This document shows positions 1 to 64,000 of a stretch of DNA of 64,000 bases, one piece after another. The number at the start of each line of letters is the position of its first letter. Position 1 is the first letter of the stretch. Under the pieces are notes generated by a model, which saw nothing but the letters and a program-made list of their open reading frames with translations, made no database searches and was not told the origin of the DNA. Source of the DNA: Nostoc sp. 'Lobaria pulmonaria (5183) cyanobiont' (GTDB taxonomy: Bacteria > Cyanobacteriota > Cyanobacteriia > Cyanobacteriales > Nostocaceae). The translations under genes were made by a program, and so were the position numbers. The stretch covers positions 3,890,545-3,954,544 of the forward strand of contig NZ_CP026692.1 of assembly GCF_002949795.1 (NCBI RefSeq), read 5' to 3'.

Positions 1-142
1 ATAATTTACCGTAACCCTCATTACTACGTTGTTTTGCGTAGATTCCGCAAAAATTAGTAAAAAAAAGCAAATTAATTAACTTATGGTTACTAGGACTTAT
101 GATAATTCACACTTCGATGAAAGCACTAATGGGGTTGTTGTA

Positions 143-1198
143 ATGGTCGAGCCATACAGCCAAAAAGAGCAAATACAGCAAGTTGTTTACCGCATTTTAG
201 ATGCCAATTTAGACCGCGCTCGTGAGGGCTTGCGAATTATTGAGGAATGGTGTCGGTTTGGGTTGAATAATGCCCAGTTGGCTCTTGAATGCAAGCGGCT
301 GCGACAAGAGGTAGCCAAGTGGCATACCTCAGAATTGCGGGCGGCGCGAGATACACCAGGCGATCCTGGGACTGAGTTAACTCATCCTCAAGAAGAACAA
401 CGAGCTAGTATAAAATCGGTCTTGCAAGCTAACTTTTGCCGGATAGAAGAAGCATTACGGGTGTTGGAAGAATACAGCAAGCTTTTCCAGCCAAATATGG
501 CTAAAGCTTGTAAGCAGATGCGCTATCAGGTTTATACCCTAGAAAGTAGTTTAATGGGTCATCAGCGCCATCAATTGTTGTGGCGATCGCGTTTGTATCT
601 TGTGACTTCCCCTAGTGAAAGTTTGTTGAACAACGTTGAAGCTGCCCTCAAAGGGGGATTAACGCTTTTACAATACCGCGATAAAAATGCCGATGATTCT
701 TTGCGTCTGGAACAAGCGAGAAAATTACGGCAGTTATGCCACATCTACGGTGCTTTGTTCATCGTTAACGATCGCGTAGATGTAGCTTTAGCTGTCGATG
801 CCGATGGGGTGCATCTGGGACAACAAGATATGCCTATTGCTGTTGCTCGGCAATTACTGGGTTCGCAGCGTCTGATAGGGCTTTCTACCACAAATAAAGA
901 AGAAATGCAAGCAGCAATTGCTGAAGGTGTAGATTATATTGGCGTGGGGCCAGTTTATGAAACTCCCACGAAAGTAGGTAAGGTAGCAACAGGTTTAGAA
1001 TATGTCAGCTATGCTGCCAAAAATTGCTCAATTCCCTGGTTTGCAATTGGGGGAATAGATGCCAATAATGTCAATGATGTGATCGATGCCGGAGCCGAAC
1101 GTGTAGCGGTGGTGCGATCGCTTATGCAAGCCGAACAGCCTACCCTAGTAACGCAATATTTGCTCTCTCAACTCAATCGCATTAAACCAGAACTTTAA
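143..1198 (+). CDS. thiE: Thiamine phosphate synthase, two-domain cyanobacterial form
   Basis: Joins the thiazole phosphate and HMP-pyrophosphate to make thiamine phosphate in the cytoplasm. About 351 residues, much longer than the usual 210-residue enzyme. The C-terminal half, from LYLVTSPSE onward, is the ThiE TIM barrel, with LLQYRDK, FIVNDRVDVA, DGVHLGQQDMP and GVGPVYETPTK. The N-terminal 150 residues are helical (LDANLDRAREGLRIIEEW) and resemble the extension family that I recall as ThiD2, proposed to phosphorylate HMP-P; that assignment is from memory. An upstream in-frame ATG at 83 would add 20 residues without family resemblance, so the ATG at 143 is preferred. thiS follows 63 bases later on the same strand. 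No TPP riboswitch is visible in the 142 bases available. Confidence 0.93.
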   Translation: MVEPYSQKEQIQQVVYRILDANLDRAREGLRIIEEWCRFGLNNAQLALECKRLRQEVAKWHTSELRAARDTPGDPGTELTHPQEEQRASIKSVLQANFCRIEEALRVLEEYSKLFQPNMAKACKQMRYQVYTLESSLMGHQRHQLLWRSRLYLVTSPSESLLNNVEAALKGGLTLLQYRDKNADDSLRLEQARKLRQLCHIYGALFIVNDRVDVALAVDADGVHLGQQDMPIAVARQLLGSQRLIGLSTTNKEEMQAAIAEGVDYIGVGPVYETPTKVGKVATGLEYVSYAAKNCSIPWFAIGGIDANNVNDVIDAGAERVAVVRSLMQAEQPTLVTQYLLSQLNRIKPEL

Positions 1199-1225
1199 AA
1201 GAGTTATTTGTCATTAGCCCAAAGT

Positions 1226-1259
1226 GAGTAACCAATACCCAATTCCCCATTCCCCACAT
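1226..1259. repeat. Heptamer-type intergenic repeat
   Basis: Degenerate units of the CCCAATT/CCCCATT type lie between thiE and thiS, ending just before the thiS start. This is the same class of short tandem repeat found elsewhere in the window. Confidence 0.6.
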
Positions 1260-1261
1260 TT

Positions 1262-1474
1262 ATGTCTAACGAGATTACGATTCAGGTAAATGGGGAAACC
1301 CATAGCTGCTCATTTCAAACTTCTTTACCTGATTTACTCCAACAGTTGGGTTTCAATCCCCGTTTGGTAGCTGTAGAATATAATGGCGAAATTTTACACC
1401 GCCAGTTTTGGCTGCAAACAAAAGTGCAACCAGGCGATCGCTTAGAAGTGGTAACTATTGTCGGAGGTGGTTAG
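1262..1474 (+). CDS. thiS: Sulfur carrier protein ThiS
   Basis: Seventy residues with a ubiquitin-like fold pattern, ending in VTIVGGG. The C-terminal Gly-Gly is what is adenylated and converted to thiocarboxylate to deliver sulfur to thiazole synthesis. Length and the DLLQQLGF and VAVEYNGEILHR segments fit the family. It lies 63 bases after thiE, so cotranscription is likely, with a heptamer repeat in the spacer. The stop codon overlaps the stop of a short minus-strand reading frame described among the findings. Confidence 0.93.
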   Translation: MSNEITIQVNGETHSCSFQTSLPDLLQQLGFNPRLVAVEYNGEILHRQFWLQTKVQPGDRLEVVTIVGGG

Positions 1475-2029
1475 TTGATCTGAGCCAGCAAGCCCAAATT
1501 CTTGAGGCTGCGTCGTGTAATCTCAATGTAGGCGGCTGCATCTTCAGCAAGACATCCAATGACTGTAAACACAAAAGATTGCATTCGGTGCTTTGCGTAA
1601 CGCTGAAGGTATTACTCTATGCGAAACCAGATATTTTTCATTGCACATTTAATCAGATCACAAGCGTGATTTTACACTGCAATCTTGCTCATTTGCGAAG
1701 CAATTTTTTAAAGGTTATTTATAAGTCAATACACTTAGGTTAAGGGTTATTGATGTAAATAATTGGTCTTTCAAGATGCTATAAATTGCGTCTCTACATC
1801 AGGGTTTTGTTGCTCATTCTGAACTGGATTGATTTATAAATAGGACTTATAGCAAATTGTCATTGTTAGCATTTTTTGAATCTGATGATTTAGAACTACT
1901 ATAGCAATAATTGCAAACCGCAGATCCTGACTTATTTAATAAGTTGGGGATTTTATTTATTAGGAATGATTTAGGATTGCTGTATATTACGGAAATTATA
2001 TTTTGATGATTGCTCGATCTGCATTTATT
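1475..2029. other. Intergenic stretch with one short minus-strand ORF
   Basis: No convincing gene. The minus strand carries a 37-residue frame (1471-1584, starting MQSFVF and ending LLAQIN) that could be a gene tail or chance. A plus-strand frame across 1408-1743 overlaps thiS in another frame and resembles no protein. The rest is AT-rich. Confidence 0.5.
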
Positions 2030-3262
2030 TCATAAAATTGTATTTCTTCCCTCTGGTTTGTAAAGCGACCGATGAAGTGTTCTACGCTTGGCTAATTCTT
2101 TACCTTTGCGGCCAAGTTGCTCACGTAGTTGCTGGTCTTTGCACAACCGATTGAAAGCTTGAAAAACTTCATAACCAGAATTTGGATTAACCAGTATTCC
2201 ATTTTCTTCATGCTGAACTGTGTCTAGAACACCGCCTAAACGAGGAGCAATTATAGGCTTACCGAAGTAACTTGCTTCTAAATAAGCCATACCAAAACCT
2301 TCCATATTATTAGGTTTAGTATCCGATAAAGTCAGCATGGCAAATATGTCGCAAGCGGCATAATAACCTGCTAATTCTCGCTCTGGCACATATCCGGCAA
2401 AGTGAACGCGCTTATCAACCCGCAAACGATACGCCAGAGATTTAAGTTCAGATTCACTTGGCCCTTGACCGCAGAGTATATAGTGGACATCAACCCCAAA
2501 AGTTAGCAATATTGGGATATTATCAATTACTCGGTCGAAACCTTTATGTTTTATTAATCTGCCGATGGAGAGAATAACTATTGCTGTTTCGGGAATGTTG
2601 TACGTCTGACGCACGCGAACCCGTAAATCATCAAGGCTACTGGGACTGGCTACATTATTACCAAATTTTTCTGGTCTGATTACTGGGTTAATGACGTGGG
2701 TAGGAGTATCTAATCGGAAAGCAGTTCTGAGGTAGTCTCTTGTATAAGAGCTGTTACAAACAATGCCTTCGGCGCGTTTGAGTGTTAATTTAAATAGCGA
2801 TCGCAGCACGGGATTGTGTAAAGTACAAAGAAGATCGTTGCCGTGCAAATAGATAAAAAACCGAATAGGTAACAAATAGCTCAATAGCAACAGTGAAGGA
2901 AAATCATAGCCGTGGCCCCACTCGATATAACGATAGTGATAGCGAAAATAGAGTTTAATTGCTAAGACAAATGAGCAGACGATATTGACCAAAGGCTTCA
3001 GGATATTTCCCACATAGCCGCTACGCCAATATTTAGGATAATACCAGCGATACACAGGAAACTGTTGACTTTCATCAAATACTCCATCTCCTGAGCAACT
3101 AGCTGCCAGCACAATTACTCGTTCTGGATCTTGGAGACAGCGATTGTAGATATATTCCCCAATTACAGCTTCTTTCGGCAGGAAGATCCGGGATATGATT
3201 AGGATATCTGGATATGCAGCTTTGTCTCTGATTTCGGCTGTTAGTTGAGAAATATGTTCCAT
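2030..3262 (-). CDS. Glycosyltransferase family 4 (GT-B fold)
   Basis: 410 residues with the two-domain GT-B layout. It transfers a sugar from a nucleotide-sugar donor to an unknown acceptor, probably in surface polysaccharide or glycan synthesis. The C-terminal half has ILSIGRLIKHKGFDRVI, YILCGQGPSESELKSLA, VHFAGYVPERELAGYYAACD and EGFGMAYLEASYFGKPII, the donor-binding pattern with its EX7E glutamates. The N-terminal half contains hydrophobic stretches and the conserved FFIYLHGND. Its neighbours do not identify the acceptor. The gene stands alone between two long non-coding stretches. An AT-rich region lies upstream. Confidence 0.88.
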   Translation of the reverse strand: MEHISQLTAEIRDKAAYPDILIISRIFLPKEAVIGEYIYNRCLQDPERVIVLAASCSGDGVFDESQQFPVYRWYYPKYWRSGYVGNILKPLVNIVCSFVLAIKLYFRYHYRYIEWGHGYDFPSLLLLSYLLPIRFFIYLHGNDLLCTLHNPVLRSLFKLTLKRAEGIVCNSSYTRDYLRTAFRLDTPTHVINPVIRPEKFGNNVASPSSLDDLRVRVRQTYNIPETAIVILSIGRLIKHKGFDRVIDNIPILLTFGVDVHYILCGQGPSESELKSLAYRLRVDKRVHFAGYVPERELAGYYAACDIFAMLTLSDTKPNNMEGFGMAYLEASYFGKPIIAPRLGGVLDTVQHEENGILVNPNSGYEVFQAFNRLCKDQQLREQLGRKGKELAKRRTLHRSLYKPEGRNTIL

Positions 3263-4371
3263 AATAAAGTTGACAACTATATTTCAAATAGTTTTTAATT
3301 TATTTCGAATTAGGATTACTTTCAAAGCCATCATTATTATTTTATTTCTTTTAAAACGAATTTGGTAGACAAATTTGAAGCCGATTTTAGAAGATTAGCC
3401 AGGAAGATTGTTTTTTTATTGTGTTGATTTTATTTTTGTTGCAAATTTCTCCATTAATGAGAAGTTATGTACATGATGAACAATAAATCAAAACTAGCAC
3501 TTATAGCGAAATTGCTCAGTGAACAACTGTTGCGATTCCCAAATTTAGCTACATTCAATAGAATATTCTAAATACCTGAACTATTGTGCCAAAATGCTAA
3601 AAATACTTGTAACTGTTTAACAACAAGATGGTGTCTGTCTGGCATAACTGACAAGCATCACAGACAGTCTATACTATTATATATATACGTAAGCTTAGAC
3701 ATTTTAAATGTATTAAATAATTCTACAAATCGTGGCAAGTCGTTGAGCAGTTCTAAATCATGAGTAATCAGTTAAAAAGGAATACTTGTAAATAAATATT
3801 CCTGACTTTTGACGTGATGTGGAAAAGCCCAGGAAAATTTCACCTCCTTCCTGTGTCGGGAAGAGAGAAAATTTAAAGTCTCTCTGCTAGAAGGAGAGAT
3901 ATGAAAAAGAGAGATTTTCCAAATTCCGTGAGAAGTCAGATTCACTTGCTACTCGGATTGCGTAACTCCTGTTTTTTTACTCGACACCGTTTCAGTGAAT
4001 AATTAAAAAAATTAGTCAAAATAATCACCAAAAATTCCAATCATCTGTATAATTCAAAACTGTAGTCTGAAAGTGCTAGTCCAAAGCATAGCAAACAATT
4101 GCCCGTAGGCGTAGCCTGTCGTAGACATCGCAAATTTCTGTGAGGATAAACATATCTTCAGGTACGGTTCCCCAGTCGAGAAATCCCCCCTGCGATCGCT
4201 ACTTACCCAAGATAAGACGCGGTAAATTAAATATGTAGCCTCTAAAAGTAAATGCTACGTGAATGCTACAAACTTGCTTGTTAGGGGCTAGCGTTAGCGA
4301 CATCCTGCAACACTGCTCCCAATAGGGGTAGAGATCATAAATAATAATTCCGTTTTTCAAGCGATTGTCTT
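3263..4371. other. 1.1 kb intergenic region with repeats
   Basis: Mostly AT-rich. It holds a short hairpin near 3634-3669 (CTGTCTG paired with CAGACAG), a 33-codon frame at 3901-4002 behind a good AAGGAGAG ribosome site, and a dispersed repeat at 4104-4131. No conserved gene is recognised. Confidence 0.6.
4104..4131. repeat. Dispersed GTAGGCGTAGCC-type repeat
   Basis: A roughly 28-base sequence of the form GTAGGCGTAGCC(T/C)GTCG followed by TAGACATCGC. Close relatives occur at 13441-13469, 41792-41820 and 49848-49876, always between genes. Confidence 0.7.
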
Positions 4372-5355
4372 ATGCGTAAAAAACTACAACAAACCATCAA
4401 ACCGCTGTTAAAAACCTTCTTAGCCCTAAGCTTGGTGTTAGCTTTGGCTCTTGGTCACGCCGATGGCGCATTAGCAGCCCGCAGTGGGGGTCGTATCGGT
4501 GGTGGCTCCTTTAGAGCACCTTCCAGCCGCACCTATACACCGCGCACATACTCACCTCCTGGCGGGGGCGGATACTATCCTGGTGGTGGTTTTGGTGGTG
4601 GCTTTGGCTTTCCCTTCCTACTTCCCTTCTGGGGTATTGGAGGAGGATTTGGTGGTATATTTACCATCTTAATTTTCTTGGCGATCGCTAATTTCTTATT
4701 GCAAACTTTCCGCCGCGTCTCTAGTGGTGAAACTGGAGAAGCCGATTACAGCAGTAACTCTTCTGTTTCTGTAGCTCGTTTGCAAGTAGGTTTGTTAGCT
4801 CAAGCCCGTGAATTGCAAAATGAACTCAACCACATTGCTGAAACTGCTGATACTAACACCCCAGAAGGCAGAGCAGAAATTCTACAAGAAGCTAGCCTCG
4901 CTTTACTCCGCCATCCCGAATACTTTGTATATGCAGGTGGTGGCACTCAACAAGCCAGTTTGAATTCAGCTGAAGGTCAGTTTAATCGGCTGTCATTGGC
5001 AGAACGCAGCAAGTTTAGCGAAGAAACTCTTTCTAACGTCAACAACCAGCTAAAAGCAGCCCTTGCCAAAGATGCTTTACCTGCGACTGGTGAACTCGAC
5101 AACCCCACCCGCCTATTTACCGAAGGCGCTGGTGAATACATTATCGTCACCTTGCTGGCGGCGACACTAGGTAAGTTTGACATCCCCACAGCGATTAATA
5201 GTGCTGATGATTTGCGTCAAGCTTTGCGGCAAATTGGTAGTATCCCTAGCGAAAAGCTTCTAGCAATTGAAGTTCTTTGGACTCCTCAAGCTGAAAATGA
5301 TACTCTCACATCTGATGATGTGTTAGCAAATTATCCTGATTTGAGACTTGTTTAA
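4372..5355 (+). CDS. DUF1517-type glycine-rich membrane protein
   Basis: 327 residues. The first 35 are basic then hydrophobic and end near GALAARSGG, consistent with a signal peptide. A Gly/Pro/Tyr-rich segment follows (RSGGRIGGGSFRAP, PGGGGYYPGGGFGGGFGF), then a membrane segment around IFTILIFLAIANFLL, and a soluble domain with VARLQVGLLAQARELQ. This matches the DUF1517 family of cyanobacteria and plastids, whose biochemical role I do not know. It is monocistronic and followed by a clear terminator. The call rests on the RSGGRIGGGSF motif and overall layout. Confidence 0.85.
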   Translation: MRKKLQQTIKPLLKTFLALSLVLALALGHADGALAARSGGRIGGGSFRAPSSRTYTPRTYSPPGGGGYYPGGGFGGGFGFPFLLPFWGIGGGFGGIFTILIFLAIANFLLQTFRRVSSGETGEADYSSNSSVSVARLQVGLLAQARELQNELNHIAETADTNTPEGRAEILQEASLALLRHPEYFVYAGGGTQQASLNSAEGQFNRLSLAERSKFSEETLSNVNNQLKAALAKDALPATGELDNPTRLFTEGAGEYIIVTLLAATLGKFDIPTAINSADDLRQALRQIGSIPSEKLLAIEVLWTPQAENDTLTSDDVLANYPDLRLV

Positions 5356-5439
5356 TCTGTGAAAATTTTGCGCTTGAGCGTTAAGAAAAACTTTGCATCT
5401 TAGTGCAACGAATAAGTTCCCCTTAAGAACAATAACTAG

Positions 5440-5470
5440 AAAACCGTTTGTCATTGACAAGCGGTTTTTT
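5440..5470 (+). terminator. Rho-independent terminator after the DUF1517 gene
   Basis: An inverted repeat pairs AAAACCGTTTGTCA with TGACAAGCGGTTTT and runs into TTTTTT. It lies about 85 bases after the stop of the 4372-5355 gene. Confidence 0.85.
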
Positions 5471-5680
5471 GTAGAGTTTATATCATTTCCAGATAATTAG
5501 TTATGATTGCCACAGTCATTTCACCCCACCCTGCTCTAAGAGTTTCCAAAGAGAAGATTAAGGGGTGGGGTTGTGGGAGGTGAATAAGTAATTAAGTGGA
5601 CATAATAGATATATTTAACTATGATTTTAGAAACATTTTGGTAGTATTATCAAAATGAATTATACGCAAAGTGTTATCTT

Positions 5681-6061
5681 ATGCCTAGTGTTGAAGCCGA
5701 CGAAAACCGAGAGCATCGCATTAAAACGGAGATCGTTGTAGATGCTGAAGACAAAGAAGACCGGGCTATGGGTTGGTACTACTACCTCGAAGAGGCTCTG
5801 AATTTTCCCTTTTTGGCTACATGGACTAAGAAGGGACGCAAATCAGGTGCTGTCGAAGAGAAACAAGTGGAAGTACTGGGAATGGCCCCAGATGATGAGT
5901 GCTTAAAAGATATGTTTGTGGAAGTGGCTTATATTAATGGTAAGGATGATGATGTATATTCTGCCAAATTATCTGAAATAGCAGCCATTGATGTTGATAG
6001 TGAAACTCAAGAAGCGATCGCAGACTGGCTCTATTGGATTGCTAGAGGTTATAAATTTTAA
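5681..6061 (+). CDS. CcbP-family calcium-binding protein
   Basis: 126 residues, strongly acidic, with the segment YYYLEEALNFPF near residue 34 and a conserved pattern through VEVLGMAPDDEC, FVEVAYINGKDDDVY and IADWLYWIARGY. This fits the CcbP family, whose Anabaena member binds calcium and affects heterocyst differentiation. This protein has an extra N-terminal 30 residues of charged sequence, so it may be a paralogue rather than CcbP itself. The family call is from recalled sequence resemblance. The gene converges on the acetyltransferase, leaving only 3 bases between stops. Confidence 0.72.
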   Translation: MPSVEADENREHRIKTEIVVDAEDKEDRAMGWYYYLEEALNFPFLATWTKKGRKSGAVEEKQVEVLGMAPDDECLKDMFVEVAYINGKDDDVYSAKLSEIAAIDVDSETQEAIADWLYWIARGYKF

Positions 6062-6064
6062 ATT

Positions 6065-6625
6065 CTACGACAAATACCGAATGACGCGGCAGGGATTACC
6101 AGCAGCGACAACATTCTCAGGTATATCTTTGACAACGACACTACCAGCACCAATGGTTGTGTTATCACCAATAGTTACACCTGGACAAATAATTGCATTG
6201 CCACCAATCCAGACATTATTACCAATCTTAATTGGGGCAGCTAATTCTCTACCAGAAAGACGAATTTCTGGCTCTGTTGGGTGGTAAGCAGTATAAATTT
6301 GCACATAAGGAGCGCATAAAACATTTTCACCAATGTGAACTGTATTACAGTCTAAAATTACACAGCCATAATTCATATACAATTTGTCGCCAGCAAAAAT
6401 ATTACTGCCATAGTCGCAGTGAAAGGGTGGCACAATTGCTACTTTTTGACCGATTTTTCCAAATAATTCTTGTAAAATTTGCTGCCGTTGCTCTTGCTGT
6501 TCTTCGGTTGTAGAATTATACCTTCGCAACAGACGACTGGCTCGCTTACTTTCGGCAGCCAATTCTGGATCTTCGGCCAAATATAATTCGCCTGCGAGCA
6601 TTTTCTGTTTTTCGGTTTTTTCCAT
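6065..6625 (-). CDS. Maltose/galactoside-type sugar O-acetyltransferase
   Basis: 186 residues. The N-terminal helical cap ([17 protein letters not shown]) is typical of the Maa/LacA/NodL group. It is followed by left-handed beta-helix hexapeptide repeats from [15 protein letters not shown] to the end. The motifs [11 protein letters not shown] (catalytic His), [20 protein letters not shown] and GNPCRVIR are all present. It transfers acetyl from acetyl-CoA to a sugar hydroxyl; the true substrate cannot be told from sequence. It is 68 bases downstream of the REC-PAS-GGDEF gene on the same strand and could share its transcript. Confidence 0.9.
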
Positions 6626-6693
6626 AACAGATTTATGGGGCTTCTCGGTTGTATACCATAACCTTAGTAGTGCCTAGAGTATCATTTCCATCC

Positions 6694-7977
6694 TTAACTA
6701 AATATGGCATAAGTAGCTTTTCCCTGCCGTTTAGCTTGGTACATAGCAATATCAGCATCCCGCAGCAGAGTTGCAGGCTCCTCATAATTATTAAAATTCC
6801 AAGTAATACCAATGCTAGCTGTAGTAGATAATTGATATCCATTCAGGTTGACTGGCAATCTTAAGGAATCTTGAATACGTTTGGCAACGTTGGTAGCGTC
6901 GGTAATGTCTTTAATATTCTCCAAAAGAACAGTAAACTCATCACCACCAAATCGTGCTAAAGTATCGCCACCACGTAAGCACGACTCTAAACGTTTAGCG
7001 ATCGCTACTAAAAAATCATCCCCTATTCCATGCCCAAAGCGATCGTTAATCTCTTTGAAGCCATCTAAATCCAAAAATAAAACTGCAAAATAATAATCGC
7101 TTCTGCGTTTGCTACGTTCAATGGTTTGTCTGAGCCGATCTAAAAATAAAATACGATTCGGTAATTCTGTTAGCCCATCATAAAATGCACTGCGGATCAG
7201 TTGCACCTCTGTCTGCTTACGTTTAGTGATGTCTTGAAAAACTAAAACCGCGCCAGTAATATTGCCATCTCGATCGCGGATAGGTGCAACATTATCTCCA
7301 ATCGTTATTTCTTTACCATCCTTGGTAATCAATGTACAGTTTTCTGGTAAATTGAAAACTTCACCTGCTTCGATTACATAAGTAGCCAAATTTTCAATTT
7401 TTTCTCCTATATCTTTATTAACTAAGTTAAAGACTTCTATTAAATCTTTCCCGAACGCTTCACTTTGCTTCCAACCAGTGATTAGTTCTGCTATGGGATT
7501 CATCATTTCAATACAACCATTTGCATACGTCACAATCACTGCACAACCCATACTATTAATAATTGCCATCAACCTCTGTTTTTCTTCATATAATATTTTT
7601 TTGCTCTGATGTTTGTACAAGGTCATTTCAATCACAAAATGTAAATCACTTTCAATAAATGGTTTGACTATGTAACTAAAAGGTTCACTTAGCTGATTTT
7701 TATGTAATGTTTTATATTCCGAACACTCCGTTAGATATACTACAGGTACATGGAAGTGATTCTGGATAATATCCGCTACGTGGAGACCGTCTATTTCTCC
7801 AGCTAGACAGATATCAATTAATACTAAATGTGGATGAGTTTCTGCTACCTTTTTTATTGCCTCCTCACCAGATTCAGTTATTTCTGATACTAAATAACCT
7901 AATTTTTGTAAACTTTTTCTAATCTTTGAGGCTATATTTTTTTCATCCTCAACAACTAGGATTTTGTGGGCGAACAT
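6694..7977 (-). CDS. Response regulator with PAS and GGDEF domains (diguanylate cyclase)
   Basis: 427 residues. Receiver domain at residues 4-120 with acidic E10-D11 and phospho-acceptor D55 (LVLIDICLAG). A PAS domain at about 135-260 ends in the PAC-like QDITKRKQTE. A GGDEF domain at about 265-427 has an intact RFGGDEF and an upstream RGGD five residues before it, which is the c-di-GMP inhibitory site. No EAL domain. It is therefore expected to make c-di-GMP when its receiver is phosphorylated, with product inhibition. No histidine kinase is adjacent, so the input is unknown. The upstream region is 0.95 kb without a gene. Confidence 0.92.
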   Translation of the reverse strand: MFAHKILVVEDEKNIASKIRKSLQKLGYLVSEITESGEEAIKKVAETHPHLVLIDICLAGEIDGLHVADIIQNHFHVPVVYLTECSEYKTLHKNQLSEPFSYIVKPFIESDLHFVIEMTLYKHQSKKILYEEKQRLMAIINSMGCAVIVTYANGCIEMMNPIAELITGWKQSEAFGKDLIEVFNLVNKDIGEKIENLATYVIEAGEVFNLPENCTLITKDGKEITIGDNVAPIRDRDGNITGAVLVFQDITKRKQTEVQLIRSAFYDGLTELPNRILFLDRLRQTIERSKRRSDYYFAVLFLDLDGFKEINDRFGHGIGDDFLVAIAKRLESCLRGGDTLARFGGDEFTVLLENIKDITDATNVAKRIQDSLRLPVNLNGYQLSTTASIGITWNFNNYEEPATLLRDADIAMYQAKRQGKATYAIFS

Positions 7978-8931
7978 GTTACAATAACCTGTTTGCTAAG
8001 GTTCAGATTCTTGTTGTCAGTGTCAACTCAAGTTAAAAGTGCTTATCTTATCATAAACAATCTCTAACTACCCTGTATTCTTGCTTGATATTAATACTGA
8101 CTAATGAGTAAATAGCATCATGTTATTAATCTCCGGCAATTTCTATGCTTATTAAAGCTAATTTTGATTAATCTATGTAGCTAATATGATGCTACTAACA
8201 TCAAATTCAAAAATGTATACAATAATTTTTTATTGGGAAAGTATAAACACTAAGTATAATATCTATATAAAAATTAATCAAGAATAAAATTTCATAAAAT
8301 CCCAGTATATTACTTTAATATAAGTTAAAAAATCTAGAGTGTGTTGTATGTAATATAAGAATATATACTCAACTCACTAAATTATTAATAATAATTAATA
8401 TTTATAAAAAGTTTAATGCTGCTTTACCTACAAGTAGCTTTTATATCCGATTAGGTCTAGATTCCGGTCTAAAAATGTCTGAAATCTTGAATAATCAGTG
8501 AACTAGTATTACTTAAAAATATTCAGATAAAAATTGTAAATTGCTTTTTAAAAATACCACTCGCTGGTCTTGTAATAGCCTGGCAAGCCTAAATGTGTGC
8601 AATATAAAAAGTAGTTATGTTTACTCAAATCTCAATAAATGATACATTTTTCATGCACTATTTTATCCTTGCCACGACACTACGCATATTTTACAAATCC
8701 AATACTAGCCCTATAGCTTCTGGTTAATAAGCTAATCACAATTCCTATCCTTTGAAAATATGCAAGTTAAATGCTCATCAGCAAATCGCGGTATTTTTTA
8801 GCTTTTTGATAATCAGCAGGTGCTGGAGGCAATGGCAGCAAAGATTCTCATTGTGAGACACTCCCAAGTTGCACGTAAACCCCCTGTTTTTTGCTAGCTG
8901 ATAGATATTGAAAAAAAACACATTTTGTGAA
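7978..8931. other. AT-rich intergenic region
   Basis: About 950 bases with no convincing gene. Near 8770-8850 the minus strand can be read as a short gene-tail-like sequence (LPPAPADYQKAKKYRDLLM then stop) with an in-frame stop just upstream. This could be a worn C-terminal remnant but is too short to identify. Confidence 0.5.
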
Positions 8932-9300
8932 TTAAATATTGGACTTGATTTTAGTCAGTTCAATGCTAATTTTGCCACCAAAGTCTGGAATAGGTGCGGC
9001 AGGTTTGCTGAGAGTGACTTGGACTTTTGTTACACGATCGCACTCTTGGAGGATAGAATCTGCGATCGTTGTTACCAATTTCTCCACCAAAACAAATTTA
9101 GACGTTTTGATCAGATGTTGTATCAAGCTAATGACGCTGCGATAATCTAAAGTGTCTTCGATCGCGTCAGTCTTGGCCGCTGTGGAGATATCCAACCATA
9201 ATCTCACATCCACCTCAAACCATTGTCCTAGCACCTGTTCTTCTGGTAGATACCCAGTGTAGCCATAGCCGCGAATTCCCGTTAAATGAATGCAGTCCAT
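8932..9300 (-). CDS. folB: Dihydroneopterin aldolase
   Basis: 122 residues. Cleaves dihydroneopterin to 6-hydroxymethyl-dihydropterin and glycolaldehyde in folate synthesis. The start MDCIHLTGIRGYGYTGYLPEE is the family N-terminus, with Tyr/Gly for pterin binding and Glu in the conserved place. DYRSVISLIQ, LVEKLVTTIAD and VTLSKPAAPIPDFGG follow in order. The frame stays open further upstream to 9438 but that part is unlike the family, so the ATG at 9300 is chosen. The gene is divergent from menD, with 167 bases between. Confidence 0.92.
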   Translation of the reverse strand: MDCIHLTGIRGYGYTGYLPEEQVLGQWFEVDVRLWLDISTAAKTDAIEDTLDYRSVISLIQHLIKTSKFVLVEKLVTTIADSILQECDRVTKVQVTLSKPAAPIPDFGGKISIELTKIKSNI

Positions 9301-9467
9301 AGAAGTTTGAGAGCAAATTGTGCATTTTGTGGAAAGTTGAGCAAGTTTGCTTGGAGATTTTCTTTCTCCGAAACTCGCGTGGCGGTGTTGGATTCCATCA
9401 CCGCATTGATGGATTTTAAATTGAATTTCCCTAGACAAAATCTAAAATTTAAGATTGTTTTATAGCT

Positions 9468-11222
9468 ATGTTTGATTTAATGTCGCTCGCCTTTAAAAAT
9501 GTTAATCAACTTTGGGCTTATATTTTAACAGAGACCCTAAAGCGGTTGGGACTGACTTGTGCCATCATTTGTCCTGGATCGCGCTCTACACCCCTAGCGA
9601 TCGCCTTTGCTCAACAAGCACCTGAGATTGAAGCAATTTCCATTCTCGATGAACGTTCCGCCGCCTTTTTTGCCTTGGGACAAGCTCAAGCAACCGGACG
9701 ACCTGTAGTATTAGTTTGCACCTCTGGTACAGCAGGAGCAAATTTTTATTCAGCAGTCATTGAAGCCTCATATAGTCGCGTCCCATTGTTGATATTAACC
9801 ACCGATAGACCTCCAGAATTGCGAGATTGTCACTCTGGGCAAACTGTAGATCAATTGAGATTATATGGAAACTACCCAAATTGGCAAACAGAGTTAGCCT
9901 TACCCTCCGCCGATCTGGGAATGCTAGCTTATCTGCGACAAACGGTAATTCATAGCTGGGAAAGAGCGCAAACTCCTACAAAGGGGCCAGTACATTTGAA
10001 TATTCCCTTTCGCGATCCCTTAGCGCCTCTTCCTGATGGAACTGACTTGAGCTATTTGCAATCACAGTTTCAACCAGAAGACTTTTTCGCAGCAATAACA
10101 AACCCATGCCCCATGCTCGATGCCCAATGCCCAATGCTCAAAGAATGGAAGGAATGCGATCGCGGCATTATTATTGCAGGTGTTGCCCAACCACAGCAAC
10201 CACAGGAATATTGTAGAGCGATCGCGCAACTTTCCCAAACTCTCAAATGGCCTGTGCTAGCAGAGGGACTCTCCCCAGTGAGAAATTATGCCGAACTCAA
10301 CCCTTATTTAATTTCCACTTATGACCTGATTTTGCGAAATCAGCAATTAGCAAAGCAGCTAGCGCCCGAAATGGTGATTCAGGTAGGAGAAATGCCTACG
10401 AGTAAAGAACTACGTACCTGGATAAATGCAACCCAACCGCGACGCTGGGTAATTGACCCTAGTGACCAAAACCTCGACCCTTTGCATGGGAGGACGACGC
10501 ATTTACGGATATCTGTAGAAGACATAAAGGTAAAGGAGAGAAATTTATCTTTCTCCTCAGACTATTTGCAGCAATGGTGTGATGCGGAAGCTAAAGTCAG
10601 GTTAGTTGTTGACCAGACGATGGGAAAAATAGATGAAATCATTGAGAGTAAAGCAGCTTGGTTAATTTCTCAGATTTTACCGCCCGGAACGCCTCTGTTT
10701 ATTGCCAATAGTATGCCTGTGCGGGATGTGGAATATTTCTGGAAACCGAATAATTTAGGAGTGCGATCGCACTTTAACCGGGGTGCAAATGGCATAGATG
10801 GCACATTATCCACTGCTTTAGGAATTGCCCATCGCCAGCAAAGTAGTGTGATGTTAACGGGAGATTTGGCTCTGTTACATGACACCAATGGTTTTTTAAT
10901 CCGCAATAAGTTTGTCGGACATCTGACGATTGTGTTAATCAATAATAATGGCGGTGGTATTTTTGAAATGTTACCCATCGCCAAATTTGACCCACCATTT
11001 GAAGAGTTTTTTGGTACTCCTCAGGATATTGATTTCGCTCAGTTGTGCGCTACTTATAATGTGCAGCATGAATTGATTACTTCTTGGCAGCAATTGCAAC
11101 AAAGATTAAATATGCTCCCAACTCAGGGAATTCGGGTTTTAGAGTTGCAGACAAATCGCAAAGCTGATGCTAAGTGGCGACAAGAGAATTTAAGAAAGTT
11201 TGCTGCAAACATTGTAATATGA
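9468..11222 (+). CDS. menD: 2-succinyl-5-enolpyruvyl-6-hydroxy-3-cyclohexene-1-carboxylate synthase
   Basis: 584 residues. ThDP enzyme that condenses 2-oxoglutarate with isochorismate, an early step to phylloquinone, the A1 electron carrier of photosystem I. The N-terminus has CPGSRSTPLAIAF and DERSAAFFALGQA with the catalytic Glu; the middle has TSGTAGANFY and TTDRPPELRDCHSGQTVDQ; the C-terminal ThDP domain has RGANGIDGTLSTALG, TGDLALLHD and NNNGGGIF. The ATG at 9480 (MSLAFKNVNQLW) aligns better with relatives and may be the true start. Residues about 213-225 are encoded by an intergenic-style heptamer repeat, inserted without breaking the frame. Confidence 0.95.
   Translation: MFDLMSLAFKNVNQLWAYILTETLKRLGLTCAIICPGSRSTPLAIAFAQQAPEIEAISILDERSAAFFALGQAQATGRPVVLVCTSGTAGANFYSAVIEASYSRVPLLILTTDRPPELRDCHSGQTVDQLRLYGNYPNWQTELALPSADLGMLAYLRQTVIHSWERAQTPTKGPVHLNIPFRDPLAPLPDGTDLSYLQSQFQPEDFFAAITNPCPMLDAQCPMLKEWKECDRGIIIAGVAQPQQPQEYCRAIAQLSQTLKWPVLAEGLSPVRNYAELNPYLISTYDLILRNQQLAKQLAPEMVIQVGEMPTSKELRTWINATQPRRWVIDPSDQNLDPLHGRTTHLRISVEDIKVKERNLSFSSDYLQQWCDAEAKVRLVVDQTMGKIDEIIESKAAWLISQILPPGTPLFIANSMPVRDVEYFWKPNNLGVRSHFNRGANGIDGTLSTALGIAHRQQSSVMLTGDLALLHDTNGFLIRNKFVGHLTIVLINNNGGGIFEMLPIAKFDPPFEEFFGTPQDIDFAQLCATYNVQHELITSWQQLQQRLNMLPTQGIRVLELQTNRKADAKWRQENLRKFAANIVI
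10106..10140. repeat. Five heptamers inside menD
   Basis: Units ATGCCCC, ATGCTCG, ATGCCCA, ATGCCCA and ATGCTCA lie in tandem inside the menD reading frame and are translated as a Cys/Pro/Met/Leu-rich stretch. The same heptamer family is intergenic elsewhere in the window. Confidence 0.85.
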
Positions 11223-11299
11223 ACCATTCTATTAAAGTTGGCTTAATCACGGTACATAAAATATGGTATTTAGGTGAAATTATTGTGCTGTGAATAACC

Positions 11300-12151
11300 T
11301 TAAAATTGGAATTCCTCTGGTTCTGAGGAGGTTATGTCCCTAAAAATCTCTCTATTAATATCAAACTCTATATTACTATCAGAATCTCCGTAGCTTACTG
11401 ATACCAGCAACAGATACTGAGGCAATGTTCTATTTTGCATATCAAGTATATCCTCAAATTCATAACCTTTTATACGCTGGATTAAATCTTGGTTAAAATC
11501 TAAGTCTAATCCTCGAAAGTATCTAAATAATATTTGATAAGCCAATGGAACCGAAAATTTATATATACTACTATTTGCCTCTATTGGTAACTTCTTTCGG
11601 GCTTTATCTTGAGTAAGATAATCTGGAACTTTGTCTCTAATAATTGATTCTACTATGTGAATAGGGACAACTACTGCATGATTTTGTTTTGCAGTTGAAG
11701 GAAAAAATGAATAGTCATGAAACTTTTCAATAGATTGATTATCATATAGTAATAGCATAGGATATTGAACATTGCTGCTAATTATATTCAATTGGTTACC
11801 TTTAATCTCTTGAAACTTTCTCTTATTCTTATGTATGATTTTTGCTTCGAGAGAAGTAACTCCCTCAAAAGAACGGCTACCAGGATGCGTAATTCTTACA
11901 ATAAGCCCTATATCACCAAATTTAGTTTCAGCTTTTCCAGTAAACTTATACGCTGCTGAATTAATCTTGATTGGCAATGAAGATATACCATTAATTTGAA
12001 TATCACGAAATAGTTTTCTATATTCAAAAAGTATTTTTCTATTAATGTAATCTTCTGACCAATCTGAAGGATAACTATCTAATATTTGTTGGCGACAAAT
12101 ATTTTCTAATTCACTGTATAATGTCATAAGCGACATTTGTAAAATACCCAT
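11300..12151 (-). CDS. Uncharacterised protein, possible PD-(D/E)XK nuclease fold
   Basis: 283 residues, not recognised by family. Residues about 74-105 read KAETKFGDIGLIV, then about 20 residues later TSLEAKIIHK. An Asp followed by a strand and a Glu-X-Lys is the spacing of PD-(D/E)XK nucleases, and a Glu-rich helix precedes it, so a nuclease fold is possible but unproven. The rest is helical with no signal peptide or membrane span. It sits between menD and Rpn-like sequence, both of which are unrelated in pathway. Base composition is more AT-rich than the flanking genes, which may hint at transfer. ATGs at 12136 and 12127 are alternative starts. Confidence 0.7.
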   Translation of the reverse strand: MGILQMSLMTLYSELENICRQQILDSYPSDWSEDYINRKILFEYRKLFRDIQINGISSLPIKINSAAYKFTGKAETKFGDIGLIVRITHPGSRSFEGVTSLEAKIIHKNKRKFQEIKGNQLNIISSNVQYPMLLLYDNQSIEKFHDYSFFPSTAKQNHAVVVPIHIVESIIRDKVPDYLTQDKARKKLPIEANSSIYKFSVPLAYQILFRYFRGLDLDFNQDLIQRIKGYEFEDILDMQNRTLPQYLLLVSVSYGDSDSNIEFDINREIFRDITSSEPEEFQF

Positions 12152-12260
12152 AATTTTGAATTTTAAATTAATAAAAATTCTATTTTTAGTTTACCCAGTT
12201 GCTTGTATAAAATTGATGAACTGTAAAAAAAGAAGAATGAGCGATCACTCTCCTTTTCTG

Positions 12261-12499
12261 TGTGAGATTTACCCTTTTAGTTAACCTTGTTTGTAACAAC
12301 CTTTCCAAGTTCGCGATCGCAATCTCAATTCCAACAACGCCAAAACTAACGCTTCCAACTGTTCCTCAGCAATTTCGCCAAATAGTCAGTCGTTTTAACA
12401 GTCGGAGGACGAGCGATCGCACTATTTCTTCCACCGCTTCTGATATACTGGCGTGTCTGCAAATGCTTCTTCACTAAGAGAAACTTTATTTGTAGCCAT
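12261..12499 (-). pseudogene. Degraded remnant related to the DUF4351/Rpn type
   Basis: Reading from an ATG at 12499 gives MATNKVSLSEEAFADTPVYQ, then shifts frame twice. The other frames give EAVEEIVRSLVLRLLKRL and FGEIAEEQLEALVLALLEL, which resemble the DUF4351 tail of the intact gene next door (SQIQGLSVEELEALGDALL). No frame is open across the whole stretch. The order and spacing suggest a broken paralogue, but it is short and the resemblance is modest. Confidence 0.4.
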
Positions 12500-12551
12500 A
12501 ATTATTTTACGGAGTGCGATCGCCCTTCTTCTGTGCATCTCTGGGTGAAAC

Positions 12552-13376
12552 TTACCCGCTTACTTCACCTTGTAACCATCCTGACAAATCAGCAAGAGTA
12601 GAGAAATCCAACAACGCATCACCTAAAGCTTCTAACTCTTCCACCGATAACCCTTGAATCTGGGACAGCAGCGCATCAGGAATATTACCCACCCGCCGAT
12701 TTAATTGTCGTAAAACGATCGTTCTTTCTCCTTCTTCCTTCGCTTCCCGAATAGCCCGTGGTTCTTCCAAATTCAGTCCCAACATCGCTTGAATCTCCTC
12801 TCGACTAAGGTTAGAAAACTTGTAGACGATAATCGTCGTCACCAAATCAATTATCGCTTGCTCCGACTGTTGCCGTGCTTGCTCCAGTAAAAACCGCGCC
12901 CCTTCCACTGCTTCTGTTTCAGAAGTAACATTTGTCAGCAACATCAAACCCAATCCCAAAGGTTGTTGTCGCAAATCCCCCAACTCATCCAGATAAACCC
13001 GCCTGACTTGACCACTTTCCAACAAAGCGCGGTGAATCGAAGAGGAAGAAGGTTCCAGGCTGCGAGAGCCAAAAATTATTACCCCAAACCAGTCATCGTA
13101 ACGGATAGAGTGGCGGTAGAGAAACAAAAACAATTCACTAAAGAAGCGGTGATATAAGTCTTCGTCCTTCTGAAACTGCACTTCAGCAAAAAAGACGGTT
13201 TTGGAAACTGCATTCGCGGGAGGTAAAAACACTCCATCAATCCGAAACGCCGTTTCTTTCACTTCAACTGATTCAAACTGGTAGTTTTCCGCTTCTGCGG
13301 GTGGTTCATCTACTAATTCAAACAGCAAACCGGGAAATTGCTTAAATAATTTATAGAAGATGGTGTCACGTCGCAT
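12552..13376 (-). CDS. Rpn-family putative nuclease/transposase with DUF4351
   Basis: 274 residues. The N-terminal 110 residues (RDTIFYKLFKQFPGLLFELV, then FRIDGVFLPP and TVFFAEVQFQKDED) carry the D...ExQ version of the PD-(D/E)XK core found in Rpn/PDDEXK_2 proteins. FHRFFSELFLFLYRH-like aromatic helices follow. The C-terminal 60 residues are a DUF4351 helical domain (RQLNRRVGNIPDALLSQIQ, VEELEALGDALLDF). Such proteins are multicopy in filamentous cyanobacteria; relatives in enterobacteria promote recombination. No terminal inverted repeats mark it as a complete mobile element here. A decayed relative lies just downstream. Confidence 0.85.
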   Translation of the reverse strand: MRRDTIFYKLFKQFPGLLFELVDEPPAEAENYQFESVEVKETAFRIDGVFLPPANAVSKTVFFAEVQFQKDEDLYHRFFSELFLFLYRHSIRYDDWFGVIIFGSRSLEPSSSSIHRALLESGQVRRVYLDELGDLRQQPLGLGLMLLTNVTSETEAVEGARFLLEQARQQSEQAIIDLVTTIIVYKFSNLSREEIQAMLGLNLEEPRAIREAKEEGERTIVLRQLNRRVGNIPDALLSQIQGLSVEELEALGDALLDFSTLADLSGWLQGEVSG

Positions 13377-13440
13377 TTTTATTCCTCAACACCCAGACAA
13401 TTACCCGATTGTAAAGGCTTGAGACACCAATTTATTTTAG

Positions 13441-13469
13441 CGTAGGCGTAGCCCACCGCAGGTATCGCA
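13441..13469. repeat. Dispersed CGTAGGCGTAGCCC-type repeat
   Basis: A variant of the repeat at 4104-4131, reading CGTAGGCGTAGCCCACCGCA then GGTATCGCA. It lies between the Rpn-like gene and menB, upstream of the menB start. Confidence 0.65.
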
Positions 13470-13521
13470 TGTCCCTACGTCCGCGATAAAATTCTCAAGC
13501 ACAACAGCGCACTCCATACCA

Positions 13522-14355
13522 ATGCAAATTAACTGGCAAACCGCCAAAACCTACGAAGACATCCTGTATCAAAAAACTGATGGCATTGCGAAAATTACCA
13601 TCAACCGTCCCCATAAACGCAATGCTTTTCGTCCTGAAACCGTTTTTGAACTGTACGACGCTTTCTGTAATGCTCGTGAAGATACTACTATTGGTGTTGT
13701 CCTATTTACTGGTTATGGTCCACACACTGATGGCAAATATGCCTTCTGTTCTGGTGGCGATCAAAGCGTGCGGGGACATGCGGGTTATCTGGATGATACT
13801 GGCATCCCTCGGTTGAATGTACTGGACTTACAACGGCTGATTCGTTCGATGCCGAAAGTGGTGATTGCCCTTGTCGCCGGATATGCGATCGGTGGTGGAC
13901 ATGTCCTACATTTAATTTGCGACCTTACCATTGCTGCCGATAACGCCATTTTTGGACAGACTGGCCCGAAAGTCGGCAGTTTCGATGGTGGTTTTGGAGC
14001 CAGCTATCTCGCCCGCGTTGTGGGACAAAAAAAAGCTAGAGAAATTTGGTTTCTCTGCCGCCAATATGATGCACAACAAGCGCTAGAAATGGGCTTAATT
14101 AATTGCGTTGTCCCAGTCGAACAACTAGAAACTGAAGGGGTTCAATGGGCGCAGGAGATTTTAGAAAAAAGTCCGATCGCAATTCGGTGTCTCAAAGCCG
14201 CGTTCAACGCTGATTGTGACGGACAAGCTGGTTTACAAGAACTCGCTGGCAATGCCACCCTACTCTATTACATGACAGAAGAAGGGTCTGAGGGCAAACA
14301 AGCCTTTCTCGAAAAGCGTCCACCAGATTTTCGCTCTTTTCCTTGGTTGCCTTAG
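13522..14355 (+). CDS. menB: 1,4-dihydroxy-2-naphthoyl-CoA synthase
   Basis: 277 residues. Crotonase-fold enzyme that closes the naphthoquinone ring from o-succinylbenzoyl-CoA, for phylloquinone. Seen are [26 protein letters not shown] (CoA/oxyanion loop), [12 protein letters not shown] and [20 protein letters not shown]. The Gly-containing GSFDGG places it with the bicarbonate-dependent type I enzymes. Full length for the family. It is 2.3 kb from menD with unrelated genes between, so the pathway is not an operon here. A terminator follows immediately. Confidence 0.96.
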
Positions 14356-14361
14356 AATTGC

Positions 14362-14395
14362 AAAAATCGCACCCTTTAGTGAGGTGCGATTTTTA
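14362..14395 (+). terminator. Rho-independent terminator after menB
   Basis: The stem pairs AAAAATCGCACC with GGTGCGATTTTT around a short loop, followed by T-rich sequence, seven bases after the menB stop. Confidence 0.88.
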
Positions 14396-14482
14396 TATAT
14401 ATCAACTTTTACAGCACTAAAAATCTTAAAAACAAATCTTATTTTAAGTAGACTACAAACTCAGTTCAGTAATAATGGATGA

Positions 14483-14797
14483 CTAAATAACCACTGCTTT
14501 AGTCTTTACCTGTTCAGGTATGGAAGCAGTTATTTCCTCTAGAGGGGCAAGAGCAGTATTGTCTAAATCTGAGGCTAGAGATTGACAAGATGTTAAAACT
14601 GGGGCTGCATCTGGCAAACCCCAAGCATCCTCCAAGGTTTCCCAAGAAGGTGCAAAAGGTGGGAGCGCCAAAGAGCAAGCCTTCCAAGTCGCTTGAACTG
14701 GTGCGCCCAACTGCTGGCACGTTCCACCACGGCGACCTTCTGGCTGGTAATGACGGCAATATTTGCAGGCAGATGCTAAAAATTTAATAGGTTTCAT
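14483..14797 (-). CDS. Conserved-looking Cys-rich protein, unknown function
   Basis: 104 residues, not recognised. The first 50 residues carry ACKYCRHYQPEGRRGGTCQQ and, about 15 residues on, WKACSLALPPF. Cys at C-x2-C, a third after 13 residues and a fourth later suggest a small metal site, zinc or iron-sulfur. The rest is acidic and probably flexible. No signal peptide. It converges on menB with a terminator between. The codon use and the motif density argue that it is a real gene, but function is open. Confidence 0.68.
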   Translation of the reverse strand: MKPIKFLASACKYCRHYQPEGRRGGTCQQLGAPVQATWKACSLALPPFAPSWETLEDAWGLPDAAPVLTSCQSLASDLDNTALAPLEEITASIPEQVKTKAVVI

Positions 14798-15224
14798 TTG
14801 GATTCATCTTTAGTGCCGTTTCTGGCTGAATTTCACCCTTCTATTTTGCTTCTATATATAAATACGGATAAGAGCCAAAAAGTCATTATTTTATCTAGGT
14901 TTCAGCGATCCCAAGGAAAAAATAAACTTCAGGATATTTTTATAATCTTGTTATATATTTAAATAATCCTTAAAGCGGTTGCATATAGATATCGTCTAAA
15001 ACTTATTAGGGATCAAGACTAAAACCAAAGCTTTTGATTTAGTTAGCCTTTTAATTTCCTCCTTAAGCCATCCTTAAGGCATAGAATTGCAAATAAATAG
15101 TCTGCTTTACATCCCACGTTCGGCATATTTTAACTACTAAAATATGTTTTTTATCCAGAATCAAAACTATTTTATGTGATAGCAGCAAGTTTGTCAGGAT
15201 AAATTCTGCTCAAAGAATAATCGC
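14798..15224. other. Intergenic region
   Basis: About 430 bases, AT-rich, no gene or strong repeat seen. It contains an imperfect CTTAAGCCATCCTTAAGG repeat near 15062-15079. Confidence 0.5.
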
Positions 15225-15779
15225 TCAACTATTTTGCTTTGAAAACTGTTTAGCAGCACAGACAGAACAGACTTCCCAGCGCTGGAGTTCACCGGGTGGG
15301 GTGGGAGATTGACATTGGGGACAAAGGGGTAAGCCATGCGATCGCGATCGCATGATCTTCGTCCAATGTCCAAAAGCGGCATTCACATCCTTAGTGGGTG
15401 TAGCATCAGGGCGGTTAATCTCATCACCAAGGTAACTGGGATGCTCATGGGGCGAAACCGATTGTTGCTCTTTTCTTTCCACCAACGGATTCTGCCAGCC
15501 AGCAGTAGAGAAGCGAATATCAACCAAAGGCGTTGGCAGCTTTTTATTCAACTTTAAAAGTAGAGATGTGCGACCAAAAGTCAGGTTTTGCGCCCAAGCA
15601 GCACTAGAAGTTGCTACCGACAAAACATCGCGCTGAATCGACAATGGTCGAGTATTTGCGGCAACCACTGGCCCAACAACTTCTGCCCAACACTTGAGCA
15701 GGCGTTGAAATGGCTGCTCCTGCCATTTGGCCTGCTTTTCCAGAATCCTTAAAAGATCATTAATTGATTTCAACGACAT
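15225..15779 (-). CDS. DUF721/DciA-like protein with C-terminal zinc ribbon
   Basis: 184 residues. The N-terminal 95 residues (LLRILEKQAKWQEQPFQRLL, WAEVVGPVVAANTRPLSI, VATSSAAWAQNLTF, LLLKLNKKL) are a DUF721 domain, the family of DciA, which loads the replicative helicase in bacteria lacking DnaC. A disordered linker follows. The last 30 residues hold CPQCQSPTPPGELQRWEVC then SVC, a probable four-Cys zinc ribbon. A role in helicase loading is inferred from the family. It stands alone on its strand; the upstream spacer is full of repeat DNA. Confidence 0.8.
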   Translation of the reverse strand: MSLKSINDLLRILEKQAKWQEQPFQRLLKCWAEVVGPVVAANTRPLSIQRDVLSVATSSAAWAQNLTFGRTSLLLKLNKKLPTPLVDIRFSTAGWQNPLVERKEQQSVSPHEHPSYLGDEINRPDATPTKDVNAAFGHWTKIMRSRSHGLPLCPQCQSPTPPGELQRWEVCSVCAAKQFSKQNS

Positions 15780-15786
15780 TATTCAA

Positions 15787-15862
15787 AGTGGGGAGTGGGA
15801 AAGTGGAAAGCAGGGGAGCAGAAGAGGCAGGGGAGACAAGGGGACAAGGGAGACAAAGAGGA
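15787..15862. repeat. G-rich degenerate heptamer repeat
   Basis: Units like GGGGAGC, GGGGAGA, CAAGGGG and ACAAGGG are stacked between the divergent DUF721 and membrane-protein genes. Same general class as the repeats at 31464 and 59050. Confidence 0.55.
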
Positions 15863-16022
15863 ATTCAATTATTGAACAAGTCTCTTCCCCTCTTCTTCGT
15901 CAACCTTGTCTCTTCTCCATGCCCAATGCCCACTCTATCTATTTAAATAATTTCCGCTACTATTGTCACAAAATATATCTAAAAGTTGATTCTAGTAATC
16001 TACACTTTGAGGCACAAAAGCA

Positions 16023-17387
16023 ATGACTCAAAAACCCCTGAACGACTCCAGTACTCATCAATCGTCTAAAACACCTGGGTTGAAACCAGTACTAGCAGCA
16101 GCACTAGCAAGTTTAGAAGTGCCGCTAGATCAAGAGTTAGCTCGATACCGACGCACGCGAACTGGTTTGGTGTCATCGAACCAGTCCCGTGTTGCAAGTT
16201 ACATGAGCGGACAACCCCAACCGTTAACTGCCATTCCGACAACATTGGGCGCAACTCAGTCATCAGCAACGGAAATTAAAACCAACGTACCCCCTGCATC
16301 TGTACCCGTGAATTCTGAGATGAACCCAGCGCCAACTACGGCAAAAATTGATGTACCACCCGCATCTGTCGCTATGAATCCTGAGATGAACCCAGCACCA
16401 GCTACGGCAAAAATTGAGGAACTGAATAATCTTAATGTGTCCTCCACATCCAATGCAGCTAAAACACAAACTCAACTTCCACCACCCCCACCCAACTTTA
16501 GTAGCAGCATCGTGCCAGCAATCGTTAAAAATACTAAAAGCGAAAATCACTTGCAGCCAGATGATAGCCCCAAGCACCCAGATGACTATTTAGAATCTAG
16601 TGAAGCATTGTTGCGAAGTCTGACAGAAGAACAACCAGAAACCAAAAAACCAAGCAATTCTAGCGACAGTCTGCTATCACCTTTGGGTATTGGCTCTATG
16701 TTACTGCTATTAGTTGCGAGTCTTACCTTGGGTTATGTAGTCTTCAATCCTAAAAGCTTACCACAATGGAATTTAGGCAATTTGTTTAACGGCAACTCCT
16801 CTCCCACACCAGAAAATACTGAGGAAGTTGGGAGTAATGCCCAACCTCAAATCCAGCCACCAAGCACATCTATACCTAAATATCCCAATCTAGCTACTGA
16901 AGAGTTTCCTGAAGTAAGAGATCCCAATGATGTAGTTGGCTTAAAACCCAAAGTCCAACCAACCCCCGCAGTAGTGCCTAATCCAGTTGTTCCTCAAAAC
17001 CCCGCAAATCCTCAAGCGCCATTGCTTAACCCCAATACAGCCCTAAAACCGACCAATCCGATCGCTTTAGCACCAGTACCGACGCTACGATCCTTGCCTC
17101 CCCTAAATTCACCTCCCACTTCACCGACAAAAACCTCGCCCAAGGCAATTGCAACCTCACCAAAGCCAGATGCAGAAATCAAACCAGGAACAGATGGGTT
17201 CTATCATGTGGTGATAGATAATAAAGGGGCGACTTTTGCCTCAGCACAACAAGTAATTCCTGATGCTTATTTATCGCCCAACAAAGAATTGATTTATCTG
17301 GGTGCTTTTAAAACTAAAGAGCAAGTAAAACAACAGATGAAACTGTTACAAGCGAAGGGAATCAAGGCACGAGTTCAGCAGCCATAA
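16023..17387 (+). CDS. Proline-rich membrane protein with possible SPOR-like C-terminus
   Basis: 454 residues. The N-terminal 210 residues are hydrophilic and Pro/Ser/Thr-rich, with a tandem repeat of the pattern VPPASV..NSEMNPAP.TAKI near residues 89-125. One membrane span follows at about 217-240 (LGIGSMLLLLVASLTLGYVV). Then comes another Pro-rich linker and a final domain, FYHVVIDNKGATFASAQQVI to LGAFKTKEQVKQQMKLLQA and IKARVQQ. That ending resembles a SPOR-like peptidoglycan-binding fold. Layout suggests an envelope anchor with cytoplasmic N-terminus. Function is not known. It is upstream of the PspA/Vipp1 pair in the same direction. Confidence 0.72.
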   Translation: MTQKPLNDSSTHQSSKTPGLKPVLAAALASLEVPLDQELARYRRTRTGLVSSNQSRVASYMSGQPQPLTAIPTTLGATQSSATEIKTNVPPASVPVNSEMNPAPTTAKIDVPPASVAMNPEMNPAPATAKIEELNNLNVSSTSNAAKTQTQLPPPPPNFSSSIVPAIVKNTKSENHLQPDDSPKHPDDYLESSEALLRSLTEEQPETKKPSNSSDSLLSPLGIGSMLLLLVASLTLGYVVFNPKSLPQWNLGNLFNGNSSPTPENTEEVGSNAQPQIQPPSTSIPKYPNLATEEFPEVRDPNDVVGLKPKVQPTPAVVPNPVVPQNPANPQAPLLNPNTALKPTNPIALAPVPTLRSLPPLNSPPTSPTKTSPKAIATSPKPDAEIKPGTDGFYHVVIDNKGATFASAQQVIPDAYLSPNKELIYLGAFKTKEQVKQQMKLLQAKGIKARVQQP

Positions 17388-17442
17388 ATTGCAAAAATCT
17401 ACGATACCATGAGATAACAGTCGTGAGTGATTGAGTGCTGTT

Positions 17443-17477
17443 AGCACTCAGCACTCAGCACTCAGCACTCAGCACTC
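17443..17477. repeat. Five perfect AGCACTC heptamers
   Basis: Five exact AGCACTC units in tandem, 31 bases before the next gene start. A classic cyanobacterial short tandem repeat. Confidence 0.92.
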
Positions 17478-17507
17478 AGAACTGGATTTCGTGAATGGAG
17501 AGCCGAC

Positions 17508-18260
17508 ATGGAATTAATCAAGCGTATCCTGCGGGTGATTCGCGCTAATCTCAATAGTTTGGTCGGTGGTGCAGAAGATCCAGAAAAGATTTTGGAGCAA
17601 GCTGTCCTGGAAATGCAGGAAAATCTGGTGCAGTTGCGGCAGGGTGTAGCACAAGCGATCGCTACTCAGAAACGTACTGAACGACAAGCAGCGGCTGCCC
17701 AGTCTCAAACGGAAGAATGGTATCGTCGCGCTCAATTGGCCCTGCAACAAGGCAACGAACCTCTAGCACGCGAAGCTTTGACTAGGCGCCAAGCCTATAA
17801 AGAAACCACTACAGCCCTCTTTTCGCAGATAGAGCAGCAAAACGAGATAGTCGCTAGGCTCAAAAAGGATATGCGATCGCTAGAGTTAAAAATTTCCGAG
17901 GCGAAAACTAAAAAAGATATGTATATTGCCCGCGCCCGTTCTGCTGAAGCGTCTTATCGCCTCCAAGAAATGCTCGGCGGAGTTTCTGCTACTAGCAGTC
18001 TGAGTGCCTTTGAGCGTATGGAAGAAAAAGTTTCACAGATAGAAGCTCAATCAGAAGCCATAGCTCAACTTAGTAGCGACGACTTGGAAACACAATTTAC
18101 TTCTTTGGAATCTAATGATGTAGATACCGAATTAGCAGCGATGAAGGTGCAGGTTTTCAAGCAGTCAGAAAACACACAGCACAACAGTCTCCTTATTGAG
18201 GAGAGCCAAAAGACAGGGCAGCCTACTCAACAGCAGTTACCCAAAACTCAGGATTCTTGA
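17508..18260 (+). CDS. PspA/IM30 family protein, copy 1
   Basis: 250 residues of predicted helical coiled coil. The N-terminal 24 residues (MELIKRILRVIRANLNSLVG) form the amphipathic helix that binds membrane; AEDPEKILEQAVLEMQENL is the family signature. Members build ring or rod assemblies on stressed membranes. Unlike the next gene it lacks the short helix-forming C-terminal tail and ends in a Gln/Ser-rich stretch, so it is closer to PspA than to Vipp1. It is followed by a second family member 162 bases later, a tandem duplication. A heptamer array lies just upstream. Confidence 0.88.
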   Translation: MELIKRILRVIRANLNSLVGGAEDPEKILEQAVLEMQENLVQLRQGVAQAIATQKRTERQAAAAQSQTEEWYRRAQLALQQGNEPLAREALTRRQAYKETTTALFSQIEQQNEIVARLKKDMRSLELKISEAKTKKDMYIARARSAEASYRLQEMLGGVSATSSLSAFERMEEKVSQIEAQSEAIAQLSSDDLETQFTSLESNDVDTELAAMKVQVFKQSENTQHNSLLIEESQKTGQPTQQQLPKTQDS

Positions 18261-18422
18261 AGTTCCACTAATTAGCCTAGTTTGGCGATATCTTAACAAT
18301 TAAGAGTTGTTAGGAGGTACTGATTCAAACTGGAAAGATTACATTGAAATAGGTAGCTATAAAAAAGTAAAAAAGCTAACTGTCCAAGAAAAAGCGTAAA
18401 TCACACAAGGAAAAACAAAGTT

Positions 18423-19199
18423 ATGGGATTATTCGATCGCATTAAGCGAGTAGTTAGTTCTAACCTCAACGACCTGGTTAACAAAGCCGAAGACCCCGAA
18501 AAAATGCTAGAGCAAGCCATCCTGGAAATGCAGGAAGACTTGGTGCAGCTGCGTCAGGGAGTAGCACAGACGATCGCCGCCCAAAAACGCAGTGAGAAAC
18601 AGTACAATGATGCCCAAAATGAAATCAATAAGTGGCAACGCAATGCCCAACTGGCACTGCAAAAAGGTGATGAGAACTTAGCACGACAAGCTCTAGAGCG
18701 CAAGAAAACTTATACTGACACCAGCACAGCGCTGAAAGCTAGTTTAGATACGCAAAGTACTCAAGTTGACACCCTCAAGCGCAACTTAATCCAGCTGGAA
18801 AGCAAGATTTCTGAAGCTAAAACCAAGAAAGAAATGCTCAGAGCTAGAATCACCACTGCCAAAGCCCAAGAGCAACTCCAAGGTATGGTGCGTGGGATGA
18901 ATACCAGCAGTGCAATGTCTGCCTTCGAGCGGATGGAAGAAAAAGTCTTGATGCAAGAATCCCGGGCCCAGGCACTAGGAGAGTTGGCAGGTGCAGATTT
19001 AGAAACCCAATTTGCCCAGTTGGAAGGTGGTAGTGATGTTGATGATGAATTGGCAGCTTTGAAAGCACAAATGCTACCACCGGCTACTCCACAAAGTCAA
19101 CCCCAACTGCCACCGCAACAACAAACTACTGCTCCTAAATCTAATGAGGTGGTTGATGCCGAATTAGATTCCCTACGCAAGCAATTGGATCAACTGTAA
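18423..19199 (+). CDS. vipp1: Vipp1-like PspA/IM30 protein, copy 2
   Basis: 258 residues, about half identical by eye to the preceding copy. It opens with MGLFDRIKRVVSSNLNDLV and AEDPEKMLEQAILEMQEDLV. After the coiled coil there is a Pro/Gln linker and a C-terminal helix DAELDSLRKQLDQL. That tail is the mark of Vipp1, the ESCRT-III relative needed for thylakoid formation and upkeep. Its own leader of about 160 bases suggests separate transcription. The symbol is given from the tail and start; a phylogeny would settle which copy is the true Vipp1. Confidence 0.87.
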   Translation: MGLFDRIKRVVSSNLNDLVNKAEDPEKMLEQAILEMQEDLVQLRQGVAQTIAAQKRSEKQYNDAQNEINKWQRNAQLALQKGDENLARQALERKKTYTDTSTALKASLDTQSTQVDTLKRNLIQLESKISEAKTKKEMLRARITTAKAQEQLQGMVRGMNTSSAMSAFERMEEKVLMQESRAQALGELAGADLETQFAQLEGGSDVDDELAALKAQMLPPATPQSQPQLPPQQQTTAPKSNEVVDAELDSLRKQLDQL

Positions 19200-19226
19200 A
19201 ATTGACAGAAAACTTATTTAAGCTAG

Positions 19227-19254
19227 TCCCACACCTGTTGGCTGTGGGATTTTA
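19227..19254 (+). terminator. Terminator after vipp1
   Basis: TCCCACA pairs with TGTGGGA across a nine-base loop, followed by TTTTA, about 28 bases after the vipp1 stop. The T-run is short. Confidence 0.65.
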
Positions 19255-19373
19255 CGTCATAAGTCAATAGTTAACAATCCTAATAACTATGAATTATTGA
19301 TTATGGACTATTGACGACTTTGGGATAAAGTATTGTGTGTGCCAACTTCGATCGCCACCTGATGGAGACTGCA

Positions 19374-19709
19374 ATGAGTAAGGCTGTAATCACCATAACC
19401 GATGCTGAGTTTGAAACCGAAGTGTTAAAAGCCGAGCAGCCTGTATTAGTTTATTTTTGGGCTTCCTGGTGTGGGCCTTGTCAATTGATGTCGCCCGCGA
19501 TTAACTCAGCTGCCAGCGAATATAGCGATCGCCTCAAAGTCGTTAAAATGGAAATTGACCCCAACCCACTCACTGTTAAGCAGTATCAAGTGGAAGGTGT
19601 ACCCGCCCTCAGACTATTTCAAGACCAGGAGGTTTTGATATCCACCGAGGGAGTCATCGGCAAAGAGAAATTATTTGCTCTCCTAGATACCCACTTAAAT
19701 AGTAATTAG
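19374..19709 (+). CDS. Thioredoxin
   Basis: 111 residues from the ATG at 19374 (MSKAVITITDAEFETEVL). The redox motif WCGPC has its cysteines at residues 33 and 36 after VLVYFWAS, and the cis-proline is in VEGVPALRLF. Full length for a cytoplasmic thioredoxin that reduces protein disulfides. An upstream in-frame ATG adds 13 residues without resemblance. It precedes the aminotransferase by 59 bases filled with heptamer repeats. Which thioredoxin type it is cannot be fixed by eye. Confidence 0.92.
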   Translation: MSKAVITITDAEFETEVLKAEQPVLVYFWASWCGPCQLMSPAINSAASEYSDRLKVVKMEIDPNPLTVKQYQVEGVPALRLFQDQEVLISTEGVIGKEKLFALLDTHLNSN

Positions 19710-19732
19710 TCAATAGTTCATAGTTCATAGCA

Positions 19733-19774
19733 AATGACCAATGACCAATGACCAATGACTAATGACTAATGACT
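19733..19774. repeat. Six AATGACC/AATGACT heptamers overlapping a start codon
   Basis: Three AATGACC units followed by three AATGACT units. The ATG of the last unit is the start codon of the aminotransferase gene. Confidence 0.92.
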
Positions 19775-20998
19775 AACATACAGTTTGCAAAACGTTTACA
19801 ACCCCTAAAATCGAATGTATTTGCTGATATGGACAGAGCCAAGGCAATCGCTTTGGCCGCTGGCCGAGAGGTAATTGATTTATCCTTGGGGTCTTCTGAT
19901 TTACCAGCCGAGGCACACGTTATTGAGGCGATCGCTCAGTCTCTTAGCGATCGCAGTACCCACGGCTATCTGTTGTTTAACGGTACCCAAGGATTTCGTG
20001 AAGCCGCAGCCAACTGGTACGAACAAAAATTTGGCATCAGAGTCGATGCTCAAACTGAGGTACTACCTCTGATTGGTTCTCAGGAAGGCACAGCCCATTT
20101 ACCCCTAGCAATACTCAATCCAGGAGATTTTGCCCTGTTGCTCGATCCAGGTTATCCTTCCCATGCTGGAGGAGTGTACCTAGCCAGTGGTCAAATCTAC
20201 CCGATGCCACTACTGGCAGAAAATGGTTTTTTACCAGTGTTTGCTGATATTCCTGCCCCAGTCTTGGCTCAGTCGCGGATGATGGTATTAAGTTATCCTC
20301 ATAATCCCACCGCTGCGATCGCACCTTTATCTTTCTTCCAAGAAGCTGTCGCCTTCTGTCAGCAGCACAATCTCGTGTTGGTTCACGATTTCCCTTACGT
20401 AGATTTGGTATTTGGGGAAACTGGAGACTGGGGAAAAGGGAGTAGGGGAGAATCACTAATGCTCAATGCCCCATCCCTAGTCCCGTCAATTCTGCAAGCC
20501 GATCCAGAGAAAAGCGTCTCGATTGAATTTTTCACCCTTTCCAAGTCCTACAATATGGGCGGCTTCCGTATTGGCTATGCTATCGGTAATGCCCAGTTAA
20601 TTAACGCCTTACGCCAGGTAAAAGCTGCGGTTGATTTTAATCAGTATAGGGGAATTTTGAATGGTGCGATCGCTGCCCTAACTGGCCCTCAAGCTGGCGT
20701 AAAATCTGCTGTCAACACCTTCCAGACGCGGCGTGATGCTTTCATCAGTGCTTTACATCGCATTGGCTGGAATGTTCCCACTCCCCAAGCCACAATGTAC
20801 ATCTGGGCAAAATTACCCTCCCCTTGGAGTGAAAACTCTATAGAATTTTGTACCCAGCTAGTCAAACAAACTGGTGTAGCAGTTTCTCCTGGTGCTGGCT
20901 TTGGCAAATCTGGAGAGGGGTATATCCGTTTTGCCTTAGTGCATGAGCCACCTTTGTTAGAAATTGCTGTAGAAAGAATGGCTGAGTTTCTTCATTAA
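19769..20998 (+). CDS. Class I/II aminotransferase, related to LL-diaminopimelate aminotransferase
   Basis: 409 residues, PLP fold type I. DLSLGSSDLPAEAHV, GYLLFNGTQGFREAAANWY, LLLDPGYPSHAGG, LSYPHNPTAA and FTLSKSYNMGGFRIGYAIGN (the Schiff-base lysine) appear in order. It moves an amino group between an amino acid and a keto acid; substrate is uncertain, though the family neighbourhood includes succinyl- and LL-diaminopimelate aminotransferases. Residues near 216-238 (ETGDWGKGSRGESLML) appear to come from intergenic repeat DNA inserted in frame. The start codon lies inside a heptamer array with no obvious ribosome site, so a GTG or TTG start further in cannot be excluded. Confidence 0.85.
   Translation: MTNIQFAKRLQPLKSNVFADMDRAKAIALAAGREVIDLSLGSSDLPAEAHVIEAIAQSLSDRSTHGYLLFNGTQGFREAAANWYEQKFGIRVDAQTEVLPLIGSQEGTAHLPLAILNPGDFALLLDPGYPSHAGGVYLASGQIYPMPLLAENGFLPVFADIPAPVLAQSRMMVLSYPHNPTAAIAPLSFFQEAVAFCQQHNLVLVHDFPYVDLVFGETGDWGKGSRGESLMLNAPSLVPSILQADPEKSVSIEFFTLSKSYNMGGFRIGYAIGNAQLINALRQVKAAVDFNQYRGILNGAIAALTGPQAGVKSAVNTFQTRRDAFISALHRIGWNVPTPQATMYIWAKLPSPWSENSIEFCTQLVKQTGVAVSPGAGFGKSGEGYIRFALVHEPPLLEIAVERMAEFLH
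20416..20482. repeat. Repeat-like insertion inside the aminotransferase gene
   Basis: The run includes GGGGAAAAGGGAGTAGGGGA and then ATGCTCAATGCCCCATCCCT, both typical of intergenic heptamer repeats here. It is translated without a stop. Confidence 0.65.
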
Positions 20999-21501
20999 AT
21001 TTCTTCTCAAGCTGAACACCAAGGATTTTTGGTGGCAAAGTTTACCTATAGAACACGCGGTAGGGGCGCACATTTGTGCATCCCTAGCAATCACCGCATT
21101 GTACAGAAATTAAACACATTTGAATGTCACTTTTACAGCACTTCCGGCAGCTATGAGGTACATCCTCAAAGCTGAAAGCCATGCTAGGAGAGAGGCAAGA
21201 AGAAAAACTGTATTGCATAATAGCGGTAAGTGCTGTTTAATTACGTAAAATACGTAATTAAACGTATAAAACTATCAAAATATTCTTCATCTTTTTATTG
21301 ATAATCAGCAGTAACTTTACCCAATCAGGTCTCCCCGTTTCTTAAACTGGGTTTGTACGCTCAGATACCAAACACGGCTAACAATGCAGGTCGTGCTTTT
21401 AAGCAGCTGTATTGCCAAAAAGCCTGTAGTCAAGACAGCCCAAGCCTAAAAACGGCAGTAATTTAAAACTTAATTTCCAAACTGACAGAGACTTGAAAAT
21501 A
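20999..21501. other. Long leader region upstream of the PEP-CTERM gene
   Basis: About 500 bases. It contains a palindromic repeat near 21058-21105 of the GGTAGGGGCGCAC type, a perfect inverted repeat at 21235-21263, and a pyrimidine/purine-paired stretch at 21380-21465 that could fold (CAATGCAG with CTGTATTG). No gene is seen. Confidence 0.5.
21235..21263. promoter_or_regulatory. Perfect 13-base inverted repeat with AAA loop
   Basis: GTTTAATTACGTA and its exact complement are separated by AAA, about 240 bases before the PEP-CTERM start. It could be a protein-binding operator or an RNA hairpin. Confidence 0.55.
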
Positions 21502-22797
21502 ATGAAAATGACTTTTCAGAAACTTGTAATTGGTGCTTCAATGGCCGTTGGTGTGAGCGCTCTTGCCACTGCTCCAGCACACGCTACATCCTTTGACTTC
21601 AATAATACAGGAGAAATTAATACTTATACTGGTGGCTCAAATGGTACCTTTATCAAAGGAAATGCACAAGGTGGTACTAAAGCTGCCATCAAAGCTTTGA
21701 CAGATAACGATTCTAGCTCTAACGTCGAGCTTTGGTATAGTAGCGAAACTCCAGATTCTAACGTTGGCTTCACCGCCACAAAAGGAAGCTATAAAGCCAC
21801 CGTTAGCAGCGTCACTGCTAATGACTGGAATAGTTTTGGTTCGCAATGGCTAGGCGATTTATTGAGTAGCTACACACCATTTCAATCAGTTTGGAACGGG
21901 TTTTCAGCTGAGAGCAAATCACTAGTAACTAGTTATTTTCCTTCCTTGGGAATGGGAGATCCGAACATTGGTGGTTTCCAATTCGGTCAAAATGGCGGTG
22001 TGGAACTGAAGTTGGTTGGTCACTTGGATGTAAAGACTAAACTTGCAACAACTATTTCCACTAAGGTTGATGAAAAGTGGAATGCAATAAAATCACAGTT
22101 TCCTCAACAAACAACTCAACCAACCCTTTCGCAACTTGAAAGTTCAATTCCACAACTACAAACACAACTCAACGCAATTCCAGGACAGATTACAACACTG
22201 CAAACACAACTCAACGCAATTCCAGGACAAATTACGACACTGCAAACACAACTCAACGCAATTCCAGGACAGATTACCACACTGCAAACACAACTCAGCG
22301 CAATTCCTAATATTCCAGCCAATCAAGCAAAAAGGCAATCACTGACAAGTCAAATCTCTCAACTGAATACTCTCAAAAATCAGACACTGCCAGGTCAAAT
22401 TTCTCAACTGAATACTCTCAAAAATCAGCTACCAGGTCAAATTTCTCAACTGAATACTCTCAAAAATCAGTTACCAGGTCAAATCTCTCAACTCACATCA
22501 TTTAAAGATGTACTGACTCTACAAGCTGCATTAAATGCATATCAAGGTGAAATTGCGGCTAGTGAAATTGCTAAGGTAGTTACTGGTGGTCAAACTTACT
22601 ATGCCTATAGCTTTAACCCCACTGCATCCGGTATTACTGCTTCTGATGATGGTGTATCTTACAGTGCGATTTATACTTGGACAATACCTAAGTATGTTTC
22701 TCCATCCTCAGTACCAGAACCCTCAGTAGTATTTGGTATTTTAGGTGTTGCTGGTATCTTTGCTACACAACGCAAGTTAAAAAAAATCTCTGGTTGA
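21502..22797 (+). CDS. PEP-CTERM exported protein with two internal repeat arrays
   Basis: About 431 residues from the ATG at 21502. The N-terminal signal peptide (LVIGASMAVGVSALATAPAH, then AT) points to export. The C-terminus has VPEPSVVFGILGVAGIFA followed by TQRKLKK, the PEP-CTERM sorting tag cut by an exosortase. Between these, four 14-residue units LQTQLNAIPGQITT at 22156-22323 and about three and a half QISQLNTLKNQLPG units at 22351-22494 form two coiled-coil-like arrays. The N-terminal 190 residues are Ser/Asn-rich and unrecognised. Probably an extracellular or surface protein. A terminator follows. A decayed copy of the gene's 3' end lies 160 bases beyond. Confidence 0.87.
   Translation: MKMTFQKLVIGASMAVGVSALATAPAHATSFDFNNTGEINTYTGGSNGTFIKGNAQGGTKAAIKALTDNDSSSNVELWYSSETPDSNVGFTATKGSYKATVSSVTANDWNSFGSQWLGDLLSSYTPFQSVWNGFSAESKSLVTSYFPSLGMGDPNIGGFQFGQNGGVELKLVGHLDVKTKLATTISTKVDEKWNAIKSQFPQQTTQPTLSQLESSIPQLQTQLNAIPGQITTLQTQLNAIPGQITTLQTQLNAIPGQITTLQTQLSAIPNIPANQAKRQSLTSQISQLNTLKNQTLPGQISQLNTLKNQLPGQISQLNTLKNQLPGQISQLTSFKDVLTLQAALNAYQGEIAASEIAKVVTGGQTYYAYSFNPTASGITASDDGVSYSAIYTWTIPKYVSPSSVPEPSVVFGILGVAGIFATQRKLKKISG
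22156..22323. repeat. 42-bp tandem repeat, four units
   Basis: Four 42-base units, nearly identical at the DNA level, encode LQTQLNAIPGQITT three times and a diverged fourth. Near-identity suggests recent unit turnover. Confidence 0.92.
22351..22494. repeat. 42- to 45-bp tandem repeat, about 3.5 units
   Basis: Units encode QISQLNTLKNQLPG; the first has an extra Thr codon. A second, distinct array only 27 bases after the first. Confidence 0.9.
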
Positions 22798-22827
22798 AAC
22801 TCCGGTTTCCATTCCAAAAAATAAGTA

Positions 22828-22855
22828 AGGGAGCAAAATTGCTCCTTTTTTTTCT
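22828..22855 (+). terminator. Terminator after the PEP-CTERM gene
   Basis: GGGAGCAA and TTGCTCC pair around a tiny loop and are followed by eight Ts. The flanking AATAAGTAAGGGA is repeated at the end of the downstream pseudogene. Confidence 0.88.
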
Positions 22856-22958
22856 TACAAACTTTTAATATTTTTTCTGTATTATTAAACTTATTCGCAA
22901 ATGACTATCAAAGCCTTGTACAGCAGGGATAAAAACCTAATTTTCTGATCGGTCTATT

Positions 22959-23120
22959 GTAGTTACTTATGGTCAAACCTACTACGCTTACACCTATAAC
23001 CCCACTGTGTCATGAATTACAGCCTCTGATGAGCAACAATAGTTCCAGAAAGAACCATCAGTAATGTTCGGTTTGCTGGCGTCTTTATAACGAACACAAT
23101 GCTAATTTAAAAAAGCATCT
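22959..23120 (+). pseudogene. Decayed 3' copy of the PEP-CTERM gene
   Basis: From 22959 the DNA matches the intact gene near 22575 (GTAGTTACT..GGTCAAAC.TACTA) and reads YGQTYYAYTYNPT before an in-frame TGA. Further on it reads KEPSVMFGLLA, matching PEPSVVFGILG of the sorting tag, then loses frame. Only the last fifth of the gene survives, with internal deletions, and it ends in the same style of terminator as the intact gene. Confidence 0.75.
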
Positions 23121-23154
23121 ATTCAAAATTGTGGGTTCAAAACTACAAATAAGT

Positions 23155-23184
23155 AAGGGAACTGTTATATTAGCTCCCTTTTTT
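23155..23184 (+). terminator. Terminator of the decayed copy
   Basis: AGGGAACT and AGCTCCCT pair around a GTTATATT-type loop, then six Ts. It is preceded by AATAAGTAAGGGA as at the intact gene's terminator. Confidence 0.7.
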
Positions 23185-23683
23185 GATGAATATTTTATTG
23201 CAGTTAGAAAATAATTTAATCTTCTAGGTTATACTGTTTCTAAAAATACTTGCAACAAATAAATCGGTTGCAAGATTTTATATCTGTATACCCCTACCAA
23301 CTTTATTTGTTTGCAATATGGATCTCGTACACTGGTATTACTTACCCTCACATCTTTAAGAAGGGCAATTCCCATAATATTAGTTTCAGTATTACTTAAG
23401 TAGTTTTACTCATAAAATTTAGGTAATTAAATTTGTAAAAAAGATGTTAACTTAATACTCAAAATTATAAAGTAATCGTAAAAAAAGCTTAAATTTTGAT
23501 GTATTTATATTTAATGATACTATCATTTAAGTATTGTAATGTAGCTATATTTAATTGATTCAGATACTAAATTAGATTACATAAGTACAATTTTTATTTG
23601 GTTCACTGTTTAAATGCACTACTGTTTTAGTTTATGGTAATAACTATTGGTTTTTAATTAAGATAATCAGATAATAGGTAGCA
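23185..23683. other. AT-rich intergenic region
   Basis: About 500 bases, very AT-rich, no gene or strong repeat seen. It probably holds the promoter of the receiver gene that follows. Confidence 0.5.
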
Positions 23684-24106
23684 ATGACAGTACAATTACT
23701 CAATATAGATCAGCCATTGCAGTCACACAAAGTTAGACGAATTTTACTAGTTGAAGACCATGACCTCAATCGGATGTTATTTAGTGACTATCTAAGTTAC
23801 TATGGGTACGAAGTCCAAAGTTTATCAGAAGGCTCTGCTTTTTTCTCAACCATAGATAAATTCAAGCCAGATTTAATGTTATTGGACTTGAAATTGCCCG
23901 ATATTGACGGTTATTCACTCTTAAAACAAGTCCAGCAAAAACCTGATTTGTCAAAAATACCGATCATTGTGGTTTCAGCTTTTGCTTTTAAAGCAGATCA
24001 AGAACTAGCTCTGAGTTTAGGCGCACGTAAATATTTTGTCAAACCTTTAATACTCAAGGATCTCATCCTTGCAATTGAAGAACAGTTTATTTGTCGCCAC
24101 AGATAA
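23684..24106 (+). CDS. Stand-alone receiver-domain response regulator
   Basis: 140 residues, one receiver domain and no output domain. RRILLVEDHDLNRML gives the acidic pair, D68 in LMLLDLKLPDIDG is the phospho-acceptor, VVSAFA has the conserved Ser, and YFVKP the conserved Lys. Such CheY-like proteins pass phosphate between hybrid kinases or dock on motors or pili. No kinase is adjacent. It converges with a 59-residue minus-strand gene, 22 bases apart. A 500-base AT-rich leader precedes it. Confidence 0.9.
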   Translation: MTVQLLNIDQPLQSHKVRRILLVEDHDLNRMLFSDYLSYYGYEVQSLSEGSAFFSTIDKFKPDLMLLDLKLPDIDGYSLLKQVQQKPDLSKIPIIVVSAFAFKADQELALSLGARKYFVKPLILKDLILAIEEQFICRHR

Positions 24107-24128
24107 GCTTTCTTTACTAGGCGTGTAT

Positions 24129-24308
24129 TTATTTCGCTTTTTGGTCAGCAATAAACTCTTCAACGCGCTCACTAAGAGTTTGTACAGAACTGCCAATTGT
24201 TAAAATTTTCTGTTGTACTTGCGCTAATAATAAAACTGCTGTTTGCAGTTCATTGAGAGTTTCAGCCATAGCCTCACGATACTGGACTTCAAAATCTTGT
24301 AAATTCAT
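24129..24308 (-). CDS. Small 59-residue helical protein, unknown
   Basis: MNLQDFEVQYREAMAETLNE continues into a single long predicted helix with heptad-like spacing (LQTAVLLLAQVQQKIL, VQTLSERVEEFI) and ends in DQKAK. A good ribosome site (AAAAAGAGAGC) lies about 8 bases before the ATG. No signal peptide or membrane span. Its coiled-coil look suggests a small scaffold or adaptor. I do not recognise the family. The clean frame, ribosome site and convergent placement after the receiver gene argue it is real. Confidence 0.62.
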   Translation of the reverse strand: MNLQDFEVQYREAMAETLNELQTAVLLLAQVQQKILTIGSSVQTLSERVEEFIADQKAK

Positions 24309-24989
24309 TGTTTAGCTCTCTTTTTAAATTATCATAATAACTATATTCTCAATCATAATCATAAATTTAACTGACTCAATCCGTTAATTCGCTTAATGTT
24401 ATAAATTCAATAAATAAACATAAATAGTGTCAAAACATTAAGATTTTATTTTATGTTTATACAAGTGATATACTTAATACATTGCTTATTAATAACAAAT
24501 ACAAATGAAGATAAAAATATTATTATCCAATCTAAAATATAAAGTTTCAGAGAATAAAGTATCATCAATTGAAAAATGTTAATTATAGATTCAAAAAATC
24601 AAGTTTTTATTCTGACAGTAGCAGCCAATGACTAAGGTCGCAGCTAGACAAAGTATCGTCTGCTCAAAAAAAATTGTGATGTGATGCTTGCAGTAAATTT
24701 TTTGGCAAGCCTCTAGCCTGGAAGCCGACCCACCGCCAAAGAAGTGTCTACAGCAGACTTCTTCTTTGTACAAACTAAAAGCCTGATGATTTGAGAGTAC
24801 TGTCAGCAGTAGCGGGGCGGTGAGCCAGTGCTGAGTTAGAAGTTATTATACTCCCCCAGTTCCTCTTTCATCTGTTGTGGTGTGTACCACTCATGACAGC
24901 TACTTTATATTTACTTGATAAATAATTTGTGAAATCGGCACGAAAAAATAATTTTTCTTAAAATAGAGAAAGATTACCTAATTTTGGTT
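24309..24989. other. Intergenic region upstream of uvrC
   Basis: About 680 bases. Mostly AT-rich, with a hairpin AGAAGT...ACTTCT at 24741-24767. A 60-codon minus-strand frame at 24591-24773 is Cys-rich and not convincing. Confidence 0.5.
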
Positions 24990-26867
24990 GTGACAATATC
25001 AACTCAAATATTACCACTGGTTAAAGAACCAGAACGATTAGAAAACCGTCTAGCCGAAATTCCACCGGAACCGGGGGTTTATTTCATGCGGGACGGGAGC
25101 GACCGCATTATCTATATAGGTAAATCGCGTAAGTTGCGATCGCGTGTCCGTTCCTATTTCCGGGATGGCTACAACAAAAGTGAACGTATCGCCACGATGG
25201 TCAAGTTGGTGACAGAAATTGAATTCATCGTCACTGATACTGAAGCCGAAGCTTTAGCGCTAGAAGCCAATTTGATCAAGCAGCACCAGCCATACTTTAA
25301 CGTGTTGCTCAAAGATGATAAAAAATATCCCTATCTCTGCATTACTTGGTCAGAAGATTATCCGCGAATTTTTATTACCCGTAAACGCCAATTCGGTAAA
25401 GAAAAGGATAAATTTTACGGGCCTTATACTGATGCTGGTTTATTACGAGAAATTGTCCGCATCTGCAAGCGCATTTTTCCACAGCGACAACGACCTCAAC
25501 CACTTTTTAAAGACCGTCCTTGCTTGAATTTTGATTTAGGGCGTTGTCCTGGTGTGTGTCAACAGATGATTTCACCAGAAGAATATCGCAAAATTGTGCA
25601 AAAAATAGCGATGGTCTTTCAAGGTCGAACTCAGGAACTGATTGATATTTTGACCCAACAGATGAACGCAGCAGCTGAGAACTTGAACTTTGAGTCAGCG
25701 GCGCGAATTCGCGATCAAATTTCTGGGTTAAAGTCGCTGACAGCCGACCAAAAAGTTTCCTTACCAGATGATACAGTTTCGCGGGATGCGATCGCACTGG
25801 CAGCCGACGAACAGCACGCCTGTATTCAACTATTCCAGATTCGGGCTGGGCAATTGGTAGGACGTTTAGCCTTTGTGGCTGATGCTCACGCGGAACCAGG
25901 AGCTATTTTACAACGAGCTTTAGAGGAACATTACCAAACTGCTGATTCCGTAGAAATACCTTTAGAGATTTTGGTACAGCATGATTTACCAGATGCGGAG
26001 ATATTAGCTGATGTTTTAACTCAACGTAAAGGCAAAAAAGTCACGATTTTGACTCCTTTGCGGCAAACTAAGGCAGAATTAATAGAGATGGTAGAGCGAA
26101 ATGCTCAGTATGAATTGCAAAGAATGCAGAAGTTTGGCGATCGCAATCACCAAGCAATGCAAGATTTAGCCGCCATCCTCGATTTACCAGATGTACCCCA
26201 CCGCATCGAAGGTTATGACATTTCCCATATTCAAGGGTCAAATGCTGTGGCTTCGCAAGTTGTGTTTATCGACGGATTACCCGCAAAACAGCATTATCGC
26301 CACTACAAAATTAAAAATCCCACTGTGACGGCGGGACATTCAGATGATTTTGCTAGTCTTGCTGAAGTCATCCAGCGGCGGTTTCGCAAGTATGCGGAAG
26401 ATCAGCAATTAGCACGTTTGGGTAATCCTGACTGGCCTGATTTAATCATGATTGATGGTGGTAAAGGTCAGTTATCATCGGTTGTCGCCGTTTTGCAAGA
26501 GATGAATTTATTAGAAGACTTGCGAGTTGTAAGTTTAGCAAAGCAGCGAGAAGAGATTTTTTTACCAGGAGAATCTAAACCCTTAACAACTGATGCAGAA
26601 CAACCAGGGGTACAGTTGTTGCGGCGGCTGCGGGATGAAGCGCATCGGTTTGCAGTGAGTTTCCATCGTCAGCAGCGCAGTGATAAATTGAAGCGATCGC
26701 GTTTAGATGAAATTCCTGGTTTAGGACATCATCGCCAAAAGCAGCTACTAGGGCATTTTCGCTCAGTTGATTATATTCGGCAAGCAACGACCACACAACT
26801 TGCTGAAGTAGCAGGAATTGGGCCGCGTTTGGCTCAAGAAATTTACGATTATTTTCATCCTGCTTGA
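24990..26867 (+). CDS. uvrC: Excinuclease ABC subunit C
   Basis: About 625 residues. Makes both incisions in nucleotide excision repair with UvrB-bound DNA. N-terminal GIY-YIG nuclease: [29 protein letters not shown]. The UVR motif lies around [13 protein letters not shown], the RNase H-like half has [14 protein letters not shown] and IDGGKGQL, and the C-terminal HhH repeats are [18 protein letters not shown] and [15 protein letters not shown]. Neither start is ATG: TTG at 24984 and GTG at 24990 are the choices. GTG gives [17 protein letters not shown], which fits relatives better. Monocistronic. Confidence 0.94.
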
Positions 26868-27001
26868 AGTGACAACTCCCATTGTCACTTTTAACTGGGG
26901 ATTGGGGACTAGTAGCGCAAGGCGGAATTAAAAATTAAAAATGAATACAGCGTAAGCGTTTCATTGATTTGGAATGGGTGGTTTATAGCGCTTATTGTTT
27001 G

Positions 27002-27058
27002 CGTGAGGTACACCCGTAGGGGCACGGCACTGCCGTGCCCCTACGGGTGTACCTCACG
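27002..27058. repeat. Perfect 28-bp inverted repeat with one-base centre
   Basis: The left arm (27002-27029) starts CGTGAGGTACACCCGTAGGG; the right arm (27031-27058) is its exact reverse complement, with a single C between. Total 57 bases. Confidence 0.93.
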
Positions 27059-27154
27059 ATATAATTTTGTACCGCATCTGAATGGGAACCGCTATATTTA
27101 CGCCGTGTTGTACTAGGGACTGAGTAATGGGAAGGTAGTGAGCCTTCATAACGG

Positions 27155-27189
27155 TTCTCGTTTACGTGAGGTACACCCGTAAACGAGAA
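27155..27189. repeat. Hairpin sharing the GTGAGGTACACCCGT core
   Basis: Arms TTCTCGTTTACG and CGTAAACGAGAA flank a loop that contains the same GAGGTACACC sequence found in the arm of the 27002 palindrome. Confidence 0.85.
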
Positions 27190-27828
27190 TTACTACAAGC
27201 GAAAACTTTAGTGCGTACTAAACAGATATATTCCTATAAGTTCTTTCCAAGATGTCAAAAACAGACCAGTTATCAAAAGGATGCTAGATTTTGCTCTACT
27301 AAGATTCGGGTTTAATTACTGCCATTGGAGAGAACTTTAAGCGGCTCCCGAAGTTTCAACCAAAGAAAGCCGCTCCCCATAAAGTTTAGTAGTTTTATTT
27401 AAATTATCTCATTAGAATTTGCTCTGATAAATTTTGTCAGCAAATATTAACCAAATCTTAAGATAGATATTTTGTTACTAAATATACAGTAATTTCTGTA
27501 GTTTAATTTTTGAATACAAGAACGGCTTCTTTTGTATTCGTCTGAAATGACTATAAACAAGGCTCTCTCAAGGCATTAGTCATAGGGATCAGTAAATATC
27601 TAAGCAGCATCTAATTGAAAAATAATTTATGTATCTAAAGTAGGAGGGTAAAATCACTGAAATTCTCGAATAATAGATAAAGATATGGGAAAGTTATCAA
27701 AGCTGAAGTTTTGTTTAAAATAATCAGCCAATATTACAGCAGTTTGTTAAGTTGGGTCAACCAGATTTTTTCCTGGTTTAACTAGTAGCTTTACCAAATA
27801 AAAAATAATTACAAATAGGGGTTTTAAA

Positions 27829-28008
27829 ATGCAGACAGTACAAAAGATTTACTGCCCAAATTGTGGTAGCCATGCGGAGCGTTATTATATTTATGATAGT
27901 CAATTAACTCGGACACAATGCCCAAGTTGTGACTATTTGATGATTAGTTGCACTCGCACTGGCAAAGTAATTGAAGCGTATGCTCCTGGCATTCATGCAC
28001 ACCGATAG
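27829..28008 (+). CDS. Small zinc-ribbon protein
   Basis: 59 residues: it opens MQTVQKIYCPNCGSHAERYY, has a second pair at TQCPSCDYLMISC, and ends in PGIHAHR. Two C-P-x-C knuckles about 22 residues apart are a zinc ribbon. The ribosome site AGGGG is 10 bases before the ATG. Homologues in filamentous cyanobacteria have sometimes been named after PriA because of the ribbon, but it lacks any helicase domain. Role unknown; nucleic-acid binding is a guess. It stands alone after a long repeat-rich gap. Confidence 0.78.
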   Translation: MQTVQKIYCPNCGSHAERYYIYDSQLTRTQCPSCDYLMISCTRTGKVIEAYAPGIHAHR

Positions 28009-28362
28009 CTAATAATAACAAATTAAAAATTGGAGAAGATTTTCTCTAATTTTTAATAAAAAAGTTATTTATCAAAATAGAATTTAGTGGGAATTGGAGT
28101 CTGACTGGCGCGCAGCAGTAGTGAGTCCGCTTACCTCTACGGGGAAACAAGCTACGCGCGTCGTCTTGTAAAGAACTTCTGAAGAAATATGTTTAATAAA
28201 TACGCTAAGTTGTCCTTTGCACGTTTCTGAAAAAGAAGATTTAGCGGTTTACATTTAGTAGGAGAATCAGGAGCTTGCTTTTTGCAAAGTAATTCTCCAC
28301 TTTCTTATTCAGAATTCTGGATTCTGTATTCTAAACTTTTTTCAACAGAAATTTTGAACACT
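28009..28362. other. Intergenic region
   Basis: Holds a GC-rich partial palindrome at 28107-28160 (GGCGCGCAGC with GCTACGCGCG) of dispersed-repeat style, otherwise nothing seen. Confidence 0.5.
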
Positions 28363-28836
28363 TTACAGGTTTTCTTTCTGTTGTCTAGGTTCTTGCTGTC
28401 GTCTCTGTTCTTGTAATCTAAATTGTTGATCTTGTCTGAGTTGTTGATCTTGTCTGAGTTGTTGATCTTGTATTCTCAACTGTTGCTGTTGTGTAAATTG
28501 TTGCTGTTGTAGTCTTGTTTCTTGCTGTTGTAGTCTAAATTGTTGCTGGCGTATCAGTTCTTCCCGTTGTCGTGTAAATTCTTGCTGTTGTATTTTCTGT
28601 TGTTGTTGCAGTTGTTGTGGTTGTTGAAGGTTTAGGCGTAGCCATGTATCCTTCAATTGCTCTTGTGTTTGCTGAGTTTGCTCCTCTTGTTGTTGTCTCA
28701 TTCTTTCTTGAAAAGACTCAGGTTGCTGAGGAATCGGTTGAATTATTTGTCCATAAGCAGGAGAATTCATCGGCAAAGCTTTTGCAAGAACAATCGCTAG
28801 TAGCCATAGTTTAAGCGTCAATGATCGATTCAACAT
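28363..28836 (-). CDS. Glutamine-rich exported protein
   Basis: 157 residues. The first 29 look like a signal peptide (RSLTLKLWLLAIVLAKALPM, then NSPAYGQ). The rest is extremely Gln/Arg/Glu-rich, with repeats such as LRQDQQ twice in a row and many QQQ runs, and would form a long charged helix. Low-complexity sequence gives no family. The CAG/CAA-type tract at DNA level suggests expansion by slippage. It may be a periplasmic filler or coiled coil; I cannot assign a function. Confidence 0.62.
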   Translation of the reverse strand: MLNRSLTLKLWLLAIVLAKALPMNSPAYGQIIQPIPQQPESFQERMRQQQEEQTQQTQEQLKDTWLRLNLQQPQQLQQQQKIQQQEFTRQREELIRQQQFRLQQQETRLQQQQFTQQQQLRIQDQQLRQDQQLRQDQQFRLQEQRRQQEPRQQKENL

Positions 28837-29076
28837 ACAGTTATTTGTTATCAGTTGGGTTGAGCGATCGCTTTATCCTGATGTATCTATTTTAGCGTTG
28901 TATTCTTGCAGCAATTGCCAACCTTCTGAGTTTGACTGGACTTCTCAAAACAAGATTTAGATAAATTACACGAACAGGTTCAGCACAGAGAGGATGGCTG
29001 GAGTATTCACCAATTCTGAATTCTGCTTTCTGACTCCTTTTTATTCCTTTGTTTAGTTACATTCATACCGTAATCA

Positions 29077-29742
29077 TCAACGCCATAAACCAAAATAGGC
29101 ACTAGTTGCTGCCGATTCCGATGCAATTAAGCGTTGAATTACATCCTCTGCTTGCGGTACTAAAGGATGGTGTGTGTGAACATAATCCAAAATGTTATAA
29201 AGATACCAAGGAGCAATACTAGGCACTAAACGTAATTGTTCTCGTATTCTATCAGCACATAAAAAACTGTGTTGGGTAAATTGACCATGCCAAAAATCAC
29301 GGGGTTGTAGATTAATATGTCCAACTCCACCCTGTCCCAAAACTGCGGCAGAAAATACTACTACTGGCGCTACTTTTGTCAACCAAGTAACTAACTCTGA
29401 CGAGACTGACGGATTTAAATGTTCCGCTACTTCTAAACAAATTGCCATATCAAATGTTCTGTTAGTGAATATATTAGTTATGGCAATTGAGTCGTTCAAA
29501 TTTACAAGATGAAATTCAACATTTAAATTAGAAAAATCCGGCTGAGAAAAACCATCAATAGCAGTTACTTTAACACCTAATTTTGCTAACTCTCTACTTA
29601 AATGCCCAGGGCCACAACCAAAATCTGCAACTGTTTTTGGTTGATACAAGTTGAAAATCGTCGTAGCTATAGTTTTATAATCAGTTTGAAAATATTTGCT
29701 ATTAAAAAAATTCTCATCGTAAAGAAGTGTAGATTCATTCAT
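29077..29742 (-). CDS. SAM-dependent class I methyltransferase
   Basis: 221 residues. VADFGCGPGHLSRELAKLGV is the SAM-binding glycine loop (motif I), VTAIDGFSQPDFS the acidic end of strand 2, and FDMAICLEVAEHLNPSVSSE the motif before the active site. The substrate is not evident; such small stand-alone enzymes methylate sugars, lipids or natural products. It lies 143 bases downstream of rlmN on the same strand, but the pair has no obvious common role. Catalytic type is clear, target is not. Confidence 0.85.
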   Translation of the reverse strand: MNESTLLYDENFFNSKYFQTDYKTIATTIFNLYQPKTVADFGCGPGHLSRELAKLGVKVTAIDGFSQPDFSNLNVEFHLVNLNDSIAITNIFTNRTFDMAICLEVAEHLNPSVSSELVTWLTKVAPVVVFSAAVLGQGGVGHINLQPRDFWHGQFTQHSFLCADRIREQLRLVPSIAPWYLYNILDYVHTHHPLVPQAEDVIQRLIASESAATSAYFGLWR

Positions 29743-29885
29743 TGGTATAGCAGCCCTAAATTCTTAGTAAGAAACAAAAAACAGAAGTATAAATACGTAC
29801 TTGAAAGCACTATGAGTATAATAGTGCGATTCGTTTAACCTAAACTTGTAGCTACGTGTTGATCAAAAAACTCTATGTAAAAATT

Positions 29886-30977
29886 TTAGTTTTTACTTGC
29901 TCTGAGTTGTCCACAAGCAGCATCAGCTTCTAAACCACGGGAATAACGGACACTAACAGCAGTATTTTGCTGCTTGAGAACGTTAACAAAAGCTTGAATG
30001 CGATCGCGGTTGGGGCGTTTGTAGTCTACTTCTTGGATGGGGTTGTAAGGAATCAAATTTACATGACTTTGGAATCCTCGCAGGCATTTTGAAAGTTCCA
30101 ATGCGTGTTCTGGTAAATCGTTAACACCCGCAAGGAGAACATATTCAAAAGTAACGCGGCGTCCAGTGATTTCCACATATTCCCGACATTCAGCCAGTAA
30201 ATCTTCTAGAGGATAGGCGCGGGCGCTGGGGATGAGTTTTTCTCGTAGTGCTTGGTTGGGTGCGTGGAGACTCACAGCTAGAGTGATTTGCAAATTGTTT
30301 TGCGCGAATTGACGGATGCGATCGCGAATCCCCACTGTAGAAACTGTAAGCGATCGCTGTCCTATACCGACATCTTGATTCAGGGATTTTAGGGCTGCTA
30401 GGACATTCTCAGTATTCAACAACGGTTCACCCAGTCCCATAAACACCACATTGCTAACTCGTTGCTGAAAATCTTCTTGCACAGTCAACACCTGATCAAT
30501 AATTTCGTGCCGTGCTAGGTTGCGTTTGTAGCCTCCCTTACCAGTAGCGCAGAAATCACACGCCATTGGGCAACCTACCTGAGTAGAAACACAAACTGTC
30601 AAACGGGCTTTTGGGCCTTCTCCCCTTTCTGCGAAGGTGGGGATGCCTACAGTTTCAATAATCTGCCCGTCTGTTAATCGTAAAAGATATTTCACAGTAC
30701 CATCGGCAGCCTCAGAGCGGTAATGTAAAATTGAGCGCCCAATGGGGATTTCTGCTACTTCTTTGCGCCATTGCTTAGAGAAGACAGAAATATCAGCTAG
30801 CGATCGCACCCCCTTGTCGTAGATCCATTCATGCAGTTGCTTTCCTCTGTAAGCAGGTTGTCCTTGTTGCTGCACCCAAGTGCTTAACTCCGCCAGAGAA
30901 GCACCTAGAAGGGGAGGGATTAATTCTGATTTTTCTGAGTTGAAGTCAACCTGAGATACAAGAGGCGTAGCAGACAT
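29886..30977 (-). CDS. rlmN: 23S rRNA (adenine2503-C2)-methyltransferase
   Basis: 363 residues. Radical-SAM enzyme that methylates A2503 of 23S rRNA (and A37 of some tRNAs) using a methyl-cysteine intermediate. The cluster motif is [24 protein letters not shown] is the glycine loop, and [11 protein letters not shown] near the C-terminus carries the second catalytic Cys. Length and [16 protein letters not shown] at the N-terminus agree with the family. No neighbour is functionally linked. Confidence 0.96.
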
Positions 30978-31056
30978 AAAAAGATCGCGAGTTGATGTTG
31001 GATCTCTATCCTACACCTGCCAGATCGAGTTAGTCTTGACCAAAGAAGACGATAAA

Positions 31057-31410
31057 TTAACTAAAAGTTGTGCCATTCCAGCCCCACATTGCACCCTTAG
31101 CGTCTGCAAACTCAATGTAAATACGATTTTTCGGCACACCTAGAGTTTGGTTAATCTGCTGGCAAAAGTCTTGACTCATTGCTGCGGTTTGATCTGGCTT
31201 CATCGTGCCAATGCTCTTAATTTCAATGTAGCAAACCGGGTCTGTATTTCCCGCAAAAGTCATAGGAATTTCTGGCTCAAAAGCAGTCATTACATAAGAT
31301 TCTGGTTTTCCCAAATGTTTCGCTAACTTGGCTGATAGGTTTAAAAGCATTGACTCAATTTCAGCTTTTTGAGGAGCAGATGCAGAAGTTTGCACTTTAA
31401 TTAAAGGCAT
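31057..31410 (-). CDS. MIF/phenylpyruvate tautomerase-family protein
   Basis: 117 residues beginning MPLIKVQTSAS, with the catalytic Pro2 exposed once Met is removed. ESYVMTAFEPEIPMTFAGN and YIEIKSIGTM are family segments, and RIYIEFADAKGAMWGWNGTTF is the C-terminal signature. It probably forms a trimer and tautomerises a keto-enol substrate; the natural one is unknown. It lies 80 bases upstream of rlmN on the same strand. Confidence 0.9.
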   Translation of the reverse strand: MPLIKVQTSASAPQKAEIESMLLNLSAKLAKHLGKPESYVMTAFEPEIPMTFAGNTDPVCYIEIKSIGTMKPDQTAAMSQDFCQQINQTLGVPKNRIYIEFADAKGAMWGWNGTTFS

Positions 31411-31463
31411 AGTAACGAATTGGAGTTTTGGATTTTATTACACTGTTATAGTTTATCGAAACG

Positions 31464-31526
31464 CAGAGGCAATGGGGAGATAAGGGAGATGAGGGAGACA
31501 AGGAGAATAACCAATGCCCAATGCCC
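31464..31526. repeat. Purine-rich heptamer-type repeat
   Basis: Units of the GGGAGAT and GGGAGAC type followed by CCAATGCCCAATGCCC. Located between cobM and the MIF-family gene. Confidence 0.6.
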
Positions 31527-31660
31527 TAGGAATAAGAATTAAATAACATACAATTTATGTCCCTGACTTACCTCACCCTCAATCCCTCTCCGATATATTG
31601 GAGAGGGAAGCAAGATAGAGGATGAAGTTTTGCATTTTATTTAATCCACGTTCCTAGCCT

Positions 31661-32485
31661 TTAGTGATGAGATGAGCGAAATAGGTGATTATGTTCGGGA
31701 TGATATAAACGCGATCGCCCTGTTGTTGTCGAGAGTCCTGGACTGATTATATAAAGTGTAGTGCGAATTAGTTTTTCTTGATGAGTGCAATCTGCCATTT
31801 GATTCAGAGGGACAACCCTAATTTTTTCATCGGGCCAGCCGATGCGAAAGCAAATCGCAATCAGGGTTTCGGCTGGATAGTGTTCGAGTAGTTTAGCTTG
31901 GGCATTTTCGACGTGACGCGCACTCAAATACAGGCAAAGGCTAGCCTGATGTGCTGCAAGAGTGGCTAATTCTTCGGCGACAGGGACTTCTGTACGTCCG
32001 CTGATGCGTGTCAAAATGATGGTTTGAACTAAACCAGGTACAGTCAGTTCTACTTTGAGTTTGGCAGCAGCAGCTTGAAAGGCGCTGATACCAGGGATGA
32101 CTTCAAAAGGAATATCTGCCTCTCTTAGGAGGTGCATTTGCTCGTGGATGGCGCTGTAGAGACTAGGATCGCCAGAATGGAGACGGACTAGAGATTTGTG
32201 CTGCGATCGCACTCTATCGATCGTAATCGCCAAAATTTCTTCTAAAGTTTGATTTGCAGTTCTAATTATCTCCGCATCTTTTCGGCAAAGTTCTAAAATT
32301 TGTTCGGGTATTAAAGAATCAGCAAATAAAATCACATCAGCAACAGCCAGTAGTTTCTGTGCCTTCACCGTTAATAAATCAGGATCTCCAGGGCCTGCTC
32401 CGACAATATACACAGACGGTTCTACAGCATATAGTGTTTTTTTATATCTTAGGCTTTCTGTATATTCACTTTTAAAAGAACCCAC
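31661..32485 (-). CDS. cobM: Precorrin-4 C11-methyltransferase
   Basis: 274 residues. SAM uroporphyrin/tetrapyrrole methylase family. VYIVGAGPGDPDLLTVKAQK is the N-terminal signature, LVRLHSGDPSLYSAIHEQM the second, and FEVIPGISAFQAAAAKL the third; LTRISGRTEVP fits CobM/CbiF rather than CobI or CobJ. It methylates C11 in cobalamin synthesis. The first 23 residues are an unaligned extension, so the start could be further in. No other cob gene is in the window. Confidence 0.92.
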   Translation of the reverse strand: MGSFKSEYTESLRYKKTLYAVEPSVYIVGAGPGDPDLLTVKAQKLLAVADVILFADSLIPEQILELCRKDAEIIRTANQTLEEILAITIDRVRSQHKSLVRLHSGDPSLYSAIHEQMHLLREADIPFEVIPGISAFQAAAAKLKVELTVPGLVQTIILTRISGRTEVPVAEELATLAAHQASLCLYLSARHVENAQAKLLEHYPAETLIAICFRIGWPDEKIRVVPLNQMADCTHQEKLIRTTLYIISPGLSTTTGRSRLYHPEHNHLFRSSHH

Positions 32486-32582
32486 GGCAATCCCTCAAAA
32501 AATTTTTTGATATTTTCTCAGTATCTTTCCGGATTCACCCTCTTTCGCTAGTAGAGAGTAATGGTAGATGCACCCTGGTTAA

Positions 32583-32615
32583 GCCCTAGAGAATACTCTG
32601 GGGCATTTTTTATTT
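32583..32615 (+). terminator. Terminator-like hairpin on the plus strand
   Basis: GCCCTAGAG pairs with CTCTGGGGC (one G-U), followed by TTTTTTATTTTT. The flanking protein genes are on the minus strand, so it would end some other plus-strand transcript. Confidence 0.65.
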
Positions 32616-32648
32616 TTGGGCATTGGGCATGGGGCATTGGGCATTGAA
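32615..32648. repeat. GGGCATT heptamer array
   Basis: Four or five units GGGCATT/GGGCATG in tandem, directly after the terminator-like hairpin and before lgt. Confidence 0.85.
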
Positions 32649-32694
32649 TATTTCATTATGCTCTCTTTTCCACATACCCTTCATCCCTAGTCCC

Positions 32695-33570
32695 TCATCT
32701 CCCACTCTCCCCATTTCCCTTAAGAGTAGGAACTACGTCTGGTAAAGGGCGTTTGAGTAAGTAAAGCCAAGCTAATCCAACTAATCCCAATAGAATTCCT
32801 AAACTACTGACTACTTGTGCCATCCGTAATGGCCCCAGCATCAAGCTATCAGTGCGAAAGCCTTCAATCCACAAGCGTCCTAAGCTGTAGGCTGGCCAGT
32901 AAATTAGAAACAGTGTGCCTACCTTGAGACGTGGCTTACCGGATAAAGACCAGAAAAACAATGTTATTAGTAGCGTAAACACCATTAAATCCCATAGAGA
33001 TTCGTAGAGGAAGGTGGGATGAAAGTAATCGAAACTAACATATTCTAAAGGACGATGGTCTGCTGGAATATAGAGCTTCCAGGGTAAATTAGTCGGAGCG
33101 CCAAAAGCTTCAGAATTAAAGAAATTGCCCCAACGTCCGATCGCCTGCCCTAAAATCAGCGAAGGTGCTACTAAATCTGCCAGTTGCCAGAAAGAAACCT
33201 GCTTGATTCTGGCAAAGATTAACGCAGCCACAACGCCACCAAGAATCGCTCCATGAATGGCAATACCTCCTTCCCAGATCGCAAAAATTTTTCCTGGAGT
33301 TGGGGCATATTTTGACCACTCAAAAAAAACGTAATATAGTCGTGCGCCAGGAATTGCCCCAATCAACAACCAAAAGAACAAATCGCCTAGCAACTCAGGA
33401 TTAATGTTACGGCGCTTTGCCAAATTCTGGGAAAGGATGACGCCAATTAACACTGCTGTGGCAATTAACAAGCCGTACCAACGAATACTTAGTGGCCCTA
33501 TTTTCACCAGAATCGGTCCTGGAGAAGTAAATTGAAACGCCAAGGGCAAAGTGGGAAAATCCAGTGCCAT
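32695..33570 (-). CDS. lgt: Prolipoprotein diacylglyceryl transferase
   Basis: 291 residues, about seven membrane spans. It moves diacylglycerol from phosphatidylglycerol to the lipobox cysteine of prolipoproteins. Seen are [41 protein letters not shown] and the signature [20 protein letters not shown]. The C-terminal arm with [13 protein letters not shown] completes the pattern. A candidate substrate in this window is the lipoprotein at 50845-51327. It is separated from cobM by a hairpin and repeats. Confidence 0.95.
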
Positions 33571-33599
33571 GAAAAATTACCTAGAAAAGTTCTTTAACT

Positions 33600-33632
33600 A
33601 CCCGCGTACTTCGCTAAGTACGGGGTTTCTTG
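33600..33632. other. GC-rich hairpin upstream of lgt
   Basis: CCCGCGTACTT pairs imperfectly with AAGTACGGGG around CGCT, followed by TTTCTT on the plus strand. Could be a repeat or part of the lgt leader. Confidence 0.45.
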
Positions 33633-33865
33633 TGTCTCGAATACTGTAACTACACTTGAATCTTCCACAATATCGTGGGGACGTAAATAAAAATCCAGTA
33701 TTCATATTTAGGAGTCTAGTTCCTAACGCTTAGTTGAGCATAACTTGTGCCACTAAAACAATTGACTTTACCATCCTTACCGAGAGCGCAAGATGGTAGA
33801 TTTGAGTAAGTTACACAAAATGGTTTCGATATAATCACCTAAACAACTTTGATATATTTAAAATT

Positions 33866-34417
33866 GTGATCGCTATTTATCCTGGTAGCTTCGACCCCAT
33901 TACCTTGGGACACCTCGATCTCATCGGGCGCGGTAGTCGGCTGTTTGAGCGGGTGATTGTTGCTGTACTGCGGAACCCTAACAAAATGCCACTTTTTAGT
34001 GTGGAGCAACGGCTAGATCAGATCCGTCTTTCTACACAACATCTACCGAATGTAGAAGTAGACAGCTTTGATGGTCTTACCGTCAACTATGCCCAAATGC
34101 GACAAGCACAAGTTTTGATCCGGGGTTTACGTGCTGTGTCAGATTTTGAAGTGGAACTGCAAATGGCTCACACCAATAAAACTCTTTCTACCCAAATAGA
34201 AACAGTTTTTCTCGCAACCTCAAATGAGTATAGTTTTTTAAGTAGTAGTGTGGTAAAAGAGATTGCAAGGTTTGGTGGCTCTATCGATCATCTCGTTCCC
34301 CCACACATTGCCCTAGATATATACCAATGCTACAATCAGAACTCTCCAATGTTGAACCCAATCTCAACGGAAGCAATCCCTCCCCTCAAGAGTATCTCGG
34401 TGGAGAGGGAAGCATAA
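33866..34417 (+). CDS. coaD: Phosphopantetheine adenylyltransferase
   Basis: 183 residues, starting with GTG at 33866. It adenylates 4'-phosphopantetheine in coenzyme A synthesis. [16 protein letters not shown] has the T/HxGH nucleotidyl-transfer motif, [18 protein letters not shown] the substrate loop, and [18 protein letters not shown] the ATP loop. The core ends near residue 155; the last 28 residues are an extra tail. That tail is encoded by DNA that overlaps the next gene by 91 bases in another frame. Confidence 0.95.
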
Positions 34418-34995
34418 ATATTCAGGAGGAACTCAACCGCCTAGAGGAAATGGTTCTCTCTAGTCTCAGGATTCCTTTGACGGGACGCACTCTCATAGAT
34501 GAAGAAAAGCTGCTAGATCAGCTTGATTACATCCGGCTCGCTTTACCATCGCTTTTTCAAGAAGCAGCAGCTATCCTCAACCAAAAGGACGAAATTCTGC
34601 TGGAAGCGGAAGAGTATGGACAGCAGGTTGTTGAGGCCGCACAAGCAAAAAGAGCGCAAATTTTAGCTGAAAGCGATATTATTCAACAGGCCGAACAAGA
34701 AGCTGAACAACTGCGGCGACAAGTGCAACAAGAGTGTGAGGCAATAATGCAAGAAACTCTCTCCGAAATTGAGCGTAAACGGTATGCTTGTCAACAAGAG
34801 TTAGAGCAAATGAGGCAAACTGCGATCGCTCAGGCTCAAGAAATCGAAGATGGTGCTGATGCTTATGCTGATGGCATCCTGGAAAATATTGAGCAGGATC
34901 TCAAGCAGATGTTACGAATTATCACCAACGGACGGCAACAATTGCAAATTGATAACCTCACTCAGCGCAATTCACCTCCAGGTAAGAAAAAATAG
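34327..34995 (+). CDS. Coiled-coil protein downstream of coaD
   Basis: 222 residues. The first 33 are low complexity. A short conserved part follows ([20 protein letters not shown], then [18 protein letters not shown]), then a long charged helix ([39 protein letters not shown]) of the kind seen in DivIVA-like and ATP-synthase b-like proteins. A scaffold role is inferred, nothing more. Its ATG lies inside coaD, a 91-base overlap, so translation is probably coupled. A later start would shorten the overlap. Confidence 0.75.
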
Positions 34996-35145
34996 AGGTT
35001 ATAACCAGAGATGGGAAAAAATTCTCGGTTGGGTTAAGCAACAGCGAAACCCAACAATTTTTATAAATAAAGACTTTTGCTTTTCTATACCTAACTGGTA
35101 AGAGATTTAAAATTTTGACTTTTAATTAAACAGGGTTTTTCTAAA

Positions 35146-35472
35146 ATGCTTACTTTAGCTCAAGTTAACTTTGGAGCAAATTCAGCTAGTATACTGGGAC
35201 TTCTTTATTTGCTTTTAGGAGTAGTTTACTTGATTTTTATGGTATTTTGGCTAGTCAAATATGGAGCAAGACTTACGAGTTGGGCTTTAGCACTTTATAT
35301 TATCCAAGCGATATTTACACCAATTATAATGTTATTGTGTGGGTTTATTTTAACTTTCCAAGGCTGGCGATTAGATCCAATTCTTCAATTTGGGCAGCTT
35401 TTATTGAGCTTATTAATTATTTACCTACTTATCAAAGATATTGTAATTAATACAGTTTACAGAAATAGATGA
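35146..35472 (+). CDS. Ycf66 family membrane protein
   Basis: 108 residues with about three membrane spans. LLCGFILTFQGWRLDPILQF is the hallmark of Ycf66, a family of cyanobacteria and some plastids with no settled function. The N-terminal NFGANSASILGLLYLLLGVV also fits. This member is short and lacks the long hydrophilic C-terminal tail of some homologues. It is separated from the coiled-coil gene by 150 bases on the same strand. Confidence 0.83.
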   Translation: MLTLAQVNFGANSASILGLLYLLLGVVYLIFMVFWLVKYGARLTSWALALYIIQAIFTPIIMLLCGFILTFQGWRLDPILQFGQLLLSLLIIYLLIKDIVINTVYRNR

Positions 35473-35529
35473 TTTTAGAATTGAGATAATTTAATTAATA
35501 AAATTAGTCTTTAAAAGTCAGAAAAATGG

Positions 35530-35740
35530 GTACTGGGTAGCTCTTTAGACAGAGCTATTTCATTCTCATTTAGCCCGCCTCAGAATGAATTCTGAGTCTA
35601 ATAGCGAAAGTCATCCAAAGATGACTGAGAAAAGGTTATAGTCCGTTTTAACAGACTTTAGCTAAAAGCCAAAGAACTTTAGTTCTGGGCGGTTTATGTA
35701 TAGAATGATATAGCCCTACTCTTTAGGGATTTTAAATGGT
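35530..35740. repeat. Cluster of small inverted repeats
   Basis: Several hairpins in tandem: AGCTCT/AGAGCT, CTCAGAAT/ATTCTGAG, GTCATC/GATGAC, and AGTCCGTTTTAACAGACTTT near 35640-35659. This is dispersed-repeat DNA between the convergent Ycf66 and TldE-type genes. Confidence 0.65.
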
Positions 35741-35792
35741 TGCTCTATTTCCGCAGTGGGGTACTAGCTTTTGATTTTTCGTTAGCAGATGA

Positions 35793-37139
35793 TTACAAAG
35801 TATATGTAAAATCTTCCACCAGCATACCTGGAACTAAACTACCTCCAAGTTGGCGACTTTCATAAGTACCTACTTCGGGAATGAATTCTTGAAAAGTGGT
35901 AAAATCCACTAACTTATCTCCCCAAAAGCGATAGAGACTTTCATCAAAACGTAAGTTTTCAATGGGGGCAATAATTTCTCCATTTTCTACCCAAAAACAA
36001 GCATAACGGGTCATACCTGTGATTCTACCAGTTTGGCGATCGCTCCAATTCAAGTAATGCAAATTCGATACATATAATCCTGTATCTAAACTCGGAAGAA
36101 TCTGCTCAAAGACTAAATTCCCAGTACTGACTTCTGGCGCTCGTAAAGTCTCTGAACCATTAGCGCCGTTGGCAATTTTTTGATATTCCTTAGCAGTGCG
36201 AGAATTCACCAGAGTATTTACCAAATATCCTTTTTCTATTACAGGTAACTCCGGTGCTGCCATTTCTCCCAATTCATTAAATCGCGGCACTAATCCCCGC
36301 TGAAAATTTTCTTTTAGACTAAATTTTAGAGAAAGTTGTTTTTCTTGACGCGATAAAACAGCTAAAGCACTGTTTCCTTGTTGGATATCAGCTTCGCTTA
36401 CCGCTCCCCAAGAAAGCATCAATAATAAATCTGCAACAGCAGCAGGTGCAAAATAAGTTTTGTACTGTCCCCGTGGCAGTTCTTTAGTTGGGCGAGCAAG
36501 CAATTCTAGTTGTTTTTTAGTTTCGCTAATTTTGGCTATATATTTAGATTGATTCCAATCATTCCCGGCAAATGTGCCCTTAACTGCTTGTCCCGATGGG
36601 GAAAATAGAGAATAATCTAAGGTAAAAGAATCAGTAGCAAACCAGTGTTTTTGACCGCTAGAATCACCATAAGCTTTAATTACCACTCCTCCTGCGTATA
36701 TTCCTGTAAAATCCAATTCAGCAACTAGTTCTAGCACAGTCGGGACTACTGCTTCAGCCGCCAATAAATTTCCAGAATGTATTTCTCTACTGATATTATT
36801 TCCTGATGGCAAAACTAGATATGGATCGACGGGTAGTAGAATAAGTTCGTCACGTAGTTCTTGCAAAGCAGTATATGCTAACTGCCAGTCTACCTCCCAA
36901 TTTCCAGTAAAGGGAAACTGTTGAACACTGTTGCGCCGATCTTGCATCAAAGTTAGTTCTATCCAACCATCAGCAACACAACCAGTTTGTCGCACTTTCG
37001 CATGATTAAAACGAGTAAATTGACTTATTTCACTGCTGAGTCTCACAGTGAATTGTTCATCTTCTGCTTTTTTGAGCAGCAGACTTTCAATCAGTCGATT
37101 AAAGCTGACTTCTAACGCAGATAATTCCTCAATTTTCAT
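35793..37139 (-). CDS. TldE/PmbA-type metallopeptidase partner subunit
   Basis: 448 residues. Member of the TldD/PmbA family without the HExxxH zinc site; LLADLLLMLSWGAV-like helix and EKGYLVNTLVNSRTAKEYQK and YACFWVENGEIIAPIENLRF mark the second half. The E subunit of TldD/E shapes the active-site tunnel that degrades unfolded peptides; some pairs process RiPP precursors or gyrase-inhibitor peptides. The matching TldD gene lies upstream on the same strand, 247 bases away, supporting a heterodimer. Confidence 0.87.
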   Translation of the reverse strand: MKIEELSALEVSFNRLIESLLLKKAEDEQFTVRLSSEISQFTRFNHAKVRQTGCVADGWIELTLMQDRRNSVQQFPFTGNWEVDWQLAYTALQELRDELILLPVDPYLVLPSGNNISREIHSGNLLAAEAVVPTVLELVAELDFTGIYAGGVVIKAYGDSSGQKHWFATDSFTLDYSLFSPSGQAVKGTFAGNDWNQSKYIAKISETKKQLELLARPTKELPRGQYKTYFAPAAVADLLLMLSWGAVSEADIQQGNSALAVLSRQEKQLSLKFSLKENFQRGLVPRFNELGEMAAPELPVIEKGYLVNTLVNSRTAKEYQKIANGANGSETLRAPEVSTGNLVFEQILPSLDTGLYVSNLHYLNWSDRQTGRITGMTRYACFWVENGEIIAPIENLRFDESLYRFWGDKLVDFTTFQEFIPEVGTYESRQLGGSLVPGMLVEDFTYTL

Positions 37140-37159
37140 AGATATTAAATATTAATAGG

Positions 37160-37310
37160 GAATAGGGTAAGGAGAAAGTTAGGAGTTAGGAGTTAGGAGT
37201 TAAAAGAATTTTCGTAAGTAGCTAGGCGTAAAAAAATTAAAGTTTGTAGTAAGGACTTTAGTCCTGATAATCCTTTTTTTGAGCGATTGAATCGCTCCCT
37301 ACGAGCTAGG
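37160..37310. repeat. GTTAGGA heptamers and two hairpins
   Basis: Three GTTAGGA units near 37178-37198, then AAGGACTTTAGTCCTGATAA and GAGCGATTGAATCGCTC hairpins at 37240-37300. All lie between the TldD and TldE genes. Confidence 0.7.
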
Positions 37311-37386
37311 ATTTTATTTTATATTTAATTATGCCTATTTACTTAATTCAAAACTCCTCACTACCAACTCCTAACTATTGTATTTT

Positions 37387-38826
37387 TCAAATTCCTCCAC
37401 CAAAAACTTCGACATTAGCAAATACACAGACAGGTGAACCGTGTCCTACCCAAATGGCCTGATTTGGTTCTCCTTTACCACAATAAGCAGTACCATACAT
37501 TTGCCAGTTTGTGGCATCTCCGACTTTAATTAAACTATGCCAAAACTCTGGTGTTGTGGCGCGGTAGTTGGGATTACGGAGGGTTTTGGTAAGTTTACCG
37601 TTTTCAATTAATTTAGCGTACTCACAACCAAATTGGAATTTGTAGCGGCGATCGTCAATTGACCAAGAACGGTTAGATTCCATGTAAACGCCGTGTTGTA
37701 TCCCGTCAATAATGTCTTCAAAAGTGCCGTTTAAAGGCTCTAAATTCAAGTTACCCATGCGATCGATCGCTGGTCGATTCCATGAGGAAGCACGGGCACA
37801 GGCAACTCCTGGTACACCTGCTCTTACTTGACTCTCCAGACTGCCTAAACCCCGTTGGAGTACACCTTCTTTAACTAAATACTCCCGTGTTGCTACAGCA
37901 CCCGTATCATCAAAGCCATAACTGGCAAATTCACCAGGCACAGTGGGATCGAAAGTAATATTCATCAACGGCGAACCATATACTAGGTTGCCAAAATCAC
38001 TTTTATTGACAAAGCTACCCCCAGCATAGTTACGCTCATCTCCCAAAATTCGGTCAATTTCTAGAGGATGCCCGACACTTTCATGGATTTGCAGCATCAT
38101 TTGATCTGGAGCTAAAACTAAATTGGTACAGGTGGTTGGGCATTCTTCTGCTGTCAAGAGTTCTATTGCTTGTTCGCCTATTTGCCGCACCCGATGCCAT
38201 AAGTTTTCTTGTTTTAATAGTTCGAGTCCGCCTTGGTAACAGTTTGCTTGCGAGCCGTTGTTGCTGCGCTGCTGTACAACTGCTCCATCTTGGGCAGTGA
38301 CTCCGTAATTGGTGCCTATAGATAGTATTTTTTGATAGACTTCTGAGCCGTTGCTGCTAACAAACCAAGATTCTCTCTCCATTGTGCTAGCACTAGCTAT
38401 GGTTTGCACAATTTTGTCGTCAACTTTGAGCGTTTGGCAAATACGAACCAGTAAATCGTTGATTTCCCCTGGACTCAGAGCATCCAATGGCTCAAGAAAT
38501 GGAGATTTATATTCACCAACAACTTTAGGACGCTCAGTTTCACGGAAAGGATGTATCCACCATTCACTGGCTGCTAGTGCTTGTTTATAGGCTGTTTGAG
38601 CAGCGGTTTGAAGGGAAGACAGTTCTAGAGAGTTAGTAGCTGCATAACCCAGACAGCCATTGACCAAAACTTCCAGCATGGCTCCGACAGTGAAGGATTT
38701 GCCGTTTAGTTGGGGTAAGGCGTCACGGACTGAACGGGTAGTAGAAGTCTCTTTTACGGCTCTAATACCAATCCAATCAGCGGGAATATCGAAACTAGCG
38801 ATCGCTTTTTTGAGTTCAGACCACAT
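37387..38826 (-). CDS. tldD: TldD family zinc metallopeptidase
   Basis: 479 residues. The zinc motif HESVGHPLEIDRILG has the HExxxH arrangement of TldD, with the third Cys/His ligand expected later in the chain. Also seen are YGFDDTGAVATREYLVKEGV, ARASSWNRPAIDRMGNLNLE and FGCEYAKLIENGKLTKTLRN. With the downstream TldE-type subunit it should form a cytoplasmic peptidase of unfolded peptides. Full length. The symbol reflects the catalytic type; cyanobacteria can carry several such pairs. Confidence 0.89.
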   Translation of the reverse strand: MWSELKKAIASFDIPADWIGIRAVKETSTTRSVRDALPQLNGKSFTVGAMLEVLVNGCLGYAATNSLELSSLQTAAQTAYKQALAASEWWIHPFRETERPKVVGEYKSPFLEPLDALSPGEINDLLVRICQTLKVDDKIVQTIASASTMERESWFVSSNGSEVYQKILSIGTNYGVTAQDGAVVQQRSNNGSQANCYQGGLELLKQENLWHRVRQIGEQAIELLTAEECPTTCTNLVLAPDQMMLQIHESVGHPLEIDRILGDERNYAGGSFVNKSDFGNLVYGSPLMNITFDPTVPGEFASYGFDDTGAVATREYLVKEGVLQRGLGSLESQVRAGVPGVACARASSWNRPAIDRMGNLNLEPLNGTFEDIIDGIQHGVYMESNRSWSIDDRRYKFQFGCEYAKLIENGKLTKTLRNPNYRATTPEFWHSLIKVGDATNWQMYGTAYCGKGEPNQAIWVGHGSPVCVFANVEVFGGGI

Positions 38827-38833
38827 AATTTAA

Positions 38834-38873
38834 GGAATTGGGAATTGGGGAATTGGGCATGGGGCATTGGGAA
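38834..38873. repeat. GGGAATT/GGGCATT heptamer array
   Basis: About five units of GGGAATT, GGGGAATT and GGGCATG type between tldD and cysS. Confidence 0.8.
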
Positions 38874-38901
38874 GAATTCAATTTTTAGTTCCCAGTCCCC
38901 T

Positions 38902-40347
38902 CTAATTTCGATGCCAGCGCGTGCCATCACGGCTATCAATTAGCGTAATACCTTCTGCTTGAAGTTCGTCACGAATGCGATCGCTTTCAGCAAAATTTTT
39001 GGCAATACGTGCTTCTTGCCTTTGCTGAATTCGTGCCTCAATTTCCGCATCGCTTAAACCATTACTTTTATGAATTTCCGCTTCTATCTTGGCTTCTAAA
39101 CCCAAAACTCCAGCCAATGTGACAAGAGTTTGCCATTGACGCTGTAACTTCTCTGGTGATGTTTCAGTTTTCCCTCCATGCACAAGAATGTTTCTCTCAC
39201 GACGCACTTCTTTGGCTAATTCAAACAGCACTGTTAACCCACCAGGAAAATTAAAGTCATTATTCACAGTTTCTTGGAAATGTTCAACAGTTTCAGGGAG
39301 TAGTGAGCTAGTTTCCAGTTCCCAGCCTAGTACTCTGCCATATAGGTAGCCGAAGAGTAAACTTTCTTTAATGGTGTGCCAACCGTTGGTTGCTGCGGCG
39401 ATCGCTTCATCGGTAAAATCTATGGGTGTACGATATTGAGCGGTCAACACGAATAAGCGCACTGCCATTGGGTCAACGCCTCGATCCAGCAATTCTCGAA
39501 TAGTGGTGAAGTTGCCCAAAGATTTGGACATTTTTTCACCATTTACCTTTACCATGCCGTTATGCAGCCAGTAACGCGCCAGGGGTTTTCCTGTCACGGC
39601 CTCAGATTGGGCAATTTCGTTTTCGTGATGGGGAAAAATTAAGTCAGCACCACCAGCATGAATATCTATGGTATCACCCAGGCGATCGCGCACCATTGCC
39701 GAGCATTCAATGTGCCACCCCGGACGACCTGCGCCCCAAGGTGATTCCCAAGCAGGTTCTCCCGGTTTTGCTGCCTTCCATAAAGCAAAATCAAAGGGGT
39801 CTTTCTTTTTCTGGTACTCTGGATCTTCTACATTGACGCGATCGCTTTTCCCCGCCTGCATATCTTCTAACTTGCGTCCCGAAAGCTTGCCATACTCAGC
39901 AAACTGCCGTACTGCATAATACACATCGCCGTCAGCAGGGTATGCAAAACCCTTATTTTCCAACTCATGAATTAACCGTTGAATGCCATTCATCGTGTGA
40001 GTAGCGCGGGGATACTCATCGGCTTCTTTAATCCCCAGCCGCGCCATATCCTCAAAATATGCTTTGATAAAGCGATCGGCTACAGCTTCCATTGATGAAT
40101 GTTCAACACAGGCTCGATTGAGAATTTTGTCATCAATATCGGTAAAATTTTGGATATATCGGACTTCATAGCCGATAAACTGGAGGTATCGGCGCACTAC
40201 ATCCCAAACAATGCAAGCTCTCGCATGACCCAAATGGCAGTAGTCGTACACCGTCACGCCGCAGTAATACATCTTAACCTTGCCTGCAACGAGAGTTTCA
40301 AACGGTTCTTGACGACGGGTGAGGGTATTGTAAAGGGTTAGGGTCAT
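38902..40347 (-). CDS. cysS: Cysteine--tRNA ligase
   Basis: 481 residues from the ATG at 40347 (MTLTLYNTLTRRQEPF). Class I synthetase: YYCGVTVYDYCHLGHARACI carries a zinc Cys and the HIGH-type motif HLGH; HIECSAMVRDRLG has the second zinc Cys; KMSKSLGNF is the KMSKS loop. The anticodon-binding helices and the DSRDGTRWHR tail are complete. An upstream in-frame ATG adds 23 residues unlike the family and is rejected. Divergent from the COG0523 gene. Confidence 0.96.
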   Translation of the reverse strand: MTLTLYNTLTRRQEPFETLVAGKVKMYYCGVTVYDYCHLGHARACIVWDVVRRYLQFIGYEVRYIQNFTDIDDKILNRACVEHSSMEAVADRFIKAYFEDMARLGIKEADEYPRATHTMNGIQRLIHELENKGFAYPADGDVYYAVRQFAEYGKLSGRKLEDMQAGKSDRVNVEDPEYQKKKDPFDFALWKAAKPGEPAWESPWGAGRPGWHIECSAMVRDRLGDTIDIHAGGADLIFPHHENEIAQSEAVTGKPLARYWLHNGMVKVNGEKMSKSLGNFTTIRELLDRGVDPMAVRLFVLTAQYRTPIDFTDEAIAAATNGWHTIKESLLFGYLYGRVLGWELETSSLLPETVEHFQETVNNDFNFPGGLTVLFELAKEVRRERNILVHGGKTETSPEKLQRQWQTLVTLAGVLGLEAKIEAEIHKSNGLSDAEIEARIQQRQEARIAKNFAESDRIRDELQAEGITLIDSRDGTRWHRN

Positions 40348-40586
40348 AACAGAGTAATGCTGAAATAAGGAGATACGTAATAATAGGGTAAGGCAGCTGG
40401 GATGACAGTCCAGCATCCCTATGCTAGTACGTCACGGCGGAAATCAACATACTATTGGACAAAATCTCGAAAGCCCATAAATCAAGGGTTTTTGACTTTT
40501 GACTTTTGACTTCCGCGTAGCGGCGCTAGTGTTTTCTGGACTATCTGCGCTACATTACTATTTTTTGACTATTTGATAACAGCGCT

Positions 40587-41690
40587 ATGCAATCAGCAGT
40601 TACACCCGAATCTTCGGCAATGGATACGCCCAAACAAGGAATGCCAGTAACAATTATTACGGGTTTCCTCGGTAGTGGCAAGACGACTTTACTCAATCAT
40701 ATCCTCAACAACCAACAGGGTTTAAAAACCGCTGTTCTAGTGAATGAATTTGGCGAAATTGGCATCGACAACGAGCTAATTGTTTCCACTGGTGAGAACA
40801 TGGTGGAGCTAAATAATGGTTGTATCTGCTGCACTATTAATAATGATTTAGTAGATGCAGTTTACAAAGTTTTAGAACGCCAAGAAAATCTAGATTATCT
40901 AGTAGTGGAAACAACTGGATTGGCAGATCCGCTACCAGTAGCTTTAACATTTCTGGGCACAGAATTGCGGGATTTAACCCGCTTAGATTCGATTATTACC
41001 GTGGTAGACGCGGCGAATTACAGCCTAGATTTATTTAACTCTGAGGCAGCATACAGCCAAATTGCTTATGGCGATGTAATTGTGCTGAATAAGGCAGATT
41101 TGGTTGATGAAGCCACTTTGAACGAGTTAGAAGGAAAAATTAACGAAGTCAAGGAAGGAGCAAGAATTATCCGCGCTACGCGATCGCAAGTGCCACTTCC
41201 TTTAATTTTAAGTGTTGGTCTGTTTGAGTCTGATAAATATTTTGACACAGTGGTGGATGAACACGACCATCACGATCATCATGACGATCATGACGATCAT
41301 GATCACTCAACATGTGGTCATGACCATCACGACCATGACCATGATCATCACCATCATTCTGACCATTTAGAAAATGATGGTTTTACTTCCATATCTTTCC
41401 AGAGTGACAAGCCTTTTTCTATTAGGAAGTTTCAGTATTTCTTAGATAACCAGCTACCCTCAAATATCTTCCGAGCGAAGGGGATTATGTGGTTTGATGA
41501 AAGTCCGAAGCGTCATATTTTCCACCTTTGCGGTAAACGCTTCACTTTGGATGATGATGAATGGAAAGGTCAATTGAAAAACCAACTAGTGCTGATTGGT
41601 CAAAATTTGGATCGTGAGGCTTTAATTAGTCAACTCGAAAAGTGCATTTGTCTACCTTCAACCTCTCGCGGTAAAGGCTTTGGCAAATAA
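40587..41690 (+). CDS. COG0523/CobW-family GTPase, probable zinc metallochaperone
   Basis: 367 residues. G domain: VTIITGFLGSGKTTLLNHIL (Walker A), NGCICCTINNDLV (the CxCC metal site), ETTGLADPLPVA, and VLNKADLVDEA. A long His/Asp tract (DEHDHHDHHDDHDDHDHSTC and further) around residues 218-255 would bind metal ions. A CobW C-terminal domain follows. Such proteins insert zinc or other metals into clients. Cobalt for B12 is the alternative, though cobM is 8 kb away. No clear Zur site is seen upstream, which is mostly TTTTGAC repeats. Confidence 0.9.
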   Translation: MQSAVTPESSAMDTPKQGMPVTIITGFLGSGKTTLLNHILNNQQGLKTAVLVNEFGEIGIDNELIVSTGENMVELNNGCICCTINNDLVDAVYKVLERQENLDYLVVETTGLADPLPVALTFLGTELRDLTRLDSIITVVDAANYSLDLFNSEAAYSQIAYGDVIVLNKADLVDEATLNELEGKINEVKEGARIIRATRSQVPLPLILSVGLFESDKYFDTVVDEHDHHDHHDDHDDHDHSTCGHDHHDHDHDHHHHSDHLENDGFTSISFQSDKPFSIRKFQYFLDNQLPSNIFRAKGIMWFDESPKRHIFHLCGKRFTLDDDEWKGQLKNQLVLIGQNLDREALISQLEKCICLPSTSRGKGFGK

Positions 41691-41718
41691 AAGTTAGAAG
41701 TTAGGAACTTACTACTCG

Positions 41719-41739
41719 TTCCCAGGTTCCACCTGGGAA
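41719..41739. repeat. Palindromic dispersed repeat
   Basis: TTCCCAGGT and ACCTGGGAA are perfect arms around TCC, just after the COG0523 gene. Of the type scattered through Nostoc-like genomes. Confidence 0.8.
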
Positions 41740-41791
41740 TTTATTTCTAATGGCTCCGCCATCGATTTTAAGCAATGAAAATGAGAAAATA

Positions 41792-41820
41792 ACGTAGGCG
41801 TAGCCCGTCGTAGACATCGC
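41792..41820. repeat. Dispersed ACGTAGGCGTAGCCC-type repeat
   Basis: Same family as 4104-4131, ending in GTCGTAGACATCGC. Located upstream of dtd. Confidence 0.75.
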
Positions 41821-41919
41821 ATTTCTCACTCCCCTGCATTATCAACTTCTTAACTTGCTAACTGCTGTAAATTACGTGCGAGTGTTTGGACAATAATTAC
41901 GAATTACGAATTAGTTAAA

Positions 41920-42373
41920 ATGCGCGTTGTTATCCAGCGAGTCAAATCATCTCAAGTTACAGTTAATGGTGAAATTGTCGGTAAAGTTGGGCGGGGGCTA
42001 AATTTGCTCGTAGGTATAGCCAATACCGATACTGATGCTGAAATCGACTGGATGGTGCGTAAGTGCTTGGAATTACGGCTCTTTCCTGACCAAGAAGGAG
42101 ACGACCGTTGGCAAAAATCTGTACAAGAAATTGGCGGCGATTTGTTAGTAGTCAGTCAGTTTACGCTTTACGGTGACTGCCTTTAAAGGTCGTCGTCCTT
42201 CTTTTGACCGTTCAGCCGCTCCTCAATCAGCAGCAGATTTGTATAATCATTTTGTTACCGAATTAAGAGCTAGCGGGTTGCAGGTGGAAACAGGTCAATT
42301 TGGTGCAATGATGCAAGTTACAATAGAAAACGATGGCCCAGTAACTTTGTTACTTGAAAAAGAAGCAATTTAA
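41920..42373 (+). pseudogene. dtd: D-aminoacyl-tRNA deacylase, split by a +1 frameshift
   Basis: Hydrolyses D-amino acids mischarged on tRNA. The first frame reads [20 protein letters not shown] to [14 protein letters not shown] and stops at TAA (42184-42186). The second frame continues [20 protein letters not shown] to the C-terminal [13 protein letters not shown]. Removing one T at 42181-42184 gives [13 protein letters not shown], a normal family sequence. Both halves are otherwise intact, including SQFTLYGD. The junction CTT TAA A, preceded by GGTGA, looks like a recoding site, so the gene may be functional. The alternatives are a recent indel or a base-calling error. Confidence 0.85.
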
Positions 42374-42477
42374 GTATATACACTAAAAAAATGAATAACA
42401 GTAGCCTCTAGACCGTGGTGTTCTAATTGATGAGAGAATATTAAATTAACCATCACAAAAGTTTAAATTCATTGATC

Positions 42478-42819
42478 ATGACGAAAATCCAGTTTTCTAG
42501 AGGTCTTGACGAAGAGGTAATTCCAGATGTGCGTTTGACGCGATCGCGCACTGGCGAGAGTGGTACAGCGACGTTTATTTTTACGAATCCGAAAATTTTA
42601 GATCAAGGTACTACCGAAGATATTACCGGGATGTACTTGATTGACGAAGAAGGCGAGATAATAACCCGTGAAGTTAAGGCTAAATTTATTAACGGGAAAC
42701 CGGAAGCATTAGAAGCACTTTATGTAATGAAATCTGCCCAAGAATGGGATCGCTTTATGCGTTTCATGGAGCGGTATGCTGAAGAAAACGATCTGGGACT
42801 GAGCAAAAATGAGGCATAG
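42478..42819 (+). CDS. psb28: Photosystem II assembly protein Psb28
   Basis: 113 residues. Binds photosystem II assembly intermediates at the cytoplasmic side and is not in the mature complex. [49 protein letters not shown] and [19 protein letters not shown] are family signatures in order. A TTG six bases upstream is in frame, but the ATG at 42478 fits relatives. It lies 104 bases after dtd, and a palindromic repeat starts right at its stop. Confidence 0.95.
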
Positions 42820-42821
42820 GG

Positions 42822-42950
42822 GAGCCAGTGCGTTGCGGTGAGGGGGTCGCAGTCTTCTCCCAAGGGGAGACGCTAAGAGCGATGGCGGTTCCCGTCGATT
42901 GCGAACCCCCGAACCCGAAGGGAGGTTCCCCCGTTGAAGCAACTGGCGTC
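42822..42950. repeat. REP/MITE-like element with inverted ends
   Basis: Ends GCCAGTGCGTTGC and GAAGCAACTGGCG are imperfect inverted copies. Inside are GGGGGTCG, CCAAGGGGAGACGC and GGAGGTTCCCCC palindromes. GC-rich against its surroundings and without a coding frame of note, so probably a non-autonomous repeat. It is followed by heptamer repeats to 43015. Confidence 0.7.
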
Positions 42951-43047
42951 ATAGGGTATCGGGCATCGGGCATAGGTAATTATTGTTATGCCCAATGCGC
43001 CATTTCCTATGCCCAATAATCTATGATCAAAAGTTCATGACTTACCT

Positions 43048-43560
43048 ATGACGTTACAACCTCACCCAGACTCGCCTATAATTACAACAACTTGTGCTGT
43101 GGTTACAGTTAGCGATACACGCACTTCCGAGACAGACAAAAGTGGCCAGCTAATTCAGGAGTTACTCCTTGGTGCTAACCATACTGTAGGAGCCTACACA
43201 ATTATCAAAGATGAACCAACACAAATCCAAGGGCAGATAGAAAATCTAGGTAAAAGCGCAAATTTAGATGCTGTAATTTTCAATGGTGGCACAGGTATTG
43301 CACCAAGAGATACCACCTACGATGCAATTGAGAAGTTACTGGAGAAAACCTTACCGGGATTTGGTGAGATATTTCGTTTTTTAAGTTATCAAGAAATTGG
43401 TTCGCGGGCGATCGCTTCTCGCGCTGTTGCTGGTATTTATCAAAATAAATTAATTTTCTCGCTTCCTGGTTCCAGTAATGCGGTGCGCCTAGCGATGGAA
43501 AAACTCATTTTACCCGAACTCGTTCACTTGGTAAGTCAGGTTTGTAAGCGGGTGAGATAA
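43048..43560 (+). CDS. moaB: Molybdenum cofactor biosynthesis protein B (MoaB/Mog type)
   Basis: 170 residues. Activates molybdopterin by adenylylation or supports cofactor synthesis. [40 protein letters not shown] and [20 protein letters not shown] are the MoaB/MogA signatures, with [18 protein letters not shown] near the end. MoaB and MogA cannot be separated firmly by eye. Cofactor demand in this organism would include nitrate reductase. No other molybdenum gene is near. Confidence 0.92.
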
Positions 43561-43668
43561 GCAGTAATTCAGACGGACGACGCACGAATCTCATCCTTTG
43601 TACACATGGATTTTGAAGCTACCCAGAGATAATTATAGTTAAACAGATAAGATGTTGATATCAGGTTA

Positions 43669-45423
43669 ATGATGGAGTTTAGTTATTGGAATTGCGTAAT
43701 TGCTCACGGCATCACTGCATTTTCATACTTTAGCATCCCCATAGTAATAGGGGTTTTCTTTGCAAAAACTAAGGCAACTATCCCTTCTAAGTTTTGGCTA
43801 GCCTTTTTCTTATCAGGTGGATTCGTACTGTTTTGCGGATTTCATCACCTTTTGGCTGTGTTTGAACCTCATCAAGCAGTGTCATTGTTGCACTTAGCCG
43901 TACTTGATCTAATGGCGTTTATTTCCTTGTCCGCGTTATTTTACTTGATACCAACCGCTTATCAAATTGTAGAGGCGATCGCCAGATATCAAGAAGATAC
44001 CTGCGAACTTCAATGCAGGCAGCAGATACAACGGCTATTCCTAGATCAGGGCCCGTTTGGAGCCTATATCAAAGATGAGCAATCTAGAGTGCTTTACTAC
44101 AACCAGGAGCTACAGTCTAGATTTTCGCTAGATCCACAAGAATGGATGGGGAAAAGAAATAGTGAATTCTTCCCAGATCCAGAACAGGGGCGGCAGATAA
44201 TGGAAAACGATCAAATCGTTTTGAAGACTCTACGCCCCTTGAAGCTGATTGAAGAGGTAAAGATGCCTGGTAATGATCAGCCGTGCTACTGGCTATCGTT
44301 TAAGTTTCCATTTAGCGATTATACAACGGGCGCTTGGCGCATCGGTGGGATCAGTATCGATATTACAGAATCCATCGAAACACAGCGATCGCTCACCGAC
44401 CTAAATCGGCAGCTAGAAGAAAAAACACTGAAATTAGAGGTAAAAAAACAGGAACTTATATATCTTTCAGATATGGCAGATATGCTTTTTTCCTGTGAGT
44501 CTGAAGATGAGGTGTATCAAGTGGTCGCTTTAACCTGTTCCAAGCTGTTTCCTAATATGAGTGGTTGTATCAATATAATTGCTGATTCCAAAAATTATGT
44601 TCAGATGAATAGTAATTGGGGACGCAAAATAAGCAGTAAAGAAGTATTTTCACTATCTGATTGTTGGGCATTGCGGAGAGGGAAATTAAACCTTTCATCG
44701 TCTTGTCATCCAGGATTGATATGCAACCACTTAATACCACCTGTTAGCGGTGTCCATTTATGTGTTCCATTGTTTACAAAAGGCGAAGTAATTGGCATTT
44801 TACACATCTATGCCCTTGAAGAAATCAGCCCAGAAGATCAGCAAATTACTGAGATTCTTGCTAGATATTTAGCCTTTGCACTAAATAATCTATCGATAAA
44901 ACAACGTCTAACCTATGAGAACTTGCGGGATGGGATGACCCAACTATTCAATCAAAACTATATGCAAACCATAACGGGACAAAGGCTAGCGGAGGCTGAA
45001 CGGTCGGGACAACCTCTTAGTGTTATTTTCCTTGATATCGATGACTTCAAATCTTACAACTCTCACTATGGACATGTGACTGCCAACATTGTTCTCCAGG
45101 AATTAGCAAAACTGCTGTTAAAATCTATTCGCTCTTTTGACATTGCTTGCAGATGGGGTGGTGAAGAATTTGTGATTGTGATGCCTAATATGACGCTGGA
45201 AACACTCAGAAAGCGAGCAGAAGAATTAAGGTTAGATGTTGAACAAATGCAATTGAAAGACGGCGATCATATCCTCAAAAGTATCACTGCTTCTTTTGGA
45301 ATAGCTGTATCAGAACAAGGGATTACGGTTAAGGATTTTCTGAATCGGGCAAATCAAGCGATGCTTGAGGCAAAGCGAACAGGAAAGAATCGGGTTATGG
45401 AGTATGTAAATACCTATAATTAA
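43669..45423 (+). CDS. Ethylene-receptor-like membrane domain + PAS + GAF + GGDEF diguanylate cyclase
   Basis: 584 residues. Three membrane spans in the first 100: SYFSIPIVIGVFF, FVLFCGFHHLLAVF and DLMAFISLSALFYLIP. These line up with plant ETR1: Tyr20, Ile23, Pro24, Cys56 and His60 match ETR1 Y32, I35, P36, C65 and H69, the copper/ethylene residues; ETR1 D25 is replaced by His13. Then PAS (QGPFGAYIKDEQSRVLYYN), coiled coil, GAF (SEDEVYQVVALTCSKLFPN), and a GGDEF domain with RWGGEEF and an RSFD inhibitory site five residues before it. Predicted to make c-di-GMP in response to a small hydrophobic ligand or metal. Ligand is inferred only. Confidence 0.85.
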   Translation: MMEFSYWNCVIAHGITAFSYFSIPIVIGVFFAKTKATIPSKFWLAFFLSGGFVLFCGFHHLLAVFEPHQAVSLLHLAVLDLMAFISLSALFYLIPTAYQIVEAIARYQEDTCELQCRQQIQRLFLDQGPFGAYIKDEQSRVLYYNQELQSRFSLDPQEWMGKRNSEFFPDPEQGRQIMENDQIVLKTLRPLKLIEEVKMPGNDQPCYWLSFKFPFSDYTTGAWRIGGISIDITESIETQRSLTDLNRQLEEKTLKLEVKKQELIYLSDMADMLFSCESEDEVYQVVALTCSKLFPNMSGCINIIADSKNYVQMNSNWGRKISSKEVFSLSDCWALRRGKLNLSSSCHPGLICNHLIPPVSGVHLCVPLFTKGEVIGILHIYALEEISPEDQQITEILARYLAFALNNLSIKQRLTYENLRDGMTQLFNQNYMQTITGQRLAEAERSGQPLSVIFLDIDDFKSYNSHYGHVTANIVLQELAKLLLKSIRSFDIACRWGGEEFVIVMPNMTLETLRKRAEELRLDVEQMQLKDGDHILKSITASFGIAVSEQGITVKDFLNRANQAMLEAKRTGKNRVMEYVNTYN

Positions 45424-45524
45424 TAATTCATAACACCACAAACGCTAGAATGGGCAGCCCTTCAGTCGGCATCAAGCGTCAGACTTTCCAGCATAGAAAT
45501 CAGAAACTCATAAATTTCTCGTAT

Positions 45525-45563
45525 AAAAAAACAACTCCCACATCTTCAGAGAGTTGTTTTTTA
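45525..45563. terminator. Bidirectional terminator
   Basis: AAAAAACAACTC pairs with GAGTTGTTTTTT. Located between the convergent diguanylate cyclase and mraY genes and able to serve both. Confidence 0.85.
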
Positions 45564-45586
45564 TATTCAAGCAGTTTTTAAAACAT

Positions 45587-46690
45587 TCAGAATGGAGCGA
45601 TGCCTAAACAAATGGTAGCTAAAATCGCAGCGATTATATAAAACACTCCAACTACTTGCAATTCTGACCAGCCAGTAAGTTCCAAATGATGGTGTAAGGG
45701 TGCCATTTTGAAGAGACGTTTGCCTTTGCCATCGGGGCCCTTCGTGGCTTTGTAATAACTTACTTGTGCCATCACCGAAAGGGTTTCTACAAAGAAGATA
45801 CCACTGAGAATGAACAGTGCTACCAAGGTGTTTGTCAATAATGCTACAGCAGCTAAAGCTCCTCCCAGTGCTAAAGAACCAGTATCTCCCATGAAAACGC
45901 GGGCTGGGTTACGATTATGGGCTAAGAAACCTAAGCACCCGCCACTTAAAGCAGCACAGAAAACCATCAATCCTGGTGCTGTTGGTGCAACTAAAGCACC
46001 TAATGCCAAAAGTGCGATCGCAACTGTTCCTGCTGCCAAGCCATCAATACCATCTGTTAAATTAGTCGCATTACTTTCTGCAACTAGCACAAAACCTGCT
46101 AAAGGCCAAAATAGAAATCCTAAGGGTAGTGTGAAGCTCACCCAAGGCAAAGCAATATTTGTAATATTAGAAGGTTGATTAAACATCAGCCATAGACAAA
46201 ACATAGCCGCAAAACTCACCTGCAAAGCCAGTTTTGTTTGTGGAGATATACCTTTATTTGATTTCCGGCGCAGAATTTGCCAATCGTCGAGCCAGCCAAT
46301 CAATCCGTAGCTGATTGTCAAAGCCGAAACTGCAAGCACCTCTTTAGAAAAGTTAGACAAGATACAAGCAAGCAGCACAGATACAGGTATAAAAAATATA
46401 CCGCCCATTGTGGGAGTGCCTGCCTTTTTTAGATGAGCTTGGGGCCCATCTTCGCGAATTATTTGTCCAGTTTTAAGTGCTTGAAGTAAAGGTATTACCC
46501 AATAGCCCACCACACCTGAACCCAACGCACACAACAGCAGTGGCAGGGTTAACGACATACTTTGCCAAGGTAGACGATTGGCGATCGAATCCAAGAAAAA
46601 TGCTGTTGTGCCTAGCCCTACGGCTAATAAAGAAGCTAGAACGATTCCAGAAATACTTAATCCTTGCTCAGGAGATAATTTAGCGTCCAC
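45587..46690 (-). CDS. mraY: Phospho-N-acetylmuramoyl-pentapeptide transferase
   Basis: 367 residues with about ten membrane spans. It transfers phospho-MurNAc-pentapeptide to undecaprenyl phosphate, making lipid I. KKAGTPTMGGIFFIPV, IGWLDDWQIL (catalytic Asp pair), ESNATNLTDGIDGLAAG, FMGDTGSLALGG and PLHHHLELTGW are all present. Full length. It stands alone, not in a dcw cluster, as is usual in cyanobacteria. Confidence 0.96.
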   Translation of the reverse strand: MDAKLSPEQGLSISGIVLASLLAVGLGTTAFFLDSIANRLPWQSMSLTLPLLLCALGSGVVGYWVIPLLQALKTGQIIREDGPQAHLKKAGTPTMGGIFFIPVSVLLACILSNFSKEVLAVSALTISYGLIGWLDDWQILRRKSNKGISPQTKLALQVSFAAMFCLWLMFNQPSNITNIALPWVSFTLPLGFLFWPLAGFVLVAESNATNLTDGIDGLAAGTVAIALLALGALVAPTAPGLMVFCAALSGGCLGFLAHNRNPARVFMGDTGSLALGGALAAVALLTNTLVALFILSGIFFVETLSVMAQVSYYKATKGPDGKGKRLFKMAPLHHHLELTGWSELQVVGVFYIIAAILATICLGIAPF

Positions 46691-46769
46691 AGAAGTTTCC
46701 CTTCACTCCACACTTATAAAATTGAATACCATTAACTAGGGATACTACCAAGTCCCTAGCCTAAAAAGG

Positions 46770-47051
46770 CTAATTCTCAGCGATTCCTATATCATCATCT
46801 TCATCATCATCGAGGTCGTAGCCAATTCCATCTTCTACACCCATTAAGGAGTCTATTCCTTCTTCGTCAGCTTGAAAATCCGGTTCGTGAACGTCACGCG
46901 CGATGATGCGACCGTTATTTTGTAACCAGTCCAACAAAGAGGACTCTGGCTTTAGGGGGATGACATTGGCTCGCTGGTTACGGGCTTCTTCACGTAATGG
47001 AGAGTTCAACATATCGAGTGAGGACAAGAAAAGGTTTACGTAAGTTGACAT
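46770..47051 (-). CDS. DUF3134-type small protein
   Basis: 93 residues. NSPLREEARNQRANVIPLKP then ESSLLDWLQNNGRIIARDV matches the DUF3134 family of cyanobacteria, of unknown function. The tail is very acidic (DLDDDEDDDIG). An in-frame ATG at 47012 (MLNSPLREEARNQ) may be the real start, because the upstream 13 residues are not seen in the relatives I recall. It is 79 bases upstream of mraY on the same strand. Confidence 0.8.
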   Translation of the reverse strand: MSTYVNLFLSSLDMLNSPLREEARNQRANVIPLKPESSLLDWLQNNGRIIARDVHEPDFQADEEGIDSLMGVEDGIGYDLDDDEDDDIGIAEN

Positions 47052-47255
47052 TTAGAGTCTATCACTTGACACGGATTAATTTAGTTATCTTTTCAACCCT
47101 TTAGTTGATAAATCCGCATTCAGATAGAAATTTTTTATTTGATAAGCATAAGGCTTAAGTCAAGCGATTCTTAGTAATTTTTATGGCTCTACATATATGT
47201 CATGAATATCTTGTTTATGCTGATGGAAAGTGAGTGATTTTTGAGGTGACAGGCG

Positions 47256-47840
47256 ATGATGGGAAAAGCGGCTCTTATAAATGCGATCGCACTTACTAAT
47301 CGCGGTCTACTAGCGACCGAAGAACAGAAACAGGCTATCTTAATCGCGATCGCCAACTTAGAAGACTTTAATCCTACACCCCGTCCGGTGGAAGCTAGTA
47401 ATTTGCTAGATGGCAATTGGCGATTACTATACACCACTAGCAAGGCTCTTTTAAACTTAGATCGTCTACCTTTATGCAAACTCGGTCAAATCTATCAGTA
47501 TATCCGGGTAGAGACTACCAGTGTTTACAACATAGCTGAGATTTATGGTTTACCTTATTTAGAAGGATTAGTCAGCGTTGCTGCTAAATTTGAGCCAGTT
47601 TCAGGTCGGCGTGTCCAAGTAAAATTTGAGCGTTCTATTATCGGCTTACAACGTTTAATAGAATACAATTCTCCGGTAACTTTTATCCAACAAATTGAAG
47701 CAGGTAGAAAATTTCCCGGAATTGATGTTGCTATAAACAGTGACAAACAGCAAGGCTGGTTAGATATCACTTATATAGATAACGACCTGCGGATCGGCAG
47801 AGGTAATGAGGGAAGTGTGTTTGTCTTAACTAAAACATAA
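47256..47840 (+). CDS. PAP/fibrillin family protein
   Basis: 194 residues. The plastid-lipid-associated protein family binds lipids or quinones at thylakoids and plastoglobules. Signs: LIAIANLEDFNPTPRPVEAS, LLDGNWRLLYTTSKALLNLD, QIYQYIRVETTSVYNIAEI, and the C-terminal WLDITYIDNDLRIGRGNEGS then VFVLTK. The last is the family's most conserved part. A second ATG directly follows the first. Role here likely in photosynthetic membrane stability, by family only. Confidence 0.88.
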   Translation: MMGKAALINAIALTNRGLLATEEQKQAILIAIANLEDFNPTPRPVEASNLLDGNWRLLYTTSKALLNLDRLPLCKLGQIYQYIRVETTSVYNIAEIYGLPYLEGLVSVAAKFEPVSGRRVQVKFERSIIGLQRLIEYNSPVTFIQQIEAGRKFPGIDVAINSDKQQGWLDITYIDNDLRIGRGNEGSVFVLTKT

Positions 47841-47934
47841 GCTTCTACAAAATAACTGTTTGCGAACGAAGGTACGCTATAACGTGTGCCTTGTCAAGTA
47901 TGGTCTAATACAATTTTAAATTTGGGTTGGGGAG

Positions 47935-48012
47935 AACTAATATTCAATACTCTCCCCATTTCCCCATTTTTCATTCCCCAGTCCCCACTCCCCCTTATCC
48001 CCAGAGGGGGCC
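47935..48012. repeat. C-rich heptamer-type repeat
   Basis: Degenerate units CTCCCCATTTCCCCATTTTT and CCCCAGTCCCCACTCCCCC between the fibrillin-family gene and psaE. Confidence 0.65.
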
Positions 48013-48131
48013 CCACCTTCCCCAATTCAGACAAATAACTTAACAAAGACTCTTGCTGCGACCTTGAGGTTGTAGAGTGAAATCAATTAGCCCTCTAGAT
48101 TGGCGATTGATAACTAAAAGGGAAAATAATC

Positions 48132-48347
48132 ATGGTTCAACGTGGTTCTAAAGTACGTATTCTCCGCCCTGAATCCTACTGGTTTCAGGATCTAGGAACT
48201 GTGGCTTCCATCGACCAAAGCGGCATCAAATACCCAGTAATTGTCCGCTTTGAAAAGGTCAATTACTCTGGTATTAATACCAACAACTTTGCCCAGGATG
48301 AATTAGTCGAGGTTGAAGCACCAAAGGCTAAAGCACCGAAAAAATAG
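48132..48347 (+). CDS. psaE: Photosystem I reaction centre subunit IV
   Basis: 71 residues. Peripheral SH3-like subunit on the cytoplasmic side of photosystem I that helps dock ferredoxin and cyclic electron flow. [20 protein letters not shown], then GTVASIDQ, and [20 protein letters not shown] are signatures. The Ala/Lys-rich tail is common. The upstream region has no nearby same-strand gene, so it has its own promoter. Confidence 0.97.
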
Positions 48348-48598
48348 CAGCAAAGCTACAAGGGGGTTGTTTGATGCAATGATGAAGGGTAGTCTTAAGT
48401 CTGAAGTATGAAGTCTGAAAATTTCAGTGCATTCATTCTTTGTCCTAGCCTACCCTAATCTCCAAGAGCCGCCCTGCGGGTATTTACGGTTTGTTTTGGG
48501 TAGTAATACGAGCTATATACGGCTATGTAAGTTACTACTCCATCTCTTCTTCCTGGATTCCTCAAATAAATCACAATTGCCTGCTTAACTCAGCTTGA

Positions 48599-49465
48599 AT
48601 GCCCGAACTGCCTGAAGTTGAAACAGTCCGAAGGGGTCTAAATCAATTGACCCTCAACCAAGAAATCACGGGAGGAGATGTGTTGCTCGATCGCACCATC
48701 GCCTACCCGTTTTCTGTTGGTGAGTTTGTTGATGGAATTGAAAAAAATGCGATCGCTACTTGGCATCGTCGCGGTAAATATCTCCTCGCCGAACTCTCCT
48801 CATCTTCCCCTTCATCAACCAGTTGGCTAGGGGTTCATCTGCGAATGACCGGTCAATTACTATGGCTGCATCGAGATGAACCATTACACAAGCACACGCG
48901 GGTTAGATTATTCTTTGGAGAACAGCAGGAATTACGCTTTGTCGATCAGCGTACCTTCGGTAAAATATGGTGGGTTCCGCCTGGTGTTGCTGTAGAAAGT
49001 ATTATGACTGGTTTGGCAAAACTGGCAGCAGATCCATTTTCATCCGAATTCACTGTTGAATATCTAGCAAGCAAACTCCAAAACCGCCGCCGTCCAATTA
49101 AGACTGCGCTACTAGATCAATCGGTGGTGGCGGGATTAGGTAACATCTATGCCGATGAAGCATTGTTTAAGAGTGGAATTTTACCTGAAACCTTGTGTAT
49201 AGATTTGCAGCTAAAGCAAATTGAACGTTTGCGAACAGCCATCATTCAAGTTTTAGAAACCAGCATTGAGGCTGGTGGTACGACATTTAGTAATTTCTTA
49301 AATGTTAAAGGTACTAACGGCAATTATGGTGGTGTAGCCTGGGTTTATAACCGCGCTGGAGAACCCTGTCGAATTTGTGGTACAGCAATTCAACGGATTA
49401 GGTTAGCTGGGCGATCTAGTCATTTTTGCTCCGAGTGTCAAACGTTAAGGGGAGTTAGGAGTTAG
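48599..49465 (+). CDS. mutM: Formamidopyrimidine-DNA glycosylase
   Basis: 288 residues. Removes 8-oxoguanine and fapy lesions. The N-terminal PELPEVETVRRGL carries the catalytic Pro and Glu after Met removal. HLRMTGQLLW, DQRTFGKIWW and the H2TH region (LLDQSVVAGLGNIYADEALF) follow. The C-terminal zinc finger has four Cys: CRIC and, further on, CSEC after the loop IQRIRLAGRSSHF. Full length. A short GTTAGGA repeat follows the stop. Confidence 0.96.
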   Translation: MPELPEVETVRRGLNQLTLNQEITGGDVLLDRTIAYPFSVGEFVDGIEKNAIATWHRRGKYLLAELSSSSPSSTSWLGVHLRMTGQLLWLHRDEPLHKHTRVRLFFGEQQELRFVDQRTFGKIWWVPPGVAVESIMTGLAKLAADPFSSEFTVEYLASKLQNRRRPIKTALLDQSVVAGLGNIYADEALFKSGILPETLCIDLQLKQIERLRTAIIQVLETSIEAGGTTFSNFLNVKGTNGNYGGVAWVYNRAGEPCRICGTAIQRIRLAGRSSHFCSECQTLRGVRS

Positions 49466-49537
49466 GAGTTTTTACTTCTAACTCGGAACTCTTTTAAAAT
49501 GCAGATGAAAGACTTTACAAATTTGAGAGAGTAAATC

Positions 49538-49753
49538 ATGGCAGTCAAAAAAGGGGATATGGTTCGCGCTGTGCGCGAGAAACTAGAAAACAGTCTGGAG
49601 GCTAAAGCCAGCGATCCTCGCTTTCCTTCTTATTTGTTTGAAAGCAAGGGCGAAATTGTAGACATCAAAGGTGATTACGCCCTGATTAAGTTTGGGAAAG
49701 TGCCAACACCTAATATTTGGTTACGTGTGGATCAACTCGAAGAGTTTAAATAA
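49538..49753 (+). CDS. ndhO: NAD(P)H-quinone oxidoreductase subunit O
   Basis: 71 residues. Peripheral subunit of the cyanobacterial NDH-1 complex for cyclic electron flow and CO2 uptake. [20 protein letters not shown], then [20 protein letters not shown] and [16 protein letters not shown] fit NdhO closely. It lies 72 bases after mutM with a heptamer repeat between, on the same strand. Confidence 0.95.
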
Positions 49754-49754
49754 G

Positions 49755-49815
49755 TAAAAAGAATTCAGAAGTCAGAAGTCAGAATTCAGCATTTATTCTG
49801 ACTCCTGAATTCTTG
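49755..49815. repeat. TCAGAAG-type repeats forming a long hairpin
   Basis: GAATTCAGAAGTCAGAAGTC and the downstream TTATTCTGACTCCTGAATTC form an inverted repeat just after ndhO and may act as its terminator. Confidence 0.6.
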
Positions 49816-49847
49816 TTGAGAAAAATCGCATCTTAGCTGCAAAAAAT

Positions 49848-49876
49848 GCGTAGACGTAGCCCGTCGTAGACATCGC
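49848..49876. repeat. Dispersed GCGTAGACGTAGCCC-type repeat
   Basis: Fourth copy of the repeat at 4104-4131, ending in GTCGTAGACATCGC. Confidence 0.75.
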
Positions 49877-49934
49877 TTATTCTCTTAATGCCATTTTTAT
49901 TGTTGTCACCAGCCCGTTGGATGTAATGATTAGA

Positions 49935-50035
49935 CCTCTTGCAAAAATAGTTTTGCAAGAGGGGGTAAGGGAAAAGGTGAAAGCCAAAGGATTTTTCGCT
50001 CGCGGCTTTACCCCTTTACCCCTTACCCTTTTCCC
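49935..50035. repeat. Compound palindromic repeat
   Basis: CCTCTTGCAAAA and TTTTGCAAGAGG are perfect arms around ATAG (49935-49962). A second inverted pair, GGTAAGGGAAAAGG and CCTTACCCTTTTCCCC, follows. It directly abuts the dehydrogenase fragment. Confidence 0.75.
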
Positions 50036-50041
50036 CACTTC

Positions 50042-50248
50042 TACAAGAAGTTTACTTATTTAGCTTGGCAAGCAAATGGTTTACCAATAATTGGTGTTCC
50101 CTGTCGGTTGGGATGCAGTGGAATTGAGAATATTTTAGAATTAACGCTTACCTATGAAGAAAGAGAGGGTTTGTATACTTCGGCTCGATCTGTGCGTCAA
50201 AATATTGAGCGATCGCAGGAAATTTTGAGTAACAAAATAATTTCGTAA
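50042..50248 (+). pseudogene. C-terminal fragment of a lactate/malate dehydrogenase-type gene
   Basis: One open frame reads FTYLAWQANGLPIIGVPCRL, then GCSGIENILELTLTYEEREG and VRQNIERSQEIL, ending at TAA 50246. This resembles the last 65 residues of LDH/MDH-family enzymes (GVPxxLGxxGxExIxEL, then EExxxLxxSxxxVR). No start codon or upstream part of such a gene exists; the 5' side is repeat DNA. A terminator follows at the expected distance, so this is the end of a former gene cut by repeat insertion or deletion. Confidence 0.7.
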
Positions 50249-50265
50249 TTTGTAAAAATAGCAGC

Positions 50266-50304
50266 AAAAAAAGGCAGTAGGTTTTAATCCTGCTGCCTTT
50301 TTTT
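50266..50304 (+). terminator. Strong Rho-independent terminator
   Basis: AAAAAAAGGCAGTAGG pairs with CCTGCTGCCTTTTTTT. It ends the former dehydrogenase gene and may also serve leftward transcripts. Confidence 0.85.
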
Positions 50305-50421
50305 ATCACCCTATAAATCAAATCTGTAAATTCCTCTCAAAACCTCTTCCCTTCTAAAAAAGAGGCTTTGAATTGTCTCCATTTTCTGGTAGAGAAGGAG
50401 GCTGGAGGGTTGGGTTTTGGG

Positions 50422-50748
50422 TTAACGGCCCTGATCTGCGGGGTCGCCGTAGGGGTCTTCGCTGGCTGGGCGGACGTCACCATACTCCCCTGTGTCTGCG
50501 GGGTCGCCATAAGGGTCTTCGCTAGCTGGGCGAACATTGCCGTAAGACGAGATATCTGCGGGGTCGCCGTAGGGGTCTTCACTAGCTGGGCGAACATTGC
50601 CGTAAGCTGCCGGATCTGCGGGATCGCCGTAGGGATCTTCGCTGGCTGGACGTACATTGCGATCGCGGAATTCGGCATCTTGATCGGCTTGATCGCTGTT
50701 CGACCCCAAAAGCAACTCCTTCGCCTTTCGGAAAAATTCATCTACCAT
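50422..50748 (-). CDS. Protein of four 20-residue VRPASEDPYGDPAD repeats
   Basis: 108 residues. A short head MVDEFFRKAKELLLGSNSDQ is followed by four tandem units of NVRPASEDPYGDPAD plus a variable five-residue linker. The acidic, Pro/Gly-rich repeats look disordered and could bind cations or a protein partner. An excellent ribosome site (AGGAGA) lies 8 bases before the ATG. The DNA repeat is 60 bases per unit. I do not recognise a function. It is downstream of a lipoprotein gene on the same strand, 96 bases away, and may be cotranscribed. Confidence 0.75.
   Translation of the reverse strand: MVDEFFRKAKELLLGSNSDQADQDAEFRDRNVRPASEDPYGDPADPAAYGNVRPASEDPYGDPADISSYGNVRPASEDPYGDPADTGEYGDVRPASEDPYGDPADQGR
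50445..50660. repeat. 60-bp tandem repeat inside the acidic repeat protein
   Basis: Four near-identical units, each containing GCGGGGTCGCCGTAGGGGTC or a close variant on the plus strand, encode the 20-residue repeat. Confidence 0.9.
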
Positions 50749-50844
50749 AATCTGTCTCCTGATTTAAGTTCGTGTTCTCCGACGTGCGCGATCGGCGTTA
50801 TCCTCCAGGAAACCCGCTTTCTTATTTACACACGCTTCGCTGAT

Positions 50845-51327
50845 CTAGAGTGCCGGTGCTGCCGATGAAGTTAGACCACTGAGATCGCGACCTGTGGTAC
50901 TCCGGTTATAGCCTTGGAATTCCCGATACTTTTGTGCTTCAGATTCTGGTACTCGAATTCCTTCTGCTGGTGCTGTTACCCAGTGAGCGCGGTGTTCAGC
51001 ATCACGGTAGTATACACGCCCATTCTTGGATAGATAGTACTTACCTTGCGCTCCTTCTTGTGAAGCATTCTTATGTTGGTTGTAGAGGTAATAAAGTCCC
51101 GCAGCACCTGCCAAAAGTGCCACTTTTTGTCCTGTACCCAATCCCTTCTTCGCTTCAGTTTGGCGATCGCTCACTGTTCTACCGGCGGTATCATCAACAG
51201 GTGGTGGAACTGAAGCGTTTTTAGAACCGCCTCCGCAGCTACTGAGCAAGGGCACCATTAGCAATGCGGAAAGCAGCACTGCAAATAGACGCGAAACTAT
51301 TTTACGTTCTTTATATATTGTATTCAT
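50845..51327 (-). CDS. Putative lipoprotein, unknown function
   Basis: 160 residues. The basic start (MNTIYKERKIVSR) and the hydrophobic core end in LLSSC, a lipobox, with Cys at residue 31. Mature protein: Ser/Pro linker, a Gly/Ala/Leu segment (GTGQKVALLAGAAGLYYLYN) that may dip into the membrane, then YYLSKNGRVYYRDAEHRAHW and a Ser/Ala-rich tail. Expected to be lipidated by Lgt (lgt is in the window). No family recognised. The repeat-protein gene follows it on the same strand. Confidence 0.75.
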   Translation of the reverse strand: MNTIYKERKIVSRLFAVLLSALLMVPLLSSCGGGSKNASVPPPVDDTAGRTVSDRQTEAKKGLGTGQKVALLAGAAGLYYLYNQHKNASQEGAQGKYYLSKNGRVYYRDAEHRAHWVTAPAEGIRVPESEAQKYREFQGYNRSTTGRDLSGLTSSAAPAL

Positions 51328-51665
51328 TGGATTTCGTTCTCACCTGTATTTGCTAAAAGCCTTGCTGTTGCAAAAACAAAGTTGGAATTCCTGTTATTTC
51401 GCTGGGAATTGAAAAAACATATACCACTTAATTTACAACTGCACAGCTACAGCGTTTCTCTGTCATGGTCGTCGATTTTCTCAAGCATTGCATCCCGCCT
51501 TTGAGAGAAACTGCATTCATCCCAAGGAAATATATTGTTGATTTTTGATGAGTCTATTTAGCTGAAACGCCGAAATCTTCAGCAATTTCTCGGTTATTTT
51601 TTCTGCATAAATAACTTAGAAAGATACAGTTACTATGATGCTTTTTGTCAAGAAGTACACTCAAT
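51328..51665. other. Divergent intergenic region
   Basis: About 340 bases between the lipoprotein gene and the first cassette gene. It must hold promoters for both directions. A TCAGCAATTTCTCGG motif near the end is unremarkable; no repeat is seen. Confidence 0.45.
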
Positions 51666-52313
51666 ATGACATCAAAAAATACTAGTACTCGTCTTCTTTT
51701 GGCTTTGTGGGATTTGGGAGGAATGCAGCAGGAAGTTAAGAAAGGTCAACTCACTAAGCGAATTGTAGCTAAAAGCCAGAAGGTGGCAGATTATCAGGGC
51801 ATATTCGAGGAATTACAGAAGCAGGGTGCGATCGCAATTTCCAAAAAGGGATACTCTCTGACATCTGGCAAGGGTTTAGAGGTATTGGGTGAAGGTTTGA
51901 GAAGTGGCGAGTTTAAGTTTGAAGGGACGATTGTCGGTACTTGGGCGGCGAATGCGTTGGTGAAGTGGATTAGTCAGATTGATGTTGCGGTAGTTGGTGC
52001 AGATGTACCAGTTAATGGGAAGGTTGCGATCGCATCTTACGACGAGTTTAAATCCGTGGCGTTGGAAGTCTACGACAAGCTGAACCAAAACTACAACCTA
52101 GATGATCTTGTGCCAATTTATCGCATAAGGAGAGAAATAGGTGATCGGGTAAGTCGTGAAAATTTCAATGAGTGGCTACTGGAAATGCAAGAAAAGGACA
52201 TTTTGCAACTCCAAGGCGGTAGCTTGTCAGACGGCGATCCAGACAAACTGGAAGACTCCATAACTACCCCAGTAAGTGGGTTACGCTGCTACGCCAAGCA
52301 TTTAAACTCATAA
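51666..52313 (+). CDS. Cassette gene A: possible winged-helix protein
   Basis: 215 residues from the ATG at 51666 (MTSKNTSTRLLLALWDLGG). Residues 1-75 read as a winged-helix: LALWDLGGMQQEVKKGQLTK, IFEELQKQGAIAISKKGYSL. The C-terminal part (DDLVPIYRIRREIGDRVSRE, NFNEWLLEMQEKDILQLQGG) looks like a second winged-helix, with a conserved-looking ending SGLRCYAKHL. This could be a DNA-binding adaptor. The family is not one I can name. It is followed by the ATPase and nuclease genes on the same strand, with 121-base and 119-base gaps. Confidence 0.68.
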   Translation: MTSKNTSTRLLLALWDLGGMQQEVKKGQLTKRIVAKSQKVADYQGIFEELQKQGAIAISKKGYSLTSGKGLEVLGEGLRSGEFKFEGTIVGTWAANALVKWISQIDVAVVGADVPVNGKVAIASYDEFKSVALEVYDKLNQNYNLDDLVPIYRIRREIGDRVSRENFNEWLLEMQEKDILQLQGGSLSDGDPDKLEDSITTPVSGLRCYAKHLNS

Positions 52314-52434
52314 ACCTATTCTTAGGTTGCTCTTCACACCCACTGAAACGCCAGTTTAGATGTCGTGCAGCTACAAATAGTGAGCAATCTAAAATCTAGT
52401 ATTCCAAATCAAAAATTCACCTCACTTTAGATCC

Positions 52435-54231
52435 ATGTCTAACGACAACGGCTTAATTGATGCTATCAAAAGTCACAACCCATTTGACAGACCTTTAGTA
52501 GTTAGAAGTCAAGATATTTGGGTAACAGGTTTTCCTGACGTTTCTTCCTTAAATGCTCATGCCTCAGATACTATTTTTGATGCCATTGAGATAGTTCGCA
52601 CCAAACAACAACCAGTTATAGGCATTACCATCAAGGCTGAAAGAGGACTAGGCAAAAGCCATCTTATCAGTCGAATTCGCCGCCGACTTCAAACTGATGG
52701 TAGTGCTTTATTTGTCTATACGAGCGAGATTAACGATTTAAATCGAATTAAAGGGGAATTTTTACGAAATGTAGCAAATAGCCTTAAACAAATAGGTAGC
52801 CAAGGGATGAGCCAGTGGCGGGAATTAGCAACTGCTATTTTCAATGAAGCTTACAACAAGACCTTCACACCTGATGAGATGGTTCGTCACTTTTCTGAAG
52901 TCTTAAAAGTAAATTCCAAAGTAGTGGAGCATTGGACGGATAGAGTCTTGGGAATTAAGCATGACATTGAAAATCCTGATATTATCGCTGCAATTTTATG
53001 GACACTCTCCTCTAATCCATCTGAGGAGCGTTACGCTATAAACTGGCTTGCGGGTCAAGAATTACCACAGTCAAAAGCTGATGCACTAGGTCTAGCAAAT
53101 TCCAGCGCCCAGGATAGAGAAGCGCAAGCCTTCAGCACAGTTCGTCAAATTCTAGACTTAATTAGTGATTACAAACCAATAGTCATTTGTTTTGACGAAT
53201 TGGAAAGTATCCTAATGTGTAATGATGCAGGATTCACAGCATCACAAGTTACTGCTATTTTAGCCAAAGACTTATACGACAAGATTAAACGGGGTGTTTT
53301 TATAACGGCGATGTTTCCTCAAACCTGGACTGATCAAATAAGAGCCTTAAAAGAAGCTGAATCAGTTACAGATCGGATTGCTCAAAAGACTATTGAGTTA
53401 ACTTATCTCAAATCGGAAGATGTTATTGTTTTAGTTTCCCAGTGGTTGAAAGACTTTTACGATCGACAAGGAGTAACATCACCTAATTCAGTTTATCCTT
53501 TTGACGAAGGGAAGCTGAAAGAACTGGGGAAGGAAAGACCAATGGTAAGAAAAGTATTACAGTGGTGTAAGGAAAACTGGTCTACTGAGTTGACGCCACC
53601 ACTACACCCAGTAGAATCTGCTTACAAGAAAGAACTTGCAGCCGTTGAAAGTAAGATACAAGATGACATAGAGGATAAAACCAAACTCGCTAACGCTCTG
53701 CGATTCAGCTTTTCCACGTTAGTTGGACAAATTTTAGAAAATGTCCAAATTACAGAAATTGTAGATATTAAAGCTCGTAGCGTAGACCAAGGATATATTA
53801 ATTTTAAAATTGTTGGTCAGGAAAATGGCAATGTTGTAAAAATTGGAGTCTCAGTTCTTCAAGGAGTCAGTGGTAGGTTCCTACAGGCTGCATTAAAACG
53901 CTTAATCGAATATAAAGAATTTGATTTAACTCGTGGTTGCTTAATTCGTTCTAAAAAGATTAGTAGTGGTACTAAAGCAAAACAGTATTTAGATATACTT
54001 TTGTCACCTCATTTAGGCGGGGAGTGGGTATTGTTAAAAGGTGAAGAGATTAAGCCTATTTTAGCAATTACTTCTGTTCTTAAAGCCCGACATGATTATG
54101 AATTATCGGAAGCACAAATAATTGATTTTACTCTACAAAATAGGATAGTAATTGATAATAATCTCATTCATGAAATTCTCAGCGATCCATCTGGACAAAT
54201 TCCTGAAGATGCTATTGATGAAGATACTTAA
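52435..54231 (+). CDS. Cassette gene B: P-loop ATPase
   Basis: 598 residues. Walker A at residues 69-76 (ERGLGKSH, after IGITIKA) and Walker B at about 249-256 (IVICFDELES) frame an AAA/STAND-like NTPase core. A sensor-like SVTDRIAQKTIELTYL follows, then KDFYDRQG and RKVLQWCKENW, which look like a C-terminal winged lid as in ORC/Cdc6-type ATPases. The last 200 residues (KLANALRFSFSTLVGQILEN, VSVLQGVSGRFLQAALKRL) are unassigned. It is a candidate motor or sensor for the neighbouring nuclease. Not recognised as any named defence ATPase. Confidence 0.8.
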   Translation: MSNDNGLIDAIKSHNPFDRPLVVRSQDIWVTGFPDVSSLNAHASDTIFDAIEIVRTKQQPVIGITIKAERGLGKSHLISRIRRRLQTDGSALFVYTSEINDLNRIKGEFLRNVANSLKQIGSQGMSQWRELATAIFNEAYNKTFTPDEMVRHFSEVLKVNSKVVEHWTDRVLGIKHDIENPDIIAAILWTLSSNPSEERYAINWLAGQELPQSKADALGLANSSAQDREAQAFSTVRQILDLISDYKPIVICFDELESILMCNDAGFTASQVTAILAKDLYDKIKRGVFITAMFPQTWTDQIRALKEAESVTDRIAQKTIELTYLKSEDVIVLVSQWLKDFYDRQGVTSPNSVYPFDEGKLKELGKERPMVRKVLQWCKENWSTELTPPLHPVESAYKKELAAVESKIQDDIEDKTKLANALRFSFSTLVGQILENVQITEIVDIKARSVDQGYINFKIVGQENGNVVKIGVSVLQGVSGRFLQAALKRLIEYKEFDLTRGCLIRSKKISSGTKAKQYLDILLSPHLGGEWVLLKGEEIKPILAITSVLKARHDYELSEAQIIDFTLQNRIVIDNNLIHEILSDPSGQIPEDAIDEDT

Positions 54232-54280
54232 AACAGGTGTATATTGTTGTAATGAATTTCCCTAAAGCTAGAAGTTTCAG

Positions 54281-54324
54281 GCTAAAGAAATGAAGTCCGT
54301 GTAGGTGGACTTGGTTTCTTTAGC
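54281..54324. repeat. Long hairpin between cassette genes B and C
   Basis: GCTAAAGAAA and AAGTCC pair with GGACTT and TTTCTTTAGC around GTGTAGGT. It resembles the dispersed repeats seen elsewhere and may be an insertion or a processing site. Confidence 0.8.
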
Positions 54325-54350
54325 GGCAATATTTGGATTTTTTAGCAATT

Positions 54351-55796
54351 ATGAATAATTTGGCTGTAATTAATACTGCTATTTGCTTGCCTGCGCCAGA
54401 TATTGAGGCATTAATTCAAGGACGAACGATTGTGGCGATGTCCAAAAATTATATCGTTCCAGAGCGTCAATTTGCGCTTTATCCAATGGATTCTTCAATT
54501 AATGTGTTGCCAGTTGAACAGTACTATCACACAAATTTCTTGGCTAATGCCAAAACTGCTCTTATCCAAGTAAGTGTTGAAACTATATCAATTAAAGCTT
54601 GGGTAAAGTGTGAAAAGTGTGAACCTTTGCATAATACTGAATCATTGTCTGCTTTATCACCGCTAACAATTTGGACTACAGAAGCCTTAAAAGAAATATT
54701 AGGGCAACGACATAATATTTTTTTGTTATACTTGCGCGTTTATCAGTTACCCAAACTAATTACACTCTCTCTCAAGGCAAACAGCCAGTTTATTTATTTA
54801 AATGAGCCTTTAACTATTTCTGAAGCAAAACCCGTATTAAACGATCGCACTTTTGCACAACGCAAGCATCAGTTAGAAAATCGACAGCCACCGCTGTATC
54901 CTGAACTAGAAAAATTGCAGAATGCGATCGCATCCCTAACCATTAGCCAACCAGCAGCGAAACAATTAGACGACGATATAAAAATATTCTTAGGTTGGAG
55001 TAGCAATCAACCAACAAACACATTAGATTTAGACTTAGCTTGGATTCAGAAAATTGCTAAAATTGGGAACTCTAGCGACGGACATACATTTGAAAAATTG
55101 GTTCGTAGAGGATTACTAAAGTTAGGCTTTACAGGTTCAGGCTTAAATCCAGATGCAACGGGTGGCGCAGGAGGCATGGATTTTTACACTGAACAACCTT
55201 ATCCAATAGTAGGAGAGTGCAAAGCAACTAAAACTGAAAAAGTTACTGATGGTACACCTGCACAGTTACTAAAAATAGGTATGAACCATCTTGGTAAATT
55301 TCAGTATGACAATTCTATTAAATTAATTATAGCCGCCGGAGAACTAAATTTTTACGCCTTGAGAACAGCTACCGAAAATCAAATGAATGTTATTAGCCCA
55401 GAAACTTTACAAAAACTAATCGCACTGCAAGCAAACTACAAAAATTCTATCAACTTGTTAGAACTAAAAGAGTGTTTGCAACAAGCTCCTTTTGGTTTAG
55501 CTGAAGATAAACTTAATACTTATATCGATAAAGTTGAACAATCTATAAGGTTGCGATCGCACATTATCCATCTCGTCAAAAATTACTTAGAAAACTCAGG
55601 TATAGAATCGGCTGGTGTAGAAGCTTTACATGGTGCGTATTTCGGCTCACATCCGCCACAGCGAATACAAACACCAGAAATGCATGAAATTTTGATTGAA
55701 CTTTCCTCACCCTTAACAGGTTATTTGGGGCGAATTAAGGGTAGTGATTGGAAGAGCGATCGCTTTTACTTTCTCCGCAATCTTACTATTAACTAA
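54351..55796 (+). CDS. Cassette gene C: Mrr-like restriction endonuclease fold
   Basis: 481 residues from the ATG at 54351. Residues 240-300 hold GHTFEKLVRRGLLKLGFTG, then GGAGGMDFYTEQPYPIVGEC followed by K. The FE248, D277 and E289-C-K291 spacing is the Mrr-type PD-(D/E)XK active site. The N-terminal 170 residues (ICLPAPDIEALIQGRTIVAM and onward) are unassigned and may bind target or partner. A C-terminal helical part ends with GRIKGSDWKSDRFYFLR. The first possible codon is a TTG at 54333, but ATG is preferred. It probably cuts DNA; specificity is unknown. Confidence 0.8.
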   Translation: MNNLAVINTAICLPAPDIEALIQGRTIVAMSKNYIVPERQFALYPMDSSINVLPVEQYYHTNFLANAKTALIQVSVETISIKAWVKCEKCEPLHNTESLSALSPLTIWTTEALKEILGQRHNIFLLYLRVYQLPKLITLSLKANSQFIYLNEPLTISEAKPVLNDRTFAQRKHQLENRQPPLYPELEKLQNAIASLTISQPAAKQLDDDIKIFLGWSSNQPTNTLDLDLAWIQKIAKIGNSSDGHTFEKLVRRGLLKLGFTGSGLNPDATGGAGGMDFYTEQPYPIVGECKATKTEKVTDGTPAQLLKIGMNHLGKFQYDNSIKLIIAAGELNFYALRTATENQMNVISPETLQKLIALQANYKNSINLLELKECLQQAPFGLAEDKLNTYIDKVEQSIRLRSHIIHLVKNYLENSGIESAGVEALHGAYFGSHPPQRIQTPEMHEILIELSSPLTGYLGRIKGSDWKSDRFYFLRNLTIN

Positions 55797-55977
55797 AGAA
55801 AGCGAAATATGTGTTTTCTTACCTCTGCGTTCTCTGCACCTTCTCTACGAAATGTTACGCGTAGTTTACTTCTCCATAGGAGTACGCGGTTCTTTTCAAA
55901 ATAACTGAAGTGCAGATTGTTTTACAGATAATTCATTCATAAATAATTAATACTATCTATTGACTTAATTTTATTTT

Positions 55978-56377
55978 ATGAGAAGCAATAACAAGCGTAG
56001 GCAAAAAACGCCATCTCTTAAAGAAGAATTAACTAATAGCTAAAGATCCGCAGCAATTCATCGATATCGCTGCCGAGAATGGCTATTACTTTTCTGCTGA
56101 TGAGTTAGCTTGGCTGTTAATTGACATCAAATCATCGTCAGATTTAGTATCTATTAACAATAGCCTTGGAGAGATTCTCACGGTATCAAGCTACGGCAGA
56201 ATTGAAACAGGATACTGGATTTGGCTAGCAGAACATTGGGGAATCGTGCCACCATTTTGTCATTGGGATAAACCCAGTACTTTCTTATGTCAAAATCTCA
56301 ACAATCCTTTTTTACCTGATCGCTGTTTCTTACCTAAGAGTTACTTTAATCAACGGCTTATGGCAATTCATAATTAA
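55978..56377 (+). pseudogene. Nif11-like peptide gene with a frameshift
   Basis: From an ATG at 55978 the frame reads MRSNNKRRQKTPSLKEELTN and stops after one more codon. One base further, another frame reads AKDPQQFIDIAAENGYYFSA then DELAWLL, which is the Nif11/NHLP-leader consensus, and runs open for 112 codons to TAA at 56375. It has no start codon of its own. The tail (WIWLAEHWGIVPPFCHWD, FLCQNL, LPDRCFL) has three Cys and no leader-type GG site, so a RiPP core is doubtful. No maturation enzyme is near. Confidence 0.6.
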
Positions 56378-56471
56378 AATAATTCGTAATTAGGCAAAGG
56401 AAGAGAAGAAAGCAATACTTAACTCAACGGTATTGAGTTATAAGACTTAATTACGAATTACGAATTATACA

Positions 56472-56520
56472 GTGAAGCATCCTAGACAGAAGATATATCT
56501 TCTATTTAGGATGCTTCACA
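56472..56520. terminator. Large hairpin downstream of pgi
   Basis: GTGAAGCATCCTA and TAGGATGCTTCAC enclose GAAGATATATCTTC, itself a palindrome. It lacks a run of Ts, so it may be a repeat as much as a terminator. Confidence 0.6.
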
Positions 56521-56521
56521 A

Positions 56522-56547
56522 TAAAAAATTGTTGCTGATACAACAAT
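56522..56547 (-). terminator. Rho-independent terminator of pgi
   Basis: On the minus strand ATTGTTG pairs with CAACAAT around TATCAG and is followed by TTTTTT. Confidence 0.8.
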
Positions 56548-56580
56548 CATGGACAAAATGTGATATTTAGACTAGAGTTA

Positions 56581-58167
56581 TCAGCTAGCAGAAACGGTCA
56601 AAGTACCGGGTTTGTGAAGATCGCCTTGCAAAACTACACCCCGTTGATTGGCATGGATATGACGTAAAATCTTGTAAATTGCCTCAACTTGGTCTGATGC
56701 GTCTGCCTTCTTGGCGAGTTCCTCTAGAGAAAGGGGAGTTTTTTCTTTTTGTAGCACTGCTACCACTCGTGTTTGCAAATCGAGAATGGTGGCGGCAGCT
56801 TTTTTGCCAGCTTCTACGCCTGGTTGATGGTAGGCGTTGACGTTGACCAAGCTAGCATATAAACCAACAGCACGTTCGTACAAAGCAATTAATGCCCCTA
56901 CAGTTCGGGGATTAACTTGGGGAATCGTGACTGTAATCGAATCGCGGTGATTTTCATAAAGCGCTTGTCGGGTTCCTTGGAGAAAACCGGAAAGATAATC
57001 GCCTGATGTAACTCCCGGATCTATTTCAGTGGATGGGCCCTGACGATCTTCCAACACTTCGATGAAGGTAGCAAAGAAATTCGCTACACCCTCGCGTAAC
57101 TGCTGGACGTAAGCGTGTTGATCTGTTGAGCCTTTGTTGCCATAAACGGCAATGCCTTGATGGACAACGTTGCCGTCTAAGTCTTTTTCCTTGCCCAAGG
57201 ATTCCATCACTAACTGTTGTAAATAGCGACTGAATAAAAATAAGCTGTCCTTGTAAGGTAGAACAACCATATCTTTTTCACCCTTTCCATTGCCAGCAAA
57301 ATACCAAGACAAAGCAAGCAAGGCTGCTGGGTTATTTTTCACATCTGGGACGCGGGTAGCGTCATCCATTTCTTTTGCGCCATCTAGCATGGCGCGAACA
57401 TCAATCCCCTGCAATGCTGCTGGTACTAGCCCCACAGCAGACATTTCTGAGGTGCGTCCTCCTACCCAGTCATACATCGGAAATCTGGCCAACCAACCTT
57501 CGTCTTTGGCCAGTTTATCGAGGTTGCTATCAACGCTGGTAATTGCTACCGCATATTGAGCAAACTCTAAATTGTGTCCGGCGTAGGCTTTTTTAACTTC
57601 AATCATGCCGTTGCGAGGTTCCGGTGTTCCTCCAGATTTGGAGATCACCAATACCAAAGTGCTGGCGAGGCTATTTCGCAGATAATTGATAACGCGATCG
57701 ATACCTGCCGGATCGTTGTTATCGATAAAGTGAAGTTTCAGGGGCGGGAAATCAGGAGCGAGAGCTTCGGAGACGAATTGGGGGCCGAGAGCGGAACCAC
57801 CAATGCCAATGGAGATAATATCCGTAAAGCGGTTTGCTCTGGGAGGATGAATAGCACCTGTTTGAACTTTTTCCGCAAAGGCTTCGATTTGTTCTAAGGT
57901 TTGGACTATTTCTTGTGTAAGTTCTGGAGCTGGCGCTAAATCAGGATTTCGCAGCCAGTAGTGTCCAACCATGCGGTTCTCGTCAGGATTTGCGATCGCA
58001 CCCTTCTCTAGTTGAGCCATATCCGCAAACGCCTTGTCAAACTTCGGCTGCAACGATTCCACGAAGGCATCATCGAACCGTATCCGACTTACGTCTAAGT
58101 ACAGCCCCAATCCCTCGTGTAAATATAACCAGTTTTGGTATCGTTGCCAAAGTGCCCTAGCATCCAT
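56581..58167 (-). CDS. pgi: Glucose-6-phosphate isomerase
   Basis: 528 residues. Interconverts glucose-6-phosphate and fructose-6-phosphate. [56 protein letters not shown] and [20 protein letters not shown] are as in cyanobacterial isomerases. Catalytic Glu and His regions ([11 protein letters not shown]) are present. Full length, with its own terminator. The preceding 270 bases hold TTTTAGA heptamers. Confidence 0.96.
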
Positions 58168-58280
58168 AGGGAAATCTCAAATAAAGTGTTATTTCAAAAA
58201 CCAGTTTAATGTAAGGTTATAGCGATCCCTGCCTAGCCTTATACAGTTTACAGTTTTAAGTGTTCCCTTGACCGTGCCAA

Positions 58281-58308
58281 TTTTAGATTTTAGATTTTAG
58301 ATTTTAGA
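58281..58308. repeat. Four TTTTAGA heptamers
   Basis: Four perfect tandem TTTTAGA units between pgi and the toxin gene. Confidence 0.92.
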
Positions 58309-58440
58309 TTAAAAATTATTTCGGTTGATGCCCCGCACTTCTTTACCAGAAGCTACCGCGAACGTGCCAAGAAAGCGAACGTGGGTGGAACAAATCCAAA
58401 ATCCGCAATTCCAAAATCCAAAATTGATTGACTCTTGACT

Positions 58441-58698
58441 TTAAACATCTGGCATAGGGATGACACACAGAAATTTCACAATTTCACCCCGAATTTCTAT
58501 ACCAATCAGATAATTGTCTAGGGTGAAGCGGTGAAAAATGCCTTCACTATCAAGCTGTCGCAGTTCTTTTAAATCAGTCAGTTGCCACTTTTGGGCTAAC
58601 TCAATAAAAACAAAATCATGCACCCGCTCGTAGGCGGCAGGTTCTAAATTCTTCAGGTCTAGCAAAAAAGACCTGGCATAGCGCATTTCCAGACTCAC
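58441..58698 (-). CDS. RelE/ParE-type toxin
   Basis: 85 residues. YARSFLLDLKNLEPAAYERV at the start, LTDLKELRQLDSEGIFHRFT in the middle and IRGEIVKFLCVIPMPDV at the end form the short alpha-beta fold of RelE-like mRNA interferases. Catalytic residues vary in this group and cannot be confirmed by eye. It is the second gene of a pair, 62 bases after the antitoxin. Expected to stop growth by cleaving mRNA unless bound by its partner. Confidence 0.82.
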   Translation of the reverse strand: MSLEMRYARSFLLDLKNLEPAAYERVHDFVFIELAQKWQLTDLKELRQLDSEGIFHRFTLDNYLIGIEIRGEIVKFLCVIPMPDV

Positions 58699-58760
58699 TG
58701 GGCGTTACCTTCACCAAAACTTGAGGGGCCACTGGCACAAGAGAAGAAAGCGCTGCTGAA

Positions 58761-58958
58761 TCAGAAAAACATCAACAGTCTTACTGCTTCTTCATGGGTT
58801 AAGATATCCCACGGTTGCTGCGATCGCTTGACTTTTTGTATGGCTTTAAGCATATAAAAGTCATAATGTAAAGCTTCGAGAACGTTCCAAATGTCTTGCA
58901 AATCGTCATCACCTAACTGCTCAATTAAGTGGTGCATTCTAAGGCGCAGCAAATTCAT
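58761..58958 (-). CDS. Antitoxin partner of the RelE-type toxin
   Basis: 65 residues: MNLLRLRMHHLIEQLGDDDL, then WNVLEALHYDFYMLKAIQKV and HEEAVRLLMFF. The leucine-rich start and the short helix DDDLQDIWNVLEAL are seen in many small cyanobacterial antitoxins encoded just upstream of RelE-type toxins. The DNA-binding part is not typed. It would autorepress the pair and neutralise the toxin. No palindromic operator is obvious in the upstream spacer, which is full of repeats. Confidence 0.78.
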   Translation of the reverse strand: MNLLRLRMHHLIEQLGDDDLQDIWNVLEALHYDFYMLKAIQKVKRSQQPWDILTHEEAVRLLMFF

Positions 58959-59039
58959 ACGTCAATTATTCCCTACCAGCAAACACCAACAATAAATAGT
59001 ATTCCCATAAAATTAGCTCCGCTCAAGCTACGCTAAAAT

Positions 59040-59160
59040 TTATTCGCCCAGGGAAGGGGGCAGAGGAGCAGGGGAGACAAGGGGGACAATGAAAATAACC
59101 ATGCTCAATTTCCAATGCCCAATGCCCAATTCCCAATTCCTAATGCCCAATTCCCAAATA
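59040..59160. repeat. Heptamer-type repeat block
   Basis: GGGGGCAGAGGAGCAGGGGA-type units, followed by CAATGCCCAATGCCCAATTC and relatives, ending a few bases before the permease start. Confidence 0.8.
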
Positions 59161-59167
59161 ATTTAAT

Positions 59168-60301
59168 ATGGTTGACTATCTAATTTTCTTAGCAATTTCT
59201 ACAGCACTTTTTGCTCTATTCGCACTAGGACTCAATTTACAGTGGGGCTTTACGGGATTAATTAACTTTGGTCATATTGCTTTCATGACCCTGGGAGCAT
59301 ATACAACGGTATTATTAAGCTTAAAGGGCGTACCGATACTAGTATCGGCACTGGCTGGGGCAATTGCTGCTGCCTTATTGGGTTTGATAATTGGTTTTGT
59401 AACTCTCCGTTTACGGGAAGATTATCTAGGAATTGTCACCATTGGCACGGGCGAATTAATTCGTTTGGTGGTGAATAATCAGGAATTACCTGTGGGTGAC
59501 ACTTGGATTTCTGGGGCGTTTGGCGTGCAAAGTTATCCCATACCCCTATCCACAGAGCCAAGTTTGTTTGTCAGATTAGTAATGATTGGGCTTTTGACGC
59601 TGCTGGCTGCCGTAACTTTCTTTACGTTGTGGCAATGGATTCGTACCACTCAAATATCTCGGACTACTGATTTAGGTAAAAGGACAACTAGCCAGCAAGA
59701 ATTTGTATCACGCTTGGGTGTGGGAATTGTGTTAGCACTTTTGGCGGCAGCGATTTATATTTCTGGGGCAATCGGACTGTATAATTACAACCCAAAAGCG
59801 GGTTTAATGCTGGTGTTGTTGCTGGTTTTAGCATTTGTATACTGGCGGTTAGAAATTTTGGTGCGATCGCCTTGGGGTAGAATTCTCAAAGCCATCCGTG
59901 AAGATGAAGAAATTCCCAAGGCATTGGGAAAAAATGTCTTTTGGTATAAATTACAATCTCTCATGTTAGGAGGTGCGATCGCGGGTATCGCTGGTGCTTT
60001 CTTCGCTTGGCAACTCAGTGCCATTTACCCTGATAATTTCCAACCGCAGATCACCTTTGACACTTGGATTATGGTGATTTTAGGCGGTTCTGGGAAAAAT
60101 GTCGGCACAATCGTAGGCGCGATAATTTTCTTTGCTTACGATGCGCTAACGCGGGAAGTTTTACCTAGAATTGTTCACCTTGATGAAGCCCGTTTGGGTG
60201 CATTTCGGATCATGATAATCGGACTAATTTTGATGGTACTGATGATTTGGCGTCCTCAAGGTATCTTAGGGAAAAAGGAGGAACTCACCCTTGGTAAATA
60301 A
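59168..60301 (+). CDS. Branched-chain/neutral amino acid ABC transporter permease (LivM type)
   Basis: 377 residues with about ten membrane spans. ALFALGLNLQWGFTGLINFG is the family start, FVTLRLREDYLGIVTIGTGE the cytoplasmic loop, and LKAIREDEEIPKALGKNVFW and LGGSGKNVGTIVGAIIFF the coupling and C-terminal motifs. It belongs to the LivM family used for amino acids or urea; cyanobacterial NatC/NatD proteins are of this type. Its stop overlaps the start of the ATPase gene by 11 bases, so the pair is coupled. No binding-protein gene is adjacent. Confidence 0.88.
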   Translation: MVDYLIFLAISTALFALFALGLNLQWGFTGLINFGHIAFMTLGAYTTVLLSLKGVPILVSALAGAIAAALLGLIIGFVTLRLREDYLGIVTIGTGELIRLVVNNQELPVGDTWISGAFGVQSYPIPLSTEPSLFVRLVMIGLLTLLAAVTFFTLWQWIRTTQISRTTDLGKRTTSQQEFVSRLGVGIVLALLAAAIYISGAIGLYNYNPKAGLMLVLLLVLAFVYWRLEILVRSPWGRILKAIREDEEIPKALGKNVFWYKLQSLMLGGAIAGIAGAFFAWQLSAIYPDNFQPQITFDTWIMVILGGSGKNVGTIVGAIIFFAYDALTREVLPRIVHLDEARLGAFRIMIIGLILMVLMIWRPQGILGKKEELTLGK

Positions 60302-61073
60302 TTATTCATCCCCACTTCCCCTTTTGGTAGCTACTGGACTTTCTAAAAGCTTTGGTGGTGTCAAAGCAGTTAATGAGGCGAAAATCGAAGTTGCTAAAGG
60401 CAGCATTACGGGCTTGATTGGCCCCAATGGTGCTGGTAAAACTACTTTATTTAATTTACTCTCAAACTTCATCCGCCCCGATAAGGGACGAGTGATTTTT
60501 GACGGCGAACCGATTCACAATTTGCAACCATATCAAATCGCCCAGCAGGGGGTAATCCGCACCTTTCAGGTTGCACGGACTCTCTCGCGGTTGTCGGTGT
60601 TAGAAAATATGCTGCTGGCGGCGCAAAAACAAACTGGTGAAAATTTTTGGCAGGTGCAGTTGCAACCGCACGTTGTCGCTAAGGAAGAAAAGCAACTCGA
60701 AGAGCGGGCAATGTTTTTATTAGAATCAGTGGGCTTGGCAAAAAAAGCATCCGATTATGCTGGTGGTTTGTCTGGTGGACAACGCAAGCTGCTGGAAATG
60801 GGACGAGCACTGATGACTAATCCCAAGTTAATTTTGTTGGATGAACCGGCGGCTGGGGTAAATCCGAAACTGATTGATGATATTTGCGATCGCATTATCA
60901 CTTGGAACCGTCAAGATGGGATGACCTTTCTGATTATTGAACACAATATGGATGTGGTTATGTCCTTGTGCGATCGTGTTTGGGTACTTGCTGAAGGACA
61001 GAATTTAGCTGACGGTACACCCGCAGAAATTCAAACTAATCCCAAAGTTTTAGAAGCTTATTTGGGAAAATAA
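60291..61073 (+). CDS. ABC transporter ATP-binding protein (LivG type)
   Basis: 260 residues. Walker A GPNGAGKTTLFNLLSNF, Q-loop region GVIRTFQVARTLSRLSVLEN, signature LSGGQRKLLEMGRALMTNPK and Walker B LILLDEPAAGVNP with H-loop IIEHNMDVVMSLCDRV. The GVIRTFQ and NPKVLEAYLG elements are characteristic of LivG. It powers the permease encoded immediately upstream. Substrate is likely a hydrophobic or neutral amino acid by family; urea cannot be excluded. Confidence 0.92.
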   Translation: MVNNYSSPLPLLVATGLSKSFGGVKAVNEAKIEVAKGSITGLIGPNGAGKTTLFNLLSNFIRPDKGRVIFDGEPIHNLQPYQIAQQGVIRTFQVARTLSRLSVLENMLLAAQKQTGENFWQVQLQPHVVAKEEKQLEERAMFLLESVGLAKKASDYAGGLSGGQRKLLEMGRALMTNPKLILLDEPAAGVNPKLIDDICDRIITWNRQDGMTFLIIEHNMDVVMSLCDRVWVLAEGQNLADGTPAEIQTNPKVLEAYLGK

Positions 61074-61246
61074 AGAGCGATTGGCTTTCTATTCCAAAGC
61101 TCTCCCATACAGGGAGAGAGGCTTTTATTCTTACTCTGATTCGCTGCTAGGCAACGATTTGAGAGAAAGTTGCACACGGCGTCAAATCTTCGGAAATTTG
61201 GCTCTTGTTAAAATCGAGTTGTATATCTCAGTGGAAAAAGCTTTTT

Positions 61247-61825
61247 ATGTCAATGATGACACTCAGAGATTTAGAGCAAGTTCAAACCGCTTTTACCGAA
61301 GCAGGTTTAGATTACCAGCTGGAACTCGAAAATGGGAAAATTTCAATAATGGGCCCGTCAGATATTGTATCCAGCGAAATCAGTAGTCGTCTCATCGCCT
61401 TTCTCTTTGCTTGGATAAATCCTCGTCGCTGGGGAAGAGTATTTGATTCAGCTGGCGGTTTCATCATGCCAGATACAAACCTCAAAGCACCTGATGTTTC
61501 CTTTGTTCGCGCTTCTCGACTTCTCCAAAGTCCTCGTTACTTTGGAGAACTTGTTCCTGACTTGGTGGTAGAAATTAAATCTCAGAGTGATAAAATTAAA
61601 CTTGTAGTAGCCAAAATTCTGAAATTTATAGAATTAGGAGCGCTCGTCGGCATTCTGATTGATCCTGATGAAGAGACAGTTACAATTTATCGCTCTACAG
61701 GCGAACCTACAGTTTTAGAAAATGGCGATATTTTAACAATACCAGAACTTTTTCCCGGTTGGGAATTGCCCATTACTGAATTGTGGCCTCCTATCTTTAC
61801 CGAGGAAGAAACACAAATTTTGTAA
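61247..61825 (+). CDS. Uma2 family putative endonuclease
   Basis: About 192 residues from the ATG at 61247 (MSMMTLRDLEQVQ). Uma2 (DUF820) restriction-like fold: YQLELENGKISIMGPSDIVS, KAPDVSFVRASRLLQSPRYF and LVPDLVVEIKSQSDKI, where Asp and Glu-X-Lys are the PD-(D/E)XK residues. This family is multicopy in cyanobacteria and its role is unknown. The frame extends upstream to 61205 but that part does not match. Convergent with another Uma2 gene 80 bases downstream. Confidence 0.88.
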   Translation: MSMMTLRDLEQVQTAFTEAGLDYQLELENGKISIMGPSDIVSSEISSRLIAFLFAWINPRRWGRVFDSAGGFIMPDTNLKAPDVSFVRASRLLQSPRYFGELVPDLVVEIKSQSDKIKLVVAKILKFIELGALVGILIDPDEETVTIYRSTGEPTVLENGDILTIPELFPGWELPITELWPPIFTEEETQIL

Positions 61826-61905
61826 AAAACTTTAGTCGCTATTAAACCGGATTATCACTATTACCAATTAGATTTGCAAATCCACAAACATCACTACGAA
61901 TTATT

Positions 61906-62496
61906 TTAATCTTCGTTATTTTCTCCAAAATTGACTTGCTCGTAAAGGTCGTGCAATTCAATTTGAAAATCAACCGTTTGCAACGATAAAGTTGCAGATT
62001 CATGTTCAAGTTCAGTGAATGACCATTGACTTTCCGCAGTTTTTACATACTGCATCACATGATACTGATATTGGTCAATTAAAATATATTCCTTGAATTC
62101 TGGAATAGAGCGATAATAAAGAAACTTATCGCCTTGGTCATAATTTTTAGTCGATTTAGATAAAACTTCAGCAATTAACATCGGATTCATAACCGTTGTT
62201 GTGCTGGTTCCTGTATAAATAGGTTGTCCCTCAATTACCATCACATCGGGATACGTATGCTGCCGATAACGGGGTATCCACAAACGCACATCACCAATAT
62301 AAACATCATAATTTTTACGCCTTAAAGCAATTTTTAAGGATGCAGCTAAATTTAAAGCAATTTTATTATGATTTGTAGTGCCACCCGTCATCGGTACAAT
62401 TTCTCCATCACGGTATTCGCTTTTATATACTGCCTTTTGTTCAATTTCTAAATACTCTTCAGGTGTGTAATATAACTTTTGTGTTTCTAACTGCAT
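61906..62496 (-). CDS. Uma2 family putative endonuclease, second copy
   Basis: About 196 residues from the ATG at 62496 (MQLETQKLYYTPEEYLEIEQ). YRDGEIVPMTGGTTNHNKIA, YPDVMVIEGQPIYTG and NPMLIAEVLSKSTKNYDQGD give the Uma2 pattern; here the motif is E-V-L rather than E-x-K at this site, so catalysis is uncertain. It belongs to a different subgroup from the neighbour at 61247. The longer frame to 62583 overlaps the regulator gene and is rejected. Confidence 0.88.
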   Translation of the reverse strand: MQLETQKLYYTPEEYLEIEQKAVYKSEYRDGEIVPMTGGTTNHNKIALNLAASLKIALRRKNYDVYIGDVRLWIPRYRQHTYPDVMVIEGQPIYTGTSTTTVMNPMLIAEVLSKSTKNYDQGDKFLYYRSIPEFKEYILIDQYQYHVMQYVKTAESQWSFTELEHESATLSLQTVDFQIELHDLYEQVNFGENNED

Positions 62497-62534
62497 AAAA
62501 ATACAACCTATAATTGTGCGGTTATTTTTTGTAT

Positions 62535-63119
62535 CTATGTTGTACGCCAATAAACCCCATTTTCTCGCTGCATTAACTGGCAAGCAATCAACTCTCGTCG
62601 CAGAGTCGCACAGTCAATATGGTAGCGTTTGAGAATATCATTTACCAGGTGTTCAGGGTAGTTGACTCCTACATCAAACTGGTTTGCTAACCACTTAAGA
62701 ATAACTAGACGCTTTTTCCGGCTAGCGGGGATTTCTTTGAGGCGTTGAACAGAGTCCTTGTCGGAGACATCGCCGTCGAAATAGTTTTTCAACACTTTAC
62801 TTTCCCAAGCCTCAGTATCCACATCCTCAATCAAAGATGCTATTTTCTCAGGTGTGAAAATTTCCTTGCTAATGCTTTGCAAAGCCTCACTATCCAACTG
62901 GTATAGACGGCTATTACCTTCAGGGCGCATTGTCACCAAATTTAGCTCCTTAAGTTTCGCTAAATGATGGGATACCGTGGGTTCCTTGAGTTGCAGTAGC
63001 ACCGCCAATTCTTCGACGCTGCACTCCTGATTCGCCAGGATACCTACAATCTTCAATCGGCTATCATCCGCTAATGCCTTGAAAAAGCGCAGTAAGATGT
63101 TAAATTGCTCTGGTTGCAT
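62535..63119 (-). CDS. ArsR-type regulator with C-terminal DUF2087
   Basis: 194 residues. Winged-helix at residues 5-85: LRFFKALADDSRLKIVGILA, then LLQLKEPTVSHHLAKLKEL as recognition helix and NSRLYQLD. No CxC metal site is seen in the helix, so it may not sense metal. The C-terminal 70 residues (LKEIPASRKKRLVILKWLAN, LVNDILKRYHIDCATLRREL) are DUF2087. Probable local repressor. Three TCTAATT boxes lie directly upstream, likely its own operator. Confidence 0.9.
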   Translation of the reverse strand: MQPEQFNILLRFFKALADDSRLKIVGILANQECSVEELAVLLQLKEPTVSHHLAKLKELNLVTMRPEGNSRLYQLDSEALQSISKEIFTPEKIASLIEDVDTEAWESKVLKNYFDGDVSDKDSVQRLKEIPASRKKRLVILKWLANQFDVGVNYPEHLVNDILKRYHIDCATLRRELIACQLMQRENGVYWRTT

Positions 63120-63126
63120 AACTAAC

Positions 63127-63167
63127 TTCTAATTAGACATCTATCTAATTAGAAGTATATCTAATTG
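63127..63167. promoter_or_regulatory. Operator with three TCTAATTAGA boxes at 16-bp spacing
   Basis: Perfect palindromes TCTAATTAGA at 63128-63137 and 63144-63153, and TCTAATTG at 63160-63167, are spaced by 16 bases. They sit 8 to 48 bases upstream of the ArsR-type start codon. Confidence 0.8.
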
Positions 63168-63219
63168 AAAAGCTCAGATCCCCAAATTCTCACAGAAGCC
63201 GGGGATTTTGTTGTTAAAT

Positions 63220-64000
63220 TTAACTAAACTGTTCCTCTGCATCGAGGTTAAATAACATTTGCAGAGTTTGCATACAGCGCCTTCTGGCTTCCACATCCTG
63301 CTGCGATCGCAACTGTACCATCGGGTCATGTAAAATTTTATTGACAATTCCCCGTGTTAATGCTTCAATTACTTCTTGATGTTTTTCAGCGAATTCCGAA
63401 CCCAATCTCGACAAAGCTTTTTCTAATTCTTGTTCGCGGATGGTTTCAACTTTATTTCGCAGACAGCTGATAGTAGTCACAGTTTCAAGAGAGCGCCACC
63501 AAATATCAAAGGCTTCCACTTCTTCCTCTAAAAGTCGCTCGGCTTCCTGTGCAATCTTGCGACGGCTTTCGTAGTTTTGCGCCACTACAGCCTTCAAATC
63601 ATCCACGTTAAACGCCTGCACATTTTCTAGTTCATTAACATCCGCATGAACATTACGTGGCACAGAAATATCAAATAACATTAAAGAGCGCTGAACTTCT
63701 AAAACCATTTCCAACTTGGCACGGTCAAGTATTGGCTCTGTTGCCGAAGTACTTGTAAACACCAAATCACTATCGGCAATCACTGTCATCATTTCCGATA
63801 GCGGATGAATTTTGATTGGTTGTTGAGGGAACTGCTTTGCTAATTCTTGGGCGCGATCGCGAGAGCGATTTACAATACTAATTTCCACAGCACCTTTAGA
63901 AAGTAGGTGTTGCACCAGCAGCCGCGACATTTTACCAGCACCCAGAATTACCACTCGGCAAGCTGCTAAATTTGCTACTTTTAGCTGCGCTAACTCTACA
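63220..64000 (-). CDS. hemA: Glutamyl-tRNA reductase, 3' part (cut by window edge)
   Basis: The first enzyme of tetrapyrrole synthesis, reducing glutamyl-tRNA to glutamate-1-semialdehyde. The visible part starts [20 protein letters not shown] and runs through [39 protein letters not shown] (NADPH-binding domain) to the C-terminal dimer helices. About 260 residues are seen, against roughly 430 for the full enzyme. The catalytic N-terminal domain is beyond the window. A GTG at 63954 is not the true start. Confidence 0.95.

Follow-up and report, generated by a model that had tools for sequence, protein, structure and literature searches.

A three-gene winged-helix, Orc/Cdc6-clade ATPase and nuclease cassette with block-wise allele incongruence at a mostly fixed chromosomal site in Nostoc

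The window analysed here, a stretch of 64,000 nucleotides from contig NZ_CP026692.1 of Nostoc sp. 'Lobaria pulmonaria (5183) cyanobiont', carries a three-gene cassette whose locus displays block-wise incongruence among genomes of the genus. The cassette is, on balance, probably a three-component, ATP-gated restriction system directed against invaders. More tentatively, it can be read as a chromosomal immune locus of the mix-and-match receptor-effector type, in which three blocks are exchanged independently at a mostly fixed site and long-lived alternative alleles are kept.

Organization of the cassette

A preliminary description had placed three same-strand genes at 51666..55796, and both the cassette and these coordinates proved correct:

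51666..52313, plus strand: WH gene, 215 aa, double winged-helix (WH) DNA-binding protein
52435..54231, plus strand: ATPase gene, 598 aa, AAA+ ATPase of the Orc/Cdc6-TnsC-RdrA-BrxC type, in exchange block 1
54351..55796, plus strand: nuclease gene, 481 aa, with ASCH-like, FokI/BspD6I-like and winged-helix domains in that order

The gene order is kept in 42/43 and 76/80 fetched cyanobacterial loci (118/123 when these two partly overlapping sets are pooled), and only L128, L139, L161 and L177 of the 80 loci lack the full order; the homologues are therefore not routinely found apart. This co-occurrence, together with the domain content, supports the earlier suggestion of a DNA recognition, ATPase and nuclease make-up. 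PADLOC gave no match for the ATPase or the nuclease, and the latter matched no named system in PADLOC or NCBIfam. Several candidate identities were rejected: the Sll1717 ATPase of NCBIfam (28 bits, cut-off 75), PDC-M64B for the WH protein (E 0.025 only), and YTH rows from the ATPase profile (E 0.005-0.007), which look spurious. Sequence comparison yielded no convincing solved relatives.

Predicted domains

The domain folds of the cassette are seen in predicted models. The double winged-helix protein that had been proposed as possible agrees with the model of the L098 homologue, where the secondary structure, read by eye, gives two wHTH on either side of a helical middle; the fold search barely covered the WH part of the model. 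Identity of the WH protein is 77-90% across 11 same-genus rows.

The ATPase belongs to the Orc/Cdc6 clade of AAA+ proteins, and both of its previously noted motifs are present:

52645..52662, plus strand: Walker A GLGKSH at residues 71-76, with G71, G73 and K74 unchanged throughout 31 sequences
53191..53208, plus strand: Walker B FDELES at residues 253-258, with D254 unchanged throughout 31 sequences
53608..54033 (approximate), plus strand: C-terminal region with alpha-beta-beta-beta-alpha-beta order of secondary structure in the model
54280..54324, plus strand: 45-nt imperfect inverted repeat, found by eye in the ATPase-nuclease gap

The residue following D254 varies (E/Q/D/R in the 31 sequences). 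In the model, the C-terminal region is possibly an inactive REase-like domain, and no ExK motif was seen in its alignment; a passage of PMC10853773 states an inactive REase between the AAA+ domain and a C-terminal wHTH for HerA-coupled relatives. The top Foldseek row for the WH-ATPase model was 8om2_W, labelled mitochondrial ribosome. The inverted repeat occurs once in the window, with a similar stretch in four close relatives; a repeat family was rejected, the pattern of its 20-base core matching once in the genome.

The nuclease is divided as follows:

54351..54845, plus strand: ASCH-like N-terminal domain (Pfam DUF1802), residues 1-165, in exchange block 1
54846..55016, plus strand: conserved hinge, residues 166-222, likely recombination anchor
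55017..55538, plus strand: FokI/Nt.BspD6I-like PD-(D/E)XK domain, residues 223-396, exchange block 2
55179..55181, plus strand: catalytic Asp D277, kept in 108/111
55215..55223, plus strand: catalytic Glu-Cys-Lys, E289 and K291 each kept in 107/111
55539..55793, plus strand: C-terminal winged helix, residues 397-481, exchange block 3

The model suggests an ASCH-like fold for DUF1802 (residues 1-165) and displays an REase fold with an intact D/E-K site at residues 223-396, with Foldseek E-values of only 0.01-0.1. The nuclease had been called Mrr-type; its catalytic residues are indeed conserved and are not lost in most homologues, but membership of the Mrr family was rejected, Mrr_cat scoring 15.9 bits against the curated Pfam cut-off of 21 (15-19.5 bits in three relatives), and 'FokI/BspD6I-like fold' is the better name.

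Chromosomal site and distribution

In Nostoc genomes, the cassette site is mostly fixed, beside pgi (lowest pairwise identity 91.7%), and is marked by two genes outside the system:

50845..51327, minus strand: conserved left flanking gene, in 28/31 same-genus loci
56581..58167, minus strand: pgi (Pfam PGI), conserved right flanking gene, in 28/31 same-genus loci

The cassette is present in 32/35 same-genus genomes, with 27 intact copies in the one genus, and broken and lost copies occur. Outside Nostoc, 110 neighbouring ORFs from 35 loci appear, as far as the families shown go, to be largely housekeeping genes; PADLOC assigned four to six members to PDC-S03 models (Uma2-like by Pfam), three to PDC-S17 and one to each other family shown, and some such models also match ordinary ABC transporters. 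A defence island was not seen at the Nostoc site or among these neighbours, and the genomic-island setting anticipated in the preliminary description gave way to what is mostly one housekeeping site. Most mobile defence systems are not near-universal at one site, and this distribution counts against the restriction reading, as do the mostly housekeeping-looking neighbours and the nuclease, which as query had no match in plasmid, phage and viral-contig collections. A defence role, as proposed earlier, is our inference.

The same near-core presence beside pgi, along with the low dN/dS of WH and ATPase, speaks for a chromosomal DNA-maintenance or competence function, in which the genes would act on DNA that enters the cell or replicates there, to the cell's own benefit. 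We regard this as improbable, since mean identity is 57% in the N-terminal part of the ATPase and 59% in the nuclease domain against means of 89-95% for the flanks, since a WH match occurs in only 65/386 genomes across the phylum (weakly in six of the 65), and since cassette copies are broken and lost.

Block-wise incongruence and proposed allele exchange

Two stretches of the WH gene differ in how they relate to the flanking genes:

51666..52070, plus strand: WH constant part, residues 1-135, tracks flanking genes
52146..52310, plus strand: start of exchange block 1, WH residues 161-215, where DNA identity to L064 drops from ~90% to 59-79%

WH residues 1-135 correlate with four flanking genes (Mantel rho 0.79, 0/2000 permutations), whereas no such correlation holds for the three blocks downstream (rho between -0.10 and 0.05). 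These blocks comprise the WH C-terminus, ATPase and ASCH-like domain (1), the nuclease domain (2) and the C-terminal wHTH (3), with switch points near domain borders. WH residues 176-215 already follow the ATPase (rho 0.89) and not the flanks (0.03), while nuclease residues 161-200, with a mean identity of 86% and a rho of 0.46 with the flanks, fall where the hinge likely serves as recombination anchor. As a point against the restriction reading, covariation within block 1 may reflect no more than linkage wherever homology is too low for crossing over. Selection on the cassette is mostly purifying.

Homing-like cutting and copying by repair would by itself produce allele replacement at a fixed site. 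A selfish locus whose nuclease cuts chromosomes bearing another allele would thus account for alleles being replaced at a single site that has conserved anchors, and DNA-binding-type domains do flank the nuclease; yet WH and ATPase partners accompany it, the three blocks move separately, and a relation to Orc/Cdc6 defence operons is no feature of homing endonucleases, which makes this reading highly improbable.

A sister branch in cyanobacteria, branch B, combines a WH protein and an ATPase, distant homologues of those of the cassette by profile comparison, with a DEDD exonuclease-PD-(D/E)XK-FtsK protein. In six same-genus loci, identity is 88-99% for its exonuclease, PD-(D/E)XK and FtsK parts, as compared with 78-91% for WH and 65-94% for the ATPase. 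Branch B was therefore rejected as a further mosaic, and nuclease exchange is seen only in the branch of the window; within the mix-and-match reading, branch B would represent a constant exonuclease-FtsK effector with mainly the ATPase varying.

Proposed function

For the favoured restriction system, we infer complex formation, ATP-gated cutting, a target and an antiviral role. The double-wHTH protein and the Orc/Cdc6-TnsC-like ATPase would together form a scanning or loading platform on DNA, to which the ASCH-like domain may couple the nuclease, and/or this domain may read a modified base. Once foreign DNA is recognised, the FokI-like domain would cut, probably requiring two copies brought together, and the C-terminal wHTH would help to position it. 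No methyltransferase was seen near the cassette, as noted before, so self-sparing would depend on recognition by the sensor block (type IV-like, or of a replication or entry state) and not on host methylation. Arms-race pressure would maintain many alleles: homologous recombination, using the conserved WH N-terminus and the nuclease hinge, would replace each of three parts (sensor block, nuclease domain, wHTH) on its own. Abortive infection, with the ATPase sensing a phage component in the manner of STAND/Avs proteins and releasing the nuclease against the DNA of both host and phage, is unlikely, as the nuclease bears its own ASCH-like and wHTH domains, which suggest DNA-directed targeting.

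If the restriction and mix-and-match readings are true, the 27 intact cassettes form a natural recombinant series in which recognition and cutting by an Orc/Cdc6-type defence system can be told apart, what such ATPases sense becomes testable by comparing native alleles, and the locus is a putative immune locus that defence-island searches would miss.

Comparison with known systems

The cassette differs from BREX, with its BrxC/BrxD ATPases, in having no PglZ or BrxX-type methyltransferase, neither of which turned up when the cassette and 10 neighbours were scanned. In RADAR the partner of the RdrA ATPase is a deaminase, whereas here it is a nuclease; no match to a deaminase such as RdrB was found in the cassette, the third gene being ASCH-nuclease-wHTH. 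Type IIS enzymes such as FokI and R.BspD6I lack the ATPase and WH partners, and no cognate methyltransferase was seen for the cassette. No transposase, such as the TnsB type that goes with TnsC in Tn7/CAST transposons, was found in the operon or the flanking proteins scanned. The likeness to SspFGH/DndFGH and to the Orc/Cdc6 and HerA/FtsK capture systems treated in PMC10853773 runs via the FtsK-bearing branch B; the HerA/FtsK component (SspH/DndH) had no match in the three cassette proteins, and a scan, per library, of the 10 proteins flanking the cassette (43.7-64 kb) turned up no phosphorothioation genes.

The closest counterpart is an operon of Orc/Cdc6, ASCH-REase and DndG-like wHTH proteins, described in one clause and left unnamed by Rakesh, Aravind & Krishnan 2024 (PMC10853773, section 22). 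The earlier statement that the cassette fits no named system thus holds for PADLOC, although the operon type had been described, which in part tells against the earlier reading. Common to both are an Orc/Cdc6-clade AAA+ protein, an REase fused to an ASCH-type domain and a multi-wHTH protein in one operon. The published operons have a DndG-like triple wHTH protein and a mobile neighbourhood, whereas the cassette WH protein models, as read by eye, as two wHTH, the cassette REase is FokI/BspD6I-like with an additional C-terminal wHTH, and the chromosomal site is mostly fixed. Block-wise allele exchange is unmentioned in section 22, and block-wise swapping at a fixed site was not found for this operon type in the literature searched. 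The operon type itself is already known; for its block-wise evolution, the mix-and-match reading offers a likeness to self/non-self or pathogen-recognition loci in the keeping of long-lived alternative alleles.

Gene content and surroundings

The window is part of contig 1 of a 7.34 Mb genome and carries, as the preliminary description had stated, three same-strand genes with the motifs it had listed. These are:

51666-52313, + strand, double winged-helix protein (WH)
52435-54231, + strand, ATPase of the Orc/Cdc6-TnsC type
54351-55796, + strand, nuclease

To the left of this cassette are the gene for a formamidopyrimidine-DNA glycosylase and others that are uncharacterised, and to its right pgi and branched-chain amino-acid transporter genes; a gene for a putative Uma2-type endonuclease is found close by (61205-61825). 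The gap between the ATPase and nuclease genes contains a 45-nt imperfect inverted repeat (54280-54324), whose 20-base core pattern matches once in the whole genome; a similar stretch is present in four close relatives.

When scanned against Pfam, WH gave nothing above the cut-off and the ATPase only weak matches, all below it, to AAA_16, KAP and BrxC_BrxD, while the nuclease matched DUF1802 (E 9.5e-34) and, below threshold, Mrr_cat. The preliminary description could not match the cassette to a named defence system, and a PADLOC scan returned nothing for the ATPase or the nuclease. A sequence search for relatives with solved structures gave none that was convincing, its weak YTH rows being set aside as apparently spurious. 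Modelling predicts that the nuclease consists of an ASCH-like/DUF1802 part (residues 1-165), a hinge (166-222), a FokI/BspD6I-like nuclease domain (223-396) and a C-terminal wHTH (397-481). A DUF1802-like protein also occurs on its own (about 199 aa), encoded at G000:C1:5342389-5342877 (genome G000, contig 1; locus L097); many of the 59 genomes searched encode a counterpart.

Distribution and chromosomal site

Each of the three genes has a strong match in 32 of 35 same-genus genomes. The ATPase and nuclease are absent from genomes G024, G027 and G033, the last of which retains WH close to a contig end, and WH is absent from G018 (contig end), G024 and G027. The order WH-ATPase-nuclease is conserved in 42 of 43 fetched relative loci, split genes counted, and in 76 of the best 80 of 233 GTDB relatives, two sets that overlap in strains. 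The GTDB scan used two short peptide patterns with the best 80 retained; all 80 record titles are cyanobacterial, although relatives may also exist outside the cyanobacteria, and the best named record is Nostoc sp. CHAB 5836 (nuclease identity 89%). An even sample of the phylum gave a WH match in 65 of 386 genomes. Six of these matches are weak (E 7e-5 to 4e-10), and both of those inspected among the six belong to a sister branch, branch B.

The active-site residues are conserved in 107-108 of 111 non-identical nuclease ORFs. The exceptions include second copies beside an intact one (L122:7570-9015 and L175:7860-9308) and nucleases in loci without WH and ATPase (L161 and L177); these degenerate copies are possibly dead subunits or decoys. 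In Nostoc flagelliforme FACHB-838 the WH profile and the ATPase profile both hit a single ORF (L139:4580-5998), perhaps through a deletion that fused the two genes.

The left flanking gene (50845-51327, - strand) and pgi (56581-58167, - strand) are both within reach in 25 of 31 fetched same-genus loci, and at least one of them in all 31. Contig ends truncate four of the remaining six; the other two, L060 and L068, have no pgi in the 6.5 kb past the nuclease. Genome G027 has no cassette; there, about 0.67 Mb separates the left flank from pgi (C1, about 3320188 and 3988818; L228 and L226), pgi is interrupted by internal stops, and different sequence adjoins the left flank. Genome G050 contains broken nuclease fragments and, far off, an isolated WH gene (C1:11729-13391 and 465606-466220; L093 and L094), which are the remains of a decayed cassette.

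Exchange of modules between cassettes

Exchange was analysed in the 27 same-genus cassettes whose three genes are all intact; eight of the 35 genomes were left out because a gene was split, cut or absent. WH has a mean pairwise identity of 82%, the N part of the ATPase 57%, the ASCH part 61%, the hinge 86% and the nuclease domain 59%; for four flanking genes the mean is 89-95% (lowest 78%). The nuclease domain of the window shares 92-96% identity with seven of the other 26 cassettes; one further cassette stands at 62% and the remaining 18 at 38-43%. Compared with locus L064, DNA identity is 39-67% in the ATPase, about 55-70% in nuclease residues 1-165 and 80-99% from residue 166 onward, while compared with L070 identity is 70-94% in the ATPase and 48-62% in the nuclease domain.

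Sliding Spearman correlations and Mantel tests (2000 permutations, a single genus) divide the cassette into blocks. WH residues 1-135 follow the four flanking genes (rho 0.79; 0/2000 permutations as high), whereas WH 176-215 (0.03), the ATPase (0.05), the nuclease domain (-0.10) and the C-terminal wHTH (-0.04) do not. WH 176-215 and the ASCH region covary with the ATPase (rho 0.89 and 0.61; 0/2000 each); the nuclease domain does not (rho -0.08; 1846/2000 as high), and its correlation with the C-terminal wHTH is 0.20 (18/2000), or 0.39 with the wHTH block set at 375-440. The switch points, near WH 140-160 and nuclease 160-220 and about 396, fall near the modelled domain borders. The separation of blocks is imperfect, because WH 41-100 is too conserved to inform (rho 0.16-0.36) and most ASCH windows retain a weak flank signal (rho up to 0.28). 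The covariation of WH C-terminus, ATPase and ASCH region can be plain linkage where the DNA is too divergent for recombination, and Mantel tests give no dates for the exchange events.

A second in-locus nuclease gene occurs in seven of the best 80 GTDB loci (L114, L122, L125, L130, L134, L137 and L175). It belongs to a different nuclease-domain cluster in six of the seven, two of these six (L122 and L175) being degenerate, and such copies could serve as donors for exchange.

Sister branch

Branch B is represented by 12 fetched cyanobacterial loci (L208-L219, e.g. L214:6199-11772 and L217:4832-10477), in all of which a distant WH (269-329 aa) is followed by an ATPase (609-714 aa, sometimes duplicated). 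WH was detected in 12/12; the ATPase ORF of L214 is in place, below the profile cut. In nine loci the following gene encodes a 746-930 aa protein with, by eye, an exonuclease-like start, and L209, L210 and L211 have two ATPases without an exonuclease-type gene. Two of these effectors were scanned, showing DEDD exonuclease, PD-(D/E)XK, FtsK-alpha and FtsK/SpoIIIE domains and matching SspH with E 1e-66 and 5e-62. Across six same-genus loci, identity is 88-99% for the effector, much as for the flanks, against 78-91% for WH and 65-94% for the ATPase.

Proposed function and relation to known systems

The cassette is best read as an ATP-gated counter-invader nuclease: an Orc/TnsC-like platform, together with the double-wHTH protein, would license an ASCH-FokI-like nuclease. 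We take the folds (as predicted models), the conservation and the exchange as shown, and infer the interaction of the proteins, the target and the antiviral role. Against this reading, the cassette is near-core in the genus and mostly fixed in location, no defence island was seen around it, and no nuclease homologue was found in the mobile-element collections searched.

In the literature searched, one paper mentions DUF1802, in a context that is unrelated judged by its title. Module exchange in such operons was not described in the literature searched, a coverage that leaves out most subscription papers and nearly all preprints. Section 22 of PMC10853773 describes, without naming them, operons that combine an Orc/Cdc6 ATPase, an ASCH-REase and a DndG-like wHTH protein; the main text of this paper mentions neither cyanobacteria, Nostoc, mosaic nor exchange. 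The prior work considered also includes PMC12839542, PMC7159879 and PMC8092258. The operon type is already known, and the allele-exchange behaviour of the cassette is, as far as could be found, new.
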